From: Syntrophotalea acetylenivorans | Lineage (GTDB): Bacteria; Desulfobacterota; Desulfuromonadia; Desulfuromonadales; Syntrophotaleaceae | Direction of reading: 5' to 3' | NCBI RefSeq assembly: GCF_001887775.1 | Contig: NZ_CP015519.1 | Span: 2,850,001-2,914,000 of the forward strand | DNA length: 64,000 bases | Shown: positions 1 to 64,000 of the stretch, piece after piece | Layout of the letters: each line of letters starts with the position of its first letter | Numbering within the stretch: position 1 is the stretch's first letter | The notes under the pieces: generated by a model | What the model saw: the letters and a program-made list of their open reading frames with translations, nothing else | What the model was told of the DNA's origin: nothing | The model's database searches: none | Translations under genes and position numbers: made by a program

Positions 1-57
1 TGAACCGACGACCTACGCATTACGAGTGCGTTGCTCTACCAACTGAGCTAGGGCGGC
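1..57 (-). tRNA. tRNA-Thr (anticodon CGT), 3' end cut by the window edge
   Basis: The minus strand carries a D-arm (AGCTCAGTTGGTAGAGC), an anticodon stem ACGCA/TGCGT closing the seven-base loop CTCGTAA, and the beginning of the T-arm (GGTTC). The anticodon is CGT, so this is a threonine tRNA. The acceptor 5' strand begins at 57; the 3' acceptor strand lies outside the window. Confidence 0.93.
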
Positions 58-74
58 AATTGTTTAGGTCACTC

Positions 75-103
75 TATCTACCGCAATTTGTTTCTCTAGT
101 CAA
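75..103 (-). promoter_or_regulatory. sigma70-type promoter of the tRNA-Thr gene
   Basis: On the minus strand TTGACT (103-98) is followed by exactly 17 bases and TAGATA (80-75), about 18 bases before the tRNA 5' end. Spacing and position fit a housekeeping promoter. Confidence 0.6.
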
Positions 104-198
104 ATACTTTTGGTGACGATTCGGTACGATAGGCCATATGTTATGAAGCCATTCCGTTTCTCAGGTACTTTATGGGACTCTTTCTAGGCTTCTAGGGC

Positions 199-230
199 AA
201 AAGGCGGCACACCGAAATGTGCCGCCTTTT
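199..230 (-). terminator. rho-independent terminator of hcp
   Basis: A perfect 13-bp inverted repeat (AAAAGGCGGCACA and its complement) around a short loop lies 20 bases after the hcp stop codon. The A-run on one side becomes a U-run in either direction, so it can work on both strands. Confidence 0.85.
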
Positions 231-250
231 AATCTCATACAGAGTAGTTG

Positions 251-1912
251 TTAACCGAGAATTGCCTTGAGGTCCTCCTCGGCCGTGGTAATAGGAGCGA
301 TGTTGAAGTTTTCCACCAGGAAATTAAGAACATTCGGAGTGATAAAGGCCGGCAGGCTGGGCCCAAGCTTGATGTTCTTAATGCCGAGGTGCAGCAGGGT
401 CAGGAGGATAACCACCGCTTTTTGCTCGTACCAGGATAAGATCATGCTCAGCGGAAGATCGTTGACCCCGCAATCGAAAGCTCCGGCCAAAGCCACAGCA
501 ATTTGAATGGCACTGTAGGCGTCGTTGCACTGGCCGATGTCGAGCAGGCGCGGGATGCCGCCAATATCTCCAAAGTCGAGCTTATTGAAGCGGTACTTGC
601 CGCAGGCCAGGGTCAGGATCACGCTATCCTGGGGCACCTTCTCGGCGAACTCGGTGTAGTAGTTGCGACCCGACTTGGCTCCGTCACAGCCGCCGATCAG
701 GAAGAAGTGCTTGATGGCTCCCCCCTTAACCGCCTCAATGACTTTGTCGGCCACGCCGAGTACCGCGTTGTGGCCGAAGCCAACCAGGATATCCTTGCCT
801 GATACCTCTGCCAGGTCAGGGCAGGCCAAGGCTTTGTCGATGACCGCAGAGAAGTCGAAACCGTCAATGTGGGTAACCCCGGGCCATGCCGTACAGCCCC
901 AGGTGAACAAGCGGTCCTTGTAGGACTCGGCCGGTTTCTGAATGCAGTTGGTGTTGAAGATGATCGCTCCGGGGAACTGGGGCAGCTCCTTGGCTTGATC
1001 TTGCCACGCACCACCAAAGTTACCTGCAAGATGGGTGTATTTCTTGAGGCCTGGATATCCGTGAGCCGGTAGCATCTCGCCGTGAGTATAGACGTTGATG
1101 CCCTTGCCTTCGGTCTGCTTGAGAAGTTCCTCGAGCATCTTCAAATCATGTCCTGAGACCAGAATGCCCTTGCCGGTCTTGGTTCCAGTACTAACCGGGG
1201 TCGGTACAGGATGGCCATAGTGTTCAACATTGCCCTCGTTGAGCAGGCCCATGGTGGTCAGGTTCTGTTTTCCGCACTCCATGCTTAAATTGACAAAGTC
1301 CATCAAACCAAGATCAGGATCACAAGTGGCTGCTAACGCTTGATGGTTGAAAGCCAGAACTTCTGGGCTAGTTTTGCCAAGAATTTGCGCATGGTCAGCA
1401 TAGGCAGCCATGCCCTTGATACCGTAGATGAGGATCTCGATGGCCGAGCGGATGTCGGGATCATTATGCAGGGTTTCGATGCCGACCTGTTCGCCTTGTT
1501 TGACCAAGTCTGTAGCAGGGGTCCAAGCCATAGGGCCTTTACCGGTCACCTCAGCGCCGAAAAACGCTTTTATGCGGTCAAATAACGAGCTTCCCTCTTC
1601 GTGGCCGCCGGCCTTCAGGAACATGTCCCGGGCCTTGTCTTTCATCTTCGCACATTTCTGGATTACGGCAGCAAGATGGTTTGGGTCGAAGTCGACGTTG
1701 GTCACCGTGGCGAACAACCCTTCCAACATAAAAATGTCGATGTCCGGATCGGTGGCTCCCAGCTTTCCTGCCTCGCTGGCGTAGCAAGCTAGACCACGCA
1801 GGCCATAGAGTAGATTGTCCTGCAGGGCCGCTACATCCGGTTGTTTTCCGCATACTCCTACTTTGGTACATCCGGCGCCTTTAGCGGTTTGCTCGCATTG
1901 ATGACAAAACAT
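251..1912 (-). CDS. hcp: Hydroxylamine reductase / hybrid-cluster protein
   Basis: This 553-aa protein is a hybrid-cluster protein (Hcp). Members reduce hydroxylamine in vitro and act as NO reductases under nitrosative stress in the cytoplasm. The N-terminus has Cys3-x2-Cys6-x8-Cys15-x5-Cys21, the spacing of the 4Fe-4S-binding form found in anaerobes. Cys-containing motifs for the hybrid cluster occur further on (NTNCIQKP, WGCTAWPG, ACGKYRFN, GQCNDAYS). The longest frame starts 19 codons upstream on a non-preferred codon; ATG at 1912 was chosen because AAGGAG sits just before it and the Cys pattern then matches the family. It is monocistronic, between a strong terminator and an FNR-type promoter. 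Confidence 0.96.
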   Translation of the reverse strand: MFCHQCEQTAKGAGCTKVGVCGKQPDVAALQDNLLYGLRGLACYASEAGKLGATDPDIDIFMLEGLFATVTNVDFDPNHLAAVIQKCAKMKDKARDMFLKAGGHEEGSSLFDRIKAFFGAEVTGKGPMAWTPATDLVKQGEQVGIETLHNDPDIRSAIEILIYGIKGMAAYADHAQILGKTSPEVLAFNHQALAATCDPDLGLMDFVNLSMECGKQNLTTMGLLNEGNVEHYGHPVPTPVSTGTKTGKGILVSGHDLKMLEELLKQTEGKGINVYTHGEMLPAHGYPGLKKYTHLAGNFGGAWQDQAKELPQFPGAIIFNTNCIQKPAESYKDRLFTWGCTAWPGVTHIDGFDFSAVIDKALACPDLAEVSGKDILVGFGHNAVLGVADKVIEAVKGGAIKHFFLIGGCDGAKSGRNYYTEFAEKVPQDSVILTLACGKYRFNKLDFGDIGGIPRLLDIGQCNDAYSAIQIAVALAGAFDCGVNDLPLSMILSWYEQKAVVILLTLLHLGIKNIKLGPSLPAFITPNVLNFLVENFNIAPITTAEEDLKAILG

Positions 1913-1989
1913 AATTGATCTCCTTTTGACTAAGTGTCCGGTTGGAATACTCTCGATGCATAAGCGCAATTTTTGTTTGCTGTGGTATG

Positions 1990-2036
1990 AGAATACCTTT
2001 TTTTATTTTCCGAAAGTTGATCGATATCAACTTTCG
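1990..2036 (-). promoter_or_regulatory. FNR/Crp-family operator and class II promoter of hcp
   Basis: A perfect 11-bp inverted repeat with a 4-base centre spans 2011-2036. Its core (2017-2030) is TTGAT-CGAT-ATCAA, the exact FNR/DNR consensus half-sites. A -10-like TATTCT lies at 1995-1990, which puts a start near 1983 and the operator centre at about -40.5, the standard position for an activating FNR-family regulator. In sulfate and metal reducers hcp is known to be governed by Crp/FNR-type proteins such as HcpR; which one acts here cannot be read from the window. Confidence 0.8.
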
Positions 2037-2040
2037 AATG

Positions 2041-2396
2041 ATTAGTACGACTCAGCCATGGATTTAAGAATAACAATGTTTTTTTAGGTTTCCACTACAA
2101 TAGTGGATGGAGAGGGCGGATGAAAATGTTTTGTAGGAGAAATATTATTAAGTTGTATGATTAGAATAAAGCTTGGCTCGCAGAGTGGATCTGTTTGTCA
2201 ACGGAGTTTTGCCAGGGCCGAACAAAGAAATAAAGTCGAAGGTATGGGGGGAAGAAAACGAAGAGTCATAGACGATGTCAAAAAGTTTGAAATTATCCTT
2301 TTCGCATCATGTTGATCGGTTGTTTACTTTGAAAGAATTTGAAAGGCAGCGGAGATTGAAAAGGAGTCTTCATTGGACTCTGCCTGCTGCCAATGA
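2041..2396. other. 356-bp gene-free stretch between hcp and the DUF2325 gene
   Basis: No ORF with a convincing ribosome-binding site was found. The only structure noticed is a short hairpin near 2091-2107 (TCCACTA, 3-base loop, complement) without a U-run. The stretch is A/T-richer than its neighbours and holds the hcp upstream region at its left end. Confidence 0.5.
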
Positions 2397-2678
2397 TTAC
2401 TGAGCCAACCGATCCAACTGTTCACTCATTTCACTCCAGCAACGCCGGCAATGGAGGCAAGGCAGCCCCAGCTTCTTGGCTTGCGATTTAAGTTTACGAG
2501 CGGCCGTATGATGTAAAAAATCGGTGAAAAACAGTACCGCATCAACATGGACTGGAATGGTGTTTTTTGCAACCTTACGATTTCGTGCGGGCCAGTGCGT
2601 AATCCGGGATGCTCCCAATTCTTCGAGACGAGGGACCAGAGCGCCGATACGGTCAGCTCCTACGATGAGAATGGACAT
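2397..2678 (-). CDS. DUF2325 domain protein
   Basis: This 93-aa protein starts MSILIVGADRIGAL and ends with a Cys-rich stretch (CLHCRRCW), the usual DUF2325 layout: a small Rossmann-like fold of unknown function. The longest frame adds 44 N-terminal codons that overlap the preceding gene's territory; ATG at 2678 was chosen because of the AAGGAA ribosome site and the family-typical N-terminus. It follows the DUF3793 gene after 43 bases and is probably co-transcribed with it. DUF2325 and DUF3793 genes often sit beside feo genes and flavodoxins in anaerobes, which suggests a role in iron or redox homeostasis; this is inference from context. Confidence 0.85.
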   Translation of the reverse strand: MSILIVGADRIGALVPRLEELGASRITHWPARNRKVAKNTIPVHVDAVLFFTDFLHHTAARKLKSQAKKLGLPCLHCRRCWSEMSEQLDRLAQ

Positions 2679-2721
2679 GGCAGTTGGTTCCTTTTCAGGG
2701 TAGTCATAATGTGTATGTGGG

Positions 2722-3405
2722 TTATTGAGTCCACGAAGTCGTTTGCAGCAGAGCGATAGGATTCCCTGCATCCCTGAGCTGGCTTGCCATGCCTCGCCTG
2801 CAAGCAGCATAGCGATCGCTCAGAGCCAGACTTGGAGCGGGGTCACCATAAATACGCCACTGGCGGCAGCCGGTGCAGGGTTTATCGCTGCAGCCCATGA
2901 AACCGGCAACGTCCTTGAGGGGATAGCCGAGGAAAAGACCTATTTCATGGGGCATATCAACTTCGGTCTGAAAGCGCTTCTGCAGTTCTGCCAGGGTCTG
3001 CTGCAGATTTTCCGGGGTAAGATAGCCCAGTTGCTTGAGAAACTTTGCCGTTTTAGGGTGTTGCAAATGAGACTGTAGTAGTTCCGGAGTGTAGAACAAC
3101 ATCAAGTCGCCGGTCTCTTTTTGTCGCAAGGAAAGGGCTTTGAGAGCGCTGCCAGCCAACAGGGTGTTGCTGTACAATTTCCATAGCTGGTGAAGGTTGC
3201 GCCCACAAGGTTGGCGACGGTTGCGCAGTTGAACCAGGTTGGCTGGTTTGACGCCGGCCAGGACCTCGGCGGCTTCCAGGGCTAGAAATGACGCCAGGCA
3301 GTCCCTCTCGTCCGGGAACTTCCAGCTAAAGTCCAGCCACCTGGCCCTGGATTTTCTGCGGGTTTGGGTGCATTGTTTTGCGGCGTGGGTCATTGGCGAT
3401 AGCAT
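2722..3405 (-). CDS. DUF3793 family protein
   Basis: A 227-aa protein of the DUF3793 family, recognised from the C-terminal block HEIGLFLGYPLKDVAGFMG and the central CGRN/KLYSNT region. No enzymatic function is established for the family. There is no signal peptide or membrane segment, so it is probably cytoplasmic. The ATG at 3405 has AAGGAG 7 bases upstream. The next gene in the same direction is the DUF2325 protein. A Fur-like inverted repeat 32-46 bases upstream, at nearly the same distance as in the feo operon, supports iron-linked control. Confidence 0.85.
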   Translation of the reverse strand: MLSPMTHAAKQCTQTRRKSRARWLDFSWKFPDERDCLASFLALEAAEVLAGVKPANLVQLRNRRQPCGRNLHQLWKLYSNTLLAGSALKALSLRQKETGDLMLFYTPELLQSHLQHPKTAKFLKQLGYLTPENLQQTLAELQKRFQTEVDMPHEIGLFLGYPLKDVAGFMGCSDKPCTGCRQWRIYGDPAPSLALSDRYAACRRGMASQLRDAGNPIALLQTTSWTQ

Positions 3406-3436
3406 GGACTTTCTCCTTCAGGCGGTGTGATTTCGA

Positions 3437-3451
3437 TGATTCAATCTATCA
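3437..3451 (-). promoter_or_regulatory. Possible Fur-like operator upstream of DUF3793
   Basis: The 15-base element TGATTCAATCTATCA has TGAT and ATCA-type ends arranged like a 7-1-7 Fur box (about 9 of 14 consensus positions). A TTGAAA element 18 bases from TAGATT overlaps it on the minus strand. The match is weak; the similar position of a Fur-like box at feoA is the main support. Confidence 0.3.
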
Positions 3452-3587
3452 GAAAATGAAAACCGATTTCAAGTAAAAAGTGTGCTGAATTCCTGAACAA
3501 CCTAAAATGTTGAGTAATGTTTTTTTGATCCGGTTAGCTGGGGGCATTCAAGTGTTTCGGGATATAGATTATTTATTCCTATTCAAT

Positions 3588-4553
3588 TCAAGTTTTCTGC
3601 TCTAGTGCAATACACGGTTTGCCCTCGCATTGCACTACCTCAATGGTGATGTGTTTGAGGTGGTGGAATTTGGCCAACAGTTGCTTGTAGCTTTCCACAG
3701 GTTGAGGATAGTGGGTCACCAGGGTGATGATAGCTGCCAGATGGTGAGGTCCGACTTTCCAGATATGCAGATCCGCGACCCGATTGTCGCCATCCTCTTC
3801 AATCGCACTTTGAATTTTATCCCGCACCCCACCATCGACACTAGCGTCGAGCAATATCGCACCGCTCTCTTTGAGTAGTCCCCAGGCCCAGCGGGTGATC
3901 ACCAGTGCCCCAACGATCCCCATCAGCGGATCAAGGGCCCACCAACCGAAGGTTCTGCCAAACAATAATGCAACGATGGCCAAGACCGAGGTCAAGGCAT
4001 CGGCTAAGACATGAAAGTAAGCAGCCTTTAGGTTGTGGTCTTCATGATGATGGTCGTTGTCTTCGCAGTAAGTATGCCCGTGCTGATGATGGTGCCCATG
4101 ACTGTCGTGCAGCAAAAAAGCACAGGCAATGTTAACCAAAAGGCCGATCCCGGCCACCAAAACGGATTGTCCATATTGGATCTCTACCGGAGAAAAGAAA
4201 CGGCCTATAGATTCGACAGCCATGACTAAGGCTACTACTCCCAATGCGACAGCACTTGCAAAGCCGCCAAGGACATTGATTTTTCCGGGCCCGAAGGAAA
4301 AATCAGGACTATCAGCGTTCTTTCGAGTGTATCGATAGGCAAATAGAGTGATCATGAAAGCCGCAACATGTGTCCCCATGTGCCAGCCGTCAGCCAGTAG
4401 TGCCATTGAACCGAACGCAAGCCCGGCAAAGATCTCGACGGCCATGGTAATAACCGTAAGGCCCATTACCTTTTGGGTGTTCTTCTCATTTTGTTCACGG
4501 TGCACAAAGAAGTTGTGCCGATGTTGCCATTGCTGGATTTTATGAATATGCAT
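3588..4553 (-). CDS. dmeF: CDF-family divalent metal exporter, DmeF-like
   Basis: A 321-aa cation diffusion facilitator, an inner-membrane metal/proton antiporter that exports divalent cations such as Co2+, Ni2+ or Zn2+. It has about six membrane segments; the metal-site motifs are ADGWHMGTH in the second helix and HVLADALTS in the fifth. A His-rich cytoplasmic loop (HDSHGHHHQHGHTYC and further HHH) lies between helices 4 and 5, as in DmeF-type exporters. A soluble C-terminal domain follows. ATG at 4553 has AAGGAG upstream with long spacing. It sits between DUF3793 and the iron-uptake operon. The exact metal cannot be told from sequence. Confidence 0.88.
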   Translation of the reverse strand: MHIHKIQQWQHRHNFFVHREQNEKNTQKVMGLTVITMAVEIFAGLAFGSMALLADGWHMGTHVAAFMITLFAYRYTRKNADSPDFSFGPGKINVLGGFASAVALGVVALVMAVESIGRFFSPVEIQYGQSVLVAGIGLLVNIACAFLLHDSHGHHHQHGHTYCEDNDHHHEDHNLKAAYFHVLADALTSVLAIVALLFGRTFGWWALDPLMGIVGALVITRWAWGLLKESGAILLDASVDGGVRDKIQSAIEEDGDNRVADLHIWKVGPHHLAAIITLVTHYPQPVESYKQLLAKFHHLKHITIEVVQCEGKPCIALEQKT

Positions 4554-4701
4554 CTAACTTATAACTCCTTTGCAAAAGCTCATGCTGTGCAGAAGTGGGC
4601 ATAACTAAAAACTTTTGGCTGCAATAACAGTGGCTTACAAAAGCCAGCTAAAATACAGGTGATTTTCGCTGGTATAAGGGGGCAGGTTCATGTTTGCAAA
4701 T

Positions 4702-4734
4702 AAAAATCCTCTCCATTTATATAGATGAAGAGGA
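4702..4734 (-). terminator. Terminator of the feo-porin operon
   Basis: Reading the minus strand, TCCTCTTCAT is followed by an 8-base loop and ATGGAGAGGA (one G-T pair), then TTTTTA. It lies about 87 bases after the porin stop codon. Confidence 0.75.
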
Positions 4735-4820
4735 CTTTTAAAGCTAAAGAACTTTTCAATGCTTAGTGTGCGAGGTTAGGCATTGAGCAGCTCTGCGTTG
4801 AGCTTTCTTAAAAAGGTCAT

Positions 4821-5963
4821 TTAGAATTCAAAGGCAAGCTGTGCTGTTACCACGTCCTGCTCGTCGTCGTTTTCAAATTCGCCGTGCAAGTATTCCACGG
4901 CTAGGGTAGTGCTCTCGAACAGGCCGTAACTGGCGGCGATACCGTACTGACTATCTGGAAGCAAATCACCTAGGTCGTCTCCGCCTTCATAGCGGACAGC
5001 CACTTCCAATGCTTCGGTGACGGCATAGCCGAGTTCTACGTTCCAGGTTTTCGGCTCGAATTCATCGCCACCGTCAAAGGTAAGCTCGCCGGCTTCGAAT
5101 TTGTCCAAGGCGCCGAGGTATTCTGCGATCAGAGTCCACCGTTCGTTGAGGGTGGCCGTAACGAAGGCGGCTATGCCGTTGACCTTGTCGTCGAGTTCGG
5201 AGCCAACTACTTCTTCTCCCAGCACGTCGCTGTCGGCGATGTTGGAGATCCAGGAAACCCCGCCGGTCAGGGCCAGGCCGGCAACGGCGTTTTCGGGCAA
5301 GGTGTAGACGGCGCTGGCGACAAAGCTGTTGATGTGATCGTCTTTCCCGGTTTCATCGATGTCGCCGTTGAACGCGCCGAAGGAAAGATCGAACATGTCG
5401 TTGGCATAGCCGACGACGGCGGCTGATTCCCGGGTTTCGCCCAGTTCCAGGGTCAGTGGATCGCTGATGAACATGCTGTCGAAGTTGCCGAAAGGTACGT
5501 ACATCTTACCTGCCTGCAGGTAGAGGGGCAGGACATCTTCGCCGTCGAGGCGGATATACCCTTCGTCGACAATCAGGTGGTCGCTCTCTTCGTCTTCTTC
5601 CCACAGCAGCAGTAGGTGGCCGGAGACGTGCTTGACAAAGTCGGCGTCGATGCCGAGTTCTACCGTGGCCAGCGTCAGGTCGCTCTCGTCTTCGCTGCTG
5701 CCTGCTTCCGGATCGGTGTTAAAGTAACCGGCTTCCACTTCGATCAAGCCACTGAGAGAGACTTTTTCCGCTAGTCCGGACAGGGATAGAGAGTCCTTTT
5801 TCTCAGCGCTGTCGGCAAGGACTTTCTCGGCCTCCAAGGCTTCAATGCGTTGCTTCAAGTCTTCAATTTCGCTCTGGGAAGCGGCCAGGGCCGGCCCGGC
5901 CGTAAGTGCCAGAACAGCGACCAGGGCGATGAGTTTTAAGGTTCGGGTAAGATGGATGAGCAC
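4821..5963 (-). CDS. LbtU-like outer-membrane porin with coiled-coil N-terminus
   Basis: A 380-aa precursor with a signal peptide (hydrophobic LKLIALVAVLALTAGPALA, cleavage after ALA), a short coiled coil (SEIEDLKQRIEALEAEK) and an acidic beta-barrel ending in Phe (AFEF), typical of outer-membrane proteins. It resembles the LbtU-type porin family linked to iron/siderophore uptake in Legionella. The start is GTG at 5963: the run GAGGAGG lies 7 bases upstream, whereas the longer frame begins on TTG before that site. It is the last gene of the feo operon, 53 bases after the Cys-rich small gene, which suggests a route for ferrous iron or an iron complex across the outer membrane. Substrate is unknown. 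Confidence 0.75.
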   Translation of the reverse strand: MLIHLTRTLKLIALVAVLALTAGPALAASQSEIEDLKQRIEALEAEKVLADSAEKKDSLSLSGLAEKVSLSGLIEVEAGYFNTDPEAGSSEDESDLTLATVELGIDADFVKHVSGHLLLLWEEDEESDHLIVDEGYIRLDGEDVLPLYLQAGKMYVPFGNFDSMFISDPLTLELGETRESAAVVGYANDMFDLSFGAFNGDIDETGKDDHINSFVASAVYTLPENAVAGLALTGGVSWISNIADSDVLGEEVVGSELDDKVNGIAAFVTATLNERWTLIAEYLGALDKFEAGELTFDGGDEFEPKTWNVELGYAVTEALEVAVRYEGGDDLGDLLPDSQYGIAASYGLFESTTLAVEYLHGEFENDDEQDVVTAQLAFEF

Positions 5964-6016
5964 AGTAAACCTCCTCGGTTCATTCAATGGTCAAGATACG
6001 CTTGTGAGCGAAATAG

Positions 6017-6172
6017 TCAGTGACGTCCGCAGTTGCCACAGCCGCTGCAGGATTCCAGCTCCCGGCGACAACGAGGGCATTGCCTCCAGCTGCGATCTTG
6101 CAGTGGGCAACCGCAACCGGGGCAGGTTGCGGCATGATGGCTGGATTTTTGAACTTTGTCTATCGGTTTCAT
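6017..6172 (-). CDS. 51-aa Cys-rich (zinc-ribbon-like) protein of the feo operon
   Basis: A short ORF starting MKPIDKVQKSS and ending CSGCGNCGRH. It contains nine Cys in 51 residues, including CPGCGC, CPRC and CSGCGNC, which look like two metal-binding knuckles. It begins 8 bases after the feoB stop, with AGGGA upstream of ATG 6172, and ends 53 bases before the porin start, so it is clearly inside the operon. No membrane segment, so it differs from the FeoB-associated Cys-rich membrane protein. It may be a metal- or iron-sulfur-binding accessory playing a FeoC-like part; that is inference from position. Confidence 0.7.
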   Translation of the reverse strand: MKPIDKVQKSSHHAATCPGCGCPLQDRSWRQCPRCRRELESCSGCGNCGRH

Positions 6173-6180
6173 GGCAGTCC

Positions 6181-8025
6181 CTAAAGAACGATCTGTGCCA
6201 GCAGGCCGCCAACACTAAAGGCGAGCACCCAAGCTCCCAGCCACACGGTTGTTGCTTCCTTAAACCCTCGTTCTTTAAACAGGATCATCAGGCTGGCGAT
6301 GCAGGGTACGAAAAGGGTGATGACCACCAGGGAGACAACAACCTGCCAGGGTGAAAGAGTTAGGTCAGTCAGGCCGGCAGCGCCAAAATCACGGCGGACC
6401 ATGCCCATGACGAACGCCGTGGCCGCTTCTTTCGGAAGGTGCAGCCAGCCTTCTGTCAGGGGGGCCACCAAGTTCTGCCATGCTTTGAGACCGCCGCTTA
6501 CCTGAAGCAGGGACACGCCCAGCGAACCGGCAAAGAACCAGATGTAAGCTTCCTTCATGAAGAAAAAGGAGCGAATTGCAGTTTTGCGCAGTACGTTTGT
6601 CGGGCGGGGCAAGCGCATAGGCGGCAAGTCGATGAGCAGAGCACTGCTTTGGCCTGGGATAACTTTGTTGAGCACCGTTCCGAGCACCGCCAGGCAAGTG
6701 AAGATTACCGCGACATAAGTCATGCTGAGCATGAAGCCAACGGCGGCCAACATACCGGCGATAACACCGATCTGAGCGCTGCAGGGCACGACAAAGTTAA
6801 GGATTGCCGTGGCGATGGTGCGTTCCCGTTTGCAGCCGAGGATGCGGGTGGTAATGGTGCCGAGCTGGACGCAACCGAAGCCGAGGATGACCGGAATGAT
6901 GGCGCGACCGTTCAAGCCGATGGAGGTCATCAGTCGGTCGACAAAGGTTGCCAGACGCGGTAGATACCCCGAGTCTTCAAGGAGAGAAAGGGCGACGTAG
7001 AAGCCGACAACCAGGGGCAGCAGTAGTCCAAGCAAGTAAGTAATTGTCATGGTCAGCAGACCGAATTCACCAATGAGGATCTGTCCGAAAACCGAGCTTT
7101 CAGGCACCAGGGGGTTGACCAGGCCACGAATCCATGGCTCCCAATGGCCCTGCATAATCGCTTCTTCGGTGAGGCCGACGATGTCACCGGCCACCCAGAC
7201 GCCGATTAATTGGTAGCAGCCCCACAATACCGCGCTCAGGATCAGCAGGCCGCTGGTCGGATGCAGGCAGAGCCGTCCCAGCAGGTCGCGAAAGCGGGCT
7301 GTTTTTTCCGGACGGTTTACCGTTGCGCCAACGATATCGTTGGCTCGCTGGCGGCGCAACAGGTAGACCCTTTCCCGATCGTTCTCCGGGGTGACGCCGT
7401 GCCGCTCAGCTACTACCTCGTCCCCTTCGAGCACCATCAGTGCTTCGGGGCGCGTATCGATGCGGTCGAGCAGATTAGTGACCGCCTGGTCTATTTCGGG
7501 GTGGGAAAGACCAGGTCGAGCCAGCGCCAGTGCGGCGAAGACTTCCTTCAGGCCGTGATTTTTAACCGCCGAGGTCGAGACCACCGGTACGCCAAGTCGT
7601 TCTTCCAGGCCCTTGGTGTCGATGCGGATGTCGAGGTTTTCGGCTTCGTCGCAGAAGTTCAGGGCTACCACCATAGGGATCCCCATGTCGGCCAGCTGCA
7701 GGGTAAGAAAGAGGTCGCGCTCCAAGTGGGTGGCATCGATTACGTTGACCACCAGGTCGGCCGTCAGAATAACATCGCGGGCGACTCGCTCTTCGTCGTT
7801 AAAGGAGGAAACACCGTAGACGCCGGGGGTGTCCAGCAACACGTCTTCCCCGATCTTTCCGCGGCTGATCTCTACCGTAGTGCCGGGAAAGTTCGACACG
7901 TCGGCATACACGCCGCTCCAGGCGCTAAAGAAAATTGACTTGCCGACGTTAGGGTTGCCGACCAGAACGATGTTGCGTTGGCCTGCTTCAGTGCAGGCGG
8001 CATTACTGCAGCAAGATGGGGACAT
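6181..8025 (-). CDS. feoB: Ferrous iron transporter FeoB
   Basis: A 614-aa inner-membrane Fe2+ transporter with an N-terminal G domain: G1 GNPNVGKS (residues 23-30), G3 DTPG, G4 NFCD, G5 near STSAVK. A helical GDI-like region and two gate-type membrane halves follow, with the conserved Cys of the gates in GFGCVQLG and VVPCSAQIG. It is shorter than the E. coli protein (773 aa) but in the range of anaerobe versions. The first 11 residues carry Cys5, Cys6 and Cys11, an unusual extension. GGAG lies ten bases before ATG. It follows feoA by 51 bases and is followed by the Cys-rich 51-aa gene. Confidence 0.96.
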   Translation of the reverse strand: MSPSCCSNAACTEAGQRNIVLVGNPNVGKSIFFSAWSGVYADVSNFPGTTVEISRGKIGEDVLLDTPGVYGVSSFNDEERVARDVILTADLVVNVIDATHLERDLFLTLQLADMGIPMVVALNFCDEAENLDIRIDTKGLEERLGVPVVSTSAVKNHGLKEVFAALALARPGLSHPEIDQAVTNLLDRIDTRPEALMVLEGDEVVAERHGVTPENDRERVYLLRRQRANDIVGATVNRPEKTARFRDLLGRLCLHPTSGLLILSAVLWGCYQLIGVWVAGDIVGLTEEAIMQGHWEPWIRGLVNPLVPESSVFGQILIGEFGLLTMTITYLLGLLLPLVVGFYVALSLLEDSGYLPRLATFVDRLMTSIGLNGRAIIPVILGFGCVQLGTITTRILGCKRERTIATAILNFVVPCSAQIGVIAGMLAAVGFMLSMTYVAVIFTCLAVLGTVLNKVIPGQSSALLIDLPPMRLPRPTNVLRKTAIRSFFFMKEAYIWFFAGSLGVSLLQVSGGLKAWQNLVAPLTEGWLHLPKEAATAFVMGMVRRDFGAAGLTDLTLSPWQVVVSLVVITLFVPCIASLMILFKERGFKEATTVWLGAWVLAFSVGGLLAQIVL

Positions 8026-8076
8026 TTTACTATTTCTCCGGGTTGACGGTAATGAGTTTGGCTCTTGCGGGAAGGA

Positions 8077-8298
8077 TCAATATGCGGTTTTGATGGTTAC
8101 CTGGCGGGCAATCTCGCGGCCCAAAGCGATTTCCTGGCCGCCATATTTGAGGACCACGGGGCCGAAGGGCAGTTTGCAATGGCAACTAACCTGAGAGCCA
8201 TTGATGATCCCAAAGCGCAATAATTGTATCCGCAGATTTTCGTCGGGGACGTTGGTGATCGTGGCGCTCTGGCCTCTTTTTAACTCATTCAAAGACAT
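8077..8298 (-). CDS. feoA: Ferrous iron transport protein A
   Basis: A 73-aa SH3-like FeoA protein, cytoplasmic, which supports FeoB-dependent Fe2+ uptake. It begins MSLNELKRGQSATITNV and ends with the typical EIALGREIARQVTIK block. The longer frame adds 24 codons that cover the promoter; ATG at 8298 is preceded by AGGAGG and gives the family's usual length. First gene of the minus-strand operon feoA-feoB-small Cys-rich-porin. Confidence 0.93.
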   Translation of the reverse strand: MSLNELKRGQSATITNVPDENLRIQLLRFGIINGSQVSCHCKLPFGPVVLKYGGQEIALGREIARQVTIKTAY

Positions 8299-8327
8299 GG
8301 AATCCTCCTGGTTGATGAATGTGAAAC

Positions 8328-8342
8328 TGAAATCGAATATCA
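8328..8342 (-). promoter_or_regulatory. Candidate Fur box of the feo operon
   Basis: The 15-base element TGATATTCGATTTCA matches about 10 of 14 positions of the 7-1-7 Fur consensus. It lies over the predicted transcription start, just downstream of the -10 element, where a repressor would block RNA polymerase. Fur control of feo genes is well established in general; this particular site is inferred. Confidence 0.42.
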
Positions 8343-8370
8343 AGATAGAGGGGTTGGGTGTGTTGGTCAA
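8342..8370 (-). promoter_or_regulatory. sigma70 promoter of feoA
   Basis: On the minus strand TTGACC (8370-8365) is separated by 17 bases from TATCTT (8347-8342). The predicted start is near 8335, about 37 bases before the feoA ATG. Confidence 0.6.
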
Positions 8371-8539
8371 GAAAAAAAATGAAAAAGAGATTCAAAATCT
8401 GTTGAAGGCGGGTTGACGTGTGGGAAGGGGGCTGCACACAGGATGCTTAGTTTAGGTCTTCATAGCACGTGTCTCACTGTAAATGAGAGTCAAATAAGTT
8501 GGTCCAGCCGAGCCGGTGATAGTTTTGCGAGGCTAACGA

Positions 8540-8568
8540 TTGACAATAGAAAACCTATCATGCATACT
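8540..8568 (+). promoter_or_regulatory. Promoter of the tetR gene
   Basis: A consensus -35 TTGACA (8540-8545) is followed by 17 bases and CATACT (8563-8568). The start would fall at about 8575, directly next to the ATG at 8576, so the mRNA may be leaderless. Confidence 0.6.
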
Positions 8569-8577
8569 GGTCGGTAT
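8564..8577 (+). promoter_or_regulatory. TetR operator O1, over the tetR -10 and start codon
   Basis: The 14-base near-palindrome ATACTGGTCGGTAT overlaps the -10 hexamer and the first two bases of the tetR start codon. Its reverse complement matches the perfect palindrome at 9200-9213 in 13 of 14 positions. This placement predicts autorepression. Confidence 0.7.
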
Positions 8578-9178
8578 GAGACCTAATAAAAACTCAGAAC
8601 ATACTCGGCAAACGCTCCTGGATGCAGCCGCTCATGAGATACATCGCCATGGCTTTCAGGCCGCCAGCCTGAGCCGCATTCTGGCAACCACCGGGTTGAC
8701 CAAGGGGGCGCTGTATCACCACTTCCCTAACAAGAAGGCCCTGGGCTACGCGGTGCTGGAAGAAGTTATTCTTGCTCGCGGCCGGGAGACCTGGATCGCT
8801 CCCCTGGAACAGTGCGCCGATCCTGTTGACTGCCTGCAAGAGATGATTGCTGCTAGGTTTAAGAACATGACCGAACAGGACCTTTTACTCGGTTGTCCTC
8901 TGAACAACTTGGCCTTGGAAATGTCCCCCATTGACGAAGGTTTCCGGCGACGGGTGCAGGATATATACGACCGGTGGACACGGGCCCTGGCGGCGATCCT
9001 TGCTCGCGGACAGGGCAGTGGCAGCGTCAACCGTGTGATTGATTCCTTCAAAGTAGCGACCTTTATCGTCGCTTCTATCGCCGGGATTCGCAGTTTGGCT
9101 AAGACCGCCCAGAACGCCACGGTCCTGGAGGCCAGTGCTGACGCGTTGATCGATTATTTGGAAACCTTACGCCGCTAG
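8576..9178 (+). CDS. TetR/AcrR-family transcriptional regulator
   Basis: A 200-aa TetR-family repressor: N-terminal helix-turn-helix about residues 9-55 (LSRILATTGLTKGALYHHF is the typical recognition-helix block), then an all-helical ligand domain. The longer frame begins on a TTG that is part of the -35 hexamer, so ATG 8576 was chosen. There is no clear Shine-Dalgarno site; with the predicted start at 8575 the mRNA may be leaderless. Matching operators sit at both ends of the gene, one over its own promoter and one before the downstream 4Fe-4S gene. The nearby old-yellow-enzyme gene recalls the NemR-NemA arrangement, so an electrophile ligand is possible but unproven. Confidence 0.9.
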   Translation: MRPNKNSEHTRQTLLDAAAHEIHRHGFQAASLSRILATTGLTKGALYHHFPNKKALGYAVLEEVILARGRETWIAPLEQCADPVDCLQEMIAARFKNMTEQDLLLGCPLNNLALEMSPIDEGFRRRVQDIYDRWTRALAAILARGQGSGSVNRVIDSFKVATFIVASIAGIRSLAKTAQNATVLEASADALIDYLETLRR

Positions 9179-9199
9179 CGAGTTTTTTTACGCAAATAG

Positions 9200-9213
9200 A
9201 TACCGACCGGTAT
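9200..9213 (+). promoter_or_regulatory. TetR operator O2, upstream of the 4Fe-4S protein gene
   Basis: ATACCGACCGGTAT is a perfect 14-bp palindrome in the 161-bp gap after tetR. A possible promoter surrounds it (TTTACG at 9187, 18 bases, TATGAA at 9211). It matches operator O1 at 8564-8577 in 13 of 14 positions, so the TetR protein probably represses the downstream genes too. Confidence 0.7.
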
Positions 9214-9339
9214 GAACTCTCTTGGGTCTTTTACCACCGGTTTTGACAAACACAGAGATAAAGAGTCGACCTTCGAAGTCTGTTAAAACTCAGCCGTAAG
9301 GGATTCAGAAAGTGGGCCCCGAGCAAAAGGAGGCGAGTC

Positions 9340-10653
9340 ATGGGACATCTGGTTGGAAAGGATATTTACCGCAAGCTTGGCAAGAAGGTTGACAATCTTA
9401 CCCTGCGAGCTCCCTGGAACGATACTCTGTTCGCCATTTTGAAAGAAATCTATACCGAGGAAGAAGCGAATGTCGTTGTCCGGATGCCCTATGTGTTGTC
9501 GAATCTGGAGCGCATTGCAGATATTACCGGCTATGCGCCCGCTCGGTTGCGGACCATTCTTGACGACCTGTGCGACAAGGGTCTGATTCTGGACCTGTGG
9601 GTTAACGACGAATACAATTATATGCCTTCACCGCTGATGGTCGGTATCTTTGAATTCACCATGATGCGCACCGGCAATAACGTGAACAGCAAGGAATTGG
9701 GCAAACTATTTCACCAGTATATTGATGACAACAAGGCATTCTTTTCGGCGAACTTCAATGATGACATGAGAGTCTCCATAATGCGCACCCTGCCGCACGA
9801 AGAAGCGGTCAGGCAGGGGGAGTATATGGAAATTCTAGATTATGAAAAAGCCTCGGAACTTATTGAATCATCCTCTAAGTTCGCCGTTAGCCTTTGCAGT
9901 TGTCGTCACGAAAAACTGCATGCCGAAAAGAAAGAATGTGATGTGCCGCTAGAGTCCTGTACGACCTTTGGCTATGGGGCGGATTACATCATACGGCATA
10001 ACCTGGGCAAGGAAATCTCCAAAAGTGAGATGCGAGATCTTTTCATCCGCTCAAAGGAAATGGGCCTGGTTCTTAATGCTGACAACGTACAGAACAATCT
10101 TGCCTTTGTCTGCCACTGCTGCAAATGCTGCTGTAATCCGCTACTGGGCATTCGTGTCTTCGGTTATCCCCACAGTTTGGTCACTTCCAATTTTATCGCT
10201 GAAATTGATTCCTCTGCCTGCGTCGGCTGCGGCAAATGCGCCAAGGCCTGCCCCATCGAGGCTGTCGAGATGGTTCCGGTCCCCAAAGGACAGGGCAAGG
10301 GTAAAAAACTTGCCAAGGTCGATAGTTCAATTTGTCTCGGCTGCGGGGTCTGTGCCCTACCGTGCAAATTTGAGGCGTGCCGGCTATGCAAGCGCGGTCA
10401 GCGCGTGATTCATCCGGAAACCACCTTTGAGCGGGTGATGCTGCAATGCCTGGAGCGGGGTACATTGCAAAATCAGATATTCGATAACCCGCAGAGCCTG
10501 GGGCACAAATTTATGCGCGGTTTTGTCGGCGGATTCCTGAACCTGTCGCCGGTCAAGCGGGCCTTGATGAGCGATACCATGCGCTCCCGGTTCCTTGCCG
10601 CCATGAAAAAGGGAGTGGAAAAACAGGGTAAGGGTTGGTTGGCTGAGATGTAG
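9340..10653 (+). CDS. 4Fe-4S dicluster protein with winged-helix-like N-terminus
   Basis: A 437-aa cytoplasmic iron-sulfur protein. The N-terminal ~120 residues look like a helical winged-helix-type region. The middle part is Cys-rich (SLCSCRHEK, CHCCKCCCN). Near residues 290-350 are two ferredoxin-type clusters, CVGCGKCAKACP and CLGCGVCALPC. The C-terminal ~80 residues are basic and unassigned. The ribosome site AAAAGGAGG precedes ATG 9340. It is the first gene after TetR operator O2 and lies upstream of an old-yellow-enzyme gene; it could pass electrons to that flavoenzyme. Its biochemical role is not known to me. Confidence 0.75.
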   Translation: MGHLVGKDIYRKLGKKVDNLTLRAPWNDTLFAILKEIYTEEEANVVVRMPYVLSNLERIADITGYAPARLRTILDDLCDKGLILDLWVNDEYNYMPSPLMVGIFEFTMMRTGNNVNSKELGKLFHQYIDDNKAFFSANFNDDMRVSIMRTLPHEEAVRQGEYMEILDYEKASELIESSSKFAVSLCSCRHEKLHAEKKECDVPLESCTTFGYGADYIIRHNLGKEISKSEMRDLFIRSKEMGLVLNADNVQNNLAFVCHCCKCCCNPLLGIRVFGYPHSLVTSNFIAEIDSSACVGCGKCAKACPIEAVEMVPVPKGQGKGKKLAKVDSSICLGCGVCALPCKFEACRLCKRGQRVIHPETTFERVMLQCLERGTLQNQIFDNPQSLGHKFMRGFVGGFLNLSPVKRALMSDTMRSRFLAAMKKGVEKQGKGWLAEM

Positions 10654-10665
10654 ATATGCGACGAA

Positions 10666-10764
10666 ATGGGTGAACGGCATGACGATGCCAAAAAGGAACC
10701 CTGCTTTTGTGCGATCGCCGGGAAGGAAAGCATCCTCTATACACGATGGGTTAAAAGAGCATAA
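10666..10764 (+). CDS. Possible 32-aa ORF
   Basis: A reading frame beginning MGERHDDAKKEPC and ending RWVKRA fills most of the 123-bp gap between two genes; its stop TAA runs into the AAGGAG site of the next gene. No clear ribosome site precedes it and no family is recognised. It may be a small protein or chance. Confidence 0.25.
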   Translation: MGERHDDAKKEPCFCAIAGKESILYTRWVKRA

Positions 10765-10776
10765 GGAGATCTGGGA

Positions 10777-11013
10777 ATGAATAGCGAACGCTTCAAACAT
10801 CTTCGAGATTATGTAGGCTATGACAATGAGCGTCTGGCAAAGATGTTAAACATTGATGTCGCAGAAGTAGAGGAATATTGTTCCGGCGGCAAACCCATCC
10901 CGGACCGCATGGCCAATGAACTTGAAGCTTTTGCTGATTGGTCGAGTGAGGTCGGAGACACTACAGTGAAACGGGAATTGGCAATGAAATACTTGGGGAA
11001 AGAGGGACGATAA
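10777..11013 (+). CDS. Small helix-turn-helix-like hypothetical protein
   Basis: A 78-aa acidic protein starting MNSERFKHLRDYVGY. Residues about 10-45 (NERLAKMLNIDVAEVEEYC) could form a lambda-type helix-turn-helix, but the match is only suggestive. AAGGAG precedes the ATG. It ends 2 bases before the next start codon, so it is co-transcribed with the old-yellow-enzyme gene. Not recognised as a named family. Confidence 0.6.
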   Translation: MNSERFKHLRDYVGYDNERLAKMLNIDVAEVEEYCSGGKPIPDRMANELEAFADWSSEVGDTTVKRELAMKYLGKEGR

Positions 11014-11015
11014 TC

Positions 11016-12098
11016 ATGGCAACCTTGTTTGAGAAAACCTCGATCAAAAACCTGGATATGCGTAATCGCTTTGTACGGTCGGCAACCTGGGAGGGAATGG
11101 CCGATGAACAGGGGGCGCCAACTCCCGAATTAAATCAATTGATGGCCGACCTGGCCCAGGGTGAAGTCGGGCTGATCATCAGCGGCCATGCCTATGTAAG
11201 CCCAGAGGGGCAGGCCAGCCCTTGGCAAATGGGAGCTCATGACCCGGAACTGCTGCCGAAGTTGACGCTGATGCCGAAGGCGGTCCATGCCGCAGGGGGG
11301 CGCATTGCCTTGCAGTTAGCCCACGCTGGCGTTTACGGGATTGTTCCGGAGGGGACGATCGGTCCCTCGGCTATTGCCGACCATGAAGGGAAAAACTGCC
11401 AGGCGATGACCAGCGAAGATATTCAGCGAATCGTAGCCGCTTTTGCCGATGGCGCTAGTTTGGCTAAGCAGGCCGGTTTCGATGCGGTACAGATTCATGC
11501 GGCCCATGGCTATCTGCTCAGCCAGTTCCTTTCTCCCCATTACAATCGCCGTGAGGATGAGTATGGCGGCAGCCTGGAAAACCGTGCTCGAATAGTGCTG
11601 GAGGTGTTGGCCGCGGTTCGCCAGGCGGTAGGTGAAGATTATGCCGTGTTGATCAAACTCAATTCCGACGATTTCATCGATGGTGGTTTGACCACAGAAG
11701 ACATGCTTCAGATAGCGGAATTCCTTGAACCAGCCGGTATCGATGCCATCGAAATCAGCGGCGGAACCATCTGGGGGCCGAGTCAATACCATGCGGTGCG
11801 TATGGCCCCGGAAGCCCTGACTCACAAAGCTTATTATCGCAAGGCGGCCAGGCTTTGCAAGGCCTTTGTGCGGGTTCCGGTGATACTGGTGGGCGGGATT
11901 CGCTCTCTGGGCGTTGCGGAAGAACTGCTGACAGAGGGAGCCGCCGATTTTATCGCCCTGTGCAGGCCGCTGATTCGCGAACCGGATCTGATCAAGCGCT
12001 GGGCTTCGGGCGATCAGGAACCGAGCGGCTGCCAATCTGAAAATGCCTGCTTCGGGCCGATTTTGGCCGGCAAGGGAATCTCCTGTGTCCTCAAGTAA
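11016..12098 (+). CDS. NADH:flavin oxidoreductase, old-yellow-enzyme family
   Basis: A 360-aa FMN-binding TIM-barrel enzyme that reduces activated double bonds or related electrophiles with NAD(P)H. Visible family blocks: RNRFVRSATWEG at the N-terminus, the catalytic HAAHGYLLSQFLSP, DEYGGSLENRAR, and the C-terminal VILVGGIRS with ADFIALCRPLIREPDL for phosphate and flavin binding. Length equals the short single-domain class without the Fe-S and NAD domains. It follows the 78-aa gene by 2 bases and overlaps the MFS gene by 14 bases. Probably under the TetR protein; possible substrates are quinones or unsaturated aldehydes (inference). Confidence 0.92.
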   Translation: MATLFEKTSIKNLDMRNRFVRSATWEGMADEQGAPTPELNQLMADLAQGEVGLIISGHAYVSPEGQASPWQMGAHDPELLPKLTLMPKAVHAAGGRIALQLAHAGVYGIVPEGTIGPSAIADHEGKNCQAMTSEDIQRIVAAFADGASLAKQAGFDAVQIHAAHGYLLSQFLSPHYNRREDEYGGSLENRARIVLEVLAAVRQAVGEDYAVLIKLNSDDFIDGGLTTEDMLQIAEFLEPAGIDAIEISGGTIWGPSQYHAVRMAPEALTHKAYYRKAARLCKAFVRVPVILVGGIRSLGVAEELLTEGAADFIALCRPLIREPDLIKRWASGDQEPSGCQSENACFGPILAGKGISCVLK

Positions 12099-13356
12099 GA
12101 CCGACTCGGCAGATAGCGCAGAAGGTGTTCTACGACCTTCTGCAGATTCCAATGATCTCCTCAAAACCGAATCTGCCTGGCCGTCGCCACTGCTGCTTTG
12201 TTGCGTCATTTCTCTGTTGTGTTATGTAGCTTCCTATATCCGCATGCCGGTGGTGCCGAAACTCGCTATCGATTTAGGCATCAGTCCCGCAGGCATCGGT
12301 CGCATCAACGCCGCTTTTTTTCTGACGGCAGGGGTGGCTGCCTTTCCTTTGGGGCGGCTTAGCGACCTGGTCGGCAAGAAGCAGGTCGCCATGGGGGGGC
12401 TGGTATCTCTGTCTGCTGCTGGCTTTCTATTGGCATTCAGTTCCACCTTCCTGCAATTGGTTACCGGTTACATTCTGGTCGGGCTCGGCATGGCCGCTTT
12501 CGGCTCGGCGATGATGTCCCTGGTAACCGACCTGTCAACGTCTGCTCGGCTTGGACGCGCCTACGGTTGGTACACCCTGACCCTATATGCCGGCATGAGT
12601 TTCGGACCTGCTCTTGGTGGTCTTCTGGCAGGCAAGATGGCTCTTGCAAGGGTGCTGCTGCTGGCTGCAGTGCTGACGACTCTGGTGACGGTGATCGCCA
12701 AGGTTTTTTTGCCGGCAACCACGGCGGAAAGCCACAGGCGGGATCATCATCGTACTGCCGGTTCCGCCCTGCGCACTCTATTGCGGAATCGGCCCCTGCT
12801 AGGCTGTTGGGTAGCGACTCTGGGGGCCTGTTTCAGCATGGGGATGTTCCTGACCTTTTACCCGGTTTATGCCTACGCGGAAGGCTTTAACACCAGTCAG
12901 GTCGGGATTGTCTTTCTGTTTCATGGAGTCGGCAACGGTTTGATCCGGCTTCCATCCGGATATTTCAGCGACCATGTCGGTGACCGACGTTTTTTGGTGT
13001 TTGTCGGGCTAGCAGGCTGTTCGCTGGCTATGGTGGTTTTAGGCCTGGCGAACACACTAGGGTTGGCCAATGTAGGGGCCGCAACCCTCGGCCTGAGTCT
13101 CGGCGTGGCCTTCCCGTCATTGGGGGCTTCCATCGGCGAGGTGGTGCCCAGGCATTTGCGAGGTGCGGCCATGGGAGGCTTCAATGCCTGCATCTTTCTC
13201 GGGATGTTGGCTAATGCCATGCTCATGGGGGTGGCCATTGAAATCATTGGCTATGGCAACTGTTTCTGGCTGAGTGCTTTGGTCAATGGGCTATTGGCCG
13301 GGCTGGCTCTGGTATTAATGCGGGGTATGCGTAAGAAACCTTGTCCCGCTACTTGA
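12085..13356 (+). CDS. MFS transporter
   Basis: A 423-aa major-facilitator protein with 12 predicted membrane segments. The loop 2-3 signature GRLSDLVGKKQVAMGG and the repeat in the second half (GYFSDHVGDRRFLVF) are clear. The first ~30 residues are a polar Ser/Asp-rich tail. The frame opens at 12043, but GTG 12085 has AAGGGA 7 bases upstream and was taken as the start. It overlaps the end of the flavin oxidoreductase gene, so translation is probably coupled. As last gene of the TetR-controlled group it may export the compound that the oxidoreductase works on; substrate unknown. Confidence 0.88.
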   Translation: MSSSKTDSADSAEGVLRPSADSNDLLKTESAWPSPLLLCCVISLLCYVASYIRMPVVPKLAIDLGISPAGIGRINAAFFLTAGVAAFPLGRLSDLVGKKQVAMGGLVSLSAAGFLLAFSSTFLQLVTGYILVGLGMAAFGSAMMSLVTDLSTSARLGRAYGWYTLTLYAGMSFGPALGGLLAGKMALARVLLLAAVLTTLVTVIAKVFLPATTAESHRRDHHRTAGSALRTLLRNRPLLGCWVATLGACFSMGMFLTFYPVYAYAEGFNTSQVGIVFLFHGVGNGLIRLPSGYFSDHVGDRRFLVFVGLAGCSLAMVVLGLANTLGLANVGAATLGLSLGVAFPSLGASIGEVVPRHLRGAAMGGFNACIFLGMLANAMLMGVAIEIIGYGNCFWLSALVNGLLAGLALVLMRGMRKKPCPAT

Positions 13357-13400
13357 ATTATCCGCAGGGTTTCCTGTGGAGCTAAAACAATCTTGCATTA

Positions 13401-13448
13401 CGAAAAAGGGACAGGCCTCTAGCGCATAGAAGGCCTGTCCCTTTTTCG
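13401..13448. terminator. Strong bidirectional terminator
   Basis: A perfect 18-bp inverted repeat begins and ends with A/T runs (CGAAAAAGGGACAGGCCT and complement) around a 12-base loop. It sits between the convergent MFS gene and GlxA-type regulator gene and can end transcription from both sides. Confidence 0.92.
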
Positions 13449-13586
13449 TTTCTTATATTCAGTAGAGACTCAGGATTCAGACTGCCGAGTGCAATGGAAA
13501 CAGCAAGTATTGACGAAGATGTCTTGGTTCTGGCGCCTTATCCGTCCGGCTAATCGCTGTGCCAAGGTTTGTCTGCGCGGTCGGAA

Positions 13587-14558
13587 TCAGGAACGGCGAA
13601 ATTTCTGCCGGTACTCTTGAGGCCGCAGGCCGGTGTGCTTTTTGAACACCTTGCGGAAAAAGGAACTGTCTTCGTAGCCGAGCCGATAGGCGATTTCATT
13701 GAAGGAGTGGGTCGCGGTTTCCAGCAACCCCTTGGCGCTCTCGACTCGCAGACGTTGCAAATAGAGTAGCGGGGCGTCGCCTGTTGCGGCCTTGAAGCGC
13801 CGTTCAAGGGAGCGGCGGCTCATGCCGTGTTTCTGTGCCAGGCGATCGATGTCGTGGTGGTCGGAACAGTTTTCTTCCAGCTGTTGCTGCACCGCCAGTA
13901 TTTGTGCATCGTTATGTTCCTTGCGAAAGCGGTGTACTGCGTAGGGGGTTTGAGAGGAACGGCCGACATCATGGAGCAGGGTCTTGGAACTCTCCAGTGC
14001 CGTTTCCGGCCCGCAAAAGCGCGCGATGAGGTAGAGGGACAGGTCGATGTAGGAGTTACAAGCTCCGGAGGTAAGTAGGTCCCCCTCGTCGGTGATCAGC
14101 TTGTCCGGGCGAAGTTTGACTCGCGGGAAGAGCTTACGGAAGGCCTCGACGAAACCCCAGTGGGTGGTGGCTGTCTTGCCGTCGAGCAGGCCGGTGGCCG
14201 CCAGCATAAATGAGCCGAGGCAGATGCTGCCGATGAGTGTTCCGCGCAGGCGATGCTGGCGCAGCCAGTGTCCGACCTGTTCGGCATGGGCCAGAGGCTC
14301 GTAGCTGGCGAAGGAGGCAATCAGGATCAGGTCGGCCTTTTCGATGTCCCCGGCTGCGCAATGGGGAGTTATGGGCGCGCCGTTGAAGCTGGTTACCGGT
14401 CCCCCGTCGAGAGTGACGATGTTGACCTCGAAGCGCGGCGTCGGGGCTTGGCCGAAGATGTGGTTCCAGGTCAGGCCGGCCTGGCAGAAGATATCCATAG
14501 GTCCCATGACCGAAGCGGCCATGGCTTGTTCCAGGGCCAGAATAGCTATTTTCTTCAT
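13587..14558 (-). CDS. GlxA/FtrA-type AraC-family transcriptional regulator
   Basis: A 323-aa regulator made of a DJ-1/PfpI-like amidotransferase-fold domain (residues about 1-190; the nucleophile-elbow Cys is in GSICLGSFMLA) and an AraC-type double helix-turn-helix at the C-terminus (about 220-320, ending in FKKHTGLRPQEYRQKF). The longest frame adds 59 codons that run into the divergent gene's start; ATG 14558 has AGAGG upstream and a normal family N-terminus (MKKIAILAL). It is transcribed away from the transglutaminase-like gene and may control it. The ligand is unknown. Confidence 0.9.
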   Translation of the reverse strand: MKKIAILALEQAMAASVMGPMDIFCQAGLTWNHIFGQAPTPRFEVNIVTLDGGPVTSFNGAPITPHCAAGDIEKADLILIASFASYEPLAHAEQVGHWLRQHRLRGTLIGSICLGSFMLAATGLLDGKTATTHWGFVEAFRKLFPRVKLRPDKLITDEGDLLTSGACNSYIDLSLYLIARFCGPETALESSKTLLHDVGRSSQTPYAVHRFRKEHNDAQILAVQQQLEENCSDHHDIDRLAQKHGMSRRSLERRFKAATGDAPLLYLQRLRVESAKGLLETATHSFNEIAYRLGYEDSSFFRKVFKKHTGLRPQEYRQKFRRS

Positions 14559-14719
14559 AACGGCCTCTTTTTTTTGTCGCAATACACCTCTTCTTTGTCG
14601 TTTGTGCCACTTTCGCGGACTGTTGTCAAATGCGAGGATAAGATCAAAGACAGTCGTTTGGCGGCCGGCCACGGTCGGTCTGCTCCAGAGGTACAACCAC
14701 CCGATAGAAGGAGGACGAC

Positions 14720-15403
14720 ATGAAAGTGAATCCAAAAGAAGCGTTGGCCAAGACCCATTACTGCGACCATGACCACCCGGCGATCAGCGCCTTGGCGGCG
14801 CAGCTGGCAGAGGGATGCACCGATCAGCGGGAGATTGTCCAGCGCGCCTTCCGCTCTGTCCGTGATCAACTTCCTTTCGGCTTCGCTCTCTACCGCCGAA
14901 AGGCATCCGAAGTGCTACAACGCGGCTATGGGGTCTGCTGGAACAAGTCGTTGCTGTTGACGGCCCTGTTGCGCGGCAACGGCATCCCGGCACATTTTGG
15001 TTCTATCCCCTTGCGTCGCACCTTTATCGCACCGGTTATCGGCGGTCTGCACCGGTTGGCTTCCGATCCCTTTAATCACTGTCTGGTCCATGTCTGGCTG
15101 GATGATCGTTGGTTTGTTCTCGATCCGGTGCTCGATCGAAAAACCTATGAAACATTTTTCCGCCCTTTAAAGGTACCGTGGGGCATCGACTGGGAAGGCC
15201 AGGACGATTGTCATCTCTATACTGAAAGCGTACTCGGTCCGCCGGTCATGCATTTAGATATCGATGCGGCGATTAATAACCGGGTCGGCAACAAAGAACT
15301 GGCGGAGCCCCTGGCGGTAGTGGCCAACAGCCAGCTCAACAAACAGCTTTGGAAAAAAGCGGGTATCCAGATCGGAAAAACAGCTATGGCCGAGGGTTCG
15401 TAG
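14720..15403 (+). CDS. Transglutaminase-like domain protein
   Basis: A 227-aa cytoplasmic protein with a transglutaminase/protease-like core. The likely catalytic triad is Cys in YGVCWNKSLLL, His in CLVHVWLDD and Asp in FVLDPVLD. Members of this superfamily act as proteases, transamidases or amidases, so the reaction is undetermined. AGGAGG precedes ATG. It is divergent from the GlxA-type regulator across 161 bp, which suggests that the regulator controls it. Confidence 0.82.
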   Translation: MKVNPKEALAKTHYCDHDHPAISALAAQLAEGCTDQREIVQRAFRSVRDQLPFGFALYRRKASEVLQRGYGVCWNKSLLLTALLRGNGIPAHFGSIPLRRTFIAPVIGGLHRLASDPFNHCLVHVWLDDRWFVLDPVLDRKTYETFFRPLKVPWGIDWEGQDDCHLYTESVLGPPVMHLDIDAAINNRVGNKELAEPLAVVANSQLNKQLWKKAGIQIGKTAMAEGS

Positions 15404-15455
15404 GGTAAGCCATCCCGGGAGGAATAGCGTCTTAATCCTGCCCTGAGTCATCAGT

Positions 15456-16400
15456 TCATCGAAGTGCATCAGGTTCGGTTATCGTATGCGCATTTGAAAT
15501 GCTACCGGTTTGGTCCAGGGCGATTATAAGTCCTGCCACGGCGCTGCCGACGGCCGTGGCGAAGTCAAGATTGAGGGTCTCAAGGGTGTCGCTGGGCTGA
15601 TGATAGTGGGGGTTGCGGAAATTGGTGGTGTCGGTGAGCATGATGGCCGGATAGCCTTCATCCCAGAAAGGGGCATGATCGGAGCGGCGGGTGTCGGGGA
15701 TCATTTCTCCATTTCCTGGCACGACCAGGGGCACTTTTGGGAGGTCGGGCTGATGTTTTTCCGCTGCGCGCAGAAAGGCCTCAACCAGGTAGTCAGAAGC
15801 CTTGTTGCCAATCACGGCGATAAAGTCTCCAACCGTCGGCACGTCAATGGGTAAGCCATCGGGTATGGTCTGAACTGCATCCTCACTGGCATAGGCCACC
15901 GATTCCAGAACGATGACACCAGCCAAGCTCCATCTCTCTTTTCGGGCATGTTGTGCCAATGCTCGACTCCCGCGCAAGCCTCGTCCCTTTGGTTTCGTTT
16001 CCCGTTCGTTCTCCTCCAGGTTGACGGCAACAAATTCCATTGTTCGTTTGAGGCGGGTCAGTGCGCATATTCTGGCCAGTTCCAGCAACAACGCCACGCC
16101 GCTGGCATTGTCATCGGCCCCGGGGGAATTGGACACCGTGTCGTAATGGGCAATTATCAACAGCTTCGGTTGGTTCTTGACTGTGCCAGGCAAGGTGGCG
16201 ATCAGGTTGCGATATTCTCTACCGTTATCTAAAAAACAGTGATTTTTTATCTTGTAACCGGAATTTTGCAGGGTCGATTCAATATAGTTGGCGGCTTTTT
16301 CCAAGGCCTCGGGGGCGACCAGCGGGTGCCGGACGCCTTGCAGGGAAGCGATATGCCCTCTAAGGGCCCCTGTGGAAACGGGAGGGATTGATGGCTGCAT
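15456..16400 (-). CDS. M28-family zinc aminopeptidase
   Basis: A 314-aa M28 peptidase. The two-zinc ligands are visible in order: HYDT, ADDNASG, a NLEENE pair, the Asp/His region near RRSDHAPFWDEGYPAIMLTDT and a final His in NPHYHQPSDT. No signal peptide is evident, so it may act in the cytoplasm, or leave the cell by an unrecognised route. AGGAG lies before ATG 16400. It is converging on the transglutaminase-like gene and probably monocistronic. Confidence 0.9.
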   Translation of the reverse strand: MQPSIPPVSTGALRGHIASLQGVRHPLVAPEALEKAANYIESTLQNSGYKIKNHCFLDNGREYRNLIATLPGTVKNQPKLLIIAHYDTVSNSPGADDNASGVALLLELARICALTRLKRTMEFVAVNLEENERETKPKGRGLRGSRALAQHARKERWSLAGVIVLESVAYASEDAVQTIPDGLPIDVPTVGDFIAVIGNKASDYLVEAFLRAAEKHQPDLPKVPLVVPGNGEMIPDTRRSDHAPFWDEGYPAIMLTDTTNFRNPHYHQPSDTLETLNLDFATAVGSAVAGLIIALDQTGSISNAHTITEPDALR

Positions 16401-16470
16401 GGGAAAGGTCTCCTGGTTGGCGAAAAAAATGGTGTTTTAAGGAGAGGTTGAAAAAAATACATTAGAAATG

Positions 16471-16499
16471 TTGACAGTTAAGAGTGTGTTTATTATAAA
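16471..16499 (+). promoter_or_regulatory. sigma70 promoter of the GEMM-controlled chemoreceptor
   Basis: TTGACA (16471-16476), a 17-base spacer and TATAAA (16494-16499). The start near 16506 would place the riboswitch about 24 bases into the transcript. Confidence 0.7.
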
Positions 16500-16529
16500 A
16501 AGCAACTATTGGTTGCTGTTTGTTGAGAT

Positions 16530-16601
16530 GTTAACTGGGCAAAACCGGGGAGATCCGGTGACGCAAAGCCACGGGTCCTTCGAGGATCGCCGGGTTGTTA
16601 A
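16530..16601 (+). promoter_or_regulatory. GEMM-I riboswitch, c-di-GMP type (G20)
   Basis: The core GGGCAAA is followed by a 6-bp P2 stem capped by the GNRA tetraloop GAGA, then the invariant GACGCAAAGCC-like joining segment (TGACGCAAAGCC here), a P3 stem (GGTCCT/AGGATC) and GCCGGGTT with a closing TTAAC/GTTAA P1 helix. The base equivalent to position 20 of the Vc2 aptamer is G, as in c-di-GMP sensors. It lies in the leader of a chemoreceptor gene, a classic GEMM target, and is followed by a terminator. Confidence 0.93.
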
Positions 16602-16663
16602 ATAAAATGATACAAAATCATCATAGTATTAACATAGAGATAGAACGAGAAAATAGTTAATTG

Positions 16664-16709
16664 CCCTTCGCCTGCTGTTCTTCAGCCATGCGAAGGGTTT
16701 TCCTTTTTC
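16664..16709 (+). terminator. Terminator in the riboswitch expression platform
   Basis: CCCTTCGC and its perfect complement GCGAAGGG enclose an 18-base loop, followed by TTTTCCTTTTT. It sits between the GEMM aptamer and the chemoreceptor start codon, so read-through is probably what the ligand controls. Confidence 0.85.
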
Positions 16710-16784
16710 TAATCCATGAATGTGCTCATTCTCTTTTAATTGCAATGTAATAACTTGAGGTCCAACTTTCAGAAAGGGAGAACT

Positions 16785-18875
16785 ATGAAACTCAATTTGC
16801 GTGCAAAACTGCTGCTGCCAACTTTTGCGGTGATAATCTTATGCCTGGCTGTGACAGGTTTTTATTCTTATCGTACCGCCAGAATATCTGTGGAAACGGC
16901 TTTGAAAGAGCAGATGAAAACGATCGCCGATAATATGAGTAAGCAGATCGAGGCCAATGTAACAGATCTGACTCGCACCTTTCGCAGTCTGGCCGGCCGC
17001 AGTGTAGTCCGCACTCTTTTGGTTGATAGCGGGACTACTGCAACGGAAAAGGTACCGGAGGCCGAAGCCGCGTTGCTGCAGATGATGCAGGACTACCCGG
17101 GAGAGTTTGAGTTCCTGGCCGTCATTGGGGGGGACGGCCAGGCGTTGGCCGCCTCAAACCACGAGTTGGTCGGTCAACTCAACGTGGCTGATCGCGGTTA
17201 TTTTAAAGGCAATCTAGCCGGAAAAGTTGGCTACGAGGTGGTCAAGAGCCGGGTATCGGGCGAGCCGATCCTGGTATTGGCAGTTCCGGTCTCGATACAG
17301 GGGCAGCCTCGAGGGGCCTGTATCGGCGCCGTACGCATCAGTTATTTTGCCGAGCAGTACGTTTCGCCGGTTAAGGTTGCTGAGCGTGGCTATGCTTATC
17401 TGGTCGATGCAACCGGAACCTTTCTCGCTCATCCGGATCCTAAAAACATTCTCAACGGCACCATCGGTGATTATGACTGGGGGCGCAAGATGCTCGCCGA
17501 AGGCAATGGCTTTCAGGTTTATGACTGGAAAGGTCAGAGCAAAGTCGTTTCTTACCAGGTTATTCCCACAACTGGTTGGGTCATTGCCGCCGGTGCTGAA
17601 TTCGACGATATGTTCGCTCCCTTGGCTGGAATCGCTCAGGCCAATATCCTGGCGGCTGTGCTGACTCTGATTGGAGTTGGGGTGGTGCTGTTTGTGATTG
17701 CCACGTCGATCGTCAAGGCGGTGCAACAGGGGGTCGATTTTGCCGAAGAAGTCAAGGAAGGCGATGTCGGTCGGCGATTGAATTTGGCTCGCCACGACGA
17801 AATCGGCACTTTGGGTGCCGCTCTTGATCGGATGGCGGATGGCCTGGAAGAAAAGGCCCTGCTGGCTGAAAGCATCGCCAATGGTGACCTGACGGTTGAA
17901 GTCGGCAAGTTTGGTGAGCGCGACCGCCTCGGTCAGGCTTGCGCCAGGATGGTAACTAACCTCGGCGACCTGATGACCCAGTTGCAGGCGGCTGCGGAGC
18001 AGATTGCCGCTGGCAGTGTGCAGCTCGCTGAAGGCAGTCAAAGTCTCTCCCAGGGTGCCACGGAATCGGCGGCGTCCCTTGAGCAGATCAGCGCCTCCAT
18101 GACCGAAATGGCTTCGCAGACAAAGCTCAGCTCCGATAATGCGGACCAGGCTAACGGACTTTCCAACGAAGCGATGAGTGCAGCCACTAACGGCAGCGAA
18201 TTGATGGCTGAGATGGTCACAGCTATGGGAGCCATCAACAACTCGGGCCAGGATATCGCCAAGATTATCAAGGTCATCGACGAAATAGCGTTCCAGACCA
18301 ACTTATTGGCTCTTAACGCCGCGGTTGAGGCGGCCCGTGCCGGTCAACACGGCAAGGGTTTTGCGGTGGTGGCTGAGGAGGTTCGCAACCTGGCGGCACG
18401 AAGTGCCAAGGCTGCCAAGGAAACCGAGGAACTTATCGAGGATTCGGTCACGAAAACTCGCCATGGCAACGAAATTGCGGAGAAAACTGCTGCCGCGTTA
18501 AAGGGGATTGTCAGCGGTACCACCAAGGTTTCGGATCTGGTGGCAGAGATTGCCGCTGCCAGCAAAGAGCAGTCCGAAGGTATCGGTCAGGTCACAGAGG
18601 GACTCGGCCAGATCGACCAGGTCACCCAGCAATCGACGGCCAATGCCGAAGAGACTGCCGCTGCGGCTGAGGAACTTTCCGGCCAGGCCGATCATCTGCG
18701 ACAAAACCTGGCTCGGTTTAAGGTGAAAGGGGGGGCGGCCCAGTTCTCAGCCCGCTCCGTTGCTCCGCCGTCTCTCCCTGCCGTTCCTCCGACCGGTATG
18801 GACGCTGTTGGATTCGATGCCCCAAGGTCGGCACAGGTTATCGCCCTTAACGATGGGGAGTTTGGTAAGTACTGA
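16785..18875 (+). CDS. Methyl-accepting chemotaxis protein with Cache sensor
   Basis: A 696-aa chemoreceptor. An N-terminal membrane helix (about 7-30) precedes a periplasmic double-Cache-like sensor domain (about 35-280), a second membrane helix near 285-310, a HAMP domain and a cytoplasmic coiled-coil signalling domain. The conserved hairpin tip [20 protein letters not shown] is present. The C-terminal tail is Pro/Ala-rich and lacks an obvious CheR/CheB tether pentapeptide. ATG 16785 has AAAGGGAG upstream; the longer frame starts inside the leader. Expression is expected to depend on c-di-GMP through the GEMM riboswitch. The ligand is unknown. Confidence 0.95.
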
Positions 18876-18890
18876 GTGGTTTGTAAGACA

Positions 18891-18928
18891 GGAAAAAGCC
18901 CGGCAGAATAATCTGCCGGGCTTTTTCC
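18891..18928. terminator. Bidirectional terminator between chemoreceptor and methyltransferase genes
   Basis: A perfect 17-bp inverted repeat (GGAAAAAGCCCGGCAGA and complement) with a 4-base loop, 15 bases after the chemoreceptor stop. A/T runs on both sides allow use by both convergent genes. Confidence 0.93.
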
Positions 18929-18942
18929 TTCTGGTAGATTCT

Positions 18943-19575
18943 TCAACAGGCAGGTTTGCGGACTTGTAGAAAAAACAGCGGATAATCCCTTAACCGCCCC
19001 TTGGAATCAGCTCTCTGCATAGTATGGCTGTTGTAACAATTCTCGACAACCAAACCAAAGTTAACCAGAATAGAGGCAAGGTGCTGGTAATCAAAACCAT
19101 GATGCACCTGCATTTCGTTCTGATGAAAAGAGCCGTCTTCGGTTTCCAGATCACCGATGCACAGGACGCCTCCGGGGTTTAAGAGCTGCACCAATTCGGC
19201 CAGCGTTTGATCTGGATTGACAACATGGTGCAAGGCCATGTTGCTGTAAATCAGGTCAAAACTCTCCTTTGCTGGGTCTATGACCGACAGGTCGCCCAGC
19301 CGAGGATGCATATTGGAGATCTCATGATGGGCGATCTTTTGCTGCAATACTTCTATCATACCTGCTGAGGTGTCGAGTAAGGTGATGGATGCGACAAGGT
19401 GGCGTAGTTTCGTACTTACCAGCCCGGTGCCGCAGCCAAACTCCAGCAGATCCATAGTCGGTAACAAAGGCACATTCTTCTGCAATTCGTCGACGAAAAC
19501 CTGAGCGACTTTCCTCTTTCCCGGATGTTCATCCCATTCTTGTGCTTTAGCATCAAAGTGTTCCCTGTTCGTCAT
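18943..19575 (-). CDS. Class I SAM-dependent methyltransferase
   Basis: A 210-aa methyltransferase with the SAM-binding motif I LLEFGCGTGLVS (about residues 44-55), motif II around ITLLDTSAGMIEV, and the post-motifs YSNMALHHV and LLNPGGVLCIGDLE. The substrate cannot be told; small-molecule or lipid-quinone-type methyltransferases share this layout. It has no strong ribosome site and stands alone, converging on the chemoreceptor gene. Confidence 0.87.
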   Translation of the reverse strand: MTNREHFDAKAQEWDEHPGKRKVAQVFVDELQKNVPLLPTMDLLEFGCGTGLVSTKLRHLVASITLLDTSAGMIEVLQQKIAHHEISNMHPRLGDLSVIDPAKESFDLIYSNMALHHVVNPDQTLAELVQLLNPGGVLCIGDLETEDGSFHQNEMQVHHGFDYQHLASILVNFGLVVENCYNSHTMQRADSKGRLRDYPLFFLQVRKPAC

Positions 19576-19614
19576 TACAAAATCCTGTGCTGTAGTCCCT
19601 GATTGAACTTGTAT

Positions 19615-20010
19615 CTAAGAGGTTGCGCTCTCGAGAGAAACTTGGGTGTCCCCTTCTTTCGGGTTAGGTCCGTATTGATTGCTGGCGGGCTGGCTGTCCA
19701 GCACCATGAATATAAAGAGTACGATGCCGCCGATGAGGGGAACCAGGCCAATCAACAACCACCAACCGCTACGGCCGGTATCATGCAAACGGCGCACGGA
19801 CACTCCCAGAGCGGGCAACAGAACAGCCAGTGTATAAAGGGTGGAGAGTAAACCCAGACCGCCTTCGCCTCCCATGCCCAGTATCCCCTCGATAATCATC
19901 AGAGCGATATAAACCAGCATGTTAAAGAGGGTAAACATCCAATACTCTTTACGGCGGGCGCGACCCTGAAAGACGAAATACTTTTTTAATACATCCAGAT
20001 ACCAGTTCAT
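19615..20010 (-). CDS. DUF805 inner-membrane protein
   Basis: A 131-aa protein with the DUF805 layout: FVFQGRARRKEYWMF at the start, three to four membrane segments, and VRRLHDTGRSGWWLL in the middle. The function of the family is unknown. AGGAGG-like GGGAGGATGTT precedes ATG. It follows the DUF1189 gene by 13 bases and is probably co-transcribed. Confidence 0.9.
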   Translation of the reverse strand: MNWYLDVLKKYFVFQGRARRKEYWMFTLFNMLVYIALMIIEGILGMGGEGGLGLLSTLYTLAVLLPALGVSVRRLHDTGRSGWWLLIGLVPLIGGIVLFIFMVLDSQPASNQYGPNPKEGDTQVSLESATS

Positions 20011-20023
20011 AACATCCTCCCTT

Positions 20024-20860
20024 TTATTCGTTGTTGAGTTTCCTGGCAGTCAAATGGGGTCGTTCAAATTGGAAGGTCGGCCCGCCGTTGCCGACAGATG
20101 CGCGGATGCCGAACAGCAGGTAGCCCATTGAGAGCAGAAAAAACCACAGACCTTCCAAGGGTAGGCTGACGGCGGCGGCATCGAACAGGGTGCCGATGAT
20201 GATGGCCGGAGTAATGGCGATTACGCTTAGCCGCAACAGGGCGTCAAAGGGCAGCTTGCCTTTGCAAAGGTTAGCAATGAGCAGCCCGATGCAGGCATAG
20301 AGCAAGGCCTGAACAATGCGGTAGGTAAAAGAGCCCAGGATGCACAAGGGATAAAGCACCGGCGCGGCCCAGGTTTTACTTATGTCGAGCCAGCGAGTGA
20401 TTTTTTCTTGATTGAGAGTGTAGCGGTCCACAGTCTCGAAACTGAACGAGCGCGTCTCAATAGCGTTCTTTTGAAAAATCGCCTGCCGGGCCGTCACAAG
20501 TCCGCGGGCATCGGTCTGTTCAAGAGAAGTAATGGTGCCGCTGGTGTCGATGACCAGCAGGGCTTCACCCGTATCAGGGTCATAAATGGTATAGGGCTGG
20601 GGTTGATCGATGAAAGCCTGGCCGTTGATGATGGTGATCTCCGGAACTTGTTCTATGACCAGCGGTGCTTCTTCATCGACAAAGAAAGCGAAAGACCGGT
20701 GAATTCTGATTGCACCAGGAATCCAGCAAAGGGCTAACAGCAAGAGCAGGTAGCCGAAAGCAACCCCCTGCCAGCGTAGAGCAATATCCCGGTAGAGGAG
20801 CCGGGAAAAGAAAGACAATGGTGGAATCTGCCAGATTCGATAGAGTTTCTTAGGTCTCAA
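20024..20860 (-). CDS. DUF1189 family membrane protein
   Basis: A 278-aa membrane protein, DUF1189-like: an N-terminal membrane helix (about 30-50), a ~110-residue extracytoplasmic region with YTIYDPDTGEALLVIDTSGT, then four or more membrane helices. It starts on TTG at 20860, which has AAGGAG 8 bases upstream; no ATG alternative lies nearby. Function unknown. It leads a two-gene unit with the DUF805 gene. Confidence 0.78.
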   Translation of the reverse strand: MRPKKLYRIWQIPPLSFFSRLLYRDIALRWQGVAFGYLLLLLALCWIPGAIRIHRSFAFFVDEEAPLVIEQVPEITIINGQAFIDQPQPYTIYDPDTGEALLVIDTSGTITSLEQTDARGLVTARQAIFQKNAIETRSFSFETVDRYTLNQEKITRWLDISKTWAAPVLYPLCILGSFTYRIVQALLYACIGLLIANLCKGKLPFDALLRLSVIAITPAIIIGTLFDAAAVSLPLEGLWFFLLSMGYLLFGIRASVGNGGPTFQFERPHLTARKLNNE

Positions 20861-20981
20861 TTCAGAGCTCCTTGACTGTTCACCTTGATTAACGGCGGTA
20901 CCTGTTAAGAATCCGGGCTGCCGAAGGGATTATGCCATTTTAACTAAGGCAAGACAAGAACTGGTGTGTTTGGAGATGTAT

Positions 20982-21839
20982 TTATTCGGACGGCCCGTCG
21001 GCGTTTATGGCTGCTCGGTCGTTGTCGATAAGGAGTTCCTCGCCTTGCAAGGGCAGTGTATCCGCCAGTGGATAACCGGCTTCGGTGATCATACGCTGCA
21101 GGCTGGCTATTCGGGCGCGAGGGTGGGGATGGGAAGCCAAAAGGTAGTCGAACCGGCTTCCGACTTGGCCCTCCAGGCGCTCAAAAAAGTTGGTGGCGCC
21201 ACCGGCGTGGCCATAGCGGGCTGTTAAAAGCTGCAATCCGAAAGTATCCGCGGCGGTTTCCTGCTTTTGAGAATATCGCATTTCCAGGCCCGAAAAGAAT
21301 CGCGCGGCGATACCGGCGGCACGGCTTTCCTGGCCGAACAAGGTCGCCATAAGCAGAGTCATTCCCAGGCCCCGTCCCATGCCCCGCAGGTGGTCGCGGC
21401 GGGCGTAGTGTCCCAGTTCATGAGCCAAAACCATGGCGAGTTCATTTTCGGAACGGATTTCCTTGAGCAGACCGGAAAATATCACCATGTGGCCACCGGG
21501 CAAGGCCAGAGCGTTAACCTCGTCACTGTTCACCAGGCTGACCGAAAATTCGTAACGGTGCAGAGGCGAACCAGTCGGCAGCATCGCCAGCAATTGGTCG
21601 AGGCGCTGCTGCAGGGCCGGGTTCGACTCTTGGTCCAGTTGTCCCAGCAAGTGCTGGCCGGCCCAGACTTCTACTTTTACGGGCACTTGCGGGGCAAGCA
21701 ATTCGCTGGCTAGCCAAAAGGCCAGATAGACTGCAATGAGTAGAGTCAACAGGCCGCCAAGCAGCCAGGTTAGTTCCGTGAGTGGATGGCCCGATGAGAC
21801 ATTTACGTTTCCCGCCAGCCTCCTGGGGGTGAATTTCAT
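20982..21839 (-). CDS. M48-family membrane-associated zinc metallopeptidase
   Basis: A 285-aa peptidase with one N-terminal membrane helix (about 23-47) and the zinc motif HELGHYARRDH (residues about 145), plus the third ligand Glu in QKQETAADTFGL and the HPHPRARI block near the end. Members degrade misfolded membrane or periplasmic proteins. The ATG at 21839 overlaps the stop of the YbjQ-like gene as TGATG, so translation is coupled. Confidence 0.9.
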   Translation of the reverse strand: MKFTPRRLAGNVNVSSGHPLTELTWLLGGLLTLLIAVYLAFWLASELLAPQVPVKVEVWAGQHLLGQLDQESNPALQQRLDQLLAMLPTGSPLHRYEFSVSLVNSDEVNALALPGGHMVIFSGLLKEIRSENELAMVLAHELGHYARRDHLRGMGRGLGMTLLMATLFGQESRAAGIAARFFSGLEMRYSQKQETAADTFGLQLLTARYGHAGGATNFFERLEGQVGSRFDYLLASHPHPRARIASLQRMITEAGYPLADTLPLQGEELLIDNDRAAINADGPSE

Positions 21840-22312
21840 CACTTGTGCAAGGTGACGGCCGTGCCGTAGGCGATGGCTTCGACGCTGCCGACCTGTTTTT
21901 TGCGATTGGCCGAGTTGCCGATGGTCGAGGTCTCAAGCCGCAGATTGATGACCATGTCGGCTCCACGGACCATGGCTTGCTCTTTTAGCCGCAAGATCGC
22001 TTCCCTGCGAGCTCTGTCGACCAGTGATTCGTAGGCTTTGACCCGCCCGCCGAAAATGTTGCGCAGTACTGCCAGCAGGCGTTTGAAATAGTCGATGGAG
22101 ATTACCGCGCTACCCTGGACCAGAAAGCTTTCTCTAACTTCTTCTTTGTTGAGCCGTGGCTCAATGGTCATGGATTGAAAATCCAGTTGTTCAGCTTCTC
22201 TGCGAGTAATGGAGGCGTAGTGACGTCGTTCAGCCAACGACCCGCAGCCGTAGCCGACCGCTAATAACACCAGAAAAAATATCAGGTCAAAATTACCAGC
22301 AAGGTTTTCCAT
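21839..22312 (-). CDS. YbjQ/UPF0145-like protein with N-terminal membrane anchor
   Basis: A 157-aa protein: a membrane helix (FFLVLLAVGYGCGSL) followed by a UPF0145 (heavy-metal-binding-like) domain, recognised from VRESFLVQG, GGRVKAYESLVDRARREAI and the GADMVINLR and AYGTAV blocks. The family forms pentamers and its function is unknown. It lies 14 bases after the second YbjQ gene and overlaps the M48 gene. Confidence 0.85.
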   Translation of the reverse strand: MENLAGNFDLIFFLVLLAVGYGCGSLAERRHYASITRREAEQLDFQSMTIEPRLNKEEVRESFLVQGSAVISIDYFKRLLAVLRNIFGGRVKAYESLVDRARREAILRLKEQAMVRGADMVINLRLETSTIGNSANRKKQVGSVEAIAYGTAVTLHK

Positions 22313-22326
22313 TAGAGGCCTCCCTA

Positions 22327-22641
22327 TTATTCGACCCGTACCGCCGTACCGTAGGCAAACAGTTCCGCCGCGCCCTGGGCCACCGACGAAGTGGCAAAGC
22401 GAATGTTGACCACCGCATTGGCGCCGACCTGGTCGGCCTGCTCGACCATTCGCTTCATCGCCTCTTCGCGGGCGTCTTGTAGCAGTTCAGTGTAGCCTTT
22501 CAACTCGCCGCCCACCAGGTTCTTCAGGCCGGCCATGAGATCTCTGCCGGCATGTTTGGCTCTTACGGTACTGCCCTGTACGATGCCGAAATGTTCGACA
22601 ATCTCTTTGCCGGGCACCGTGTTGACGTTTGTCAGGATCAT
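22327..22641 (-). CDS. YbjQ/UPF0145 family protein
   Basis: A 104-aa soluble UPF0145 protein with the full-length family pattern: VPGKEIVEHFGIVQGSTVRA at the start, then GELKGYTELLQDAREEAMKRM and a VGANAVVNIRF/FAYGTAV end. GGGAGG precedes the ATG. It is the first gene of a three-gene unit with the anchored YbjQ protein and the M48 peptidase. Confidence 0.93.
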   Translation of the reverse strand: MILTNVNTVPGKEIVEHFGIVQGSTVRAKHAGRDLMAGLKNLVGGELKGYTELLQDAREEAMKRMVEQADQVGANAVVNIRFATSSVAQGAAELFAYGTAVRVE

Positions 22642-22731
22642 GATCTTCCTCCCTTGGGGTTAATATGAGATGCTGACTATGATGGGTTTTATTGCAGGAT
22701 CAAGGCCAGGAAAAAATTCGCCGGTACTGGT

Positions 22732-23781
22732 TCATTCACTGACGTCCAGGCCCATTTCTTTCGCCCGTTTTTGCCACAGTTTGCGAGCCAGTTTCTGCAT
22801 GTCCGCATTCTTGTCTCGTTCGTCGACGATTTCCAGTCCCAATAAGGTTTCCAAGACGTCTTCCAAAGTGAGAACCCCTTTCATGCCGCCGTATTCGTCG
22901 ATGACCAATAGAATATGGGTGCGCAACTGCATGAATTTATCAAACGCCAGAGACAGGGCCAGGGTTTCATGTATCAGAGAAATGGGGCGAATATAGCTTT
23001 TGAGGAGGTTGGAGCTGTTCCCTCGGGCCTGGGCCAGCAGCAGATCGCTCCGCAGCACAAAGCCGACAATCTGGTCGGGGTGATCGCTGTAGACGGGAAT
23101 CCGGGAAAAAGGACTGCTGTTATGCTGATAGAAATATTCTTCGACCAGCATCGATTCGGACAAGGAAAAAACTACCGTGCGCGGGGTCATGGCATCCTTG
23201 ACCTGAGTGACGCGCATTAACAGAAGATTCTTCAGGATAATCGATTCCTGCTGGGCCAGCTGTCCTTCACGGGTGCTTAAATCCGCCATGGCCGCGAATT
23301 CGCTGCGGCTGAAGCCGTTCAGTGTCGGTCCATGGGCCAGACTCCCGGTGAGCAGCTCCGACAGTTTGACAAAAGGGTAGAGAAACCAGATCAGCAGGCG
23401 CAGTCCATGGGCGGTAATCGGGGCCAGTTCCCGCCAGTAGCGGGCACCGATAGTTTTAGGAATGATTTCGGAAAAAACAAGGATCAGCAGGGTCAGCACC
23501 GCTGAGGCGACTCCGACATAGGCGTCGCCAAAAACAACCGTGGCTTGAGCTCCAGCGCCGGCTGCACCCACCGTGTGGGCGATGGTATTGAGGGTCAGGA
23601 TCGCAGCCAGAGGTCTGCCAACCTCTGCTTTCATCCCCCGCAATATAGCGCCGGAAGACTTTTGCTTCTGCTCCATCAGAACGATATGGGGCATGGTTAC
23701 ACTGAGCATCACCGCTTCGGCAATGGAGCAGAGAAAGGAAAAGACCAGCGCGACCAGAACGTAGGTTAGAAGCAGGAGCAT
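22732..23781 (-). CDS. CNNM-domain / CBS-pair membrane protein (HlyC/CorC family)
   Basis: A 349-aa protein with four N-terminal membrane helices of the CNNM (DUF21) type (about 1-180), followed by two CBS domains (about 190-320) containing VKDAMTPRTVV, FSRIPVYSDHPDQIVGFVLRSDLL and VIDEYGGMKGVLTLEDVLE. The CorC_HlyC C-terminal domain is missing, so it is the short form. Relatives take part in Mg2+ or Co2+ transport or its control. AAAGG precedes the ATG. Confidence 0.92.
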   Translation of the reverse strand: MLLLLTYVLVALVFSFLCSIAEAVMLSVTMPHIVLMEQKQKSSGAILRGMKAEVGRPLAAILTLNTIAHTVGAAGAGAQATVVFGDAYVGVASAVLTLLILVFSEIIPKTIGARYWRELAPITAHGLRLLIWFLYPFVKLSELLTGSLAHGPTLNGFSRSEFAAMADLSTREGQLAQQESIILKNLLLMRVTQVKDAMTPRTVVFSLSESMLVEEYFYQHNSSPFSRIPVYSDHPDQIVGFVLRSDLLLAQARGNSSNLLKSYIRPISLIHETLALSLAFDKFMQLRTHILLVIDEYGGMKGVLTLEDVLETLLGLEIVDERDKNADMQKLARKLWQKRAKEMGLDVSE

Positions 23782-23973
23782 GAGGAACCTTTATAGAACT
23801 CTGGTTAGTAAGGGCTTATGGGACTCGGAAATAGTTGCGCGGCAGGAGACAACGATTCAAAGTTCTGCTCGCGGCTACAAACGTAGACTTGACTGCAATA
23901 TAACAGCATATAACCACTGAATCCACTAACTTGGAACCTTGAACAAGGTTCTTTGGGATGTTGCTGGGGAAAA

Positions 23974-26007
23974 TCAGGAGTTATGTTTAGCCAGAAGGGT
24001 GGGGATGGCGTCCGGTGCCACCGGGCGACTGAACAGGTAACCCTGGCCGAGATCGCAGTCGAGCTGTTGCAGATAATTGAGCTGCTCCTGGGTTTCGATC
24101 CCTTCGGCGACGGTCTGCAGGTCGAAGCTGCGGGCCAGGGCCAGGATCGAAAAAACCAGCTTTTCGTTGTCGCGGTTGCCGGGGATTTCGTGGAGGAAGG
24201 AGCGGTCGATCTTGAGCTTGCTCAGAGCCAGATGGCGCAGGTAATTGAGAGAGGAGTGTCCAGTGCCGAAATCGTCGACGGCAAAGCGGACCCCGACCTG
24301 CCGCAGGCGGTGCATGGTGCCGAGGGCTTCCTCGATATTGGCCATGATGGCGCTTTCGGTGATTTCCAGTTCCAGCCACTCAGGCGCAAGTCCGGTATCA
24401 TTCAGGGTCCGCAGGACCTTGTCGACAAAATCCTGTTGCGCGAACTGTTTGGCGGAGATGTTGACCGTCACCTGGATCGGCGGCAGTCCGCTCTGCTGCC
24501 AACGCCGGTTCTGGGCGCAGGCCTGGTGCAAAATAAAATCCCCCAGGGGATGAATCAGCCCCGAAGATTCTGCTACGTTGATAAAGATTTCCGGCGAGGG
24601 GTTGTCGCCGTTCGGTCCGGCCCAACGCGCCAGAGCCTCTACGCCGCTGATGCGACCGCTCGCCAAATCGATCTGCGGTTGATAATGGAGATAGAATTCC
24701 TGGCGTTGCAGGGCTTCGCGCATATGCTTTTCGAACAGAAAGGTGGCTTCGCGGTCCCGCTGCATCTGGGGGAGGAAATGAATATGCCGGTTGCCCCCCT
24801 GCTGTTTGGCCTCGTTCATGGCAATGGTCGCCTGGCGCAGTAGGCTGGCGCTGTCCTGGTCTTCCGGTCGACTGGTTACGATACCGATGCTGGCTGTCAG
24901 ATGAACCACATGCTCGCCGACCTGCAGTGGGTTTTGAAGTTCCTTACTCAGTCTCTGCACCAGTTGTGTGAGGCTGTCCGGTCGTGAAATATTGCTGTAG
25001 ACCAGGGCAAATTCATCGCCGTTGATGCGAGCCAGCATATCGTTGCAGCGCATCTTTTTGCTGAGTCGCAGGGCAACTTCACAGAGCACCTGATCGCCAC
25101 AATCGTCGCCGAGAGAATCGACTACCTGCTTAAACCGGTCGATGTCGAGCAGCACCACCGTCAGCGGCTTGCCACTCTGACAGTAACGTCCCAGGGCCCG
25201 GTCGAGCCACTCGAAAAGTTGGCTGCGATTGGGCAGACCGGTCAGCTGGTCGTGCCTGGCCAGGTTCTTACAGTGCCCCTCGAGCTGGCGCAGAGCCCGT
25301 TCCGTATTCGCCAGCTGTGAACGATTTTCAATCATGCCGCGAAGGACGGCGATGCGGCCCTGCTTTTTCACCGGAATCAGGTGAAGCAGAACCGGAACAC
25401 TTTGTCCTTTGCTGATTTCGACCGTGAACTCTGCCGACAGGGATTTCTCTTCCTGCAGGGAGCGCTTGTGCAACCGCTCAATTCGCTGGCGGTCGGCATC
25501 GACAACCAGTCGCTGCAGGCAGATGTTTTGATCTGATACCGGTTTGGTGAATCTGAACAGCTCGATGCAGCGGGGATTGGCGAAATGGAGTTGGCCCTGC
25601 AGATCGCATTCGAAGACCGGCTGCGGCAGGCAGGACAGGGCCTGTCTGACCAGGTCGGTGGGACCGTTGATCTCGGGGGCCTCGACAGGAGAGATATGCA
25701 GGGCGGCCTGGGTAGCCTGCCCATCCGGGCCGGTCAAGGGCTGTATCCGCAATTGAAGGTCGCCGAGCAGGGGGTGGTGCAGTTGCCTGTCGACGGGGCG
25801 GCTGGTTTGAAGAGCTTCGCGAATATGGCAGCTATTGCAGGGACAGGAGTTATGCAGGGCGAGCAGCTTATGGCAATGAGCCGATTCCATTGGGGCGGCT
25901 GATAACAGCTGGCCGCTGGAGGAGATAATCCTCCCTGTTGCATCCACTAAGGCACAGAAATCGCCATGGTGCAGAAAATGTTTGTGCAAGCTGCTCGCTA
26001 AGGACAT
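23974..26007 (-). CDS. PAS-GGDEF-EAL protein, probable cyclic-dinucleotide phosphodiesterase
   Basis: A 677-aa cytoplasmic signalling protein. The N-terminal ~250 residues hold two PAS-like regions; the first carries a Cys cluster (HCHKLLALHNSCPCNSCH) as in redox- or metal-sensing PAS domains. The GGDEF domain (about 250-410) has NGDEF instead of GGDEF and Val where the guanine-contacting Asn should be, so cyclase activity is doubtful. The EAL domain (about 420-670) keeps all catalytic blocks: VEALARW, NISAKQF, ELEITES, DDFGTGHSSL, KIDRSF, AEGIET and GQGYLF. ATG 26007 was chosen because the upstream frame runs through a terminator hairpin. A GEMM riboswitch precedes it. Confidence 0.9.
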   Translation of the reverse strand: MSLASSLHKHFLHHGDFCALVDATGRIISSSGQLLSAAPMESAHCHKLLALHNSCPCNSCHIREALQTSRPVDRQLHHPLLGDLQLRIQPLTGPDGQATQAALHISPVEAPEINGPTDLVRQALSCLPQPVFECDLQGQLHFANPRCIELFRFTKPVSDQNICLQRLVVDADRQRIERLHKRSLQEEKSLSAEFTVEISKGQSVPVLLHLIPVKKQGRIAVLRGMIENRSQLANTERALRQLEGHCKNLARHDQLTGLPNRSQLFEWLDRALGRYCQSGKPLTVVLLDIDRFKQVVDSLGDDCGDQVLCEVALRLSKKMRCNDMLARINGDEFALVYSNISRPDSLTQLVQRLSKELQNPLQVGEHVVHLTASIGIVTSRPEDQDSASLLRQATIAMNEAKQQGGNRHIHFLPQMQRDREATFLFEKHMREALQRQEFYLHYQPQIDLASGRISGVEALARWAGPNGDNPSPEIFINVAESSGLIHPLGDFILHQACAQNRRWQQSGLPPIQVTVNISAKQFAQQDFVDKVLRTLNDTGLAPEWLELEITESAIMANIEEALGTMHRLRQVGVRFAVDDFGTGHSSLNYLRHLALSKLKIDRSFLHEIPGNRDNEKLVFSILALARSFDLQTVAEGIETQEQLNYLQQLDCDLGQGYLFSRPVAPDAIPTLLAKHNS

Positions 26008-26072
26008 GCGGTCTACGTGGCTCCCTACAGCCAGCCGGCGGCTGGTTTCAGGTTGCGGCGGAAAACGGCAAT

Positions 26073-26101
26073 AAAAAATCCACCTTCGACCGAAGGTGGA
26101 T
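26073..26101 (-). terminator. Terminator in the leader of the EAL gene
   Basis: On the minus strand ATCCACCTTC, a GGTC loop, GAAGGTGGAT and then TTTTTA. It stands between the GEMM aptamer and the EAL start codon and is the likely expression platform. Confidence 0.88.
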
Positions 26102-26122
26102 GAATAGTACAATCCAGTAACG

Positions 26123-26206
26123 TTCTTCGGCAACCTGGCGATCCATATGTTATGGACCCATGGCTTTGCGTCCCCGCATTGCTGCGGGTTTGCTATTGAC
26201 GAGAAA
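26123..26206 (-). promoter_or_regulatory. GEMM-I riboswitch with A20 (cGAMP-type, GEMM-Ib)
   Basis: The aptamer reads (minus strand) GCAAA, a 6-bp P2 stem with GNRA loop GCAA, GACGCAAAGCC exactly, a P3 stem GGTCCA/TGGATC, and GCCAGGTT, with P1 formed by TTCTCGTCAA and TTGCCGAAGAA. It aligns base for base with the Vc2 aptamer and with the copy at 16530. The base equivalent to Vc2 position 20 is A (at 26194), the change that distinguishes 3',3'-cGAMP (cAMP-GMP) riboswitches of Geobacter from c-di-GMP ones. It lies upstream of an EAL phosphodiesterase gene. Confidence 0.9.
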
Positions 26207-26413
26207 TTGATAATTTTGAGATTGTCTCTTTAAATACTGCTTAACCGTTGTCCTTGTCAATAAAAAAATCCCAAGAATTCTGGTGGTTTGGTTAGATAAA
26301 CACCCTGTTCGTTGCCACCGCTATTTGGTGGTCAGGGAAAATATGCCTTGCTGCGGAACGTGTCACTGGGGACAATGGGGCGGCTTACGGGGGTACTTTT
26401 TTGCGAGGGATAC

Positions 26414-27325
26414 ATGCCTAATAATCGATCCGGCACTCTGTTGCTGGCTGTAATCGCCTGTCTACTCTGGTCGACAGCTTTTGTCGGAGTTAAAGTGGGC
26501 CTGAGGTATGCCGGGCCCTTTGCTTTTGCCGGTCAGCGCTTCATGCTTTCCGGCCTTTTGCTGCTCCCCTTCTGGTGGGCACGGCGGCCAAATAGGTCCA
26601 CTGTCTGCAGTCATGGGGGCATGATTCTGAGCGTCGCTCTTTTTCAGACTTTTATATTGTATGGCCTGTTTTATTTCGGTATGACCCTGATCCCGGGTGC
26701 GCTGGCGGCCATGGTTATCGGTGCATCGCCTCTGGTTACGGCAGTATTGGCACATTACTGCATGCCGGGCGATCGATTATCAGCGATTAAAGGAAGTAGT
26801 TTGTTATTAGGGGGCATCGGCGTGGCGGTGTTGAGCCTTAGTCGGCAACCTTGGGTTTCTGCTTCGGGATTGGTGGAACTGGCCGGAATCGGGGTGCTGT
26901 TGTTGGCCAATGTGGCCGGAGCTCTTGGCAATATCCTGGTGGCGCGGCATCGGACAAAAATCGACCCCGTGTTCCTTAACTCGGCCCAGTTGTTCATTGG
27001 CGGCCTTGGTCTTTGGCTGTTGTCCCTGTTGCTGGAGGTTCAACCGGCAGAGATTGTTCCCTGGAGCTATTACGCTGCTTTGGGCTGGCTGGCTTTTCTC
27101 TCGGCGGCGGCTTTTTCTATCTGGTTTATTCTGCTACGGCGGCCGGGGGTAAGGGTCTCGGAGCTGAATCTGTGGAAATTTCTGATTCCCGTCTGTGGGG
27201 CTTTATTCAGTTGGTTGTTGTTGCCGGAGGAAGAGCCGAGCCTGTGGCCATTTGCCGGTATGCTGTGTATCGCAGCAGCCATTGTTCTTTTTAACCTTCA
27301 GTCGGTCCGGACGCGGCGGGACTGA
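26414..27325 (+). CDS. EamA/DMT-superfamily exporter
   Basis: A 303-aa inner-membrane protein with ten predicted helices in two EamA repeats; the first repeat starts LLAVIACLLWSTAFVGVKVGL. Such proteins export amino acids, nucleotides or other metabolites; the substrate is unknown. The frame opens at 26312, but ATG 26414 has GAGGGA just upstream and gives the family N-terminus. Monocistronic by appearance. Confidence 0.9.
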   Translation: MPNNRSGTLLLAVIACLLWSTAFVGVKVGLRYAGPFAFAGQRFMLSGLLLLPFWWARRPNRSTVCSHGGMILSVALFQTFILYGLFYFGMTLIPGALAAMVIGASPLVTAVLAHYCMPGDRLSAIKGSSLLLGGIGVAVLSLSRQPWVSASGLVELAGIGVLLLANVAGALGNILVARHRTKIDPVFLNSAQLFIGGLGLWLLSLLLEVQPAEIVPWSYYAALGWLAFLSAAAFSIWFILLRRPGVRVSELNLWKFLIPVCGALFSWLLLPEEEPSLWPFAGMLCIAAAIVLFNLQSVRTRRD

Positions 27326-27531
27326 AGGAGACTTGCTGGGAGGAATGTTTGCGGCTTTGCACCCTTTAACGATGGCGAAGCAGTCTTTAGTCATATCAAA
27401 GTTACAATTAAATATATGGAGAACAAAGGAGCTATCGATCCTGGTACATTCTATGTTATGTGTAAAAAACATCTACCGAGGGTGATTGCTGCGATGGGTC
27501 GTACTTATTTTCAACAGGAAAGGAGTTGTTC

Positions 27532-27732
27532 ATGGCTTTCGGTTTTGGTCGGGGAAAAGGTAAAGGGACGGGAAAGCGTTCGGGACGAGGCGGACTGGGC
27601 GGAGACTGTATTTGTCCCAGTTGCAAGTTAACATTGCCTCACGAACCCGGCAGACCTTGTTTTGAACGTTTCTGTCCTGCTTGCGGTTCGCCCATGAGTC
27701 GCTGCTTTGGTGATTGCAAGTTCCGAGAGTGA
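27532..27732 (+). CDS. Small Gly-rich zinc-ribbon protein
   Basis: A 66-aa protein with a basic Gly-rich start (MAFGFGRGKGKGTGKRSG) and a zinc-ribbon-like part with CICPSC and CPACG knuckles and two later Cys. AAAGGAG precedes ATG 27532. Genes for such small Cys proteins often stand beside NifX/NifB-domain proteins in anaerobes; here the next gene is a CDF-NifX fusion, separated by a 127-nt repeat. A metal-related role is likely but unproven. Confidence 0.7.
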   Translation: MAFGFGRGKGKGTGKRSGRGGLGGDCICPSCKLTLPHEPGRPCFERFCPACGSPMSRCFGDCKFRE

Positions 27733-27738
27733 AACGAC

Positions 27739-27865
27739 GATGGTGTCGCAAAAAGTCCGCCCTCCTGCGTTACGGCCTTTTTTCAGGACCTCGACATACT
27801 ATTTGTATGTCTTCGCCCCTGAAAAAACACCAAGCCTTTGGGGGCGAAATTTTTGCTTAGCCATC
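27739..27865. repeat. 127-nt intergenic repeat, copy 1
   Basis: Begins GATGGTGTCGCAAAAAGTCC and ends AAATTTTTGCTTAGCCATC. The ends are imperfect inverted repeats of each other, and inner arms (TTTTTTCAGG/CCTGAAAAAA and GACATAC/GTATGTC) can fold into a long hairpin. A copy of identical length lies at 55058-55184. The size and symmetry are those of a small non-autonomous (MITE- or REP-like) element. Confidence 0.85.
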
Positions 27866-27893
27866 CTGTGAGTTGTTGGGAAGCCATCAAGAG

Positions 27894-29198
27894 ATGACCG
27901 GGAACTTTTTTGAACTAAAAAATAAGCAGGCTCTGCAGCGGGGGCAGAGGGTGGCCCTCGTCGCTACGTTGGCTACCCTGCTGCTGGCGCTGCTTAAAGC
28001 ATCGGTCGGCTGGTATTACCGGGCGCCCGTGCTGGTGGCCGACGCTTTTCACAGCGTTGCCGACTTGTTGGCGATCTTTGCCAGCTATTTCGGCCTGTGG
28101 CTGGCGGGGAAAAAAAAGAGTGATCGCTTCCCCTACGGCCTCTATAAAGCCGAGACCCTGATCACTTTGATGGTCGGCGGCCTGATTGTCTGGGCCGGTG
28201 TTGAGCTGCTGACAGAGGGGTTGGATAAGCTGCAGGGGGCAGTTGATCCGGTGCATTTTCCACTGGTACCGTTGCTTGTCAGCGGTCTGTCTGTCGTCCT
28301 TTCGTTGGGTATTGCTCTCAAAGAACGCCAGGTCGGTCGAGCGATAAATTCCCCGTCGTTGCTGGCTAACGCCGGAGAGTCATTTCTGGATGTCGCTACC
28401 TCTTTGGTTGTTTTGGCCGGTCTTTTGCTCAGGTTCTGGAGGTTGCCCTATGTCGAAGGGGCGGTTATTCTGCTTATCGCTCTGCTGGTTATCAAGCTTG
28501 GCGGCAGCAGTTGCTGGACCGCCTTTCTCCTTTTACTCGATGCCAATCTTGATCCGCAGTTGAGTCATGCCCTGGAAAAACAGGTCAATGCTATCTATGG
28601 CGTGAAAGGTCAGAGCGAGGTCCGCATTCGCCAGGCCGGTCCTTTTCATATGGTTGAATGCGTCATCTATACCCGTCCCACCCTATCATTGTACCGCGCT
28701 CACGAATTGGCGGATAAGGCCGAGCAGGCTATCGCCGCGCACTGCCCCCATATCGAATCGGTCTTTGTGCATGTCGAGCCGCTACGCAATGAGCTCCGTT
28801 CAGCCATCGTACCGGTGTCCGAAATAAACGGCATGCAATCCTGCGTTCATGGTCATTTCGGCCGGGCTCCCTATTTTATGCTATTGCGGCTCAACGAGCA
28901 TGAGGCGGAAATAGAAGATTTTTATTTCAACGAGTTCCTCGGCGAACCGAAGTTTATCGGTCTTAAGGTCATCAAAGCGATTATCGCTTACCGCATTGAT
29001 CTACTCTTCACCTCGCGCCTCGGCGAAATTTCTTTTTATATGTTGAAGGATAATTTTGTCGATATCTATGCCGTTGATGAAAATCAAACCGTGCAGGAAG
29101 TTGTCGACCGGTTCCGTAGCGATTCCCTGCAAGCTATTATGCAACCGACCCATTCCGTCGACCATGCCCTGGTCGAGCAGCAGACTGAACCATCCTGA
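27894..29198 (+). CDS. CDF metal exporter fused to a NifX/NifB-like domain
   Basis: A 434-aa protein. The first ~290 residues are a cation diffusion facilitator with six helices, metal motif VADAFHSVADLLAIF and second motif NAGESFLDVATS, plus the cytoplasmic dimerisation domain (HMVECVIYTRP, SVFVHVEP). The last ~120 residues are a dinitrogenase iron-molybdenum-cofactor-biosynthesis-like domain (CVHGHFGRAPYFMLL). The fusion suggests metal sensing or delivery at the exporter. The longest frame starts on TTG at 27873; ATG 27894 was preferred, though its GGGAAG site is weak. It starts 29 bases after the repeat. Confidence 0.88.
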   Translation: MTGNFFELKNKQALQRGQRVALVATLATLLLALLKASVGWYYRAPVLVADAFHSVADLLAIFASYFGLWLAGKKKSDRFPYGLYKAETLITLMVGGLIVWAGVELLTEGLDKLQGAVDPVHFPLVPLLVSGLSVVLSLGIALKERQVGRAINSPSLLANAGESFLDVATSLVVLAGLLLRFWRLPYVEGAVILLIALLVIKLGGSSCWTAFLLLLDANLDPQLSHALEKQVNAIYGVKGQSEVRIRQAGPFHMVECVIYTRPTLSLYRAHELADKAEQAIAAHCPHIESVFVHVEPLRNELRSAIVPVSEINGMQSCVHGHFGRAPYFMLLRLNEHEAEIEDFYFNEFLGEPKFIGLKVIKAIIAYRIDLLFTSRLGEISFYMLKDNFVDIYAVDENQTVQEVVDRFRSDSLQAIMQPTHSVDHALVEQQTEPS

Positions 29199-29363
29199 TT
29201 TCCCCGGGCCAGATTCTTCCAGTCTCAGCACTTACCTTTTTAGCCCCACTTTCCCGTACAAACACTTAATCGACTTTTAACTCAAGGCTAACAGTGGCGC
29301 GGTAAATCCCTGCACAAGTCAATCAGGGGTCGACATTTCGGCCCTCAATCAAGGATGTGCGCC

Positions 29364-31217
29364 ATGACAGATGAGATCCGTTCAGAAGATGTTTTCCGCT
29401 TAACTGTTCCCGTAGATGCACCGTTGCCGCAACGACTGGCCGGGACTTTGGCTATTCCGGTCATGGACCGGCTGCTCGGGCTCAAGCGTTGCCGCGAAAT
29501 TTACCGAACCATTGTTCACCAGACCCCGGAGGCCTTTGCCGGGGCGGCCCTGGACGCCCTGGGAGTTCAGTGGAATATCGAATCCGACGAACTGGCCAAA
29601 ATACCGACCAAGGGGCCTTTGGTGGCGGTTGCCAACCATCCCTTTGGAGCCGTCGAAGGTTTGATGATGATCGCACTGTTGCGCCGGGTGCGGCCGGACA
29701 TAAAGGTGATGGCGAACTACCTGTTGCAGCGTATCCCCCAATTGGCTGATACGGTGATTGCCGTCGACCCCTTTGGCGCCAGCCAGTCCGCGCGGCGTAA
29801 TATCGGGCCGCTTCGGGAAAGCCTGCGCTGGTTGGGGCAGGGCGGCGTGCTGGTGGTTTTCCCTGCCGGCGAAGTATCCCATTTTAAACTATCCCACAGG
29901 GCGGTGGCGGACCCGACCTGGAGCGATACCCTCGGACGCATCGTGCGCCGCAGTGGCGCGGGGGTACTGCCGATCTTTTTCCCCGGCTGCAATGGCCTGA
30001 AATTCCAGGTGGCCGGGATGGTACATCCCCGATTGCGTACCGCACTGTTGGCCCGGGAGCTGCTCAACAAACGTGGTCGCTCTTTGTCGGCCCGGATCGG
30101 TGCCATGATCTCTGCAAAGCAACTGTCCCGGCTGAATTCCGATCGGGAGGTGGTCGATTATCTGCGTCTGCGCACTTATATGCTCGGATGTACACTCCGG
30201 ACTCAGTCAGTGCAGCCAAGGGTCGACGAAGAAAGCAAGGATGAGGTCGAACCGCCGGTAGAGGTGATTGGTCCACAGGACAGCAAATTGGTGGCGGCTG
30301 AGGTAGACCGACTGGACCCAACCAGTTTGTTGGCGGAAAACAAAGTACTACAGGTGTGGCAGGCCGAGGCAGCACAGATTCCCTATCTGCTGCTGGAGAT
30401 CGGCCGCTTGCGGGAGATTACCTTTCGCGCGATTGGCGAGGGGACCGGAAGACCTTTTGATCTGGATCGGTTCGACCAGCATTATCTGCATATTTTCCTA
30501 TGGCATAAGGATCGGCAAGAGGTGGTCGGTGCCTACCGACTTGGGCGCTGCGACAAGATTTTGCCGGAGCAGGGCAAATCAGGGCTCTATACCAGTACCC
30601 TCTTTAAGTACCGCAGCAAGCTCTTTGAACGCCTTGGGCCGGCCCTGGAGTTGGGGCGAAGTTTTGTCCGTCCCGAATACCAGCGATCTTATACTCCCTT
30701 GCTGTTGCTCTGGAAAGGCATCGGGGCCTTTGTTGTGGCCCATCCCCAGTATCGCACCCTCTTCGGTCCGGTCAGCATCAGCCGCGACTATAGCGACCTG
30801 TCCCGGCGCCTGATCGCGGGTTCTCTGCGGGAGACCCTGTTGGCGCCGAAATTGGCCGGTCTGGTTAAGCCCCGGGTGCCTCTCGACCGGCGGCCGGTGC
30901 GGGTAAAGGGCTGCGCAGCCGATCTGGCCCACACCTTTTGTTCCAATATCGATCAGGTTGGGGCGATGGTGGCGGATATCGATGTCGAACAGAAGGGCAT
31001 TCCGGTGTTGCTGCGCCATTATCTCAACCTAGGCGGCAAGCTGCTGGCCTTTAATGTCGATCGGGAGTTCAGCGATGTGCTCGACGGTCTGATTTTGGTC
31101 GATTTGACCGAAACCGAACGAAAGACCCTGGAACGCTATTTTGGCAAAGAGGGCACCGAAGCCTTCTTGAATTATCAATGCATGATGCAGATGCAGCCCC
31201 AGGCCCTGTGTGCTTAG
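29364..31217 (+). CDS. OlsF-like bifunctional acyltransferase
   Basis: A 617-aa two-domain protein. The N-terminal part (about 1-280) is a lysophospholipid-acyltransferase-like domain: VANHPFGAVEG takes the place of the usual NHP-G--DG catalytic block, and VVFPAGEVS corresponds to the PEGT-like block. The C-terminal part (about 340-590) is an OlsB-like GNAT N-acyltransferase (VVGAYRLGR, ELGRSFVRPEYQ). The same domain pair occurs in OlsF, which makes ornithine lipids by itself. ATG 29364 was chosen over 29355 because AAGGA is then at proper distance. It starts the lipid-type cluster; whether ornithine or another amine is used is unknown. Confidence 0.8.
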   Translation: MTDEIRSEDVFRLTVPVDAPLPQRLAGTLAIPVMDRLLGLKRCREIYRTIVHQTPEAFAGAALDALGVQWNIESDELAKIPTKGPLVAVANHPFGAVEGLMMIALLRRVRPDIKVMANYLLQRIPQLADTVIAVDPFGASQSARRNIGPLRESLRWLGQGGVLVVFPAGEVSHFKLSHRAVADPTWSDTLGRIVRRSGAGVLPIFFPGCNGLKFQVAGMVHPRLRTALLARELLNKRGRSLSARIGAMISAKQLSRLNSDREVVDYLRLRTYMLGCTLRTQSVQPRVDEESKDEVEPPVEVIGPQDSKLVAAEVDRLDPTSLLAENKVLQVWQAEAAQIPYLLLEIGRLREITFRAIGEGTGRPFDLDRFDQHYLHIFLWHKDRQEVVGAYRLGRCDKILPEQGKSGLYTSTLFKYRSKLFERLGPALELGRSFVRPEYQRSYTPLLLLWKGIGAFVVAHPQYRTLFGPVSISRDYSDLSRRLIAGSLRETLLAPKLAGLVKPRVPLDRRPVRVKGCAADLAHTFCSNIDQVGAMVADIDVEQKGIPVLLRHYLNLGGKLLAFNVDREFSDVLDGLILVDLTETERKTLERYFGKEGTEAFLNYQCMMQMQPQALCA

Positions 31218-31246
31218 GTTTGGATGCAAGGAAACGGGAGGGATGA

Positions 31247-31420
31247 ATGAATTTGCCGCTGATACCGATAAGGAACCTTTTTAACCGTTTTTTGGGTGGG
31301 CCCCCTGGAGTGCGTATCGAGGATCGGCGCTGGCGTCGTTCCATTGACGCCCTGCACCGCGACGTCGAAGGGCTGCGTCGCCGTATGGGCGGTTCGTCAT
31401 GGCCGGCGTTGCGGCGCTGA
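31247..31420 (+). CDS. 57-aa basic hypothetical protein
   Basis: A short frame starting MNLPLIPIRNLFNRF and rich in Arg (RIEDRRWRRS, GLRRRMGG), with GGAGGG five bases before its ATG. It lies between the OlsF-like gene and the 821-aa gene, 29 and 51 bases away. The N-terminus could be a short amphipathic membrane-binding helix. No family recognised. Confidence 0.5.
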   Translation: MNLPLIPIRNLFNRFLGGPPGVRIEDRRWRRSIDALHRDVEGLRRRMGGSSWPALRR

Positions 31421-31471
31421 GCATAAAGCTGCCGATGACCTGGCAATGCGCTTTTGCGGAAAGGTAAGAGA

Positions 31472-33937
31472 ATGCCTACATCATTTCATAGCGCAACCAG
31501 CCCGCTGCATCTGGTGCCTCGCCCTAACGAGACCAGGTTAAGTCTCTCGGAAATTTTTGCTGACCTCGGAATCGACGCCTCAGAAAACGTGGACCTGGCT
31601 TCTCGCCTGCCATTTTGTGGAAATGACGTCACTGCAGGTTCGGAGATGGAGTTGCAGGCGGCCGTAGCCGGGCGCAGGGAGGCCGTCGACCTGCCCCAGG
31701 CCATTGAACGGTCCAACTATTTTGCTCATATCATTCGACGGGCAAGGGTAGGCGATAGCCCGGCCAGCCTGGCCAACCTGCTGGAACGATTTGTTGCCAG
31801 TAACGATGAACAGATTTGGGAAAACAGCTGGGTACATTTTCCCCGTCGGAACCTTAGTCCGTTGGCCGACCAGGTGCTGCGCCATGATCTCCTCGCCGAC
31901 AAGTCTCATCCGGAGCGGGGGCTGCGCAGTGACCGAAATCGCTATCTGATGGTCGGAACCGGCGGCGATGAGCATCTGCGCCTGCCGATCAGTTATCTGG
32001 TCAAACTGGCCCTGGCCGATGTGCTCGGCAGTCGATCCGACTTGCCGCAGACTGTTCAGCGGACCGGTTGGCGGTTAATGGATCATTTTCTCAACGACAA
32101 TACCTCGCCGGAGACCTTCTCTTTCAACGTTTTATCCCTGCGGCCGGAGAACGGTTTGGGCCGGGTTGTCGGTCGGGAAGCTGCCAAGCGTTTTGCTCTG
32201 ACCCATCTGCTGGTCCAATATGCCAATGTCAGTTTTGGCCTGGCCGAAAGCGGACAAAGGGCGATGATCTACGCCGCTCCCCATCCACCTCAGCGACAGA
32301 AAGCGCTTAATGAACTGATTCCTGACGCTCTTTACCGTGAACTGTTTATGAGCCCTTGTCTGTCGGGTTGGGACCGGGGGGAGGAAAAACATCGCTACAT
32401 GCATCTCTGCCATGAAGTATTGAGCCGCAGCCAGCTCAATGCTGTGGCCAAGCTTAGAGATGCCGGTATTATCCCTAATAATCTGGTGGTGTTGCCCGGT
32501 GTCTCCAATACCAGTCTGGCCAACAACGGCACCCATATCAGCATCGGCAGCCAACTCCTTACGGCCCGCCGGGCAGCTGATGACAAGGCCTACGGCATGG
32601 CGGAAGAAAAGTATGTTGGCGACCTGGTGGTAAAGATCAGCGAGCATTTTTTGCCTCTGTTTGTAGGCACCTACAGTGCAGCTCCTTATCGGCTGGGCTT
32701 TGCCGATTTTCATCCGGAAAAGGCCCTCGGTTTCCTTTCCCACGAACTCGACTTTACCCATCTGCGCATGCTCTGGCGACGCTGGCGAAAAAAAGCCAGC
32801 TTGTCGGTCTGTGGCCGCTCGGTTACCCCCTTCGGTCCGGTATGGCTTGACCGGTTGTTCGCAGGCCTGTTCCGTCTCAAGGGGGATTACGTTTCCGACT
32901 TCCGGCTTATTGATTACCCCGCCTGGTTGCTCAGTACCTATCAACAGCCGGCCTGGGATGGTCGCCTCGGCAATCAGGATCGACTCAAACAGGACCTGGC
33001 CGAGATGGGCATCTTCGACAACCGTATGTCCCTGTATATGCTAATCAAATTGCGGGAATATGCGACCATGGGTTTCACCGGTTTCGAGGGCCGGCAGTAC
33101 AGCCTGTTTGCCGATTACCAGGAAGACATGGGCCGGGCCGCGGACCTGCAGACCCTGATAACTGCCTTGGCTTTCAAATATATGGCTCAGGGACGAATCA
33201 AGCACCGTCATATCCCGGATAATCCGCTGGCGGAAAGTGAGCGCCGGCAGATGTTTTTTGCTTCGGCTCTTGGCATACCGACTTTCTTCGTCCGTAAAAA
33301 CAGCCGCAATCTGCTGCTGAGAAGAATTCTCAAACGTACCGCGCAACTGCGGGTCAGCCGCCGCTATCCCGGTTACGTGCGGGTGCCCGTCGAAGAGTAT
33401 CGTAAGGCGCTCTTGCAGACCCTCATCGAAGACGGTTCGGATCTGGTGGAATCGTTGAACCTGAAGGAGACCCTAAACGATCTGCGACTGCGGCTGGAGG
33501 TGCCCGGGCATCATGGCGCTTTTGGCAAGCTCAACGCGGGAATCCTTAAGGGGATCGGAAAATCGGCGGCCATGAAGGTTCCGGCCGGAGAGTTCAATCG
33601 GGCAGCCGAAGATTATTATCGCGGCTCCTTGCGCCAACGTCACTTGAGCGAAGGGCTGGATATTCTTGCCGATAATTTTCGAGATCTGGAAAAACGTCGG
33701 ACCGGGAATGGCGAACTCCACCTCGCCCTCAGCCAGTTGCTGGAAGGGCACAGTGCGAGCGAATATTTCCAAAAAGTGCGGCGCGATCTGCTGACCGATC
33801 GGGCGCCACAGGAGGCCCTCGGCCGGATAATCACCCTGCTGTTGCTGACCGTGGCGGCCGATAGCGACTCGTCAGTAAGTTCTCAAGATTCGAAGGAGAA
33901 TGCCGGTGATCATGTCCCTGCCACATCAGTATATTGA
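31472..33937 (+). CDS. Unrecognised 821-aa protein of the lipid cluster
   Basis: A large soluble-looking protein without signal peptide or membrane segment. Distinct stretches are VVLPGVSNTSLANNGTHIS near residue 350, FVGTYSAAPYRLGFADFHPEK near 415, and MSLYMLIKLREYATMGFTG near 520; Tyr, Arg and His are frequent, as in an enzyme. I do not recognise a family. The base composition equals that of its neighbours, so recent transfer is not indicated. ATG 31472 has AAAGG upstream. Its end overlaps the start of the phosphatidylserine-decarboxylase-like gene by 32 bases, so the two are translationally coupled, which ties it to lipid head-group chemistry (inference). Confidence 0.85.
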   Translation: MPTSFHSATSPLHLVPRPNETRLSLSEIFADLGIDASENVDLASRLPFCGNDVTAGSEMELQAAVAGRREAVDLPQAIERSNYFAHIIRRARVGDSPASLANLLERFVASNDEQIWENSWVHFPRRNLSPLADQVLRHDLLADKSHPERGLRSDRNRYLMVGTGGDEHLRLPISYLVKLALADVLGSRSDLPQTVQRTGWRLMDHFLNDNTSPETFSFNVLSLRPENGLGRVVGREAAKRFALTHLLVQYANVSFGLAESGQRAMIYAAPHPPQRQKALNELIPDALYRELFMSPCLSGWDRGEEKHRYMHLCHEVLSRSQLNAVAKLRDAGIIPNNLVVLPGVSNTSLANNGTHISIGSQLLTARRAADDKAYGMAEEKYVGDLVVKISEHFLPLFVGTYSAAPYRLGFADFHPEKALGFLSHELDFTHLRMLWRRWRKKASLSVCGRSVTPFGPVWLDRLFAGLFRLKGDYVSDFRLIDYPAWLLSTYQQPAWDGRLGNQDRLKQDLAEMGIFDNRMSLYMLIKLREYATMGFTGFEGRQYSLFADYQEDMGRAADLQTLITALAFKYMAQGRIKHRHIPDNPLAESERRQMFFASALGIPTFFVRKNSRNLLLRRILKRTAQLRVSRRYPGYVRVPVEEYRKALLQTLIEDGSDLVESLNLKETLNDLRLRLEVPGHHGAFGKLNAGILKGIGKSAAMKVPAGEFNRAAEDYYRGSLRQRHLSEGLDILADNFRDLEKRRTGNGELHLALSQLLEGHSASEYFQKVRRDLLTDRAPQEALGRIITLLLLTVAADSDSSVSSQDSKENAGDHVPATSVY

Positions 33938-34919
33938 ACGCATCAGCGGTGCTGTAAAAGATGAAGCTCTGTTTGGCGACCGGTTGGTTCGGATGGTTTA
34001 TTCCCCTTTGCGGGAAAAGACTCCCTGGCTGTTTCGCGCCCTGACCGGTGCCCGTATGTCGGGTCTTCTGGCCTGGTTCAATTACGATGCGGCGCTTGCT
34101 TCCCGGGTCCTTGGTAACGAGGGGTTCTTAAAAGCCTGCGGCGTCGATTTCGAGGAATGCCTCGAGGCACCGGCTGATCTCGATACGGCGCGTAAGGTTT
34201 TTGAGCGCAAGATCCTCTACTGGCAGTGCCGGCCCTTAGCGGAGGAAGACGGAGCGGTAGTCTCCCCGGCTGACGCGCGAGTGCTGGTTGGTTCTTTCGC
34301 CCATCAGGATCGACTTTTTCTCAAGGAGAAATTTTTTTCCTTTGCCGAACTGCTCGGCGACCGTCCTTCCTGGCGGCAGACTTTTGCCGGGGGCGATTTT
34401 GCCGTATTTCGCCTGACCCCCGACAAGTACCATTACAATCATGTGCCAGTCAGCGGCCAGGTGGTGGATGTTTTCGATATCGAAGGCGACTATCATTCCT
34501 GCAATCCCTCGGCGATCGTGCGTATGGTGACGCCTTTTTCGAAAAATCGGCGGGTGGTGACCATTATCGACAGCGATGTGCCGGGTGGTTCCGGTGTCGG
34601 CAAGGTGGCAATGGTCGAGGTGGTGGCCCTGATGATCGGTGAGATTGTGCAGTGCTATAGCGAACAACGTTACGACAATCCACAGCCGGTGAAACCGGGG
34701 ATGTTTCTCCGTGCGGGAAGTCCCAAGAGCCTGTATCGGCCGGGCAGCAGTACCGATGTGCTGATCTTCGAGAGAGGGCGCATCACCTTTGCCGACGATT
34801 TGCAGAACAATCAAGAACGGTGCGGTGTGGCCAGTCGTTTCGCCAGTGGATTTGGCAAGCCGCTGGTGGAGACTGAGGTGCAGGTGCGGTCGTTGATTGC
34901 CAACAGGAAACCGGGTTGA
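33906..34919 (+). CDS. Phosphatidylserine decarboxylase-family protein
   Basis: A 337-aa PSD-family enzyme. The self-cleavage site is YRPGSSTDVLIFERGRI, where the GSST motif corresponds to the LGST/GST site that yields the pyruvoyl group. Other family residues: SPADARV for the catalytic Asp, and YHYNHVPVSGQV for the His-x2-P-x2-G block. Substrate in known members is phosphatidylserine; plant-type and tailoring relatives act on other amino-acid lipids or metabolites. GTG 33906 was chosen because AAGGAG is 7 bases upstream; ATG 33900 is too close to it. No pssA gene is present in the window, so the substrate is open. Confidence 0.87.
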   Translation: MIMSLPHQYIERISGAVKDEALFGDRLVRMVYSPLREKTPWLFRALTGARMSGLLAWFNYDAALASRVLGNEGFLKACGVDFEECLEAPADLDTARKVFERKILYWQCRPLAEEDGAVVSPADARVLVGSFAHQDRLFLKEKFFSFAELLGDRPSWRQTFAGGDFAVFRLTPDKYHYNHVPVSGQVVDVFDIEGDYHSCNPSAIVRMVTPFSKNRRVVTIIDSDVPGGSGVGKVAMVEVVALMIGEIVQCYSEQRYDNPQPVKPGMFLRAGSPKSLYRPGSSTDVLIFERGRITFADDLQNNQERCGVASRFASGFGKPLVETEVQVRSLIANRKPG

Positions 34920-34927
34920 GGCTTTTT

Positions 34928-35020
34928 TACCTCGAAGAACACGAAGATCACGAACTAAAGCAAATCACTTAACCGTAAAGACCCTGGTTTTCTGCGTATC
35001 CTTCGTGATCTTCGTGGTGA
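34928..35020. repeat. Inverted 7-bp-period repeat, copy A
   Basis: A left arm made of CGAAGAACACGAAGATCACG and a right arm TTCGTGATCTTCGTGG, separated by about 45 bases, built from the heptamer CACGAAG in opposite orientations. It lies between the PSD-like and Lgt-like genes. Related elements are at 46342-46550 and 47255-47361. Confidence 0.75.
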
Positions 35021-35083
35021 ATGGCTTGTCAAAAAGAGGGGCGCGAGATTAACCTTTCCAGCCAAAAATCAAGGAGATTGCCC

Positions 35084-36136
35084 ATGGCCAACCATCTTTT
35101 TCTGCTGAACCTCGCGGTGCTCAGCGCCGTAACGCTGAACTGGGGCTTTCGACGCCTGCCCGGTCGCCAATGGCAGATCTGCGCCACCGTACCGAGCTAC
35201 GAGGGCACCACCGGAAGCTGGCAGGGCACCAACCTGACCTGGTACGGCATCATTACCGCCAGCGCCAATTTGGTTGCGCTGCTGGTGGTGTTCTGTCTGC
35301 TGGGCAGTGTTGGAGTGCCCCGGGTTGCAATGCTGATGGTGGCTGGAGCTCTGCTGGTTTGCGCTTTGCCGGCGGCCCGCTGGATTGCCTGGCTGGTTGA
35401 AGGCAAGCAACATACCTTTACTGTTGGAGGGGCGGTGTTTGTCGGTTTTGTCACTCTGCCATGGATTGTTGTAGTCCATAATTTTTTCGCTGGCGACTTT
35501 GTTACGGGCCGCTTGTCTGTACTCGCGGTGCTTGCAGCCGTGTCTATCGGTTACGCCTTCGGCGAGGGACTCGGACGGTTGGCCTGCATCAGCTACGGCT
35601 GTTGCTATGGCAAGCCCCTGCAGGATTGCGGACCTTTGGTGCGGAGGGTTTTTAAACGCTGCCATTTCGTGTTTCGCGGCGAAACCAAAAAAATCGCCTA
35701 TGCCTCGGGCTTGGACGGCGAATCGGTGGTACCGATCCAGGCTGTGACGGCACTGCTCTACTGCACTACCGGCCTGCTTGCCGCGGCTCTTTATCTACAC
35801 GGTTTATTTGCCGCCGCCTTTTTAGTGGCGGCGCTGGTAACCCAGGCCTGGCGTGTGGTTTCAGAAATGTGGCGAGCCGATTACCGGGGTGGACGACGGC
35901 TGTCCGCTTATCAGGTCATGGGGCTGCTGTTGTTGCCATACACCTTGTTGCTGGTCTGGTTGTTTCCCTCCTCGCTACCGGGAGTTCCGGATATGTCAGC
36001 TGGTTTCCAGTCCCTGTGGCATCCGGCGGTGGTGCTGGCTCTTCAGGTCGGCTGGTTGACCATGTTCCTGTTTCTCGGACGTAGCCAGGTTACCGGTGCG
36101 CAACTCTCTTTCTATGTCCATCAAGACCGCATTTAA
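35084..36136 (+). CDS. Lgt-like integral membrane transferase
   Basis: A 350-aa polytopic protein of the prolipoprotein diacylglyceryl transferase superfamily. The block GEGLGRLACISYGCCYGKP matches the GR-containing signature in the form seen in Lgt paralogs (Cys pair instead of the Asn/Glu of true Lgt). VPIQAVTALLY corresponds to HP-QLYE, and MWRADYRGGRRLSAYQ to the last Arg block. True Lgt uses phosphatidylglycerol as lipid donor; this paralog may transfer a lipid or act on another acceptor. GGAGA precedes ATG 35084. The gene sits after repeat A and overlaps the DUF2062 gene. Confidence 0.78.
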   Translation: MANHLFLLNLAVLSAVTLNWGFRRLPGRQWQICATVPSYEGTTGSWQGTNLTWYGIITASANLVALLVVFCLLGSVGVPRVAMLMVAGALLVCALPAARWIAWLVEGKQHTFTVGGAVFVGFVTLPWIVVVHNFFAGDFVTGRLSVLAVLAAVSIGYAFGEGLGRLACISYGCCYGKPLQDCGPLVRRVFKRCHFVFRGETKKIAYASGLDGESVVPIQAVTALLYCTTGLLAAALYLHGLFAAAFLVAALVTQAWRVVSEMWRADYRGGRRLSAYQVMGLLLLPYTLLLVWLFPSSLPGVPDMSAGFQSLWHPAVVLALQVGWLTMFLFLGRSQVTGAQLSFYVHQDRI

Positions 36137-36620
36137 GCCTTTGACTGATCTGTTGCGGAAGCCGGTTTCCGTCCTGAAGCAATTGCTTGGTCAGGGCTGC
36201 TCGCCGGGGTGTCTGGCCCTGGGCGTTGCGGTCGGTGCGACCATCGGCCTGGCACCGCTGGTCTGGGGAACCAGTCTGCTCTGTGCGGCGCTGGCCTGGC
36301 GGTTGAAACTCAATCAGTTGGCGGTGCAGGTCGGCAACTATGCCTGCTACCCCCTGCAAATCGCCCTCTTTGTTCCCTTTTTGCTGGCCGGCCAGAAACT
36401 GTTTCTACTCTCTGCGCAAGCCTCTTCACTGGAGGCATGGCGGGTGGCCCTTGTTACCGACCCGCTGCTCTTTCTGCGCAACTTCTGGTTGGCCAATCTC
36501 TATGCGCTGGTAATCTGGTTGTTGCTGGCCCCTCTTTTTTTCTACGGCTTTTTCCTGCCCTTACGTGCTCTTCTGCTTCGCTGGAAAAGTACCTTCATTT
36601 CTTTGCAAAACACTCCCTGA
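36114..36620 (+). CDS. DUF2062 membrane protein
   Basis: A 168-aa protein with about three membrane helices; GCSPGCLALGVAVGATIGLAP is the DUF2062 signature. DUF2062 proteins occur next to glycosyltransferases and lipid enzymes, and their function is unknown. ATG 36114 overlaps the Lgt-like gene by 23 bases; a GTG at 36096 is an alternative start. Confidence 0.82.
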   Translation: MSIKTAFKPLTDLLRKPVSVLKQLLGQGCSPGCLALGVAVGATIGLAPLVWGTSLLCAALAWRLKLNQLAVQVGNYACYPLQIALFVPFLLAGQKLFLLSAQASSLEAWRVALVTDPLLFLRNFWLANLYALVIWLLLAPLFFYGFFLPLRALLLRWKSTFISLQNTP

Positions 36621-36708
36621 CAAAAACCGAAACCGTTGCTAACCCGTTCCTAATCCAGGCCGGATAACGTCTGTTCATCCACAAGCCTATTCAGGGCCGG
36701 GGGGAGTA

Positions 36709-36825
36709 ATGAAAGTTTTTTCTGTGTTGCTGTTTGTCGTTGGTTTGCTGGCTCTGGGGCGTTTCAACTATCTGAGTACCCGGCGTAGTGCCCGGCATTT
36801 GATGAGTCTTTATCGCGACGAATAG
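36709..36825 (+). CDS. 38-aa single-helix membrane peptide
   Basis: A short frame: a hydrophobic segment (VFSVLLFVVGLLALG) followed by a basic tail ending RHLMSLYRDE. GGGGGGAGTA stands directly before its ATG, a strong ribosome site, and the frame fills the gap between DUF2062 and the glycosyltransferase. No family recognised. Confidence 0.5.
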   Translation: MKVFSVLLFVVGLLALGRFNYLSTRRSARHLMSLYRDE

Positions 36826-36885
36826 CTGCTGTTTGGCCTGGCTGGCCCAAAAGGTTGTTTCCTCCAGGAAAGGACAGGGATTCCG

Positions 36886-38049
36886 TTGCGTATCACCCTT
36901 GTTACAGAAACTTATTTTCCGCAGATCAACGGGGTCTCCCGTACCCTGGAAAAGCTTGTCGGGCATTGCTCTGATCGGGGTGATCAGATTCAGCTCCTGG
37001 TGCCCCGCTACGATCAATCCCTGAAGGAGGATTCTGCCGGTGTGGAGCGCACCGACTTCCGCGGATTTTCTCTGCCCTGTTATCGTGAGGTGGCTCTGCC
37101 GCTGACCACTCCCGTCCGAATTCGTCGGGAGCTGTCGCGGTTCGGCAGTCAGCTGGTGCATATCGCTACCGAGGGGCCCCTTGGTTGGGTTGCTTTACGG
37201 GCCGCACGATCTCTTGGGCTGCCGATAGTCAGTTCGTACCATACCAACTTCCCTCAATATCTGGCCGGTTATCGGCTCGGTTGGCTGGAGCCGCCGGCCT
37301 GGCGTTATTTGCGCTGGTTTCACAACCGCACCTTGCAGACTTTTTGCCCCACACCATCGATTCGTAGTCTGTTGCTGGATAGGGGATTTAAAAACGTTGG
37401 TGTCTGGGGGCGGGGGGTCGACAGCGACCATTTTCATCCTTCGCAGCGCGACGAAGCGTTGCGCCTTTCTCTCGGTTTTCTACCGCAGGAAACTGTTTTG
37501 GTTTATCTCGGTCGTCTGGCCGCAGAAAAGAATCTGCAGATGCTGTTCGACGCCTTCGACCGGCTGTCTGCCGATAACCCTTGCCGTTTGCTGGTAATCG
37601 GTGACGGCCCTCTTGGCGATCGGCTGCACAAAAAGGCAGATCAGCGGGTGATCTTCGTTGGCTATCAGCGCGGTATCGAGTTAGCCCGACTGTTGGCGGT
37701 CGGCGATCTGTTGGTATTCCCCTCGCTGACCGATACCTTTGGCAACGTTATGCTTGAGGGCATGGCCAGCGGCCTGCCGGCTATCGGCTTCGATGTGCCG
37801 GGGCCCAAGGATGTCATTATGGACGGTCAAACGGGAAATGTTGTGCCCCATGCGACCGTCGCCGACCTGGCGCTTGCCATTGACCGAATGGTCGGCGATC
37901 AGGATGAATTACGCAAGATGGGGCAGCAAGCCAGACGGCATGCCGAAGGCCAGAGCTGGCCCCGTATTATGGAGGGTGTTCGTGAGCAGTATGAGTGCCA
38001 TATGCCTGGCCCAGAACGTTGTAGAAGACGACCCGGATATGCTGACTGA
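36886..38049 (+). CDS. GT4-family glycosyltransferase
   Basis: A 387-aa GT-B enzyme similar to the GDP-mannose-dependent alpha-mannosyltransferases and SqdX-type glycolipid transferases. N-terminal block VTETYFPQINGVSRTL, central VSSYHTNFPQYL, nucleotide-sugar region LVYLGRLAAEKNL, LLVIGDGPL and the EX7E-type block TDTFGNVMLEGMASGLPAI. The last ~15 residues are Arg/Pro-rich and overlap the next gene. The start is TTG 36886 with AGGGA five bases upstream; no ATG is available. A lipid acceptor is likely from the cluster context. Confidence 0.9.
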   Translation: MRITLVTETYFPQINGVSRTLEKLVGHCSDRGDQIQLLVPRYDQSLKEDSAGVERTDFRGFSLPCYREVALPLTTPVRIRRELSRFGSQLVHIATEGPLGWVALRAARSLGLPIVSSYHTNFPQYLAGYRLGWLEPPAWRYLRWFHNRTLQTFCPTPSIRSLLLDRGFKNVGVWGRGVDSDHFHPSQRDEALRLSLGFLPQETVLVYLGRLAAEKNLQMLFDAFDRLSADNPCRLLVIGDGPLGDRLHKKADQRVIFVGYQRGIELARLLAVGDLLVFPSLTDTFGNVMLEGMASGLPAIGFDVPGPKDVIMDGQTGNVVPHATVADLALAIDRMVGDQDELRKMGQQARRHAEGQSWPRIMEGVREQYECHMPGPERCRRRPGYAD

Positions 38050-39847
38050 AATTTTACATGACATCCTTGTCGGAGAGCAGCTGACCGCCCTGTTTCAGCC
38101 CATTGTCGATCTGAAAGGGGGTGGCATCGTCGGTTATGAATCCCTGGTGCGCGGGCCTTCCAATAGTCCCCTGCATTCGCCGAGTAATTTATTTAGCGTC
38201 GCGGCCCGTTGTGGTCGATTGCTTGAACTCGATCTGTTGTGCCGTGAGGTCAATATCCGTGCTTTTGCCCGGCAAGGTTTGCCGGGGAGACTTTTCCTCA
38301 ACGTTAATCCCAGCTCTCTTTTGGAACCGGGATTCAGGGCCGGATTTACCCGGCAGTTTCTTCACCAACATGGCTTGAGCCCACAACAGGTGGTAATCGA
38401 ATTAACCGAACACTATCCTGTCGATGACTTCGAAGTGACCCGCCAGGGGGTAGCCCACTATCGGGACATGGGCTTTGCCGTGGCTATCGATGACCTCGGC
38501 GCCGGTTATTCCGGTTTAAGACTCTGGTCGGAACTGCAGCCCGATTTCGTCAAGTTCGATCGCCATTTTATTCAGGGCATTCATGGAGACGAAAACAAGG
38601 CGCGTTTTATTCGTTCCCTGCAGGAAATCGCTCATGAACTAGGCTGCAAGACCATTGCAGAGGGGGTCGAAACGGACGAAGAGTATCGGCTGGTAGGGGG
38701 AATCGGTGTCAGCCTCGGGCAGGGGTACTACTTTGCGCGACCAAGCGTGGCGCCTCCCCGGCATCTCCATTCTTTGCAACGTCTCCAGCCGACCAGGGAA
38801 AATACCTGTTATCTTCCCCGGCGCACCAAAACTGTAGAGTGCCTGGCTCAAACGATGCCGGCAGTCGAGCCCCAGGTGAAGGTGGCGGAGGTTGGTGATA
38901 TGTTCAGTTCCATGGCCAACCTGAAAACGCTGCCGGTGGTAGGCGAGGGTGATATTCCGGTAGGAATCGTTCATCGCAATACTTTTATGGAGATTATTGG
39001 TAGCCGATACGGTCGAGATTTATATGGCCGAGAACCGATTGTCAAGTTCATGGACGCAGAGCCGCTGGTCATCGACAAAAACCAACCCATTGAAATACTC
39101 AGCCAGTTGATTACCAGCGCAGGCAACTTTAATGCCCTCGACCACTTTATTGTGACCGACAAGGGGCTGTATGCCGGTATCGGAACGGTTATGGACCTAC
39201 TGCGGGAAATTACCGACCTTCAGATCAAACATGCCCGCCATGCCAACCCCTTGACTCTGCTGCCGGGCAATGTGCCGCTCAACGAGCATATCGACATGCT
39301 TCTTGAAGAAGGGGGCGAATTTGTTGCCTGTTATTGCGATCTCGACAATTTCAAGCCCTTTAACGATTACTACGGGTATGGACGCGGCGACCAGGTGTTA
39401 CGTTTTTTCTCCCGTTTGCTGGTCGAAACGGTCGACAGCCAGTGCGACTTTGTCGGACATATCGGCGGGGATGATTTTATGGTGGTTTTTCAGAGCGGAT
39501 ACTGGCTTGAACGCTGCCAGTCGCTGATTAAGAATTTCGATCGGGATGTGGCCGCTTATTACGATCCCAAGGATCGCTTGAAAAACGGTTTGTGGAGTGA
39601 AAGCCGCACTGGGTTGCCGACCTTTTTCCCGGTGATCAGTCTTTCCATTGGAGCAACCGTTGCCGCCGACGGAAATTTTTCCAGTTGTCACCAAATTGCT
39701 GCGGCTGCTACCGAGGTTAAGCGTCAGGCTAAAAAGCAGCAGGGCAGCGTTTTATGCATCGATCGCCGCAATGAAAAGCAGACCTTCAAAGTGTCTTGCG
39801 ATGAGTTGAGTGCGACACTGATGAAGGCTAACGAGAGGCTAGTGTAA
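37982..39847 (+). CDS. EAL-CBS-GGDDF signalling protein
   Basis: A 621-aa cytoplasmic protein with the order EAL (about 20-260), a CBS pair (about 290-415) and GGDEF (about 425-600). The EAL part keeps its catalytic blocks (YESLVRG, NVNPSSLLE, ELTEHYP, IDDLGAGYSGL, KFDRHFI, AEGVET, GQGYYF), so phosphodiesterase activity is plausible. The GGDEF motif is GGDDF; activity as a cyclase is uncertain. GTG 37982 has GGAGGG upstream and overlaps the glycosyltransferase gene by 68 bases. It could adjust the lipid pathway to c-di-GMP; that is inference. Confidence 0.88.
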   Translation: MSSMSAICLAQNVVEDDPDMLTEILHDILVGEQLTALFQPIVDLKGGGIVGYESLVRGPSNSPLHSPSNLFSVAARCGRLLELDLLCREVNIRAFARQGLPGRLFLNVNPSSLLEPGFRAGFTRQFLHQHGLSPQQVVIELTEHYPVDDFEVTRQGVAHYRDMGFAVAIDDLGAGYSGLRLWSELQPDFVKFDRHFIQGIHGDENKARFIRSLQEIAHELGCKTIAEGVETDEEYRLVGGIGVSLGQGYYFARPSVAPPRHLHSLQRLQPTRENTCYLPRRTKTVECLAQTMPAVEPQVKVAEVGDMFSSMANLKTLPVVGEGDIPVGIVHRNTFMEIIGSRYGRDLYGREPIVKFMDAEPLVIDKNQPIEILSQLITSAGNFNALDHFIVTDKGLYAGIGTVMDLLREITDLQIKHARHANPLTLLPGNVPLNEHIDMLLEEGGEFVACYCDLDNFKPFNDYYGYGRGDQVLRFFSRLLVETVDSQCDFVGHIGGDDFMVVFQSGYWLERCQSLIKNFDRDVAAYYDPKDRLKNGLWSESRTGLPTFFPVISLSIGATVAADGNFSSCHQIAAAATEVKRQAKKQQGSVLCIDRRNEKQTFKVSCDELSATLMKANERLV

Positions 39848-39937
39848 CCCTAATAAAGTGAGGCTAACTTACCATCTTCCGCAATTCTGTTCGGCAGATG
39901 GCAGTGGCCTGGCTTCCCGGCAAAAAAGGAGTCGCTC

Positions 39938-40507
39938 TTGACAGTTTCGTACCTGCTAAAAGAATGTGGTGCCGGAATGTCGTATCGCCTCAATTACATT
40001 GAGGCGGTTGTGTTGCGGTCGTTGAGCCGATGGCGCAAAGTGCGTTTGCTGACCTTTGGTTTTTCCATGTGTAGTCGACTCGGCGATGGCCCGCTTTGGG
40101 CTGCGGTGGCGGTTACCCTGCTATTGTTCGGTCAAAGCCGGGAGCGTCTGGCGGTAGCCACTGCTGCGATGGTGGTTGTCCTGGCCATTGCAGCTTTCAG
40201 CAGTCTGAAAAAGTTGGTGAGAAGACGTCGGCCCTTTGAATTCTTGGCTGACCTTTCCTGTCTGGTACAGCCGCCGGATCGATATTCCTTCCCCTCCGGG
40301 CATACCATGACCGCTTTTTCTCTGTACGGGACCTTTGCCACGATGTTGCCCGGTTCCGGATGGTTCTTCTGTCCTGCTGCGCTGCTCATCGGTCTGTCGA
40401 GGATTTTTCTCGGTGCGCATTATCCCAGCGACGTTATCGTCGGTGGGCTGTTGGGAGCGGGGCTTGGTCATACTGTAGCGTTAGGAGCCTTGTGGTTGCT
40501 TGGTTGA
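39938..40507 (+). CDS. PAP2-family phosphatase
   Basis: A 189-aa membrane phosphatase of the PAP2 superfamily with about five helices. All three motifs are present: KKLVRRRRPF, YSFPSGHTM and SRIFLGAHYPSDVI. Known members dephosphorylate phosphatidic acid, undecaprenyl or PG phosphates. TTG 39938 is the likely start, because AAGGAG lies 6 bases upstream. It ends the co-directional lipid cluster. Confidence 0.9.
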   Translation: MTVSYLLKECGAGMSYRLNYIEAVVLRSLSRWRKVRLLTFGFSMCSRLGDGPLWAAVAVTLLLFGQSRERLAVATAAMVVVLAIAAFSSLKKLVRRRRPFEFLADLSCLVQPPDRYSFPSGHTMTAFSLYGTFATMLPGSGWFFCPAALLIGLSRIFLGAHYPSDVIVGGLLGAGLGHTVALGALWLLG

Positions 40508-40576
40508 AGAAAACATACGTGGCGACTGTTTTTGGAATGTATTTGTTTGGATGATTTTATCAGAAGGATGAGTTGT

Positions 40577-42772
40577 ATGAGTTGGACCTGGCACAAAAAC
40601 TGGACTGTGAAGCAACGATTGTACTTGGGTTTTTTGGTAATAATTACTCTGGTGTTGGGGATGCTTGCCTCCAACTACTGGACGACCGCTAAAATTAAAC
40701 GGGCCGACGGTGAATTAGAGGCTGCTCTTGATGCTGCTGCGCAGGTGCAGGACGAGTCGTCCCGAGCTACGCGCTGGCTTGCCGCTGTTAATGAGTCCCG
40801 TACCGGCTTGCGAATGGCCATGGACGGACTGCGCGACGGGTTGTTGGAAAATCGCGCCGAGGTTGGTCTTTTTGCCGATGGCAGGGATGACACTTTGCAA
40901 AGCTTTCTGGACAGCTCCGAATTAAAGGAAATCGGGGCGCAACTGCCAGACTTCGGTGCCCGCCTCAGCCAGTTGCAAGAACTTCACGACCAGTTGCTGG
41001 CTTCCGATGAGCGCCTGCGCCAGGTCTGGAGACCACGCCATCAAAACCTGGCCGAATCGCTGGCCGAACTAAAACGCACCCAGCTCTATTGGGCTCTCAA
41101 GGTCGCTAATATGCTTTTCGTCAAAAGCTCTATCAGCGAACTCCTCTACGAAGAGCTTGGCGATACCCCCCTCGAGGAATTTCGCTCCGGGCCGGTTTAC
41201 AATAGCCTGGCGGACAAATTACCGGCTCTGAACGCTGCCCTGAATAAGGCTGCTCCCATCAACGAACGACTCTGGGATTCCTCTTACGAACTCAATTCAC
41301 TGATTATGAGCAGTGAATGGGAGCAGGCCCGCATTCTTTATCGTGATCAGGTGCCACCGGCCATCAAGGCCATGGCCGTTGACCTTGACCGGGTCATCAG
41401 TGTTGAGCGTCGGATTTTATCTGATCAGCAGAAGGCGGTCGCCTTGCTCAATGGCAAGGTCAAAGCCACAGCCGATGATGTTATTGAAATATTCAAGGAC
41501 CTCGAAATATCTCTTGCCGAACTGGAAGTTGCCTCTGGCCACAGTGTTCAGGCGGCTTCCAGCGCCATTCTCCAGAAACGCAGCGCCATCGAATCAAACA
41601 TCGGTGGAATGCAGCGGATCAACCTCATCGTCACCCTGGTGGTTGTTATGGTCAGTGCTTTGGCCGGGTTGCTGATAACCCGTTCCATCTCGCGCCCCCT
41701 GTCGCAGACTGTTGACATGATCCACCGTTTGGAGCAGGGCCAGCTCGACCATCGTTTGCAGCTTAACCGCCAGGATGAGATCGGTACAATGGCCGAAGCC
41801 CTCGATCGGTTTGCCGACAATCTGCGGGATGAAGTGCTGACAGCTTTTGATCGCCTGGCTGCCGGGGATTTCACTTTTCAGGCTAAAGGCTTGATTCGGG
41901 AACCTTTGGCCCGGACCAACCAAGCTATGCAACAAACCATGGGACAGGTGCGGATAGCTGCTGAGCAGATTAACTTCAGTACCGTTCAGGTGACCGAATC
42001 CAGCACGGCTCTCTCCCGGGGAGCGACCCACTCCGCCGCTTCCCTTGAAGAGATCAGTGCTTCGCTGGCTGAGGTCGCCTCGATGACCAATAACAACGCT
42101 GAAAATGCCAAACAGGCAAATACCCTGTCCAATGAAGCTAAAACCGCTGCTGTCCGGGGTAGCCGCTTGATGGATGAGATGGTCGATGCGATGAGCGAAA
42201 TTAATCGATCCGGCGAGGATATTGCCAGAATCATCAAAGTGATCGATGAGATCGCTTTTCAAACTAATCTGTTGGCCCTAAACGCAGCTGTTGAGGCCGC
42301 CCGTGCCGGCCAGCACGGCAAAGGATTTGCCGTGGTCGCCGAAGAGGTGCGAAACCTGGCAGGCCGTAGTGCTAAAGCCGCCCGGGAGACCGCCGAACTT
42401 ATTGAGAATTCGACGGCGAAAACTCGCTGTGGTACGGACCTTAGTGATCAGACGGCGGCGGCTCTGCAGGAGATTGTGGCCGGCGCAACCAAGGTTTCAG
42501 ACTTGGTCGCCGAAATTGCAAGTTCGAGTACCGAGCAGGCAGAGGGCATTAGTCAGGTCAACCGTGGCTTGGGGCAAATCGATCAAGTGACCCAACAGAA
42601 TGCAGCCAATGCCGTCGAAAGTGAAAGAGTCTCACAGGAATTGTCAGTGCAGGCGGCTCAACTGCAACAGATGATCAGCCAGTTTCGTCTTGGTGGATCA
42701 CCGCTGCGCCTCGTGGGAGGCACCGAAGCCGCGCTGCCTTCTGCTGATGCCCCGGCTCTGCTTACAGGCTGA
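40577..42772 (+). CDS. Methyl-accepting chemotaxis protein with helical sensor
   Basis: A 731-aa chemoreceptor. A first membrane helix (about 16-37), a ~320-residue all-helical periplasmic sensor region without Cache signature, a second membrane helix near 360, HAMP, a HAMP-like linker and the signalling domain follow. The tip [20 protein letters not shown] is the same as in the chemoreceptor at 16785. ATG 40577 has AAGGA at nine bases. No riboswitch was found upstream, in contrast to the other receptor. Confidence 0.94.
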
Positions 42773-42865
42773 ATTCGCTGAAAAGATGAGTTTTTCTTGC
42801 CTTGCCGGATGGATGTACCTCCGGCATTAAGCCAACCCCACCACGTAAGACCTCCAACTATGCAA

Positions 42866-42902
42866 TGGCCGACCAACAAAATTTGGTCGGCCAAATTTTT
42901 TC
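42866..42902 (+). terminator. Terminator after the second chemoreceptor
   Basis: TGGCCGACCAA and its perfect complement with a 6-base loop, followed by AA and a run of T. It lies in the 326-bp gap between the chemoreceptor and serB; the rest of this gap holds nothing I could identify. Confidence 0.85.
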
Positions 42903-43098
42903 AAAATCCCCTGTGTCGGTCGAAATAAGTCATTTCTGCAGGTATGGTTAGATGTGCTGCAGGCACGGGGGCGGTTTTTGTATACCGGTTTGCAACTCGA
43001 ACAAGGCACCGCTCGGGGAATTAGGTTCATTATCGCAGTTAAGGTTGTGGCAGGAATGATTTAGCGGTAGAATACGGCCATTTTTCCGAAGGAGTAGA

Positions 43099-44301
43099 AT
43101 GATGGATAACAAAATGGTGCTTATCACCCTGATCGGTCCGGACCGTCCCGGCATTCTTGCGGCGGTTACCGGTTGTATCGCCGATGGGGGAGCGCGCATT
43201 CGCGATATCGAACAGAGCGTGACCCATACCCTGATGCTGTTATCCCTGCTGATTGATTTTCCTACCGGCGAAAGCGATCAGAAGCCGCTGATCAAGGACC
43301 TGCTGTTCCTGGCCAAGGAGCTTGGCCTGCAGCTCGATTTCGAGGTCGTCGCAGAAGAGGACTATCAGAATCTGCAGTCTTCCCGCTATGGCTATGTGTT
43401 GACCATGCTCGGCGACAGTGTCGATGCCGGTGCGGTAAACAGAGTCGCTTCCTTGCTTACTGACTACAGCATCAACATCGACCGCATCAACAAGCTGACC
43501 CGTGGTCAGTTGCGTTGCGTGGAGTTTTTTCTTAATGTGCCGAATAATACCGATCTTAAGGGTATGACCCGCCAGTTACTGGCCGAAGGGGGCGGACTCG
43601 GTATCGACATCGCGGTACAAAAGGAAAACCTCTACCGGCGAGCTAAACGGTTGGTCGTTCTGGATATGGACTCGACCCTTATTCAGATCGAGGTTATTGA
43701 CGAGTTGGCCCGTCTGGCCGGAGTCGGTGAGCAGGTTGCGGGTATTACCGAGCGGGCCATGAACGGTGAACTCGATTTCCAGCAAGCTCTGCGCGAACGG
43801 GTGAGTCTGCTGAAGGGGCTGCCTGCCGATGCGCTGGAGCAGGTCTATCACGACCTTCCCTTCACTCCCGGGGCCAAGAACCTGGTTCGTATTTTGCGCC
43901 AGCTCGGTTTCCGTACCGCGGTCATCTCCGGAGGGTTCGATTTCTTCACCGACCGACTCAAAGCCGAACTGGGCCTCGACTATGCCTATGCCAACGCCCT
44001 GGAGATTGCGGACGGCAAGGTCACCGGGCAGGTAGCCGGCGCTATTGTCGACGGTCAGCGTAAGGCCGAACTGTTGGCCGAGATCGCCGAGCGAGAAGGC
44101 ATTACCCTCAGCCAGGTGATCGCCATCGGCGATGGCGCCAATGACTTGCCGATGCTCGACCGGGCCGGTCTCGGCATCGCTTTTAACGCCAAGGCCCGTG
44201 TGCGGGAACAGGCCGACTATCATATCAACCAGGGCAGCCTCGATTCGATACTCCATTTGCTCGGTATTGCTGAATGGGAGATGGCGGAGCTGTCGAAGTG
44301 A
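43099..44301 (+). CDS. serB: Phosphoserine phosphatase with N-terminal ACT domains
   Basis: A 400-aa SerB, the last step of serine synthesis. Two ACT-like domains (about 1-170; first block MVLITLIGPDRPGILAAVTG) precede the HAD phosphatase domain with the nucleophile motif LDMDSTLIQ (about residue 193), the Ser motif VISGGFDFF and the final Asp block AIGDGANDLPML. The ACT domains suggest control by an amino acid. AAGGAG precedes ATG 43099. The stop overlaps the sfsA start. Confidence 0.96.
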   Translation: MMDNKMVLITLIGPDRPGILAAVTGCIADGGARIRDIEQSVTHTLMLLSLLIDFPTGESDQKPLIKDLLFLAKELGLQLDFEVVAEEDYQNLQSSRYGYVLTMLGDSVDAGAVNRVASLLTDYSINIDRINKLTRGQLRCVEFFLNVPNNTDLKGMTRQLLAEGGGLGIDIAVQKENLYRRAKRLVVLDMDSTLIQIEVIDELARLAGVGEQVAGITERAMNGELDFQQALRERVSLLKGLPADALEQVYHDLPFTPGAKNLVRILRQLGFRTAVISGGFDFFTDRLKAELGLDYAYANALEIADGKVTGQVAGAIVDGQRKAELLAEIAEREGITLSQVIAIGDGANDLPMLDRAGLGIAFNAKARVREQADYHINQGSLDSILHLLGIAEWEMAELSK

Positions 44302-44993
44302 AGCTGCCCGCTCCCCTGATCGAAGGGCGTCTGGTGCGGCGTTATCAGCGATTTCTTGCCGATGTTGAGCTGGCCGATGGGTGTCTGGTGACAGCCCACA
44401 CTCCCAATACCGGCAGTATGCGTCAGTGCGCCGTGCCCGGCCATCGGGTGCTGATTTCCCGATCCGATAACCCCAAACGCAAGCTTAAGTATACTCTTGA
44501 ACTTATCGGGGTTAATGGCCATTGGGTCGATACTCATACCCATCGCACCAATCGGGTGGTGGAAGAGGGTCTGCGTCAGAGCTGGATCAGCGAGCTGGAA
44601 GGCTATGAGATTACTCCCGAGCACCGGTTCGGCAACAGCCGCATCGATTTTTTGCTGGAAAAAGATCAGCAGAAGGTGCTGGTCGAGGTGAAGAACGTCA
44701 CCCTGATGTGCGATGCCCGGCAGGCCTGTTTTCCCGACGCGGTGACGACCCGTGGTCAGAAGCACCTGCGCGAGCTGATGGCGGCGAAAGCCGAAGGCTA
44801 CCGAGCGGTGATCTTCTTTCTGGTACAGCGGGGCGAAGCGACCAGCTTTGGCCCGGCCGACGACATCGATCCGGAATATGGCCGCCTGCTGCGCGAGGCA
44901 GTGACGCAGGGGGTGGAGGTATTAGCTTATCGCAGCCAGGTGTCCGTTGAGGCGAACCGGGTCGGGGAGCGGTTGCCGGTGGTGCTTGATTGA
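44298..44993 (+). CDS. sfsA: Sugar fermentation stimulation protein SfsA
   Basis: A 231-aa SfsA protein with an OB-fold-like N-terminal region and a nuclease-like C-terminal fold, recognised from AHTPNTGSMRQCAVPGHRV, NSRIDFLL, VEVKNVTLM and DAVTTRGQKHLREL. A DNA-binding or nuclease role has been proposed. GTG 44298 is taken as start: it overlaps the serB stop (GTGA) and has GGAG at eight bases; the frame itself opens at 44274. Confidence 0.94.
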   Translation: MKLPAPLIEGRLVRRYQRFLADVELADGCLVTAHTPNTGSMRQCAVPGHRVLISRSDNPKRKLKYTLELIGVNGHWVDTHTHRTNRVVEEGLRQSWISELEGYEITPEHRFGNSRIDFLLEKDQQKVLVEVKNVTLMCDARQACFPDAVTTRGQKHLRELMAAKAEGYRAVIFFLVQRGEATSFGPADDIDPEYGRLLREAVTQGVEVLAYRSQVSVEANRVGERLPVVLD

Positions 44994-45035
44994 GGCCCCT
45001 TTTACGTTCAGTCATGATAGTCAGAGGGTAACTCT

Positions 45036-46283
45036 ATGCGTGCCGTCGGCCTGATCACCGAGTACAACCCTTTTCACAACGGCCATCTTCACCATCTGCG
45101 CGAAAGTCTCAAACAGGCCGATGCCGAGGTGTCGGTGGCGGTCATGAGCGGCCATTTCCTGCAGCGGGGGGAACCGGCCTTGGTCGACAAGTGGCGGCGC
45201 ACAGAAATGGCGCTACGGGCCGGGGTCGATGTGGTGGTAGAGCTGCCCTTCGCCTTTGCCTGCCAGAGCGCCCCTTATTTCGCCCGTGGCGCGGTGCAGT
45301 GTCTGAACGCGCTCGGGGGCGTGAAATCTCTCTGTTTCGGCAGTGAAGCGGGCGAGTTGAAGCCCCTGCAACGGTGTGCCGAGCTGTTGCAGCAACGGCA
45401 GGGTGAATTAGCTATTGGCATCGCTGCTCAATTGCGCCAGGGGGTTCATTATGCCGACGCCCGTGCTGCCCTGGTGGCTAAGCTGAGTGGCGACGACCAA
45501 ATGACCACTCTGCTGCAAACCCCCAACAATATTCTGGCCCTCGAATACCTGCAAGCTCTGCGGGACACCGGCAGCGCCATGCAGTCGCTGACCATTCCCC
45601 GGCTGGGAGCCGGTTACCATGAGTTCGCAGCAACCGGCAGCATTGCCAGCGCCACAGGCATTCGCCAGCGGCTTGCCGAGGGGCAATCGGTGGCGGAGTT
45701 TCTTCCGGCGGCCTGCGTTGATTCGCTGCAACAGACGTTGACCAACAAGCTGACTGCCGATGCCAATTCGTTGCACCAGTTGCTGCTTGGCCAGATTTTT
45801 CGCGGTCGGGATGACTTGCAGAAGGTCTACCAGGTCGAGGATGGCCTCGACCGGCGCTTGGCCGATGCCGCTCCGGAAAGTAATGGTTGGGAAGACCTGG
45901 TCGATCGGATCAAAGTGCGGCAACTGACCCGCACCCGCGTTCAACGTATCCTTTGCTACGTGCTCAACGCCGTACCCTCTGCCGTGATGGCCGATGCCAT
46001 CGAAGCAGGCCCCCTTTATCTGCATCTGCTTGGTTGCAGCGATCGTGGCCGACGTTTTCTCTCCTCTTCGCGCAAACAGCGCTCCCTGCCACTGATAGCC
46101 AATTTTTCCCGGGTCTATGCCACTCTGAAACGTTTCCACGGTCCTGAATCAGGGCGTCTCAAGCTGGCTCTTGCCATGCTCGAAATCGACTTAAGGGCTA
46201 CGCGCAATTACACTCTGCTGCTGCCGGGCTGGGCCGGTGGTAATCGCAACCGGGATTTCTTTCAGGAAGTCCTCAGCGACTGA
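45036..46283 (+). CDS. tmcAL: tRNA(Met) cytidine acetate ligase (TmcAL/YlbM family)
   Basis: A 415-aa nucleotidyltransferase-fold enzyme that activates acetate for N4-acetylation of the wobble cytidine in elongator tRNA-Met. The HIGH-like motif is EYNPFHNGHLHHL (residues 8-20), followed by VAVMSGHFLQRGEPALVDKW and VVELPFAFACQSA. Length and layout match the family. GAGGG precedes ATG. It follows sfsA by 42 bases and may be co-transcribed. Confidence 0.93.
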   Translation: MRAVGLITEYNPFHNGHLHHLRESLKQADAEVSVAVMSGHFLQRGEPALVDKWRRTEMALRAGVDVVVELPFAFACQSAPYFARGAVQCLNALGGVKSLCFGSEAGELKPLQRCAELLQQRQGELAIGIAAQLRQGVHYADARAALVAKLSGDDQMTTLLQTPNNILALEYLQALRDTGSAMQSLTIPRLGAGYHEFAATGSIASATGIRQRLAEGQSVAEFLPAACVDSLQQTLTNKLTADANSLHQLLLGQIFRGRDDLQKVYQVEDGLDRRLADAAPESNGWEDLVDRIKVRQLTRTRVQRILCYVLNAVPSAVMADAIEAGPLYLHLLGCSDRGRRFLSSSRKQRSLPLIANFSRVYATLKRFHGPESGRLKLALAMLEIDLRATRNYTLLLPGWAGGNRNRDFFQEVLSD

Positions 46284-46341
46284 TTCTTTTTTCCGTTGCA
46301 CCGTCGCCACTTCACGAGAGGAACAGACTCTAAAAGCTTGA

Positions 46342-46550
46342 TTTCACGCGGAGCCGCGAAGCTGCGAAGAATGTCCAAATCGGCCTCATGCCATAGCGCA
46401 AAGAGCGCAGCGGAAACTCAGAATCAGATCAATAATTCTTTTCGGATTTGTCCTTGCTCTGCTTTTGTTCTGTCGTGGACGCGTTGGGTAAGGATGTGGT
46501 GTTGGGGGTTAAGGCTTTGATTCCTTCGCGATCTTCGCGGCTCCGCGTGA
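46342..46550. repeat. Inverted 7-bp-period repeat, copy B
   Basis: A left arm ACGCGGAGCCGCGAAGCTGC and a right arm TTCGCGGCTCCGCGTGA about 150 bases apart. The unit is CGCGAAG/CGCGGAG, a GC-shifted version of the heptamer in copies A and C. It fills the 305-bp gap between tmcAL and the TPM gene; no ORF with a ribosome site was seen inside it. Confidence 0.75.
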
Positions 46551-46588
46551 GTCGGGATTGTCCGTCTGTTTTTCGCACCAAGCCACGA

Positions 46589-47221
46589 TCAGTCGATGAT
46601 TAGATTAGGCAGTTCATTGGTGTCGTCTTCGCGAATCGGAAATTGTTCGGTAAGCAATTCGCCGCAGCGACCGATGGCCCGGCACAGGGCATCGCACGCC
46701 TGACCCCGGCGCAGACCGTCGGTGACAATGGCGACGATTTCCTGCCAGGTTTCTTTCGGCACCAAAGTATTGATGCCCCGGTCAGCCAGCACCTCGACCC
46801 GGTGTTCAAACAGGCAGATCAGAATCAGAATGCCGGTGTTGTCACGGGTGTGGTGCAACCCCTGCTCGACAAAGGACACGAGAGCTTTTTCTTCAACCTC
46901 GGCGTTGATCTCCGCTTCGGCAATCAGCCGTTTTTTCAGAGCCGGGACAAAGCGGACCAGCCACTTACAGGGCAGGTAAAGAAGCAGGAAGGCGGGGAGA
47001 AAGGCCCACAGGGAAGCATTCCAGAACCACCAGCTGATCAGGGAGGCGAAGGCCAGCGCAAAAAAACCGCCGCCGATGATCTCGGCCCTGGGATAGTCGT
47101 AAGCCGCACCGACCACCATCGGTACGATCTCGCCGCTGGTCTGTTTTTCCGCTGCTTCGACTGCAGCCTCGATGCGTTGTTGTTCTTCTGCCGAAAAGAA
47201 TCCGTCGGTTTTAATTGTCAT
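46589..47221 (-). CDS. TPM-domain membrane protein
   Basis: A 210-aa protein with a TPM (TLP18.3-Psb32-MOLO-1) domain and two membrane helices in the middle (about 52-92). The block FSAEEQQRIEAAVEAAEKQTSGEI is typical. The family is linked to protein quality control or phosphatase activity without firm function. It is the third of the group LemA-TPM-TPM, which commonly stay together. Confidence 0.87.
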   Translation of the reverse strand: MTIKTDGFFSAEEQQRIEAAVEAAEKQTSGEIVPMVVGAAYDYPRAEIIGGGFFALAFASLISWWFWNASLWAFLPAFLLLYLPCKWLVRFVPALKKRLIAEAEINAEVEEKALVSFVEQGLHHTRDNTGILILICLFEHRVEVLADRGINTLVPKETWQEIVAIVTDGLRRGQACDALCRAIGRCGELLTEQFPIREDDTNELPNLIID

Positions 47222-47254
47222 GCCTTCCTCGAATGCTTTGCCAGGTTAAATTTT

Positions 47255-47361
47255 TACCACGAAGGTCACGAAGTCCACGAAGAAAAGCTTAACAACCAAC
47301 CTTTATGGCTTTGGCTTTTTGATCCTTGTTTTCCCTTTGTGTCCTTCGTGCTCTTCGTGGT
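47255..47361. repeat. Inverted 7-bp-period repeat, copy C
   Basis: A left arm TACCACGAAGGTCACGAAGT continuing CCACGAAG, and a right arm CCTTCGTGCTCTTCGTGGT about 55 bases away. It lies in the 208-bp gap between the two TPM genes and shares the CACGAAG heptamer with copy A. Confidence 0.8.
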
Positions 47362-47429
47362 GCAGGCTTTTGAGTTTGGGTTTTTTATCTACGCTTCAAC
47401 TACCAATCGCAACTCGATTTGACAACCGG

Positions 47430-48137
47430 CTACCAGCTGCCCGAAGCCCCGCCGCCGCCGAAGCCGCCACCCCCGCCGCTGAACCCACCGCCGCCACCAA
47501 AGCCTCCGCCGCCACCCCCGCCGAACCAGATGCCTCGGCTGCGGCCATAGCGGGAGTGGGGTAGAAACAGACGTAGCAGGCCAGGTCCCAGGAAAAACAG
47601 GAAAAACAACAGGCCAAAGGGGCTGCGCTTCTTTTTGCCGGTAGAGGGCCCTGTGCCCTTATACTCACCCCGCACAGCTTGAGTCATGGCGCCGACTCCG
47701 GCGATGATGCCGCCGTCGAAATCTCCCTGTTTGAAGCGGGGCGAGATTTCGTTGTCGATAATGCGTCCAGCGAGCAGATCGGTCAGTGTCCCTTCGAGGC
47801 CGTAACCGACCTCGATGCGGATTTTACGCTCCCCTTTGGCCACCAGCAGCAGGGCTCCGTTGTCCATTTCTTTTTGACCGATCCCCCAGGTTTCGGCGAC
47901 TTTCAATGCATATTCGTCCACGGCTTCCCCTTGCAGGGAGTCAATGGTCAGAACTGCGATCTGAGTCGAGTCGCTTTCTTCAAAAGAGCGCAGGTAGCGC
48001 TCCAGTTTCTGTTCCGTGGCGGAACTGAGGATTCCTGCCCGATCGGTGACATAGCCCTTCGATGAGGGCACATCCAGAGCCGCTGCAGGCAATGCCAGGC
48101 TGAACAGAAGCAACAGGGAGAGGAAAGATCGTTTCAT
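47430..48137 (-). CDS. YgcG-type TPM-domain protein with Gly-rich tail
   Basis: A 235-aa exported protein: signal peptide (SFLSLLLLFSLALPAAALD), TPM domain (about 22-160; GYVTDRAGILSSATEQKLERYL), one membrane helix near 180-200 and a C-terminal Gly/Phe/Ser-rich tail (GGGGGFGGGGGFSG). It begins one base after the LemA stop codon, so the two are an operon. Confidence 0.92.
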   Translation of the reverse strand: MKRSFLSLLLLFSLALPAAALDVPSSKGYVTDRAGILSSATEQKLERYLRSFEESDSTQIAVLTIDSLQGEAVDEYALKVAETWGIGQKEMDNGALLLVAKGERKIRIEVGYGLEGTLTDLLAGRIIDNEISPRFKQGDFDGGIIAGVGAMTQAVRGEYKGTGPSTGKKKRSPFGLLFFLFFLGPGLLRLFLPHSRYGRSRGIWFGGGGGGGFGGGGGFSGGGGGFGGGGASGSW

Positions 48138-48138
48138 A

Positions 48139-48729
48139 TCAGAATTTCACCTGAGGTGCCTGCTCGGCACCAGCGGCGGCCTTAAAGGGTTCTTTGCGTT
48201 CCAGCTTGAGCAGGAATTTGTTGGTCAGGTTTCCGGGAAAGGTGCGGATCGAGCTGTTGAAGGTCCTGACCGCCTGATTATAGCGCTGACGCGCCACGTT
48301 GATACGGTTCTCCGTGCCTTCCAATTGATGCTGCAGGTCGCGGAAGTTTTGATTGGCCTTCAAGTCCGGATAGCGTTCGGCAACCACCAGCAGCCGCGAC
48401 AGGGCGCCGGACATGCCTTGTTGGGCCTGTTGAAATCGCGCTATGCTGGCGGCATCGCCGAGCTGGTTGGCGTCGAGCTTGACCTGGCCGACTTGAGCGC
48501 GGGCCTCGGTGACTGCCTGCAGAGTCTCTTTTTCATGGGCGGCGTAGGCCTTGACCGTTTCCACCAGGTTGGGGATCAGATCGGCACGGCGCTGATAGGT
48601 GGCCTCCACATCGGCCCAGGAGGAAAAGACCGTCTCCTCGTTTTCCTGAATACGATTGTAGCCACAGCCGGACAGAGACAACAAGGTGATGAGCAACAAA
48701 GGCCAGAACAGCAACGATAATTTACGCAT
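48139..48729 (-). CDS. LemA family lipoprotein
   Basis: A 196-aa LemA protein. The N-terminal hydrophobic stretch ends in the lipobox LSGCGYN (Cys at residue 22), so it is probably a lipoprotein. The coiled helical body has NRIQENEETVFSSWADVEATYQ and ADLIPNLVETVKAYA blocks. AAGGAG precedes ATG. It leads the operon with the YgcG-type gene. Confidence 0.93.
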   Translation of the reverse strand: MRKLSLLFWPLLLITLLSLSGCGYNRIQENEETVFSSWADVEATYQRRADLIPNLVETVKAYAAHEKETLQAVTEARAQVGQVKLDANQLGDAASIARFQQAQQGMSGALSRLLVVAERYPDLKANQNFRDLQHQLEGTENRINVARQRYNQAVRTFNSSIRTFPGNLTNKFLLKLERKEPFKAAAGAEQAPQVKF

Positions 48730-48860
48730 AGAGTGATCTCCTTGTGAAAATCGACAAATTTTCGTTAATATAGTTATGCATCATACGAATGTAAAGGTGT
48801 CACTGGTTCGTTTCAGTTTTGTGATTTTAACACTCTTTTCCCGTGAACGAGAGTTTTTCT

Positions 48861-50003
48861 ATGAGCAAACATTTGGTCTTAGTTGGTGGTGGTCACGCCC
48901 ATATGACCGTGATGAAGAATCTGGCTGATTACATAAGTCGCGGTCATCGTGTAACTCTGGTTAGCCCAAGTCCCTATCATTATTATTCGGGCATGGGACC
49001 GGGGTTGCTTGGCGGCACCTATCGTCCTCAGCAGGTACGTTTTCATATCCGCAAATTGGTGGAGAACCGTGGCGCCCGCTTTGTCGAAGATCGGGTGACC
49101 TCCATCGATGCTGATAAACGCAGGCTGCGCATGGCTTCCGGTGATGTCCTCGATTATCACATTGCTTCCTTCAACACCGGCAGCGGGGTGCCCCTTCAGG
49201 TAGCGGGAGCCCAGGGAGAAGGGGTGGTGCCGGTAAAGCCCATTGTCAATCTGTTACAAGCCCGGCGCCAGCTTTTGCAGAACATGGGAGGCAAAAGTCA
49301 AAACCTGTTGGTGGTGGGGGGCGGTCCGGCCGGTGTCGAATTGGCTGGCAACCTGTGGCGACTGGTCAATCTGGCCGGTGGTCAGGCGCAGATCACCCTG
49401 CTGGCTGGTAGCCGGTTGCTGCACCGCTTCCCGGACCGGGTAAGGAAACTGGCGTTAAAGTCTTTGCGGGAAAGGGATATACCGGTACTGGAAGGGGGGC
49501 GCGCCTCCTCGGTGGCCAATGGCCGGGCTGAACTTTATGACGGGCGTAGTCTTCCATACGATCTGGCATTTATTGCCGCCGGCGTCGAACCGTCTCCGAT
49601 CTTCGGTGATTCGGGATTGCCTGTTGGTGAGGATGGCGGATTGTTGGTCAATAAACAGCTGCAGTCGATCGCTCATCCTGAGTTGTTCGGCGGCGGTGAC
49701 TGCATCAGCCTGCAAGGGAAGCCTTTGGCCAAGGTGGGAGTCTATGCGGTACGGCAGAATCCGATTCTTCATGCGAACCTGCTGGCGGCCCTCGAAGATC
49801 GGCCGCTGATTTCTTTCAAGCCGCAATCCCGATATCTGCTTATTCTCAATCTTGGTAACCATCGTGGCATTTTAAGCAAAGGGTGCCTGGCCTGGGAAGG
49901 ACGGCTGCCATTCATGTTTAAGGACTGGATCGATCGACGTTTTATGAAAACCTATCAGGTCTCCGGAGAGTTGGGAGAAGGCAACGACAATCACCACTTT
50001 TAA
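48861..50003 (+). CDS. FAD/NAD(P)-dependent pyridine nucleotide-disulfide oxidoreductase (NDH-2 / SQR-like)
   Basis: A 380-aa flavoprotein. The FAD-binding GGGHAHMTVMKN is at the N-terminus, the NAD-binding LLVVGGGPAGVELAG near residue 155, and the second FAD block PELFGGGDCIS near 280. The layout resembles type II NADH dehydrogenases and sulfide:quinone reductases, likely membrane-associated; the SQR catalytic Cys pair is not evident. The frame opens at a GTG at 48843; ATG 48861 is taken as start, without a strong ribosome site. It is followed at 15 bases by the rhodanese-ferritin-like fusion, so sulfur chemistry is a fair guess. Confidence 0.85.
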   Translation: MSKHLVLVGGGHAHMTVMKNLADYISRGHRVTLVSPSPYHYYSGMGPGLLGGTYRPQQVRFHIRKLVENRGARFVEDRVTSIDADKRRLRMASGDVLDYHIASFNTGSGVPLQVAGAQGEGVVPVKPIVNLLQARRQLLQNMGGKSQNLLVVGGGPAGVELAGNLWRLVNLAGGQAQITLLAGSRLLHRFPDRVRKLALKSLRERDIPVLEGGRASSVANGRAELYDGRSLPYDLAFIAAGVEPSPIFGDSGLPVGEDGGLLVNKQLQSIAHPELFGGGDCISLQGKPLAKVGVYAVRQNPILHANLLAALEDRPLISFKPQSRYLLILNLGNHRGILSKGCLAWEGRLPFMFKDWIDRRFMKTYQVSGELGEGNDNHHF

Positions 50004-50018
50004 TAGGAGGCAACCATA

Positions 50019-50870
50019 ATGGGACTGATCGATTATTTCAAACCGGTAGCCACCTGGAACACCGACAAAGTGCGCACTTTTCTTAAAGAGCAGTCAGACG
50101 ACAGTTACAACCTCGTCGATGTGCGCCAACCCGGCGAATATGAGCGAGGGCATCTACCTGGAGCTGTCCTGATACCGGTCAAGTCTCTGGATGAGAGACT
50201 GTTTGAGCTCGATCCTGAAAAGCTGACCATCACCTATTGCGCCGCCGGTGTACGCAGCCGGGCGGCGGCCTCGGTGCTCAATAATGCCGGGTTCAAGGAA
50301 GTATACAGCATGTCCGGGGGCATAAACGCCTGGGATGGTCTCATCGCCGAAGGTGACTTGGCGATAGGGACCGCCTGGTTCACGACCGCGACCAAGGCAG
50401 AAGAATATCTCGCTCTGGCCTGGCTGCTCGAAGATGGTGCCCGGCAGTTTTATGCCGAACTGGCGAGGTCCTTTCATGAAACGCCGGCAGGTGAGTTTTT
50501 TAAACGCTTAATCGCTGCAGAAGACGCCCACAAGGAAACCCTGCACAACCTCTATCATGGTCTCAGTACCCGTTCTGCCGGCGATGATTTTCCTGCGGCA
50601 GTGCTCCCTGGACCGGTCTCCGAAACCATGCTTGAAGGCGGCTTGTCTTTGGCGGAGGCGTTGCGCTGGCTCCCCGGCAAAACAGCCCAGCAGGCCCTTG
50701 AGCTGGCTATCAGTCTGGAAGTTAATGCCTATGATCGTTATCAGATTATGAGCCGTAAGGCCATTGACCTGGAGGGACAATCGGCCTTTGGGAAACTGGC
50801 CCTTGAGGAAAAGGCCCATCTTGGTTTGCTGAGTGACGAGTTAGATCGTTGGTTGGCACACCATCAATAG
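50019..50870 (+). CDS. Rhodanese domain fused to a ferritin-like (rubrerythrin-type) domain
   Basis: A 283-aa cytoplasmic protein. Residues about 10-115 form a rhodanese domain with the active-site Cys in TYCAAGVRSRAA and DVRQPGEYERGHLPGA. Residues about 125-280 form a four-helix ferritin-like domain with Glu/His pairs (LEDGARQFYAELA, AAEDAHKETLH, LEVNAYDRYQIM, LALEEKAHL) able to bind a di-iron centre. AGGAGG precedes ATG. It is co-transcribed with the flavoprotein and could couple sulfur transfer with peroxide removal. Confidence 0.88.
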   Translation: MGLIDYFKPVATWNTDKVRTFLKEQSDDSYNLVDVRQPGEYERGHLPGAVLIPVKSLDERLFELDPEKLTITYCAAGVRSRAAASVLNNAGFKEVYSMSGGINAWDGLIAEGDLAIGTAWFTTATKAEEYLALAWLLEDGARQFYAELARSFHETPAGEFFKRLIAAEDAHKETLHNLYHGLSTRSAGDDFPAAVLPGPVSETMLEGGLSLAEALRWLPGKTAQQALELAISLEVNAYDRYQIMSRKAIDLEGQSAFGKLALEEKAHLGLLSDELDRWLAHHQ

Positions 50871-50886
50871 ACACTGGATATTTCCT

Positions 50887-50947
50887 CCCCCTGATCGTTA
50901 GGCCGATGTTTTCTCTAGCTTGGAAATGGACCTATCGAGTCAGGGGG
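50887..50947 (+). other. Long imperfect hairpin after the rhodanese-ferritin gene
   Basis: CCCCCTGATCG and TAGG pair with CCTA, CGA and TCAGGGGG (one bulged G) around a ~28-base loop, starting 17 bases after the stop codon. There is no U-run, so it is not a standard terminator. The rest of the 291-bp gap before the Tad genes shows two TTGACA elements without a clear -10. Confidence 0.4.
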
Positions 50948-51161
50948 CACTATTCTAGACAATTAATAAGTTGAGTTCGCCCTCGCTGGTCTTTTAGAGA
51001 CTCCGTGGGTTTTTTTGTTAAAAGTCTAGATGGTTATGTGCCTTTTGTGAGCGCTTGACAGTTTATCTGGAGTTCTTGACATCATTCAAACACAAGATAA
51101 TCTCTTAATACGTAATAGCAGATTCGTTGTTTTCCTGACAGATTATTGCAAAGGGGAAACT

Positions 51162-51644
51162 ATGAACGGACTGATAAACTTGTTACGCAGAAAGAACCCT
51201 TCCTTTAAAAAAGGGGCGACGGTAGTTGAATTCGCCCTGATCATCCCTGTTCTCTTGATCCTTCTCATGGCGATTATCGAGTTGGGAGCGTTGTTCTGGG
51301 TCAATATGACCATGCAGCATGCCGTTAGAGAAGGGGCCAGATATGCAATCACCGGTCGTATTGACTTGGACCCGAATCCGAACCCAGATGATCGATTACG
51401 GCCCGCTGCGGTGGCAGAGAAAATCAAATTGAGTTCTCTGGGGCTGTACGATTCCGTGGTCACCGACATGGTTGTTACCGACCCGGACGGCAACGTGCTG
51501 GGCGGTTTCGGTGGACCCGGGGAGACACTCGTTATTAATCTGCAATGTTCCTGGCCCTTGCTGACGCCACTGATCAGACCTTTTTTTGACGGTGGAACCT
51601 ATAACTTTCAGGTGAGCTCAACGATGCGCAATGAAAACTTTTAA
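51162..51644 (+). CDS. TadE-like pseudopilin 1
   Basis: A 160-aa TadE-type protein. A short basic leader (RKNPSFKKG) ends in Gly and is followed by ATVVEFALIIPVLLILL, with Glu at +5, so it should be cut by a prepilin peptidase and stay in the inner membrane. The periplasmic remainder has the typical VREGARYAITGR. AAAGGGG precedes ATG. Its end overlaps the next TadE gene by 14 bases. Confidence 0.9.
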   Translation: MNGLINLLRRKNPSFKKGATVVEFALIIPVLLILLMAIIELGALFWVNMTMQHAVREGARYAITGRIDLDPNPNPDDRLRPAAVAEKIKLSSLGLYDSVVTDMVVTDPDGNVLGGFGGPGETLVINLQCSWPLLTPLIRPFFDGGTYNFQVSSTMRNENF

Positions 51645-52218
51645 AGACAAACATAGTCGTTATTCTTTCTGGCAATCCCGTGGTCAAAAAGGAGCTGCGG
51701 CGGTGGAAATGGCCTTGGTGTTGCCGTTGCTTCTGGTGTTGGCTTTTGGGTTGTTTGAGTTTGCCCGAGGGATTCTGGCTAACAATGTCATCACCGGTAT
51801 GAGCCGCGAAGGGGCCAATCTCTATTCTCGAACGGGAACGCCGCCGGGAGACATCATGACCGCTTTGACCGGAACTGCCAGTCAAGTCAACATGGTGGAT
51901 AACGGCATTATTTATATGACCAGGATTCAACAGACGGGGGGCAATCCCCAGGTTCTGGAGCAGTTCCGTTGGATCGATTCGGCCTTGACGGATCCACCGT
52001 CCAGCGGAGTCTGGCTATGCGATGGTCCGAGTAACTGGGATGGCGAGCAGTGTGACATCGGTCCGGCTGTGACAAGCGCAACCCGCACGGCCACTCTCGA
52101 TATGACCCTCAATGACGGTGAAGAAATTGTTGCGGTGGAGGTTTTCTATGTCTACCGGCCGGCCTTCGACTTTTATTTGAAAAAGGACCTGACTTTCTAT
52201 TCCCGGACATTGCTCTGA
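51631..52218 (+). CDS. TadE-like pseudopilin 2
   Basis: A 195-aa TadE-type protein with the leader SRGQKG and AAAVEMALVLPLLLVLAFGLF, Glu again at +5, then SREGANLYSRTG. The periplasmic part ends FYSRTLL. The ATG lies within the last codons of the preceding TadE gene, so translation is coupled. It is followed by the VWA-domain TadG-like gene after 19 bases. Confidence 0.9.
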   Translation: MKTFKDKHSRYSFWQSRGQKGAAAVEMALVLPLLLVLAFGLFEFARGILANNVITGMSREGANLYSRTGTPPGDIMTALTGTASQVNMVDNGIIYMTRIQQTGGNPQVLEQFRWIDSALTDPPSSGVWLCDGPSNWDGEQCDIGPAVTSATRTATLDMTLNDGEEIVAVEVFYVYRPAFDFYLKKDLTFYSRTLL

Positions 52219-52237
52219 CCTCTTACGGAGCCGCAAT

Positions 52238-53581
52238 ATGCATAAGAATAGGTTGTCGAATAATTCTGGTGCTGTTCTGGTTATTGTTGCCCTGTTTACG
52301 GTGGCTCTGCTCGCCGTCACCGGGCTTGCTATTGATTCCGGCATTGGCTTTGGCGTGCGCGCCAAACTCAATGCCGCTCTGGATTCTGCCGCCATCGCTG
52401 CTGCTAGAGCGGTTGCGACCGGCAGTACGGACAGCGAACGAGCAGCGGCGGCACAGGCTGCCGGAGAAAAGTATTTTGCAGCCAATTTCCCTGATGGCTG
52501 GCTGGGGGCAACCCCCGGTGCGCCTATTATATCGGCCGTTCACCATGCCGATGGTTATTGGGAAATAGACGCTTCAGGTTCGGCATTGGTTCCCACCAGC
52601 TTTATGCGCCTTATGGGGCGGGATATCATGACGGTTAATGCTGCGGCTGAAGCGATTCGGCGTGATCTCGACATGATGTTGGTCATCGATTCATCTGGTT
52701 CCATGGGTAATCCTTCAAGTGCCTTTGGTGAAGTCAAAGATGCCGCCAGCAATTTTGTCGATTTATTCAATTCCGGCCCTGGCGGGGATAGACTCGGCTT
52801 GGTTTCCTTTGCTTCAGGTTCGGTGCTAGATGTGCCGATCAACAAGGATTCGACCCGCGGCTTTGATAAAACCGAAATGCAAAATGCGATCAGTGCCCTC
52901 TCTGCGAGCGGCTATACGACCTCCGAGTGGGCTATGCAAAGGGCTTATCAGGAATTGGAAGCCGTACCTGCCGGAATACGTTCCAGCTTGCGGGTTATAG
53001 TTTTTTTCAGCGACGGGGCGCCGAATACGGTAGCGTCCGATTACACGCGCTTTGGAAGTACGGTGACCGGAACGCTTGCTTCGGGGACATCGGGGCCTGG
53101 CGATAATCGCGCCCAAGGTTTTTACGATCATCTACAGCTCAATTCTTATTCGGGAAGTTGGGGAACCGATATTGCCACCTTGCCGGAATTCGGCCTCGGA
53201 AACGTACCTCTAGCCAGTTTTAACAATGCACGCACCCTGGACCCGACTAGTGCGCCCTATGACAATACCAGGTGCAATGTGAATATGGCCGCCCGGAATA
53301 TGGTGGAGAATGTGGCTAACACGGCTCGCGGAAATAATATTTTTGTTTTTACTTTGGGTTTTGACGGCAGTTCCAGACTGTCTACTCAGGAAATAGATTT
53401 TTGCGGTTACGGTTCTGAGGAATTGGGCGCGAACATTCTGCAACGGTTGGCGAATACGACGGCGGCGGACGTCTCTCAAGGTGATCAGCCGCGAGGCCTT
53501 TCCATTATTTTTGAGGAACCCGAAGAAGCCGAAGCGGCTTTTAATCAGGTAGCCAGTGCTATCTTGAGGCTTACCCGTTAG
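52238..53581 (+). CDS. TadG-like protein with von Willebrand factor A domain
   Basis: A 447-aa exported protein. The N-terminus NNSGAVLVIVALFTVALLAV is a pilin-like TadG anchor. A VWA domain follows from about residue 145, with a complete MIDAS motif (MLVIDSSGSMG) for Mg2+-dependent adhesion and later FFSDGAPN. It probably acts at or beyond the inner membrane with the TadE proteins. It is part of a four-gene Tad group ending in an Flp pilin. Confidence 0.9.
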   Translation: MHKNRLSNNSGAVLVIVALFTVALLAVTGLAIDSGIGFGVRAKLNAALDSAAIAAARAVATGSTDSERAAAAQAAGEKYFAANFPDGWLGATPGAPIISAVHHADGYWEIDASGSALVPTSFMRLMGRDIMTVNAAAEAIRRDLDMMLVIDSSGSMGNPSSAFGEVKDAASNFVDLFNSGPGGDRLGLVSFASGSVLDVPINKDSTRGFDKTEMQNAISALSASGYTTSEWAMQRAYQELEAVPAGIRSSLRVIVFFSDGAPNTVASDYTRFGSTVTGTLASGTSGPGDNRAQGFYDHLQLNSYSGSWGTDIATLPEFGLGNVPLASFNNARTLDPTSAPYDNTRCNVNMAARNMVENVANTARGNNIFVFTLGFDGSSRLSTQEIDFCGYGSEELGANILQRLANTTAADVSQGDQPRGLSIIFEEPEEAEAAFNQVASAILRLTR

Positions 53582-53630
53582 AGCCGGCAAGCGCTAAAGC
53601 TGGTGGTTAAACATTATAGAAAGGAACCTG

Positions 53631-53819
53631 GTGACAACATTGGCCAGACGTGGAAAAAATCGGTTATGTCAGGAGGCGGGAGCGACCATGGTGGAATACG
53701 CGGTACTCTTGGCGCTTTTTGCTTTGCTGGTTGTCGGAGCTGTTGTCCTTATCGAAAACAAGGTCAATAACTCATTTGATACGGTGACTAACGAACTAGC
53801 CAACCCGCCCGGTTCTTGA
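53631..53819 (+). CDS. Flp-type pilin
   Basis: A 62-aa prepilin: basic leader, cleavage after Gly in CQEAG, then ATMVEYAVLLALFALLVVG with Glu +5 and Tyr +6, the Flp signature, and a short polar tail. It starts on GTG 53631 with AAAGGA upstream. It is the major-pilin type of the Tad system and lies 49 bases after the TadG-like gene. No tadA, tadB, tadC, rcpA or tadV is in the window. Confidence 0.9.
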   Translation: MTTLARRGKNRLCQEAGATMVEYAVLLALFALLVVGAVVLIENKVNNSFDTVTNELANPPGS

Positions 53820-53961
53820 ATCAATTCCAGATGTGAACTAGCTGAGATTGGCGTCGCGACCGGGTAGGTTTGCGGCGCCATTTGTGTTTGAGATGTCAGG
53901 ATTGTTTTTATAGTGGAATAGCAGGACGTTAAGCATTTTCCCTTTGATAAAATGAGATTTT

Positions 53962-54576
53962 ATGATGTACAGGTTATTTATCCAGCGAACTATTTTCTTG
54001 CTGGTCATACCCGGGTTGCTGTTATGCAGTGTTGCTTGCGGTAATCATGCGAGAGGTTTAGATGCCGCGGTTCCAATCCCATCTCAAAAAGTCTCAGCTT
54101 CGGGTGAGCAAAACATCTATAACAATTCTTTCGGCCTGACTGACGGCGAGGTTCAGCAGTTGCTTACAGAGCATAATCGAGTAAGGTCGGCGGTTGGTGT
54201 GGGGCCAGTGATCTGGTCCCCTGATCTCGCAGCCTATTCTCAGGAATGGGCTGATTACTTGGCTGATAATCAATGCCACATAAAACATCGTCCGGCGGAA
54301 GGCCGGTGGCAGGGGCTTTACGGAGAAAACCTGTTCACTGGTACTGCCGGTTTTTATGATGTGGGCGATGGGGTGCGGGCCTGGGAGAGTGAGAAACAGT
54401 TTTTCAAGGGTGGCGCTGTTACCCTGGCTAATGTCCAGCAGGTTGGTCACTATACCCAGCTGGTCTGGCGAGGGACTACCCAGATCGGCTGTGGCAAAGC
54501 CGAATGCGGGGGAAGGATTATCCTGGTATGCAATTATGCACCCGCGGGCAATGTTGTGGACGAGGCTCCCTATTAA
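53962..54576 (+). CDS. CAP-domain (SCP/PR-1) lipoprotein
   Basis: A 204-aa protein with a signal peptide and lipobox SVACG (Cys at about residue 26), so it is probably anchored to a membrane. The CAP domain (about 60-200) shows LLTEHNRVRSAVG, HIKHRP, YGENLF, HYTQLVWRGTTQIGCG and VCNYAPAGN. Bacterial members are of unclear function, some binding lipids. It stands alone after the pilin gene and ends at a terminator. Confidence 0.92.
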   Translation: MMYRLFIQRTIFLLVIPGLLLCSVACGNHARGLDAAVPIPSQKVSASGEQNIYNNSFGLTDGEVQQLLTEHNRVRSAVGVGPVIWSPDLAAYSQEWADYLADNQCHIKHRPAEGRWQGLYGENLFTGTAGFYDVGDGVRAWESEKQFFKGGAVTLANVQQVGHYTQLVWRGTTQIGCGKAECGGRIILVCNYAPAGNVVDEAPY

Positions 54577-54594
54577 GTAGAGATCCAAGCATGA

Positions 54595-54645
54595 AAACAC
54601 TAGAGCGGGGCGCCAGGGGGAGGGCGACCCGCTCTAGTGTTTCAG
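54595..54645 (+). terminator. Terminator of the CAP-domain gene
   Basis: ACACTAGAGCGGG and CCCGCTCTAGTGT enclose a GC-rich loop and are followed by TTTC; it lies 19 bases after the stop codon. Confidence 0.75.
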
Positions 54646-54694
54646 GGGGAGGTTTAATGCTTACCAACTACTATTTTGCTTTCTTGCGAAAGCA

Positions 54695-54802
54695 TTAAGC
54701 TTGTTTGATAAAGGTGCCGGATTCTGCACAGGAAGGGCATTTTCTAGGTTTGCAGCGCCCTTCTTTTTCATGTCCGCATTTTTCACATTTAAAGATGGCC
54801 AT
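54695..54802 (-). CDS. RCKP-type rubredoxin-like mini-protein
   Basis: A 35-aa protein that starts MAIFKCEKCGHEKEG and holds the RCKPRKCPSC block, the layout of the RCKP rubredoxin-like domain. Two CxxC pairs (C6/C9 and C22/C25) make a rubredoxin-type metal site, with iron or zinc. AAGGAG lies before the ATG. It is too short to be found by usual gene length limits. It converges on the CAP-domain gene. Role unknown, likely redox or metal related. Confidence 0.85.
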   Translation of the reverse strand: MAIFKCEKCGHEKEGRCKPRKCPSCAESGTFIKQA

Positions 54803-54888
54803 ATCTGTCTCCTTGTGGATGGAATTGTTTAAATAGAACCAAATTGGTAAAGATTCTACCTGAAATGAATTTCAAGTCAAGGGGCAAA

Positions 54889-54922
54889 TAAAAAAGGGGT
54901 TACGTCAATGACGTAACCCCTT
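54889..54922 (-). terminator. Terminator of tRNA-Arg
   Basis: On the minus strand AAGGGGTTACGT, a short loop and ACGTAACCCCTT followed by TTTT, 10 bases after the tRNA CCA end. Confidence 0.85.
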
Positions 54923-54931
54923 GATTTTACT

Positions 54932-55008
<77 letters not shown>

Positions 55009-55019
55009 TTGGACCTGAT

Positions 55020-55048
55020 GGTATAACTCATTCCCTGCGGAATTGCAA
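55020..55048 (-). promoter_or_regulatory. Promoter of tRNA-Arg
   Basis: Minus strand TTGCAA (55048-55043), 17 bases, TATACC (55025-55020), about 11 bases before the tRNA 5' end. Confidence 0.55.
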
Positions 55049-55057
55049 TGGATAATT

Positions 55058-55184
55058 GATGGCGTCGCAAAAAGTCCGCCCTACTGTGTTGCAGTTATTT
55101 TTCAGGACTTTGACATACTGATGTATGCCTTCATCCCTGAAAATTAACTACGCCTTGTAGGCCGAAATTTTTGCTTAGCCATCT
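55058..55184. repeat. 127-nt intergenic repeat, copy 2
   Basis: Starts GATGGCGTCGCAAAAAGTCC and ends AAATTTTTGCTTAGCCATC, the same termini and exactly the same length as the copy at 27739-27865. The middle differs more but keeps the hairpin arms (TTTTTCAGG/CCTGAAAA). It stands just upstream of the tRNA-Arg promoter. Confidence 0.85.
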
Positions 55185-55221
55185 AATGTTTAATATGAAC
55201 AGATCTTGTTTGCCAATGAGA

Positions 55222-56289
55222 TTATTGACCTTCGTTTCTTTCCGGTGGAGCTTGTGGTAACAAACGTTCGCTGCTGTGCAGCACTAATAACATCATGACA
55301 AATATCAAACCGTTGTAAAGCAACAGGGCGCCGCCATGATAGGGAATTGCAGGCAACAGAATGAATAGTCGCTCGGCAAAGAGTCCGGCCAGGACCAGTA
55401 AAGATATGGATGACACAAAGCGTAAATCGCCTTTGGCGTCGCCACCGAGCAGAGCAACAAAGGGGGCAAGAAACAGGCTGATTAGAAACAACCAGCAGAG
55501 TTCCCGGCCGGGGCTGTGGCTCAGGCGTTCAGTGACGAAATGCACTTCCTCGGGCAGGTTCGCGTACCAGATGAGCAGGAACTGGGCGAAGAATAGACCT
55601 GCCCAGAGGATGCTGAAGCCGAACAGCAACAGGCCGACATCCCGCAAGTGGAGGGTTGTCTGTTCAGGTGCGGCTTTTATTCGAAGGCGGAAGTAGAGCA
55701 GCATAGCCAGCCCGGAAACGGCGATGCCGGCATAAAGGGATTCGGTGAAGAAGTAGAGGCCGAACATGGTGTTGACCCAGGGGAAGGCCGCCGACATGAG
55801 CCAATCGTAGCCGACCAGACTCTGAGATAGAACAAAGGCCGCCAGGTAGATTACGGCGTAGCGGTCCTTGAAGGGAGTGCCTTGGGTGCTATGCAAAGCC
55901 AGCTGCCGACCGGCAATGAAGGTCAGTACTAAGCTGACCAGGTTGCGTCCCATAAAGAAGGGCCGGTTAAGCCATGCCGTAGGATGGTTATCCCAGGGGA
56001 AAAGCTCGAGCTGAGGCCAGAGCAGGGCAAACAGCAGCGCCAACAGCAACAGCAGGGGATAGAGGGCGAGCAGTTCGCGGCGTAAAGAGGCGATCCATTT
56101 AGCTCGTACCAGGGCAGTCACGGCCGCGACTGCCACCGCACCCTGGATAATAGCCCCCCAGAAGCTCAGGGTGAGGAGTAGTGAACCCTGCTGATCAACA
56201 AGTCCGCCGTATTCGATAAGGCCGATGGTGACGGCGAGAATCAATAACAGGCTATAGCAACCGCCGATGCTCAGTTTAGTGTCGTGCAT
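55222..56289 (-). CDS. actF: Alternative complex III membrane subunit ActF-like
   Basis: A 355-aa polytopic membrane protein (about ten helices) that matches the ActF/quinol:cytochrome c oxidoreductase quinone-binding-type subunit: SFWGAIIQGAVAVAAV, PWDNHPTAWLNRPFFMGRNLVS and YDWLMSAAFPWVNTMFGLYFF are family-like blocks. It is the last gene of the operon and overlaps actD by 19 bases. It likely stabilises the integral-membrane part of the complex together with ActC. Confidence 0.8.
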   Translation of the reverse strand: MHDTKLSIGGCYSLLLILAVTIGLIEYGGLVDQQGSLLLTLSFWGAIIQGAVAVAAVTALVRAKWIASLRRELLALYPLLLLLALLFALLWPQLELFPWDNHPTAWLNRPFFMGRNLVSLVLTFIAGRQLALHSTQGTPFKDRYAVIYLAAFVLSQSLVGYDWLMSAAFPWVNTMFGLYFFTESLYAGIAVSGLAMLLYFRLRIKAAPEQTTLHLRDVGLLLFGFSILWAGLFFAQFLLIWYANLPEEVHFVTERLSHSPGRELCWLFLISLFLAPFVALLGGDAKGDLRFVSSISLLVLAGLFAERLFILLPAIPYHGGALLLYNGLIFVMMLLVLHSSERLLPQAPPERNEGQ

Positions 56290-56723
56290 GGCGCAACCTC
56301 ATCTGTAATGGTAATGATAAATCGGGAGTCGAAATCCTGTTCTTCGACCAGGGCTTCGATTCGGGGAAGTCTGGCTAGCAGCAGGAAACCCGCGAAGGAA
56401 GCCAGCGATCCGATGAGGATGGTCATCAGGTAGCCGATGAGCAGAAAGGGCGGTACCGCCACGACCGGCTTACCGCCGGTGCTGATCGGCCAGTCCAGGG
56501 AGGTGAGCGCTGCCAGCAGAAAGCCGCCGCCGAAACCGGCCAGCGCCCCTCCCAGGGCAAACAACGGCAATTTGCTTGGCGGTTGGGCAAGTAACGTTTC
56601 GACCTCGCTAAGGTGGTAGGGAGTGCGCACGTCCAGTTGCTCACGAGGAGTGCCGTCCTTTAGCAATTGTTCCAACTGCTGCAGAAAGGTTTGCTGATCG
56701 TCAAAGAAAAGCTGTCGAGCCAT
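56271..56723 (-). CDS. actD: Alternative complex III subunit ActD (DUF3341)
   Basis: A 150-aa protein with two membrane helices (about 60-85 and 100-128) in the DUF3341 family; TPYHLSEVETLL and GGKPVVAVPPFLLIGYLMTI are typical. A small membrane subunit of alternative complex III. AAGGAG is in front of ATG 56723, which starts one base after the actC stop. Confidence 0.83.
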   Translation of the reverse strand: MARQLFFDDQQTFLQQLEQLLKDGTPREQLDVRTPYHLSEVETLLAQPPSKLPLFALGGALAGFGGGFLLAALTSLDWPISTGGKPVVAVPPFLLIGYLMTILIGSLASFAGFLLLARLPRIEALVEEQDFDSRFIITITDEVAPCTTLN

Positions 56724-56724
56724 A

Positions 56725-58017
56725 TCAGCGCTCCTTCAGTTCGGTAATCGACAATACCGGAAGAATTTTGATGAAGAGCAAAAAAAGTAAGAAAAACAGC
56801 CCGAAAGAGCCGGCGGTAATGCCGAACTCGGTCAGAGACGGGGTGTATTTTCCCCAGGCATAGGGGTCGAAGTCCCTGGCCAGGGAGGTGACGACGATGA
56901 CGAATCGCTCTAACCACATGCCGACGTTGACCAACAGAGAGAGGACGAAGAGGAAGGCCAGGTTACGTCTCAGGCGGCCGATGAACAGAGTGAGCGGCAG
57001 GACAGAGTTGCAGCCGACCATAATCCAGAACAGCAACCGGTAGTCGCCGAAGGCGCGGAAGCGGAACTGCTCCATTTCAAATAAGTTGCCGCTGTAGAAG
57101 GCCAGCCCCTGTTCGACGATATAGGCGAAGCTGACGATCAAGGAGGTCAGTAGCAGGATCTTGGCGATTGATTCGATATGCTCAACGGGAATATAGGTTT
57201 CCAGACGTAGCAGACGGCGCATGGGGATCACCAGGGTAATGACCATGGCGGTGCCGGAGAGGATGGCGCCGGCCACGAAGTAGGGAGCAAAAATAGTGGT
57301 ATGCCAGCCGGGGACGATGCTCACCGCAAAGTCCCAAGAGACAATGGAGTGGACCGAGGCGACCAGCGGCGTTGCAAAAGCTGCCAGAAAAAAGTAAAGC
57401 TTGGCATAGTGTCGCCATTGTTGGGAGCTACCGATCCAGCCCAAAGTCAGCAGACGATAGATTTTGCCAGTAAAGCCGGTTCTACGACGGGCGACGATGG
57501 CCAGGTCGGGCATCAGGCCGATATAGAAAAACACCAGGCTGACCAGCATATAGGTGGAAACGGCAAAAACATCCCATACCAAAGGCGAACGGAAGTTAAC
57601 CCACAATTGACGCTGGTTTGGGTACGGAAACAGGAAGTAGGCAAACCAGACGCGGCCAAGATGGATCAGAGGGAATAGTCCTGCCACCATTAAGGCAAAT
57701 ATGGTCATCGCTTCAGCCGCTCGGTTAAAGCTGGTGCGAAAGTGGGCCCGAAAAATGTAAAGCACAGCCGAGATGAGTGTGCCGGAGTGAGCGATGCCGA
57801 CCCAGAAGACAAAGTCGGTGATGTAGACGCCCCATCCGACCGGGTGGCTGATACCCGCCACGCCCATGCCGAGGGCGATTTGTCGCCCCCACAGGGCCAT
57901 GCCGCCGAGAAACACCAAACCAGCTAGAAATATGCAGGCCAGGTAGGAGCGGCTCGGCCAACTCATGGCCGCGAGAACATCCTGTTCAATTTTCTCAGTC
58001 GAAGAAGTGTTCTGCAT
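56725..58017 (-). CDS. actC: Alternative complex III membrane subunit ActC (NrfD/PsrC-like)
   Basis: A 430-aa integral-membrane protein with ten predicted helices, NrfD/PsrC family. It carries ISHPVGWGVYITDFVFWVGIAHSGT and SVHSIVSWDFAVSIVPGWHTTIF, blocks typical of ActC. It is the presumed menaquinol oxidation site, passing electrons to the Fe-S subunit ActB. GAGAG precedes ATG; the gene follows actB by 44 bases. Confidence 0.93.
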   Translation of the reverse strand: MQNTSSTEKIEQDVLAAMSWPSRSYLACIFLAGLVFLGGMALWGRQIALGMGVAGISHPVGWGVYITDFVFWVGIAHSGTLISAVLYIFRAHFRTSFNRAAEAMTIFALMVAGLFPLIHLGRVWFAYFLFPYPNQRQLWVNFRSPLVWDVFAVSTYMLVSLVFFYIGLMPDLAIVARRRTGFTGKIYRLLTLGWIGSSQQWRHYAKLYFFLAAFATPLVASVHSIVSWDFAVSIVPGWHTTIFAPYFVAGAILSGTAMVITLVIPMRRLLRLETYIPVEHIESIAKILLLTSLIVSFAYIVEQGLAFYSGNLFEMEQFRFRAFGDYRLLFWIMVGCNSVLPLTLFIGRLRRNLAFLFVLSLLVNVGMWLERFVIVVTSLARDFDPYAWGKYTPSLTEFGITAGSFGLFFLLFLLFIKILPVLSITELKER

Positions 58018-58061
58018 GGTCTCTCAATCGTGTGAATAGTAGTTGTGGCGATTGCGCCCGG

Positions 58062-60860
58062 TTACTCGGGGCGCAGGTAATGCACTGCTGGTTCGGTGCC
58101 CAGGTCGGCGAGAACCCGGTAAGCCCGTTTACTGTGGGTCAGTCGATAAATGTGCGACTCTTTGTCAAGCAGGTTGCCAAAGACGATGGCACCGGTTGGG
58201 CAACTCTGGGCGCAGGCTGTGGTCACTTCGCCGTCCTGCACCAGACGGTTTTTATCTTTCGCACGATCTTTGGCAATGCGAATACGTTGCAGGCAGAAGG
58301 TACATTTTTCCATCATTCCCTTGGTACGTACCGGCAGATCAGGGTTGCGCAACCGATCAAGGGGCGGGGTGGCTTTATGCTGCCACCAGTTGAATCGGCG
58401 TACTTTGTAGGGACAGTTGTTGCTGCAGTAACGGGTGCCGACGCAGCGGTTGTAGACCTGGACATTAAGCCCTTCGGGATTGTGATAAGCGGCATAGACG
58501 GGGCAGACCGCTTCGCAGGGGGCATAGTCGCAGTGCTGGCAGAGCATGGGCAGAAAGTCGACCCGCCCCTGCTCATCATAGAAAGGTTCAATGCGCAGCC
58601 AGGACATCTCACGCCCGGCCAGATGATCGGACGCTCCGACCACCGGCACATTATTTTCTATGTAGCAAGAGGCGACACAGGCGCTGCAACCGACGCAGCG
58701 TTGCAAATCGATAGCCATGGCCCAGCGATAGTTTTCGTATTGCGGCTCGGGGTAGAAGGAGGCGCGGGGGCCGTGCTTTTCCTGGTCGTGTTTTTGCTGG
58801 CGATGGATCGGTTTAGGAATCAGGCCGCGCCCCTGCTGTGAGGGAGATCCGGCCAGGATAGTCAGGCGGTGCAGTTTTCCGGTGTTTTTCACCTGCAGAT
58901 TTTCAAGATAGCGCAACGCCTCGCCGGTATCAGGATCGATACCCGCTGCCGGATTCGGCAGGCTGTCCATGGGCAGGGTCAGAACTTCGGTCGCCTGACC
59001 AGGTTGGATGCGCACCGGTTGTGTGCTCTGCCAAGCAGCGGTTTTGAGCTGGAGCTCTCCACCGTCCCGCAAGCGAAGTCGGTCTGCGGTCTGCGGAGCA
59101 ACGGCAATCCAACTGCCGTAAGAGATGGTGGTAAGGGGGTCGGGAATCTCCGAGAGTAACTCCAAATTATGACTGCGGCCGTCGAAGGAACGGATTGACG
59201 GAGCAATAACCGCCGCAGGTAGCAGAAGGGGAGCCTGTGATTGCAGATTTTGCAGAGCTTTTGTTGCGCGGGCCTGGTTGAGGCGTATGGAAGGTTGCTG
59301 TCGGGTTTCGACCAGGAAGCCATCTTCCATAAGCTGCCCAAGTTGGGGGCGACTGAAGCGCTTCTGCCACTGGTTTTGCAGATAGGTCTCCCAGTCAGCC
59401 GCCGGAGCCTTACCGGTGGCTTGTTGCAGCAGTTTAAGCAACAAGTCGCCTTCGCTGAGGGATTGAATCTGTGGGGAGGCTATCGGTTGCAGCAGACCGA
59501 TGACGCCCCGACGGGGTTCGGTGTCCCCCCAAGTTTCAAGACTGTGAGCCAGTGGCAGGACCAGGTCCATCTGGTCGGTGGTGTCATCGGCGAGATCCGC
59601 CAAGCCGACCTTCAGAGTCGCTTTGCCCAGAGCCTTTTTTATCTCCAGCGTCGTGGGACTATGGCGAACCGGATTGCAGCGGCTGACGAACAGTACCCCA
59701 ACGCGGTCAGCGGCGAGTTGCTGACTTAATTCATTTAGATCCAGCAGGGATCCGACCCGTGAATAATTTTCAGGTGCAGAAAAATCCAGGCCGCCCCAAG
59801 GCAGGGAGGTCAGCCACTGCAATAGAGCACCGAGCAGGGCGACCGATTGGCCGTTGCGATGGCCGGTAGCGGTGCCGCCGACAATTAACAGCGGTTTTTT
59901 GGATTGCGCAAAGCGGGAGGCCAATTCCTTTAGTTGTTGGGTGGACAAACCGGTTGCGGCAGATGTTGCGGCAAGATCTTGCGAGGGAAACAACTTCTGC
60001 AGTGTCTGTGGCCAGCGGCCTTGGTAACGATTCTGGGAAGTCAGGGTCTGCAGCAACCAGAGCAACAGAGCTCCCTCACTGCCGGGTTTCAGAACCAGTC
60101 GGTTGTCAGCATTGGCGCCGGTCAGGGAATAATGCGGTTCCAGGTGCGTCCAGTGGCGCTCTTTGTTCGCTGTCAGGGCACTTGCCTGATTCGTATAATC
60201 GATGGGGCTGAGAAATGTCTCGAGTAAATCGGCACCGATAGTAATCAACAGATCGGCTTGCTCGATCCTGTAGCGGGGCAGGTCGGGCTGGTCGAAGAGC
60301 CGGTCATAGCTTTGCCGCAGGGCGGCATGGGAAAAGGGTTCAAATTCCGCCAGCCGTTCGATATCCAGAGAGTCGCAAAACTCTTCAATGAGGGTGTCCA
60401 GGGTGCCGCTGGTGCGCCCGGCCAGCCAGGAATTTTTTCGACCCTGCTGACGGCTTAGCTGAAGAGCTTCGGCAATGTCAGTTAATGCCTGAGTCCAGGA
60501 GATCGCTTGCAAGCGCCCGTCGGCTTGCCGTTTAAGAGGGGTCTGCAATCGCTGCGGATGATAGAGCCGCCACAAAGAGGCCTGCCCGCGCAAGCACAGG
60601 CCACCGCGATTGACAGGGTGTTGGGGGTTGCCTTCCAGTTTGACCGGGCGACTTTCCCGGATGCGGGTGAGCAGGCCGCAGTGGGCCGGGCATTCACAAC
60701 AGGTCGATGGTCGCCAGGTTTCGGTGCCGGGAATGATGCCGTCTTCGGCTGGCACCAGTAGCGACACGAGCTCCTCCTGTCCTTTTTCAGAACCACAGGA
60801 TGAGAGTGCTGCGGCTCCGGAAACCAGGCCAAGCATCTGTAAAAACTGCCGTCGATCCAT
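58062..60860 (-). CDS. actB: Alternative complex III iron-sulfur subunit ActB
   Basis: A 932-aa subunit that fuses a molybdopterin-oxidoreductase-like domain (about 1-690) to an HybA/PsrB-like ferredoxin domain (about 690-930). The N-terminus MDRRQFLQMLGLVSGAA is a Tat signal, with a possible lipobox ALSSC. The first domain has CCECPAHC for a 4Fe-4S cluster, but no evident Mo-ligand role is expected in ActB. The second has CVGCSACVASC, CQHCDYAPCEAVCP, CVGTRYCSNNCP and CTFC/CAQSCP for four clusters. It transfers electrons from ActC to the cytochrome subunits. The gene sits between the pentaheme cytochrome and actC. Confidence 0.94.
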   Translation of the reverse strand: MDRRQFLQMLGLVSGAAALSSCGSEKGQEELVSLLVPAEDGIIPGTETWRPSTCCECPAHCGLLTRIRESRPVKLEGNPQHPVNRGGLCLRGQASLWRLYHPQRLQTPLKRQADGRLQAISWTQALTDIAEALQLSRQQGRKNSWLAGRTSGTLDTLIEEFCDSLDIERLAEFEPFSHAALRQSYDRLFDQPDLPRYRIEQADLLITIGADLLETFLSPIDYTNQASALTANKERHWTHLEPHYSLTGANADNRLVLKPGSEGALLLWLLQTLTSQNRYQGRWPQTLQKLFPSQDLAATSAATGLSTQQLKELASRFAQSKKPLLIVGGTATGHRNGQSVALLGALLQWLTSLPWGGLDFSAPENYSRVGSLLDLNELSQQLAADRVGVLFVSRCNPVRHSPTTLEIKKALGKATLKVGLADLADDTTDQMDLVLPLAHSLETWGDTEPRRGVIGLLQPIASPQIQSLSEGDLLLKLLQQATGKAPAADWETYLQNQWQKRFSRPQLGQLMEDGFLVETRQQPSIRLNQARATKALQNLQSQAPLLLPAAVIAPSIRSFDGRSHNLELLSEIPDPLTTISYGSWIAVAPQTADRLRLRDGGELQLKTAAWQSTQPVRIQPGQATEVLTLPMDSLPNPAAGIDPDTGEALRYLENLQVKNTGKLHRLTILAGSPSQQGRGLIPKPIHRQQKHDQEKHGPRASFYPEPQYENYRWAMAIDLQRCVGCSACVASCYIENNVPVVGASDHLAGREMSWLRIEPFYDEQGRVDFLPMLCQHCDYAPCEAVCPVYAAYHNPEGLNVQVYNRCVGTRYCSNNCPYKVRRFNWWQHKATPPLDRLRNPDLPVRTKGMMEKCTFCLQRIRIAKDRAKDKNRLVQDGEVTTACAQSCPTGAIVFGNLLDKESHIYRLTHSKRAYRVLADLGTEPAVHYLRPE

Positions 60861-60922
60861 GCTCGATTCTCTCCGTTAAATCAGAAACTCATCAGTGTCC
60901 AGCCTGAGGGTCTAGACAAACA

Positions 60923-61435
60923 CTACTTATGGCAGGTGGCACAGTCGAAAGAAGCACCGCGGCTGCGATGGCAGCTCAGGCACCAACCCATCTGCAGGGA
61001 ACGGACTCGGCGTACTTCTTCCATTTCTGCGATGGCACCATGGCAGGCGTTGCAATCCAGACCGCTGCTGATATGGCGTTTATGAGAAAAGTAGATGAAT
61101 TCGGGTACTTGGTGAATGCGCCGCCAGCGAATCGGTTCGCCCTTTTGCTGATAGCTGAGCAGTTTCTGGATTTCCGGCCGCTCTGTGGCGATGGACTGGT
61201 GGCAGGATACGCATTTAGCGACAGCCGGCATGCCGGCCTGAGGGCCTTTTGTTACCGATTCGTGACAGAAATTGCAGTCCAGCCCAAGACGGCCGGCATG
61301 AACGGTATGTGGAAAAGCAATGGGCTGGCTATTGTCCCGGTCCGATGCAGGCCAGAACAAGGCCACCGCTCCAAGGAGCAGTAAAAAACCTCCGAAGTAG
61401 ACGCATAACAGGGTATGGGGCAACCATTTGGGCAT
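60923..61435 (-). CDS. actA: Alternative complex III pentaheme cytochrome ActA-like
   Basis: A 170-aa membrane-anchored multiheme cytochrome c. An N-terminal helix (about 5-28) is followed by five CxxCH heme sites in order: CNFCH, CVSCH, CNACH, CLSCH and CATCH; HTVHAG and FSHKRH give distal His. Five hemes and one anchor match the pentaheme ActA of known complexes. AGAGG precedes ATG. It lies after the cytochrome/membrane fusion gene and before actB. Confidence 0.92.
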   Translation of the reverse strand: MPKWLPHTLLCVYFGGFLLLLGAVALFWPASDRDNSQPIAFPHTVHAGRLGLDCNFCHESVTKGPQAGMPAVAKCVSCHQSIATERPEIQKLLSYQQKGEPIRWRRIHQVPEFIYFSHKRHISSGLDCNACHGAIAEMEEVRRVRSLQMGWCLSCHRSRGASFDCATCHK

Positions 61436-61529
61436 TGCAAAGCCTCTTTAGGCAAGGAGCAGGTTGAAGGGATTTGCCAGGGAACCAATGATAAAGCTGG
61501 TTGATCGCTCTCTTTGTCCCGCCAACATC

Positions 61530-62741
61530 CTAACGCTGCCCAGGTTGATCAGTGTTCTCGGTGAGCAGGTATTCGGTTATTGCGCCGGCTTCTTGCTCTG
61601 ATAGACCAAGGTTCGGCATTGCCGGATAGTTTGGATCAATTTTTGGTGGATTGCGTAGAAAGCCTGACAGGCTGTCTTTGTCCGAGCGGTATTTATCGAG
61701 CACGCTGTTCAGTGCTGGTCCGATCAGGGGTTGATCAAAGCGATGGCAGACGCTGCATTTTTGTTGGAACAGTTGGCCGCCGTCGACAGTCGGTAAGACT
61801 TTCGGCTCTGTTGCGGGCTGAGGCGCAGATGGCTTTGTTGTTTGGATTGCTGCCGCGGGCAGTTGCAATCCGGCCAGAGCCACATCGGTCAAAGAATTTT
61901 CCCGTGCGGTTTGAGCCCCTAGCACCCAGAGCGTGGTCAGCACGATGATGGCTAGCAAGGGGGGTGTTAATGCCTGCGGTCGCTTCTGTAACAGAGGTTT
62001 GATTGTCATCAGAGCCAAGGCTGCACTGGTGGCCAGAGTGAGGGCCGCGCCCAGGTAAAGCCAAGGTGAATGAGCCAGTTCCGGGGCCAGTAGCAGCTCC
62101 AGAATTTGAAAGAGAGGCCAGGTCAGGGCTGCACCGAAAATCAGTATCTGGCGGTTGTGTTGCCGGTCGAGTCCGGCCAGCATCAGTGCCAGCAAGATGA
62201 ACTGGGCAAAACGAACGGTACCGTGCCAGGAGAGCAGTAATGCTGGCCGCGTGGTGAGAAAGGGCCAGCTCTCGGGGGTCAGCAGTAGGCTTTCAGTGTT
62301 GAGGAGAAAGTAGCAGATCGAAAGGAGCAGTAAGTCGCCGATTATCGCTGCCGCGAGAGACAGGCGCCCGGCAGGCTGGGTCCCTTTCAGGTGCTGCCGG
62401 GCTGCAAGAATGAGTGCCAGGCCGATAATGAACAAGAGCGTTACCCCACCCCAAAAGGGGTTGGTAAAAAGAGCGGTGCGATAGGCTATTTTTAATAGCA
62501 ACAGATTGCAGGCCATGATCAGGGCAATCAGCAGGCCGGCGCGTCTGCCGGTTAGTACTTTGGGGCCGGGCGCGAAATTGGGCTGGGTGGGTGGCGGAGC
62601 GTTGGACGGAATGAGGGCTTTGCCGGGCAGGGTGAGCAAAACCTCGCCTGCCAGATAACCCAGGGACAGGCAGAGCAGGGTCTGACAACCCCCCTGCATC
62701 GCTTTGATGAGCAACAGCTGTTCCTGAATGACCGGCAACAT
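61530..62741 (-). CDS. Membrane protein with C-terminal cytochrome c domain (ActE-like fusion)
   Basis: A 403-aa protein: about eight membrane helices (residues 15-310), then a linker rich in Ala/Pro and a periplasmic mono-heme cytochrome c domain with CSVCHRF and a Met ligand in YPAMPNLGL. In known alternative complex III operons ActE is a soluble mono-heme cytochrome; here it appears fused to a membrane part, placed upstream of actA. The longest frame starts at TTG 62918; ATG 62741 was preferred because AGGGGA is upstream and the first 59 codons look unlike the family. Start confidence is moderate. Confidence 0.75.
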   Translation of the reverse strand: MLPVIQEQLLLIKAMQGGCQTLLCLSLGYLAGEVLLTLPGKALIPSNAPPPTQPNFAPGPKVLTGRRAGLLIALIMACNLLLLKIAYRTALFTNPFWGGVTLLFIIGLALILAARQHLKGTQPAGRLSLAAAIIGDLLLLSICYFLLNTESLLLTPESWPFLTTRPALLLSWHGTVRFAQFILLALMLAGLDRQHNRQILIFGAALTWPLFQILELLLAPELAHSPWLYLGAALTLATSAALALMTIKPLLQKRPQALTPPLLAIIVLTTLWVLGAQTARENSLTDVALAGLQLPAAAIQTTKPSAPQPATEPKVLPTVDGGQLFQQKCSVCHRFDQPLIGPALNSVLDKYRSDKDSLSGFLRNPPKIDPNYPAMPNLGLSEQEAGAITEYLLTENTDQPGQR

Positions 62742-63036
62742 TCGGGTCCCCTGATGTGTGGAATAAAAAATGGATTGCAGTTGTTCGTTTAGAAGGGTAT
62801 CGGACTTACCATGAATCGACAGCAGAATCGTATGGTCGGCCCATGTTTCCGATACCTTCAGCAAAATAGCCCTGCTATTCGCTCTTAAATCCTCGAAAGT
62901 CTGGCCTTGAACAGCCAATCTTTCGTTTCGGCCCGTTACGTCCGAGATCCTCCTGGCGCAGGCGGTTTACCAGGCCATTAAATCATAAATCCCCTGTTTT
63001 GCAATACTTATGCTCTTTACAATCCTTTGAAAAGCT

Positions 63037-63735
63037 TTACTGCATATTGCCGGATAGAACTGCAGTCACGGGGATTCGTACCTTGGGCGTGCGGGGGCTG
63101 CTGGTGCGTAGAGTCACATACCCTGCAAACCGGCTCTTGTCCGTATCGGGAGCCAGACGAATAGTAATCTGCACGCTTTCTCCCGGGGCAACTTGCGGGG
63201 AGGTAAGGTCCGCCTGTAATTCCTTGCTGGTGGTTTTAAGATCGGAAAGGAATAGCTGCGTGGTGCCATCGTTGCGCAGGTTAATGACTGCAGTGAAAGG
63301 GGCTTTGTCCTTCCTGCCCTTGAATTGCAAGCGCCGAGGTGTCACCACAACCTCTTTTCGCACCTCACCATGCAATCGAAATTTGGTTTGTGGTTGATCG
63401 GGATCGTTGGAGTAGACATAGACGGTCTTGGTGACTCTCCCTTGGAACCCCTTGGAATTAAAGGTGGTCTTTAATTCCCCCCATTCGCCGGGCGCCAGGT
63501 TCTTTGCGGATAATAATGCTGCCGTACAGCCGCAGGAACTGCGAACCTTGCTGATGACCAGCGGAGCATCTCCAGTATTTTGAAACCGGAAAGTGTGGTC
63601 GGTTTTGCTGCCTTCTGCAACCCGCCCAAAGTTGAACGACGGTGCTTCTGCCTGTAAGCGAGGAGAGGCGAGAGCTATTGCCGGCACGGCCAGGATTATC
63701 AATAAGAGCAGGAGGTGTCTCATAGCGATGATCAC
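63037..63735 (-). CDS. DUF1573 periplasmic protein
   Basis: A 232-aa protein with a signal peptide (LLLLLIILAVPAIALA) and two Ig-like DUF1573 repeats; SSCGCTAAL in the first repeat is the family signature. It lies upstream of the alternative complex III genes in the same direction and may be part of their unit. Function unknown; relatives occur near respiratory and assembly genes. Confidence 0.88.
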   Translation of the reverse strand: MIIAMRHLLLLLIILAVPAIALASPRLQAEAPSFNFGRVAEGSKTDHTFRFQNTGDAPLVISKVRSSCGCTAALLSAKNLAPGEWGELKTTFNSKGFQGRVTKTVYVYSNDPDQPQTKFRLHGEVRKEVVVTPRRLQFKGRKDKAPFTAVINLRNDGTTQLFLSDLKTTSKELQADLTSPQVAPGESVQITIRLAPDTDKSRFAGYVTLRTSSPRTPKVRIPVTAVLSGNMQ

Positions 63736-63896
63736 TTTATTGTTAGATGGATAAGTTGGATATACTATGTTTAACTATATAGCACAGAATATAATGTTAC
63801 TGCCAGAGTCTCGGTTTCCGGTGAATCAATTGACACCCCATTTGCCGATCTGTTATAGAATGACACTGCTTTGGACTTACATATAAACGGGGGCTT

Positions 63897-64000
63897 ATGC
63901 CGACACAGGGATTGGAAAAATCATACAGCCGGGAGCATATCGCTCGCCAGGTGCAGCGCCTCGGTGAAGAGATCAGTCGTGACTACGCAGGAGAGGAGCT
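63897..64000 (+). CDS. hpt: Hypoxanthine phosphoribosyltransferase, 5' part
   Basis: The first 34 codons of a gene that runs off the window. The protein begins MPTQGLEKSYSREHIARQVQ and continues LGEEISRDYAGEE, the N-terminal pattern of bacterial HPRT, a purine-salvage enzyme. GGGGG precedes ATG. The rest is not visible, so the call rests on this short stretch. It is divergent from the DUF1573 gene. Confidence 0.75.
   Translation, partial: MPTQGLEKSYSREHIARQVQRLGEEISRDYAGEE

Follow-up and report, generated by a model that had tools for sequence, protein, structure and literature searches.

The window, the 64,000-nucleotide stretch of DNA analysed here (positions 2850001-2914000 of a one-contig genome of 3.22 Mb), carries a GEMM-I riboswitch aptamer in front of a gene for an EAL-domain protein. 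Which second messenger does this element sense, and does its ligand turn the gene on or off? The earlier note had called a complete GEMM-I aptamer on the minus strand and proposed a covariance-model search as a check, and the search confirmed the call. RF03167 matched at 26125-26203 on the minus strand with 67.0 bits (E 1.1e-13) in a cmscan of the entire window, and RF01051 at 26126-26204 with 70.6 bits (E 9.7e-14) in a genome-wide search, both above the gathering cut-offs of 59 and 35 bits, respectively. With RF01051, the window element is the top scorer among the seven GEMM-I elements of the genome, and the 14 control genomes gave no match to this model. The aptamer contains the GCAA tetraloop, GACGCAAAGCC, P3 and a bulged P1. 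On the minus strand, 26196-26188 reads ATAGCAAAC, so that an adenine, not a guanine, precedes GCAAAC, just as the earlier note had stated for Vc2 position 20. The three key bases in Table 1 are what we take to be Vc2 positions 20, 47 and 92, of which C92 presumably pairs with the ligand guanine. Despite the 67 bits, and although RF03167 is the best-scoring member of its Rfam clan, we did not file the element as c-di-GMP-I-GGC, because the consensus of that model has G47 after GACGC where the window element has A. The candidate promoter, picked by eye, is absent from the hits of a consensus promoter scan.

Table 1. Features of the riboswitch locus in window coordinates.
Feature	Position	Strand	Basis
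Possible promoter, TTGACA (26260-26255), 18 nt, TATTTA (26236-26231)	26231..26260	-	by eye
GEMM-I aptamer (P1, P2 with GCAA loop, P3)	26125..26204	-	covariance-model matches
Position-20 equivalent, A	26194	-	base preceding GCAAAC
Position-47 equivalent, A	26167	-	contrasts with GGC variant
Position-92 equivalent, C	26130	-	would pair with the ligand guanine
Strand A, GCCGAAG; coincides in part with the 3' strand of P1, also an arm of the predicted antiterminator	26125..26131	-	folding
UGGAU, predicted to form the second part of the antiterminator by pairing with the outer terminator arm	26112..26116	-	folding
Intrinsic terminator hairpin, 10 pairs, then UUUUU (26077-26073)	26078..26101	-	terminator scan
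PAS-GGDEF(NGDEF)-EAL protein, 677 aa from ATG 26007	23974..26007	-	probable start codon

The reading that we prefer, with a probability of roughly 0.4, is that this natural A20 GEMM-I riboswitch would be a transcriptional OFF switch for a c-di-GMP phosphodiesterase gene, exerting negative feedback on cGAMP.

As to the ligand, A20 favours cGAMP according to the literature, and a preference for cGAMP appears probable here as well. The A20G change converts a Geobacter cGAMP switch into a c-di-GMP-selective one (PMC6456294), and a G20A GEMM-I RNA is tabulated as a cyclic AMP-GMP sensor (PMC11352751). The step from A20 to cGAMP, which the earlier note had taken, therefore gains from this published reversal and from a GacA-like synthase in the same genome, but the lower P2 does not fit it. 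In the window element, the lower P2 is G21-C46/C22-G45, the form of c-di-GMP switches, whereas the Geobacter cGAMP form has C,U against G,G, a trait that may not define that class and that is seen in exact matches among class genomes to a 33-base core. This core is taken to represent the Geobacter-type cGAMP switch; allowing up to three mismatches, it had no match in the genome of the window element. Since the lower P2 is G-C/C-G rather than the Geobacter cGAMP form, a mixed cGAMP/c-di-GMP specificity is possible.

The strongest competitor is an OFF switch through which c-di-GMP, alone or beside cGAMP, would repress its own phosphodiesterase in a positive feedback, and we regard it as a possibility to be held tentatively. 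The GC form of the lower P2, like that of c-di-GMP switches, suits it, as do the effect of lower-P2 changes on selectivity and the binding of c-di-GMP by cGAMP switches via a protonated adenine, both described in PMC9262584. One Geobacter switch is described as sensing both ligands (PMC6456294), and a Vc2 G20A structure, 3MUM, exists (table in PMC10671752), both consistent with such a specificity. Two further observations, the distribution of the synthase and of the position-20 base among relatives, bear on the choice.

A source of cGAMP is plausible in this genome. Among the 39 GGDEF matches, the Hypr position was examined in 38 (L203 left out), and a serine was found there in two, L200 (with RYGGDEF) and L205 (with GGDDY). 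The top PDB match of L200 (G000:C1:1303420-1304217, where G000 denotes this genome) is 6d9m (E 1e-51), a fusion with a response-receiver GAF diguanylate cyclase and presumably the GacA structure of Geobacter. L200 therefore looks like a GacA-like Hypr GGDEF protein. All 30 of its best 30 homologues, as fetched, have the Hypr serine; at E 1e-40, 57 of 58 relatives have a homologue, in a few cases only about 40% identical, and at E 1e-55 a GacA-like match is seen in 201 of 277 class genomes. A GacA-like synthase is present in 14 of 14 genomes of the family, which argues against the c-di-GMP or dual-specificity switch. We also considered the presence of GacA as proof of the ligand and rejected it. 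Among 136 genomes of the order, tallied by hand and compared by Fisher test, 118 have a GacA-like match (E 1e-55), and 63 of these contain A20 GC-type cores, against 1 of the 18 that lack such a match; a few of the A20 core matches are due to chance, having no P2 pairing. G20 cores drop too (95 of 118 versus 5 of 18), and 14 of the 18 genomes without the match belong to one family; the contrast tracks lineage and does not distinguish the ligands. L200 lies upstream of a hisS-like frame, as judged by eye, and READ, a possible I-site, precedes its RYGGDEF. L205 (G000:C1:3097359-3097664) is a HAMP-GGDEF protein with the Hypr serine, and its GGDDY motif resembles the GGDDF variant described for GSU1937 (PMC8835794).

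Within the genome, five of the seven GEMM-I elements have A20: the window element and those at a FIST gene (L002), a UvrD-like locus (L003), an outer-membrane efflux locus (L005) and a GGDEF-EAL gene (L006). The two G20 elements belong to a phosphonate-type binding protein (L004) and to the chemoreceptor at window 16740 (L007). The latter element is a second aptamer in the window (16528-16602, plus strand), before a dCache-HAMP chemoreceptor gene (16740-18875, plus strand). L006 (G000:C1:1703133-1703207) shares the OFF layout described below and has a homologue in G001 that is 80% identical and A20 too. The A20 element L003 (G000:C1:889496-889571) also has the OFF layout and is followed by a short cysteine-rich frame, seen by eye, and a UvrD-like helicase gene.

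Homologous loci, assigned by BLAST of the downstream frames (two of them interrupted by contig ends or gaps), differ at position 20. In G004, of the same genus, the homologue of the window gene is 60% identical at the protein level and comes with A20 and a nearly identical terminator; in another genus, g4 (G007 and G009), the homologues come with G20, and the scan gave no strong terminator. At the chemoreceptor locus, A20 is found in G005, G008 and G012, which represent two other genera, and G20 in G000, G001 and G004; at the CheW locus, A20 is found in G006, G012 and G013 and G20 in G011. The G20 in g4 would suit a c-di-GMP or dual switch. In both g4 genomes, however, the FIST element has A20 where the EAL element has G20, and the elements found before FIST genes have A20 in six of six cases, from six genomes of two genera, which suggests that the base matters and speaks against that alternative. 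With G20 at the homologous loci of one other genus, the specificity base varies from lineage to lineage, and A20 is, judged from these comparisons, recurrent and kept. A broader proposal would be that in this family one-base changes at position 20 repeatedly reassign homologous GEMM-I switches between cGAMP and c-di-GMP, here placing a c-di-GMP phosphodiesterase under cGAMP repression in negative feedback with GacA; we offer it with reserve, as doubtful but worth stating.

Next to the ligand, the direction of control has to be considered. The terminator hairpin (-15.8 kcal/mol with flanks by folding) is complete without strand A, and both GCCGAAG and UGGAU are complementary to its 5' arm. Because the terminator is separate and its 5' arm is complementary to the 3' strand of the aptamer, the platform predicts repression, and the layout looks like that of a transcriptional OFF switch. 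The earlier note had the gene either induced or repressed by cGAMP; the terminator layout, which the note did not read, supports repression, and the ON platform with strand A in the terminator, a trait of the described GEMM-Ib members that may not be defining, is not what we found. Step-wise folding of the lengthening transcript gave P1, then the strand-A antiterminator, then the terminator, with another fold at length 120. Before the 3' arm is completed, the antiterminator as drawn lies within 0.4 kcal/mol of the minimum, and in the minimum fold at that length, too, strand A is base-paired to the terminator arm. In the full-length transcript, the terminator state (-47.7) is favoured over the antiterminator state (-40.6), and it lacks P1, the 5' leader pairing near 26110 instead. 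As the terminator state is more stable and P1 is absent from it, OFF control would have to be kinetic, and the folding model suggests that read-through without ligand may be low. A shuffle test of the pairing between strand A and the terminator arm gave 0.13 for the window element by itself, a single-element test being weak. CUUCGG is a common hairpin motif, and part of the complementarity between strand A and the terminator may therefore be convergent.

A census of the family gave 73 RF01051 matches in 14 genomes (71 over the cut-off), which were fetched and typed. Read with a simple motif rule, 25 have A at position 20, 47 have G and one has C; the lower P2 is GC-type in 58 (19 A20 and 39 G20), and the other 15 mostly have a CC/GG form. 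With the stricter classifier, strand A lies inside the terminator in 13 of the 15 non-GC-type elements, in 4 of the 39 G20 GC-type elements and in none of the 19 A20 GC-type elements; a looser terminator classifier called one of these 19 (in G002:C16) ON-like. In 15 of 19 A20 and 15 of 39 G20 elements of the GC type, strand A can form six or more consecutive pairs with the 5' arm of the terminator. In a swap test, the 19 A20 GC-type elements paired better with their own strand A than with swapped ones (-11.9 versus -10.8 kcal/mol, p 0.003); 31 G20 elements gave p 0.001 and 54 A20 elements of other families p 0.08, all values being inflated by related, non-independent elements. GGDEF-EAL genes, identified by motif flags, stand behind 5 of 19 A20 and 9 of 39 G20 GC-type elements (L001 is counted as EAL, its locus being cut at 1.5 kb, and L181, a G20 element flagged GGDEF only, is excluded). 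The shares are similar, so we dropped the idea of a special tie of A20 to EAL genes: the target is the usual one and the base at position 20 is the odd part.

Across the class, A20 GC-type cores were found in 97 of 277 genomes (a reversed-pattern control gave 3 hits), G20 cores in 190 and the Geobacter-type core, with up to three mismatches, in 136. From among the matches listed, leaving aside those without P2 pairing, 80 regions outside the family were fetched; 78 have a core passing the P2 filter, with 82 A20 elements altogether. Taking as target the longest frame starting 50-1000 nt downstream, which 5 of the 82 lack, 7 elements stand before an EAL gene and 4 before a GGDEF gene that lacks EAL, so that the pairing of an A20 element with an EAL gene recurs in other families of the order. 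After 21 of the 82 were dropped for want of a recognisable P3 end, the remaining 61 comprise 38 with a strand-A run of at least six, 16 with a shorter run, 3 ON-like elements and 4 without a terminator.

These platforms bear on the improbable case of a Geobacter-like ON switch, in which cGAMP would raise expression of the phosphodiesterase. The described Geobacter cGAMP switches are ON switches (PMC6456294, PMC9262584), and the other P2 form in the family builds its terminator from strand A; here the terminator is complete without that strand, which A20 GC-type elements of the family leave unused apart from the one found by the looser classifier. Least convincing of all, and very improbable, is a constitutive attenuator behind a decayed or hardly coupled aptamer, which the equilibrium preference of about 7 kcal/mol for the terminator would allow, but which sits badly with an aptamer scoring 67 and 70.6 bits, with the aptamer and terminator kept in the same-genus homologue at 60% protein identity, and with the swap test.

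Among known systems, the element shares the GEMM-I fold, A20, A47 and C92, and a GacA-like Hypr GGDEF protein in the same genome, with the Geobacter GEMM-Ib cGAMP switches (pgcA, pilM and Gmet_0970), and differs from them in its lower P2 and in its separate terminator, strand A lying inside the terminator there. Vc2, which we take to have a GC-type P2, provides in its G20A mutant and in the G20A GEMM-I biosensor the engineered equivalent of this natural element, the Vc2 mutant being a laboratory variant of a different switch. Described targets in G. sulfurreducens are cytochromes, pili, a regulator, transpeptidases and hypothetical genes, unlike the PAS-GGDEF-EAL gene here, and deletion of gacA there lowered transcription of all genes behind GEMM-Ib elements, i.e. 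ON control (PMC6456294). The layout also differs from the pilM ON switch, with its terminator T+A+H, and resembles that of Cd1, the transcriptional c-di-GMP OFF switch of C. difficile, with terminator T+H and an antiterminator using strand A (PMC9262584); Cd1 is unlike it in having G instead of A20, in its target gene and with respect to the possible P1 helix.

The downstream gene was described in the earlier note as encoding an EAL phosphodiesterase. The domain search indeed found an EAL domain (PF00563, 256 bits), within a PAS_4-GGDEF-EAL protein rather than as EAL alone. The metal and catalytic residues of EAL enzymes (EAL, N, E, DD, K, E, Q) are all present in an alignment to MorA, which we presume to be active, and are invariant in four homologues, three of which share 60, 48 and 48% identity with the window protein. 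All four homologues have NGDEF as the cyclase motif. Three cysteines N-terminal to the PAS domain (C61, C71 and C76 of frame 23974-26055) are also invariant in the four and possibly form a metal or redox site. NGDEF lies outside the consensus of active cyclases, [G/A/S]G[D/E]E[F/Y] (PMC8835794), and the EAL residues are intact, so the protein is likeliest a phosphodiesterase whose cyclase domain is probably inactive. As start codon, the TTG listed at 26133 was dropped because it falls inside the aptamer, and the ATG at 26007 is likelier. In a scan of relatives' contigs with this gene, none of the best 80 of 590 relatives came close to the gene, their best segments being 31-44% identical. The genome has 14 EAL matches over the cut-off, 39 GGDEF and 6 HD-GYP-type matches in total.

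The idea of a loop between a second messenger and its own hydrolase, put forward in the earlier note, was not supported: c-di-GMP is the described substrate of EAL enzymes (PMC12072042), and the breakdown of cGAMP is assigned to HD-GYP enzymes (PMC11352751). The EAL protein would most likely hydrolyse c-di-GMP, not the ligand cGAMP, and the phrase would be right only if the EAL domain also cut cGAMP or if the ligand were c-di-GMP.

For the preferred cGAMP OFF switch, we propose the following course. Without ligand, GCCGAAG and UGGAU would pair with the nascent 5' arm of the terminator and the gene would be read; with cGAMP bound, strand A would be kept in P1, the terminator would form and the gene would be shut. 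Reduced phosphodiesterase would raise c-di-GMP, which would inhibit GacA via its I-site. Geobacter data support the view that c-di-GMP inhibits GacA inside cells (PMC6456294), and the same route was suggested for a GGDEF-EAL mutant whose cGAMP reporter activity was altered (PMC8835794); therefore the circuit would amount to negative feedback on cGAMP and a cross-link of the two messengers. The c-di-GMP-type lower P2, the ON direction of Geobacter GEMM-Ib switches and the terminator favoured at full length count against this OFF-switch reading. If it is true, a phosphodiesterase gene would link cGAMP and c-di-GMP signalling at the RNA level, one second messenger controlling the level of another, with a sign opposite to that of the described Geobacter cGAMP switches, and the homologous A20 and G20 loci would form a natural series on the evolution of riboswitch specificity. 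To our knowledge, no cGAMP OFF switch has been known before, and this would be the first. In the literature searched, as far as the sources cover it, we found neither a cGAMP switch before an EAL gene, which the gene lists of Kellenberger 2015, Nelson 2015, Ren 2015 and Wright 2020 could contain, nor a c-di-GMP switch before pdcB.

Elsewhere in the window, a frame of 827 aa (31454-33937, plus strand) has no Pfam match at E 0.001, and one of 702 aa (37739-39847, plus strand) matches EAL (genome 2888069-2888743) and, in part, GGDEF, with a GGDDF motif.
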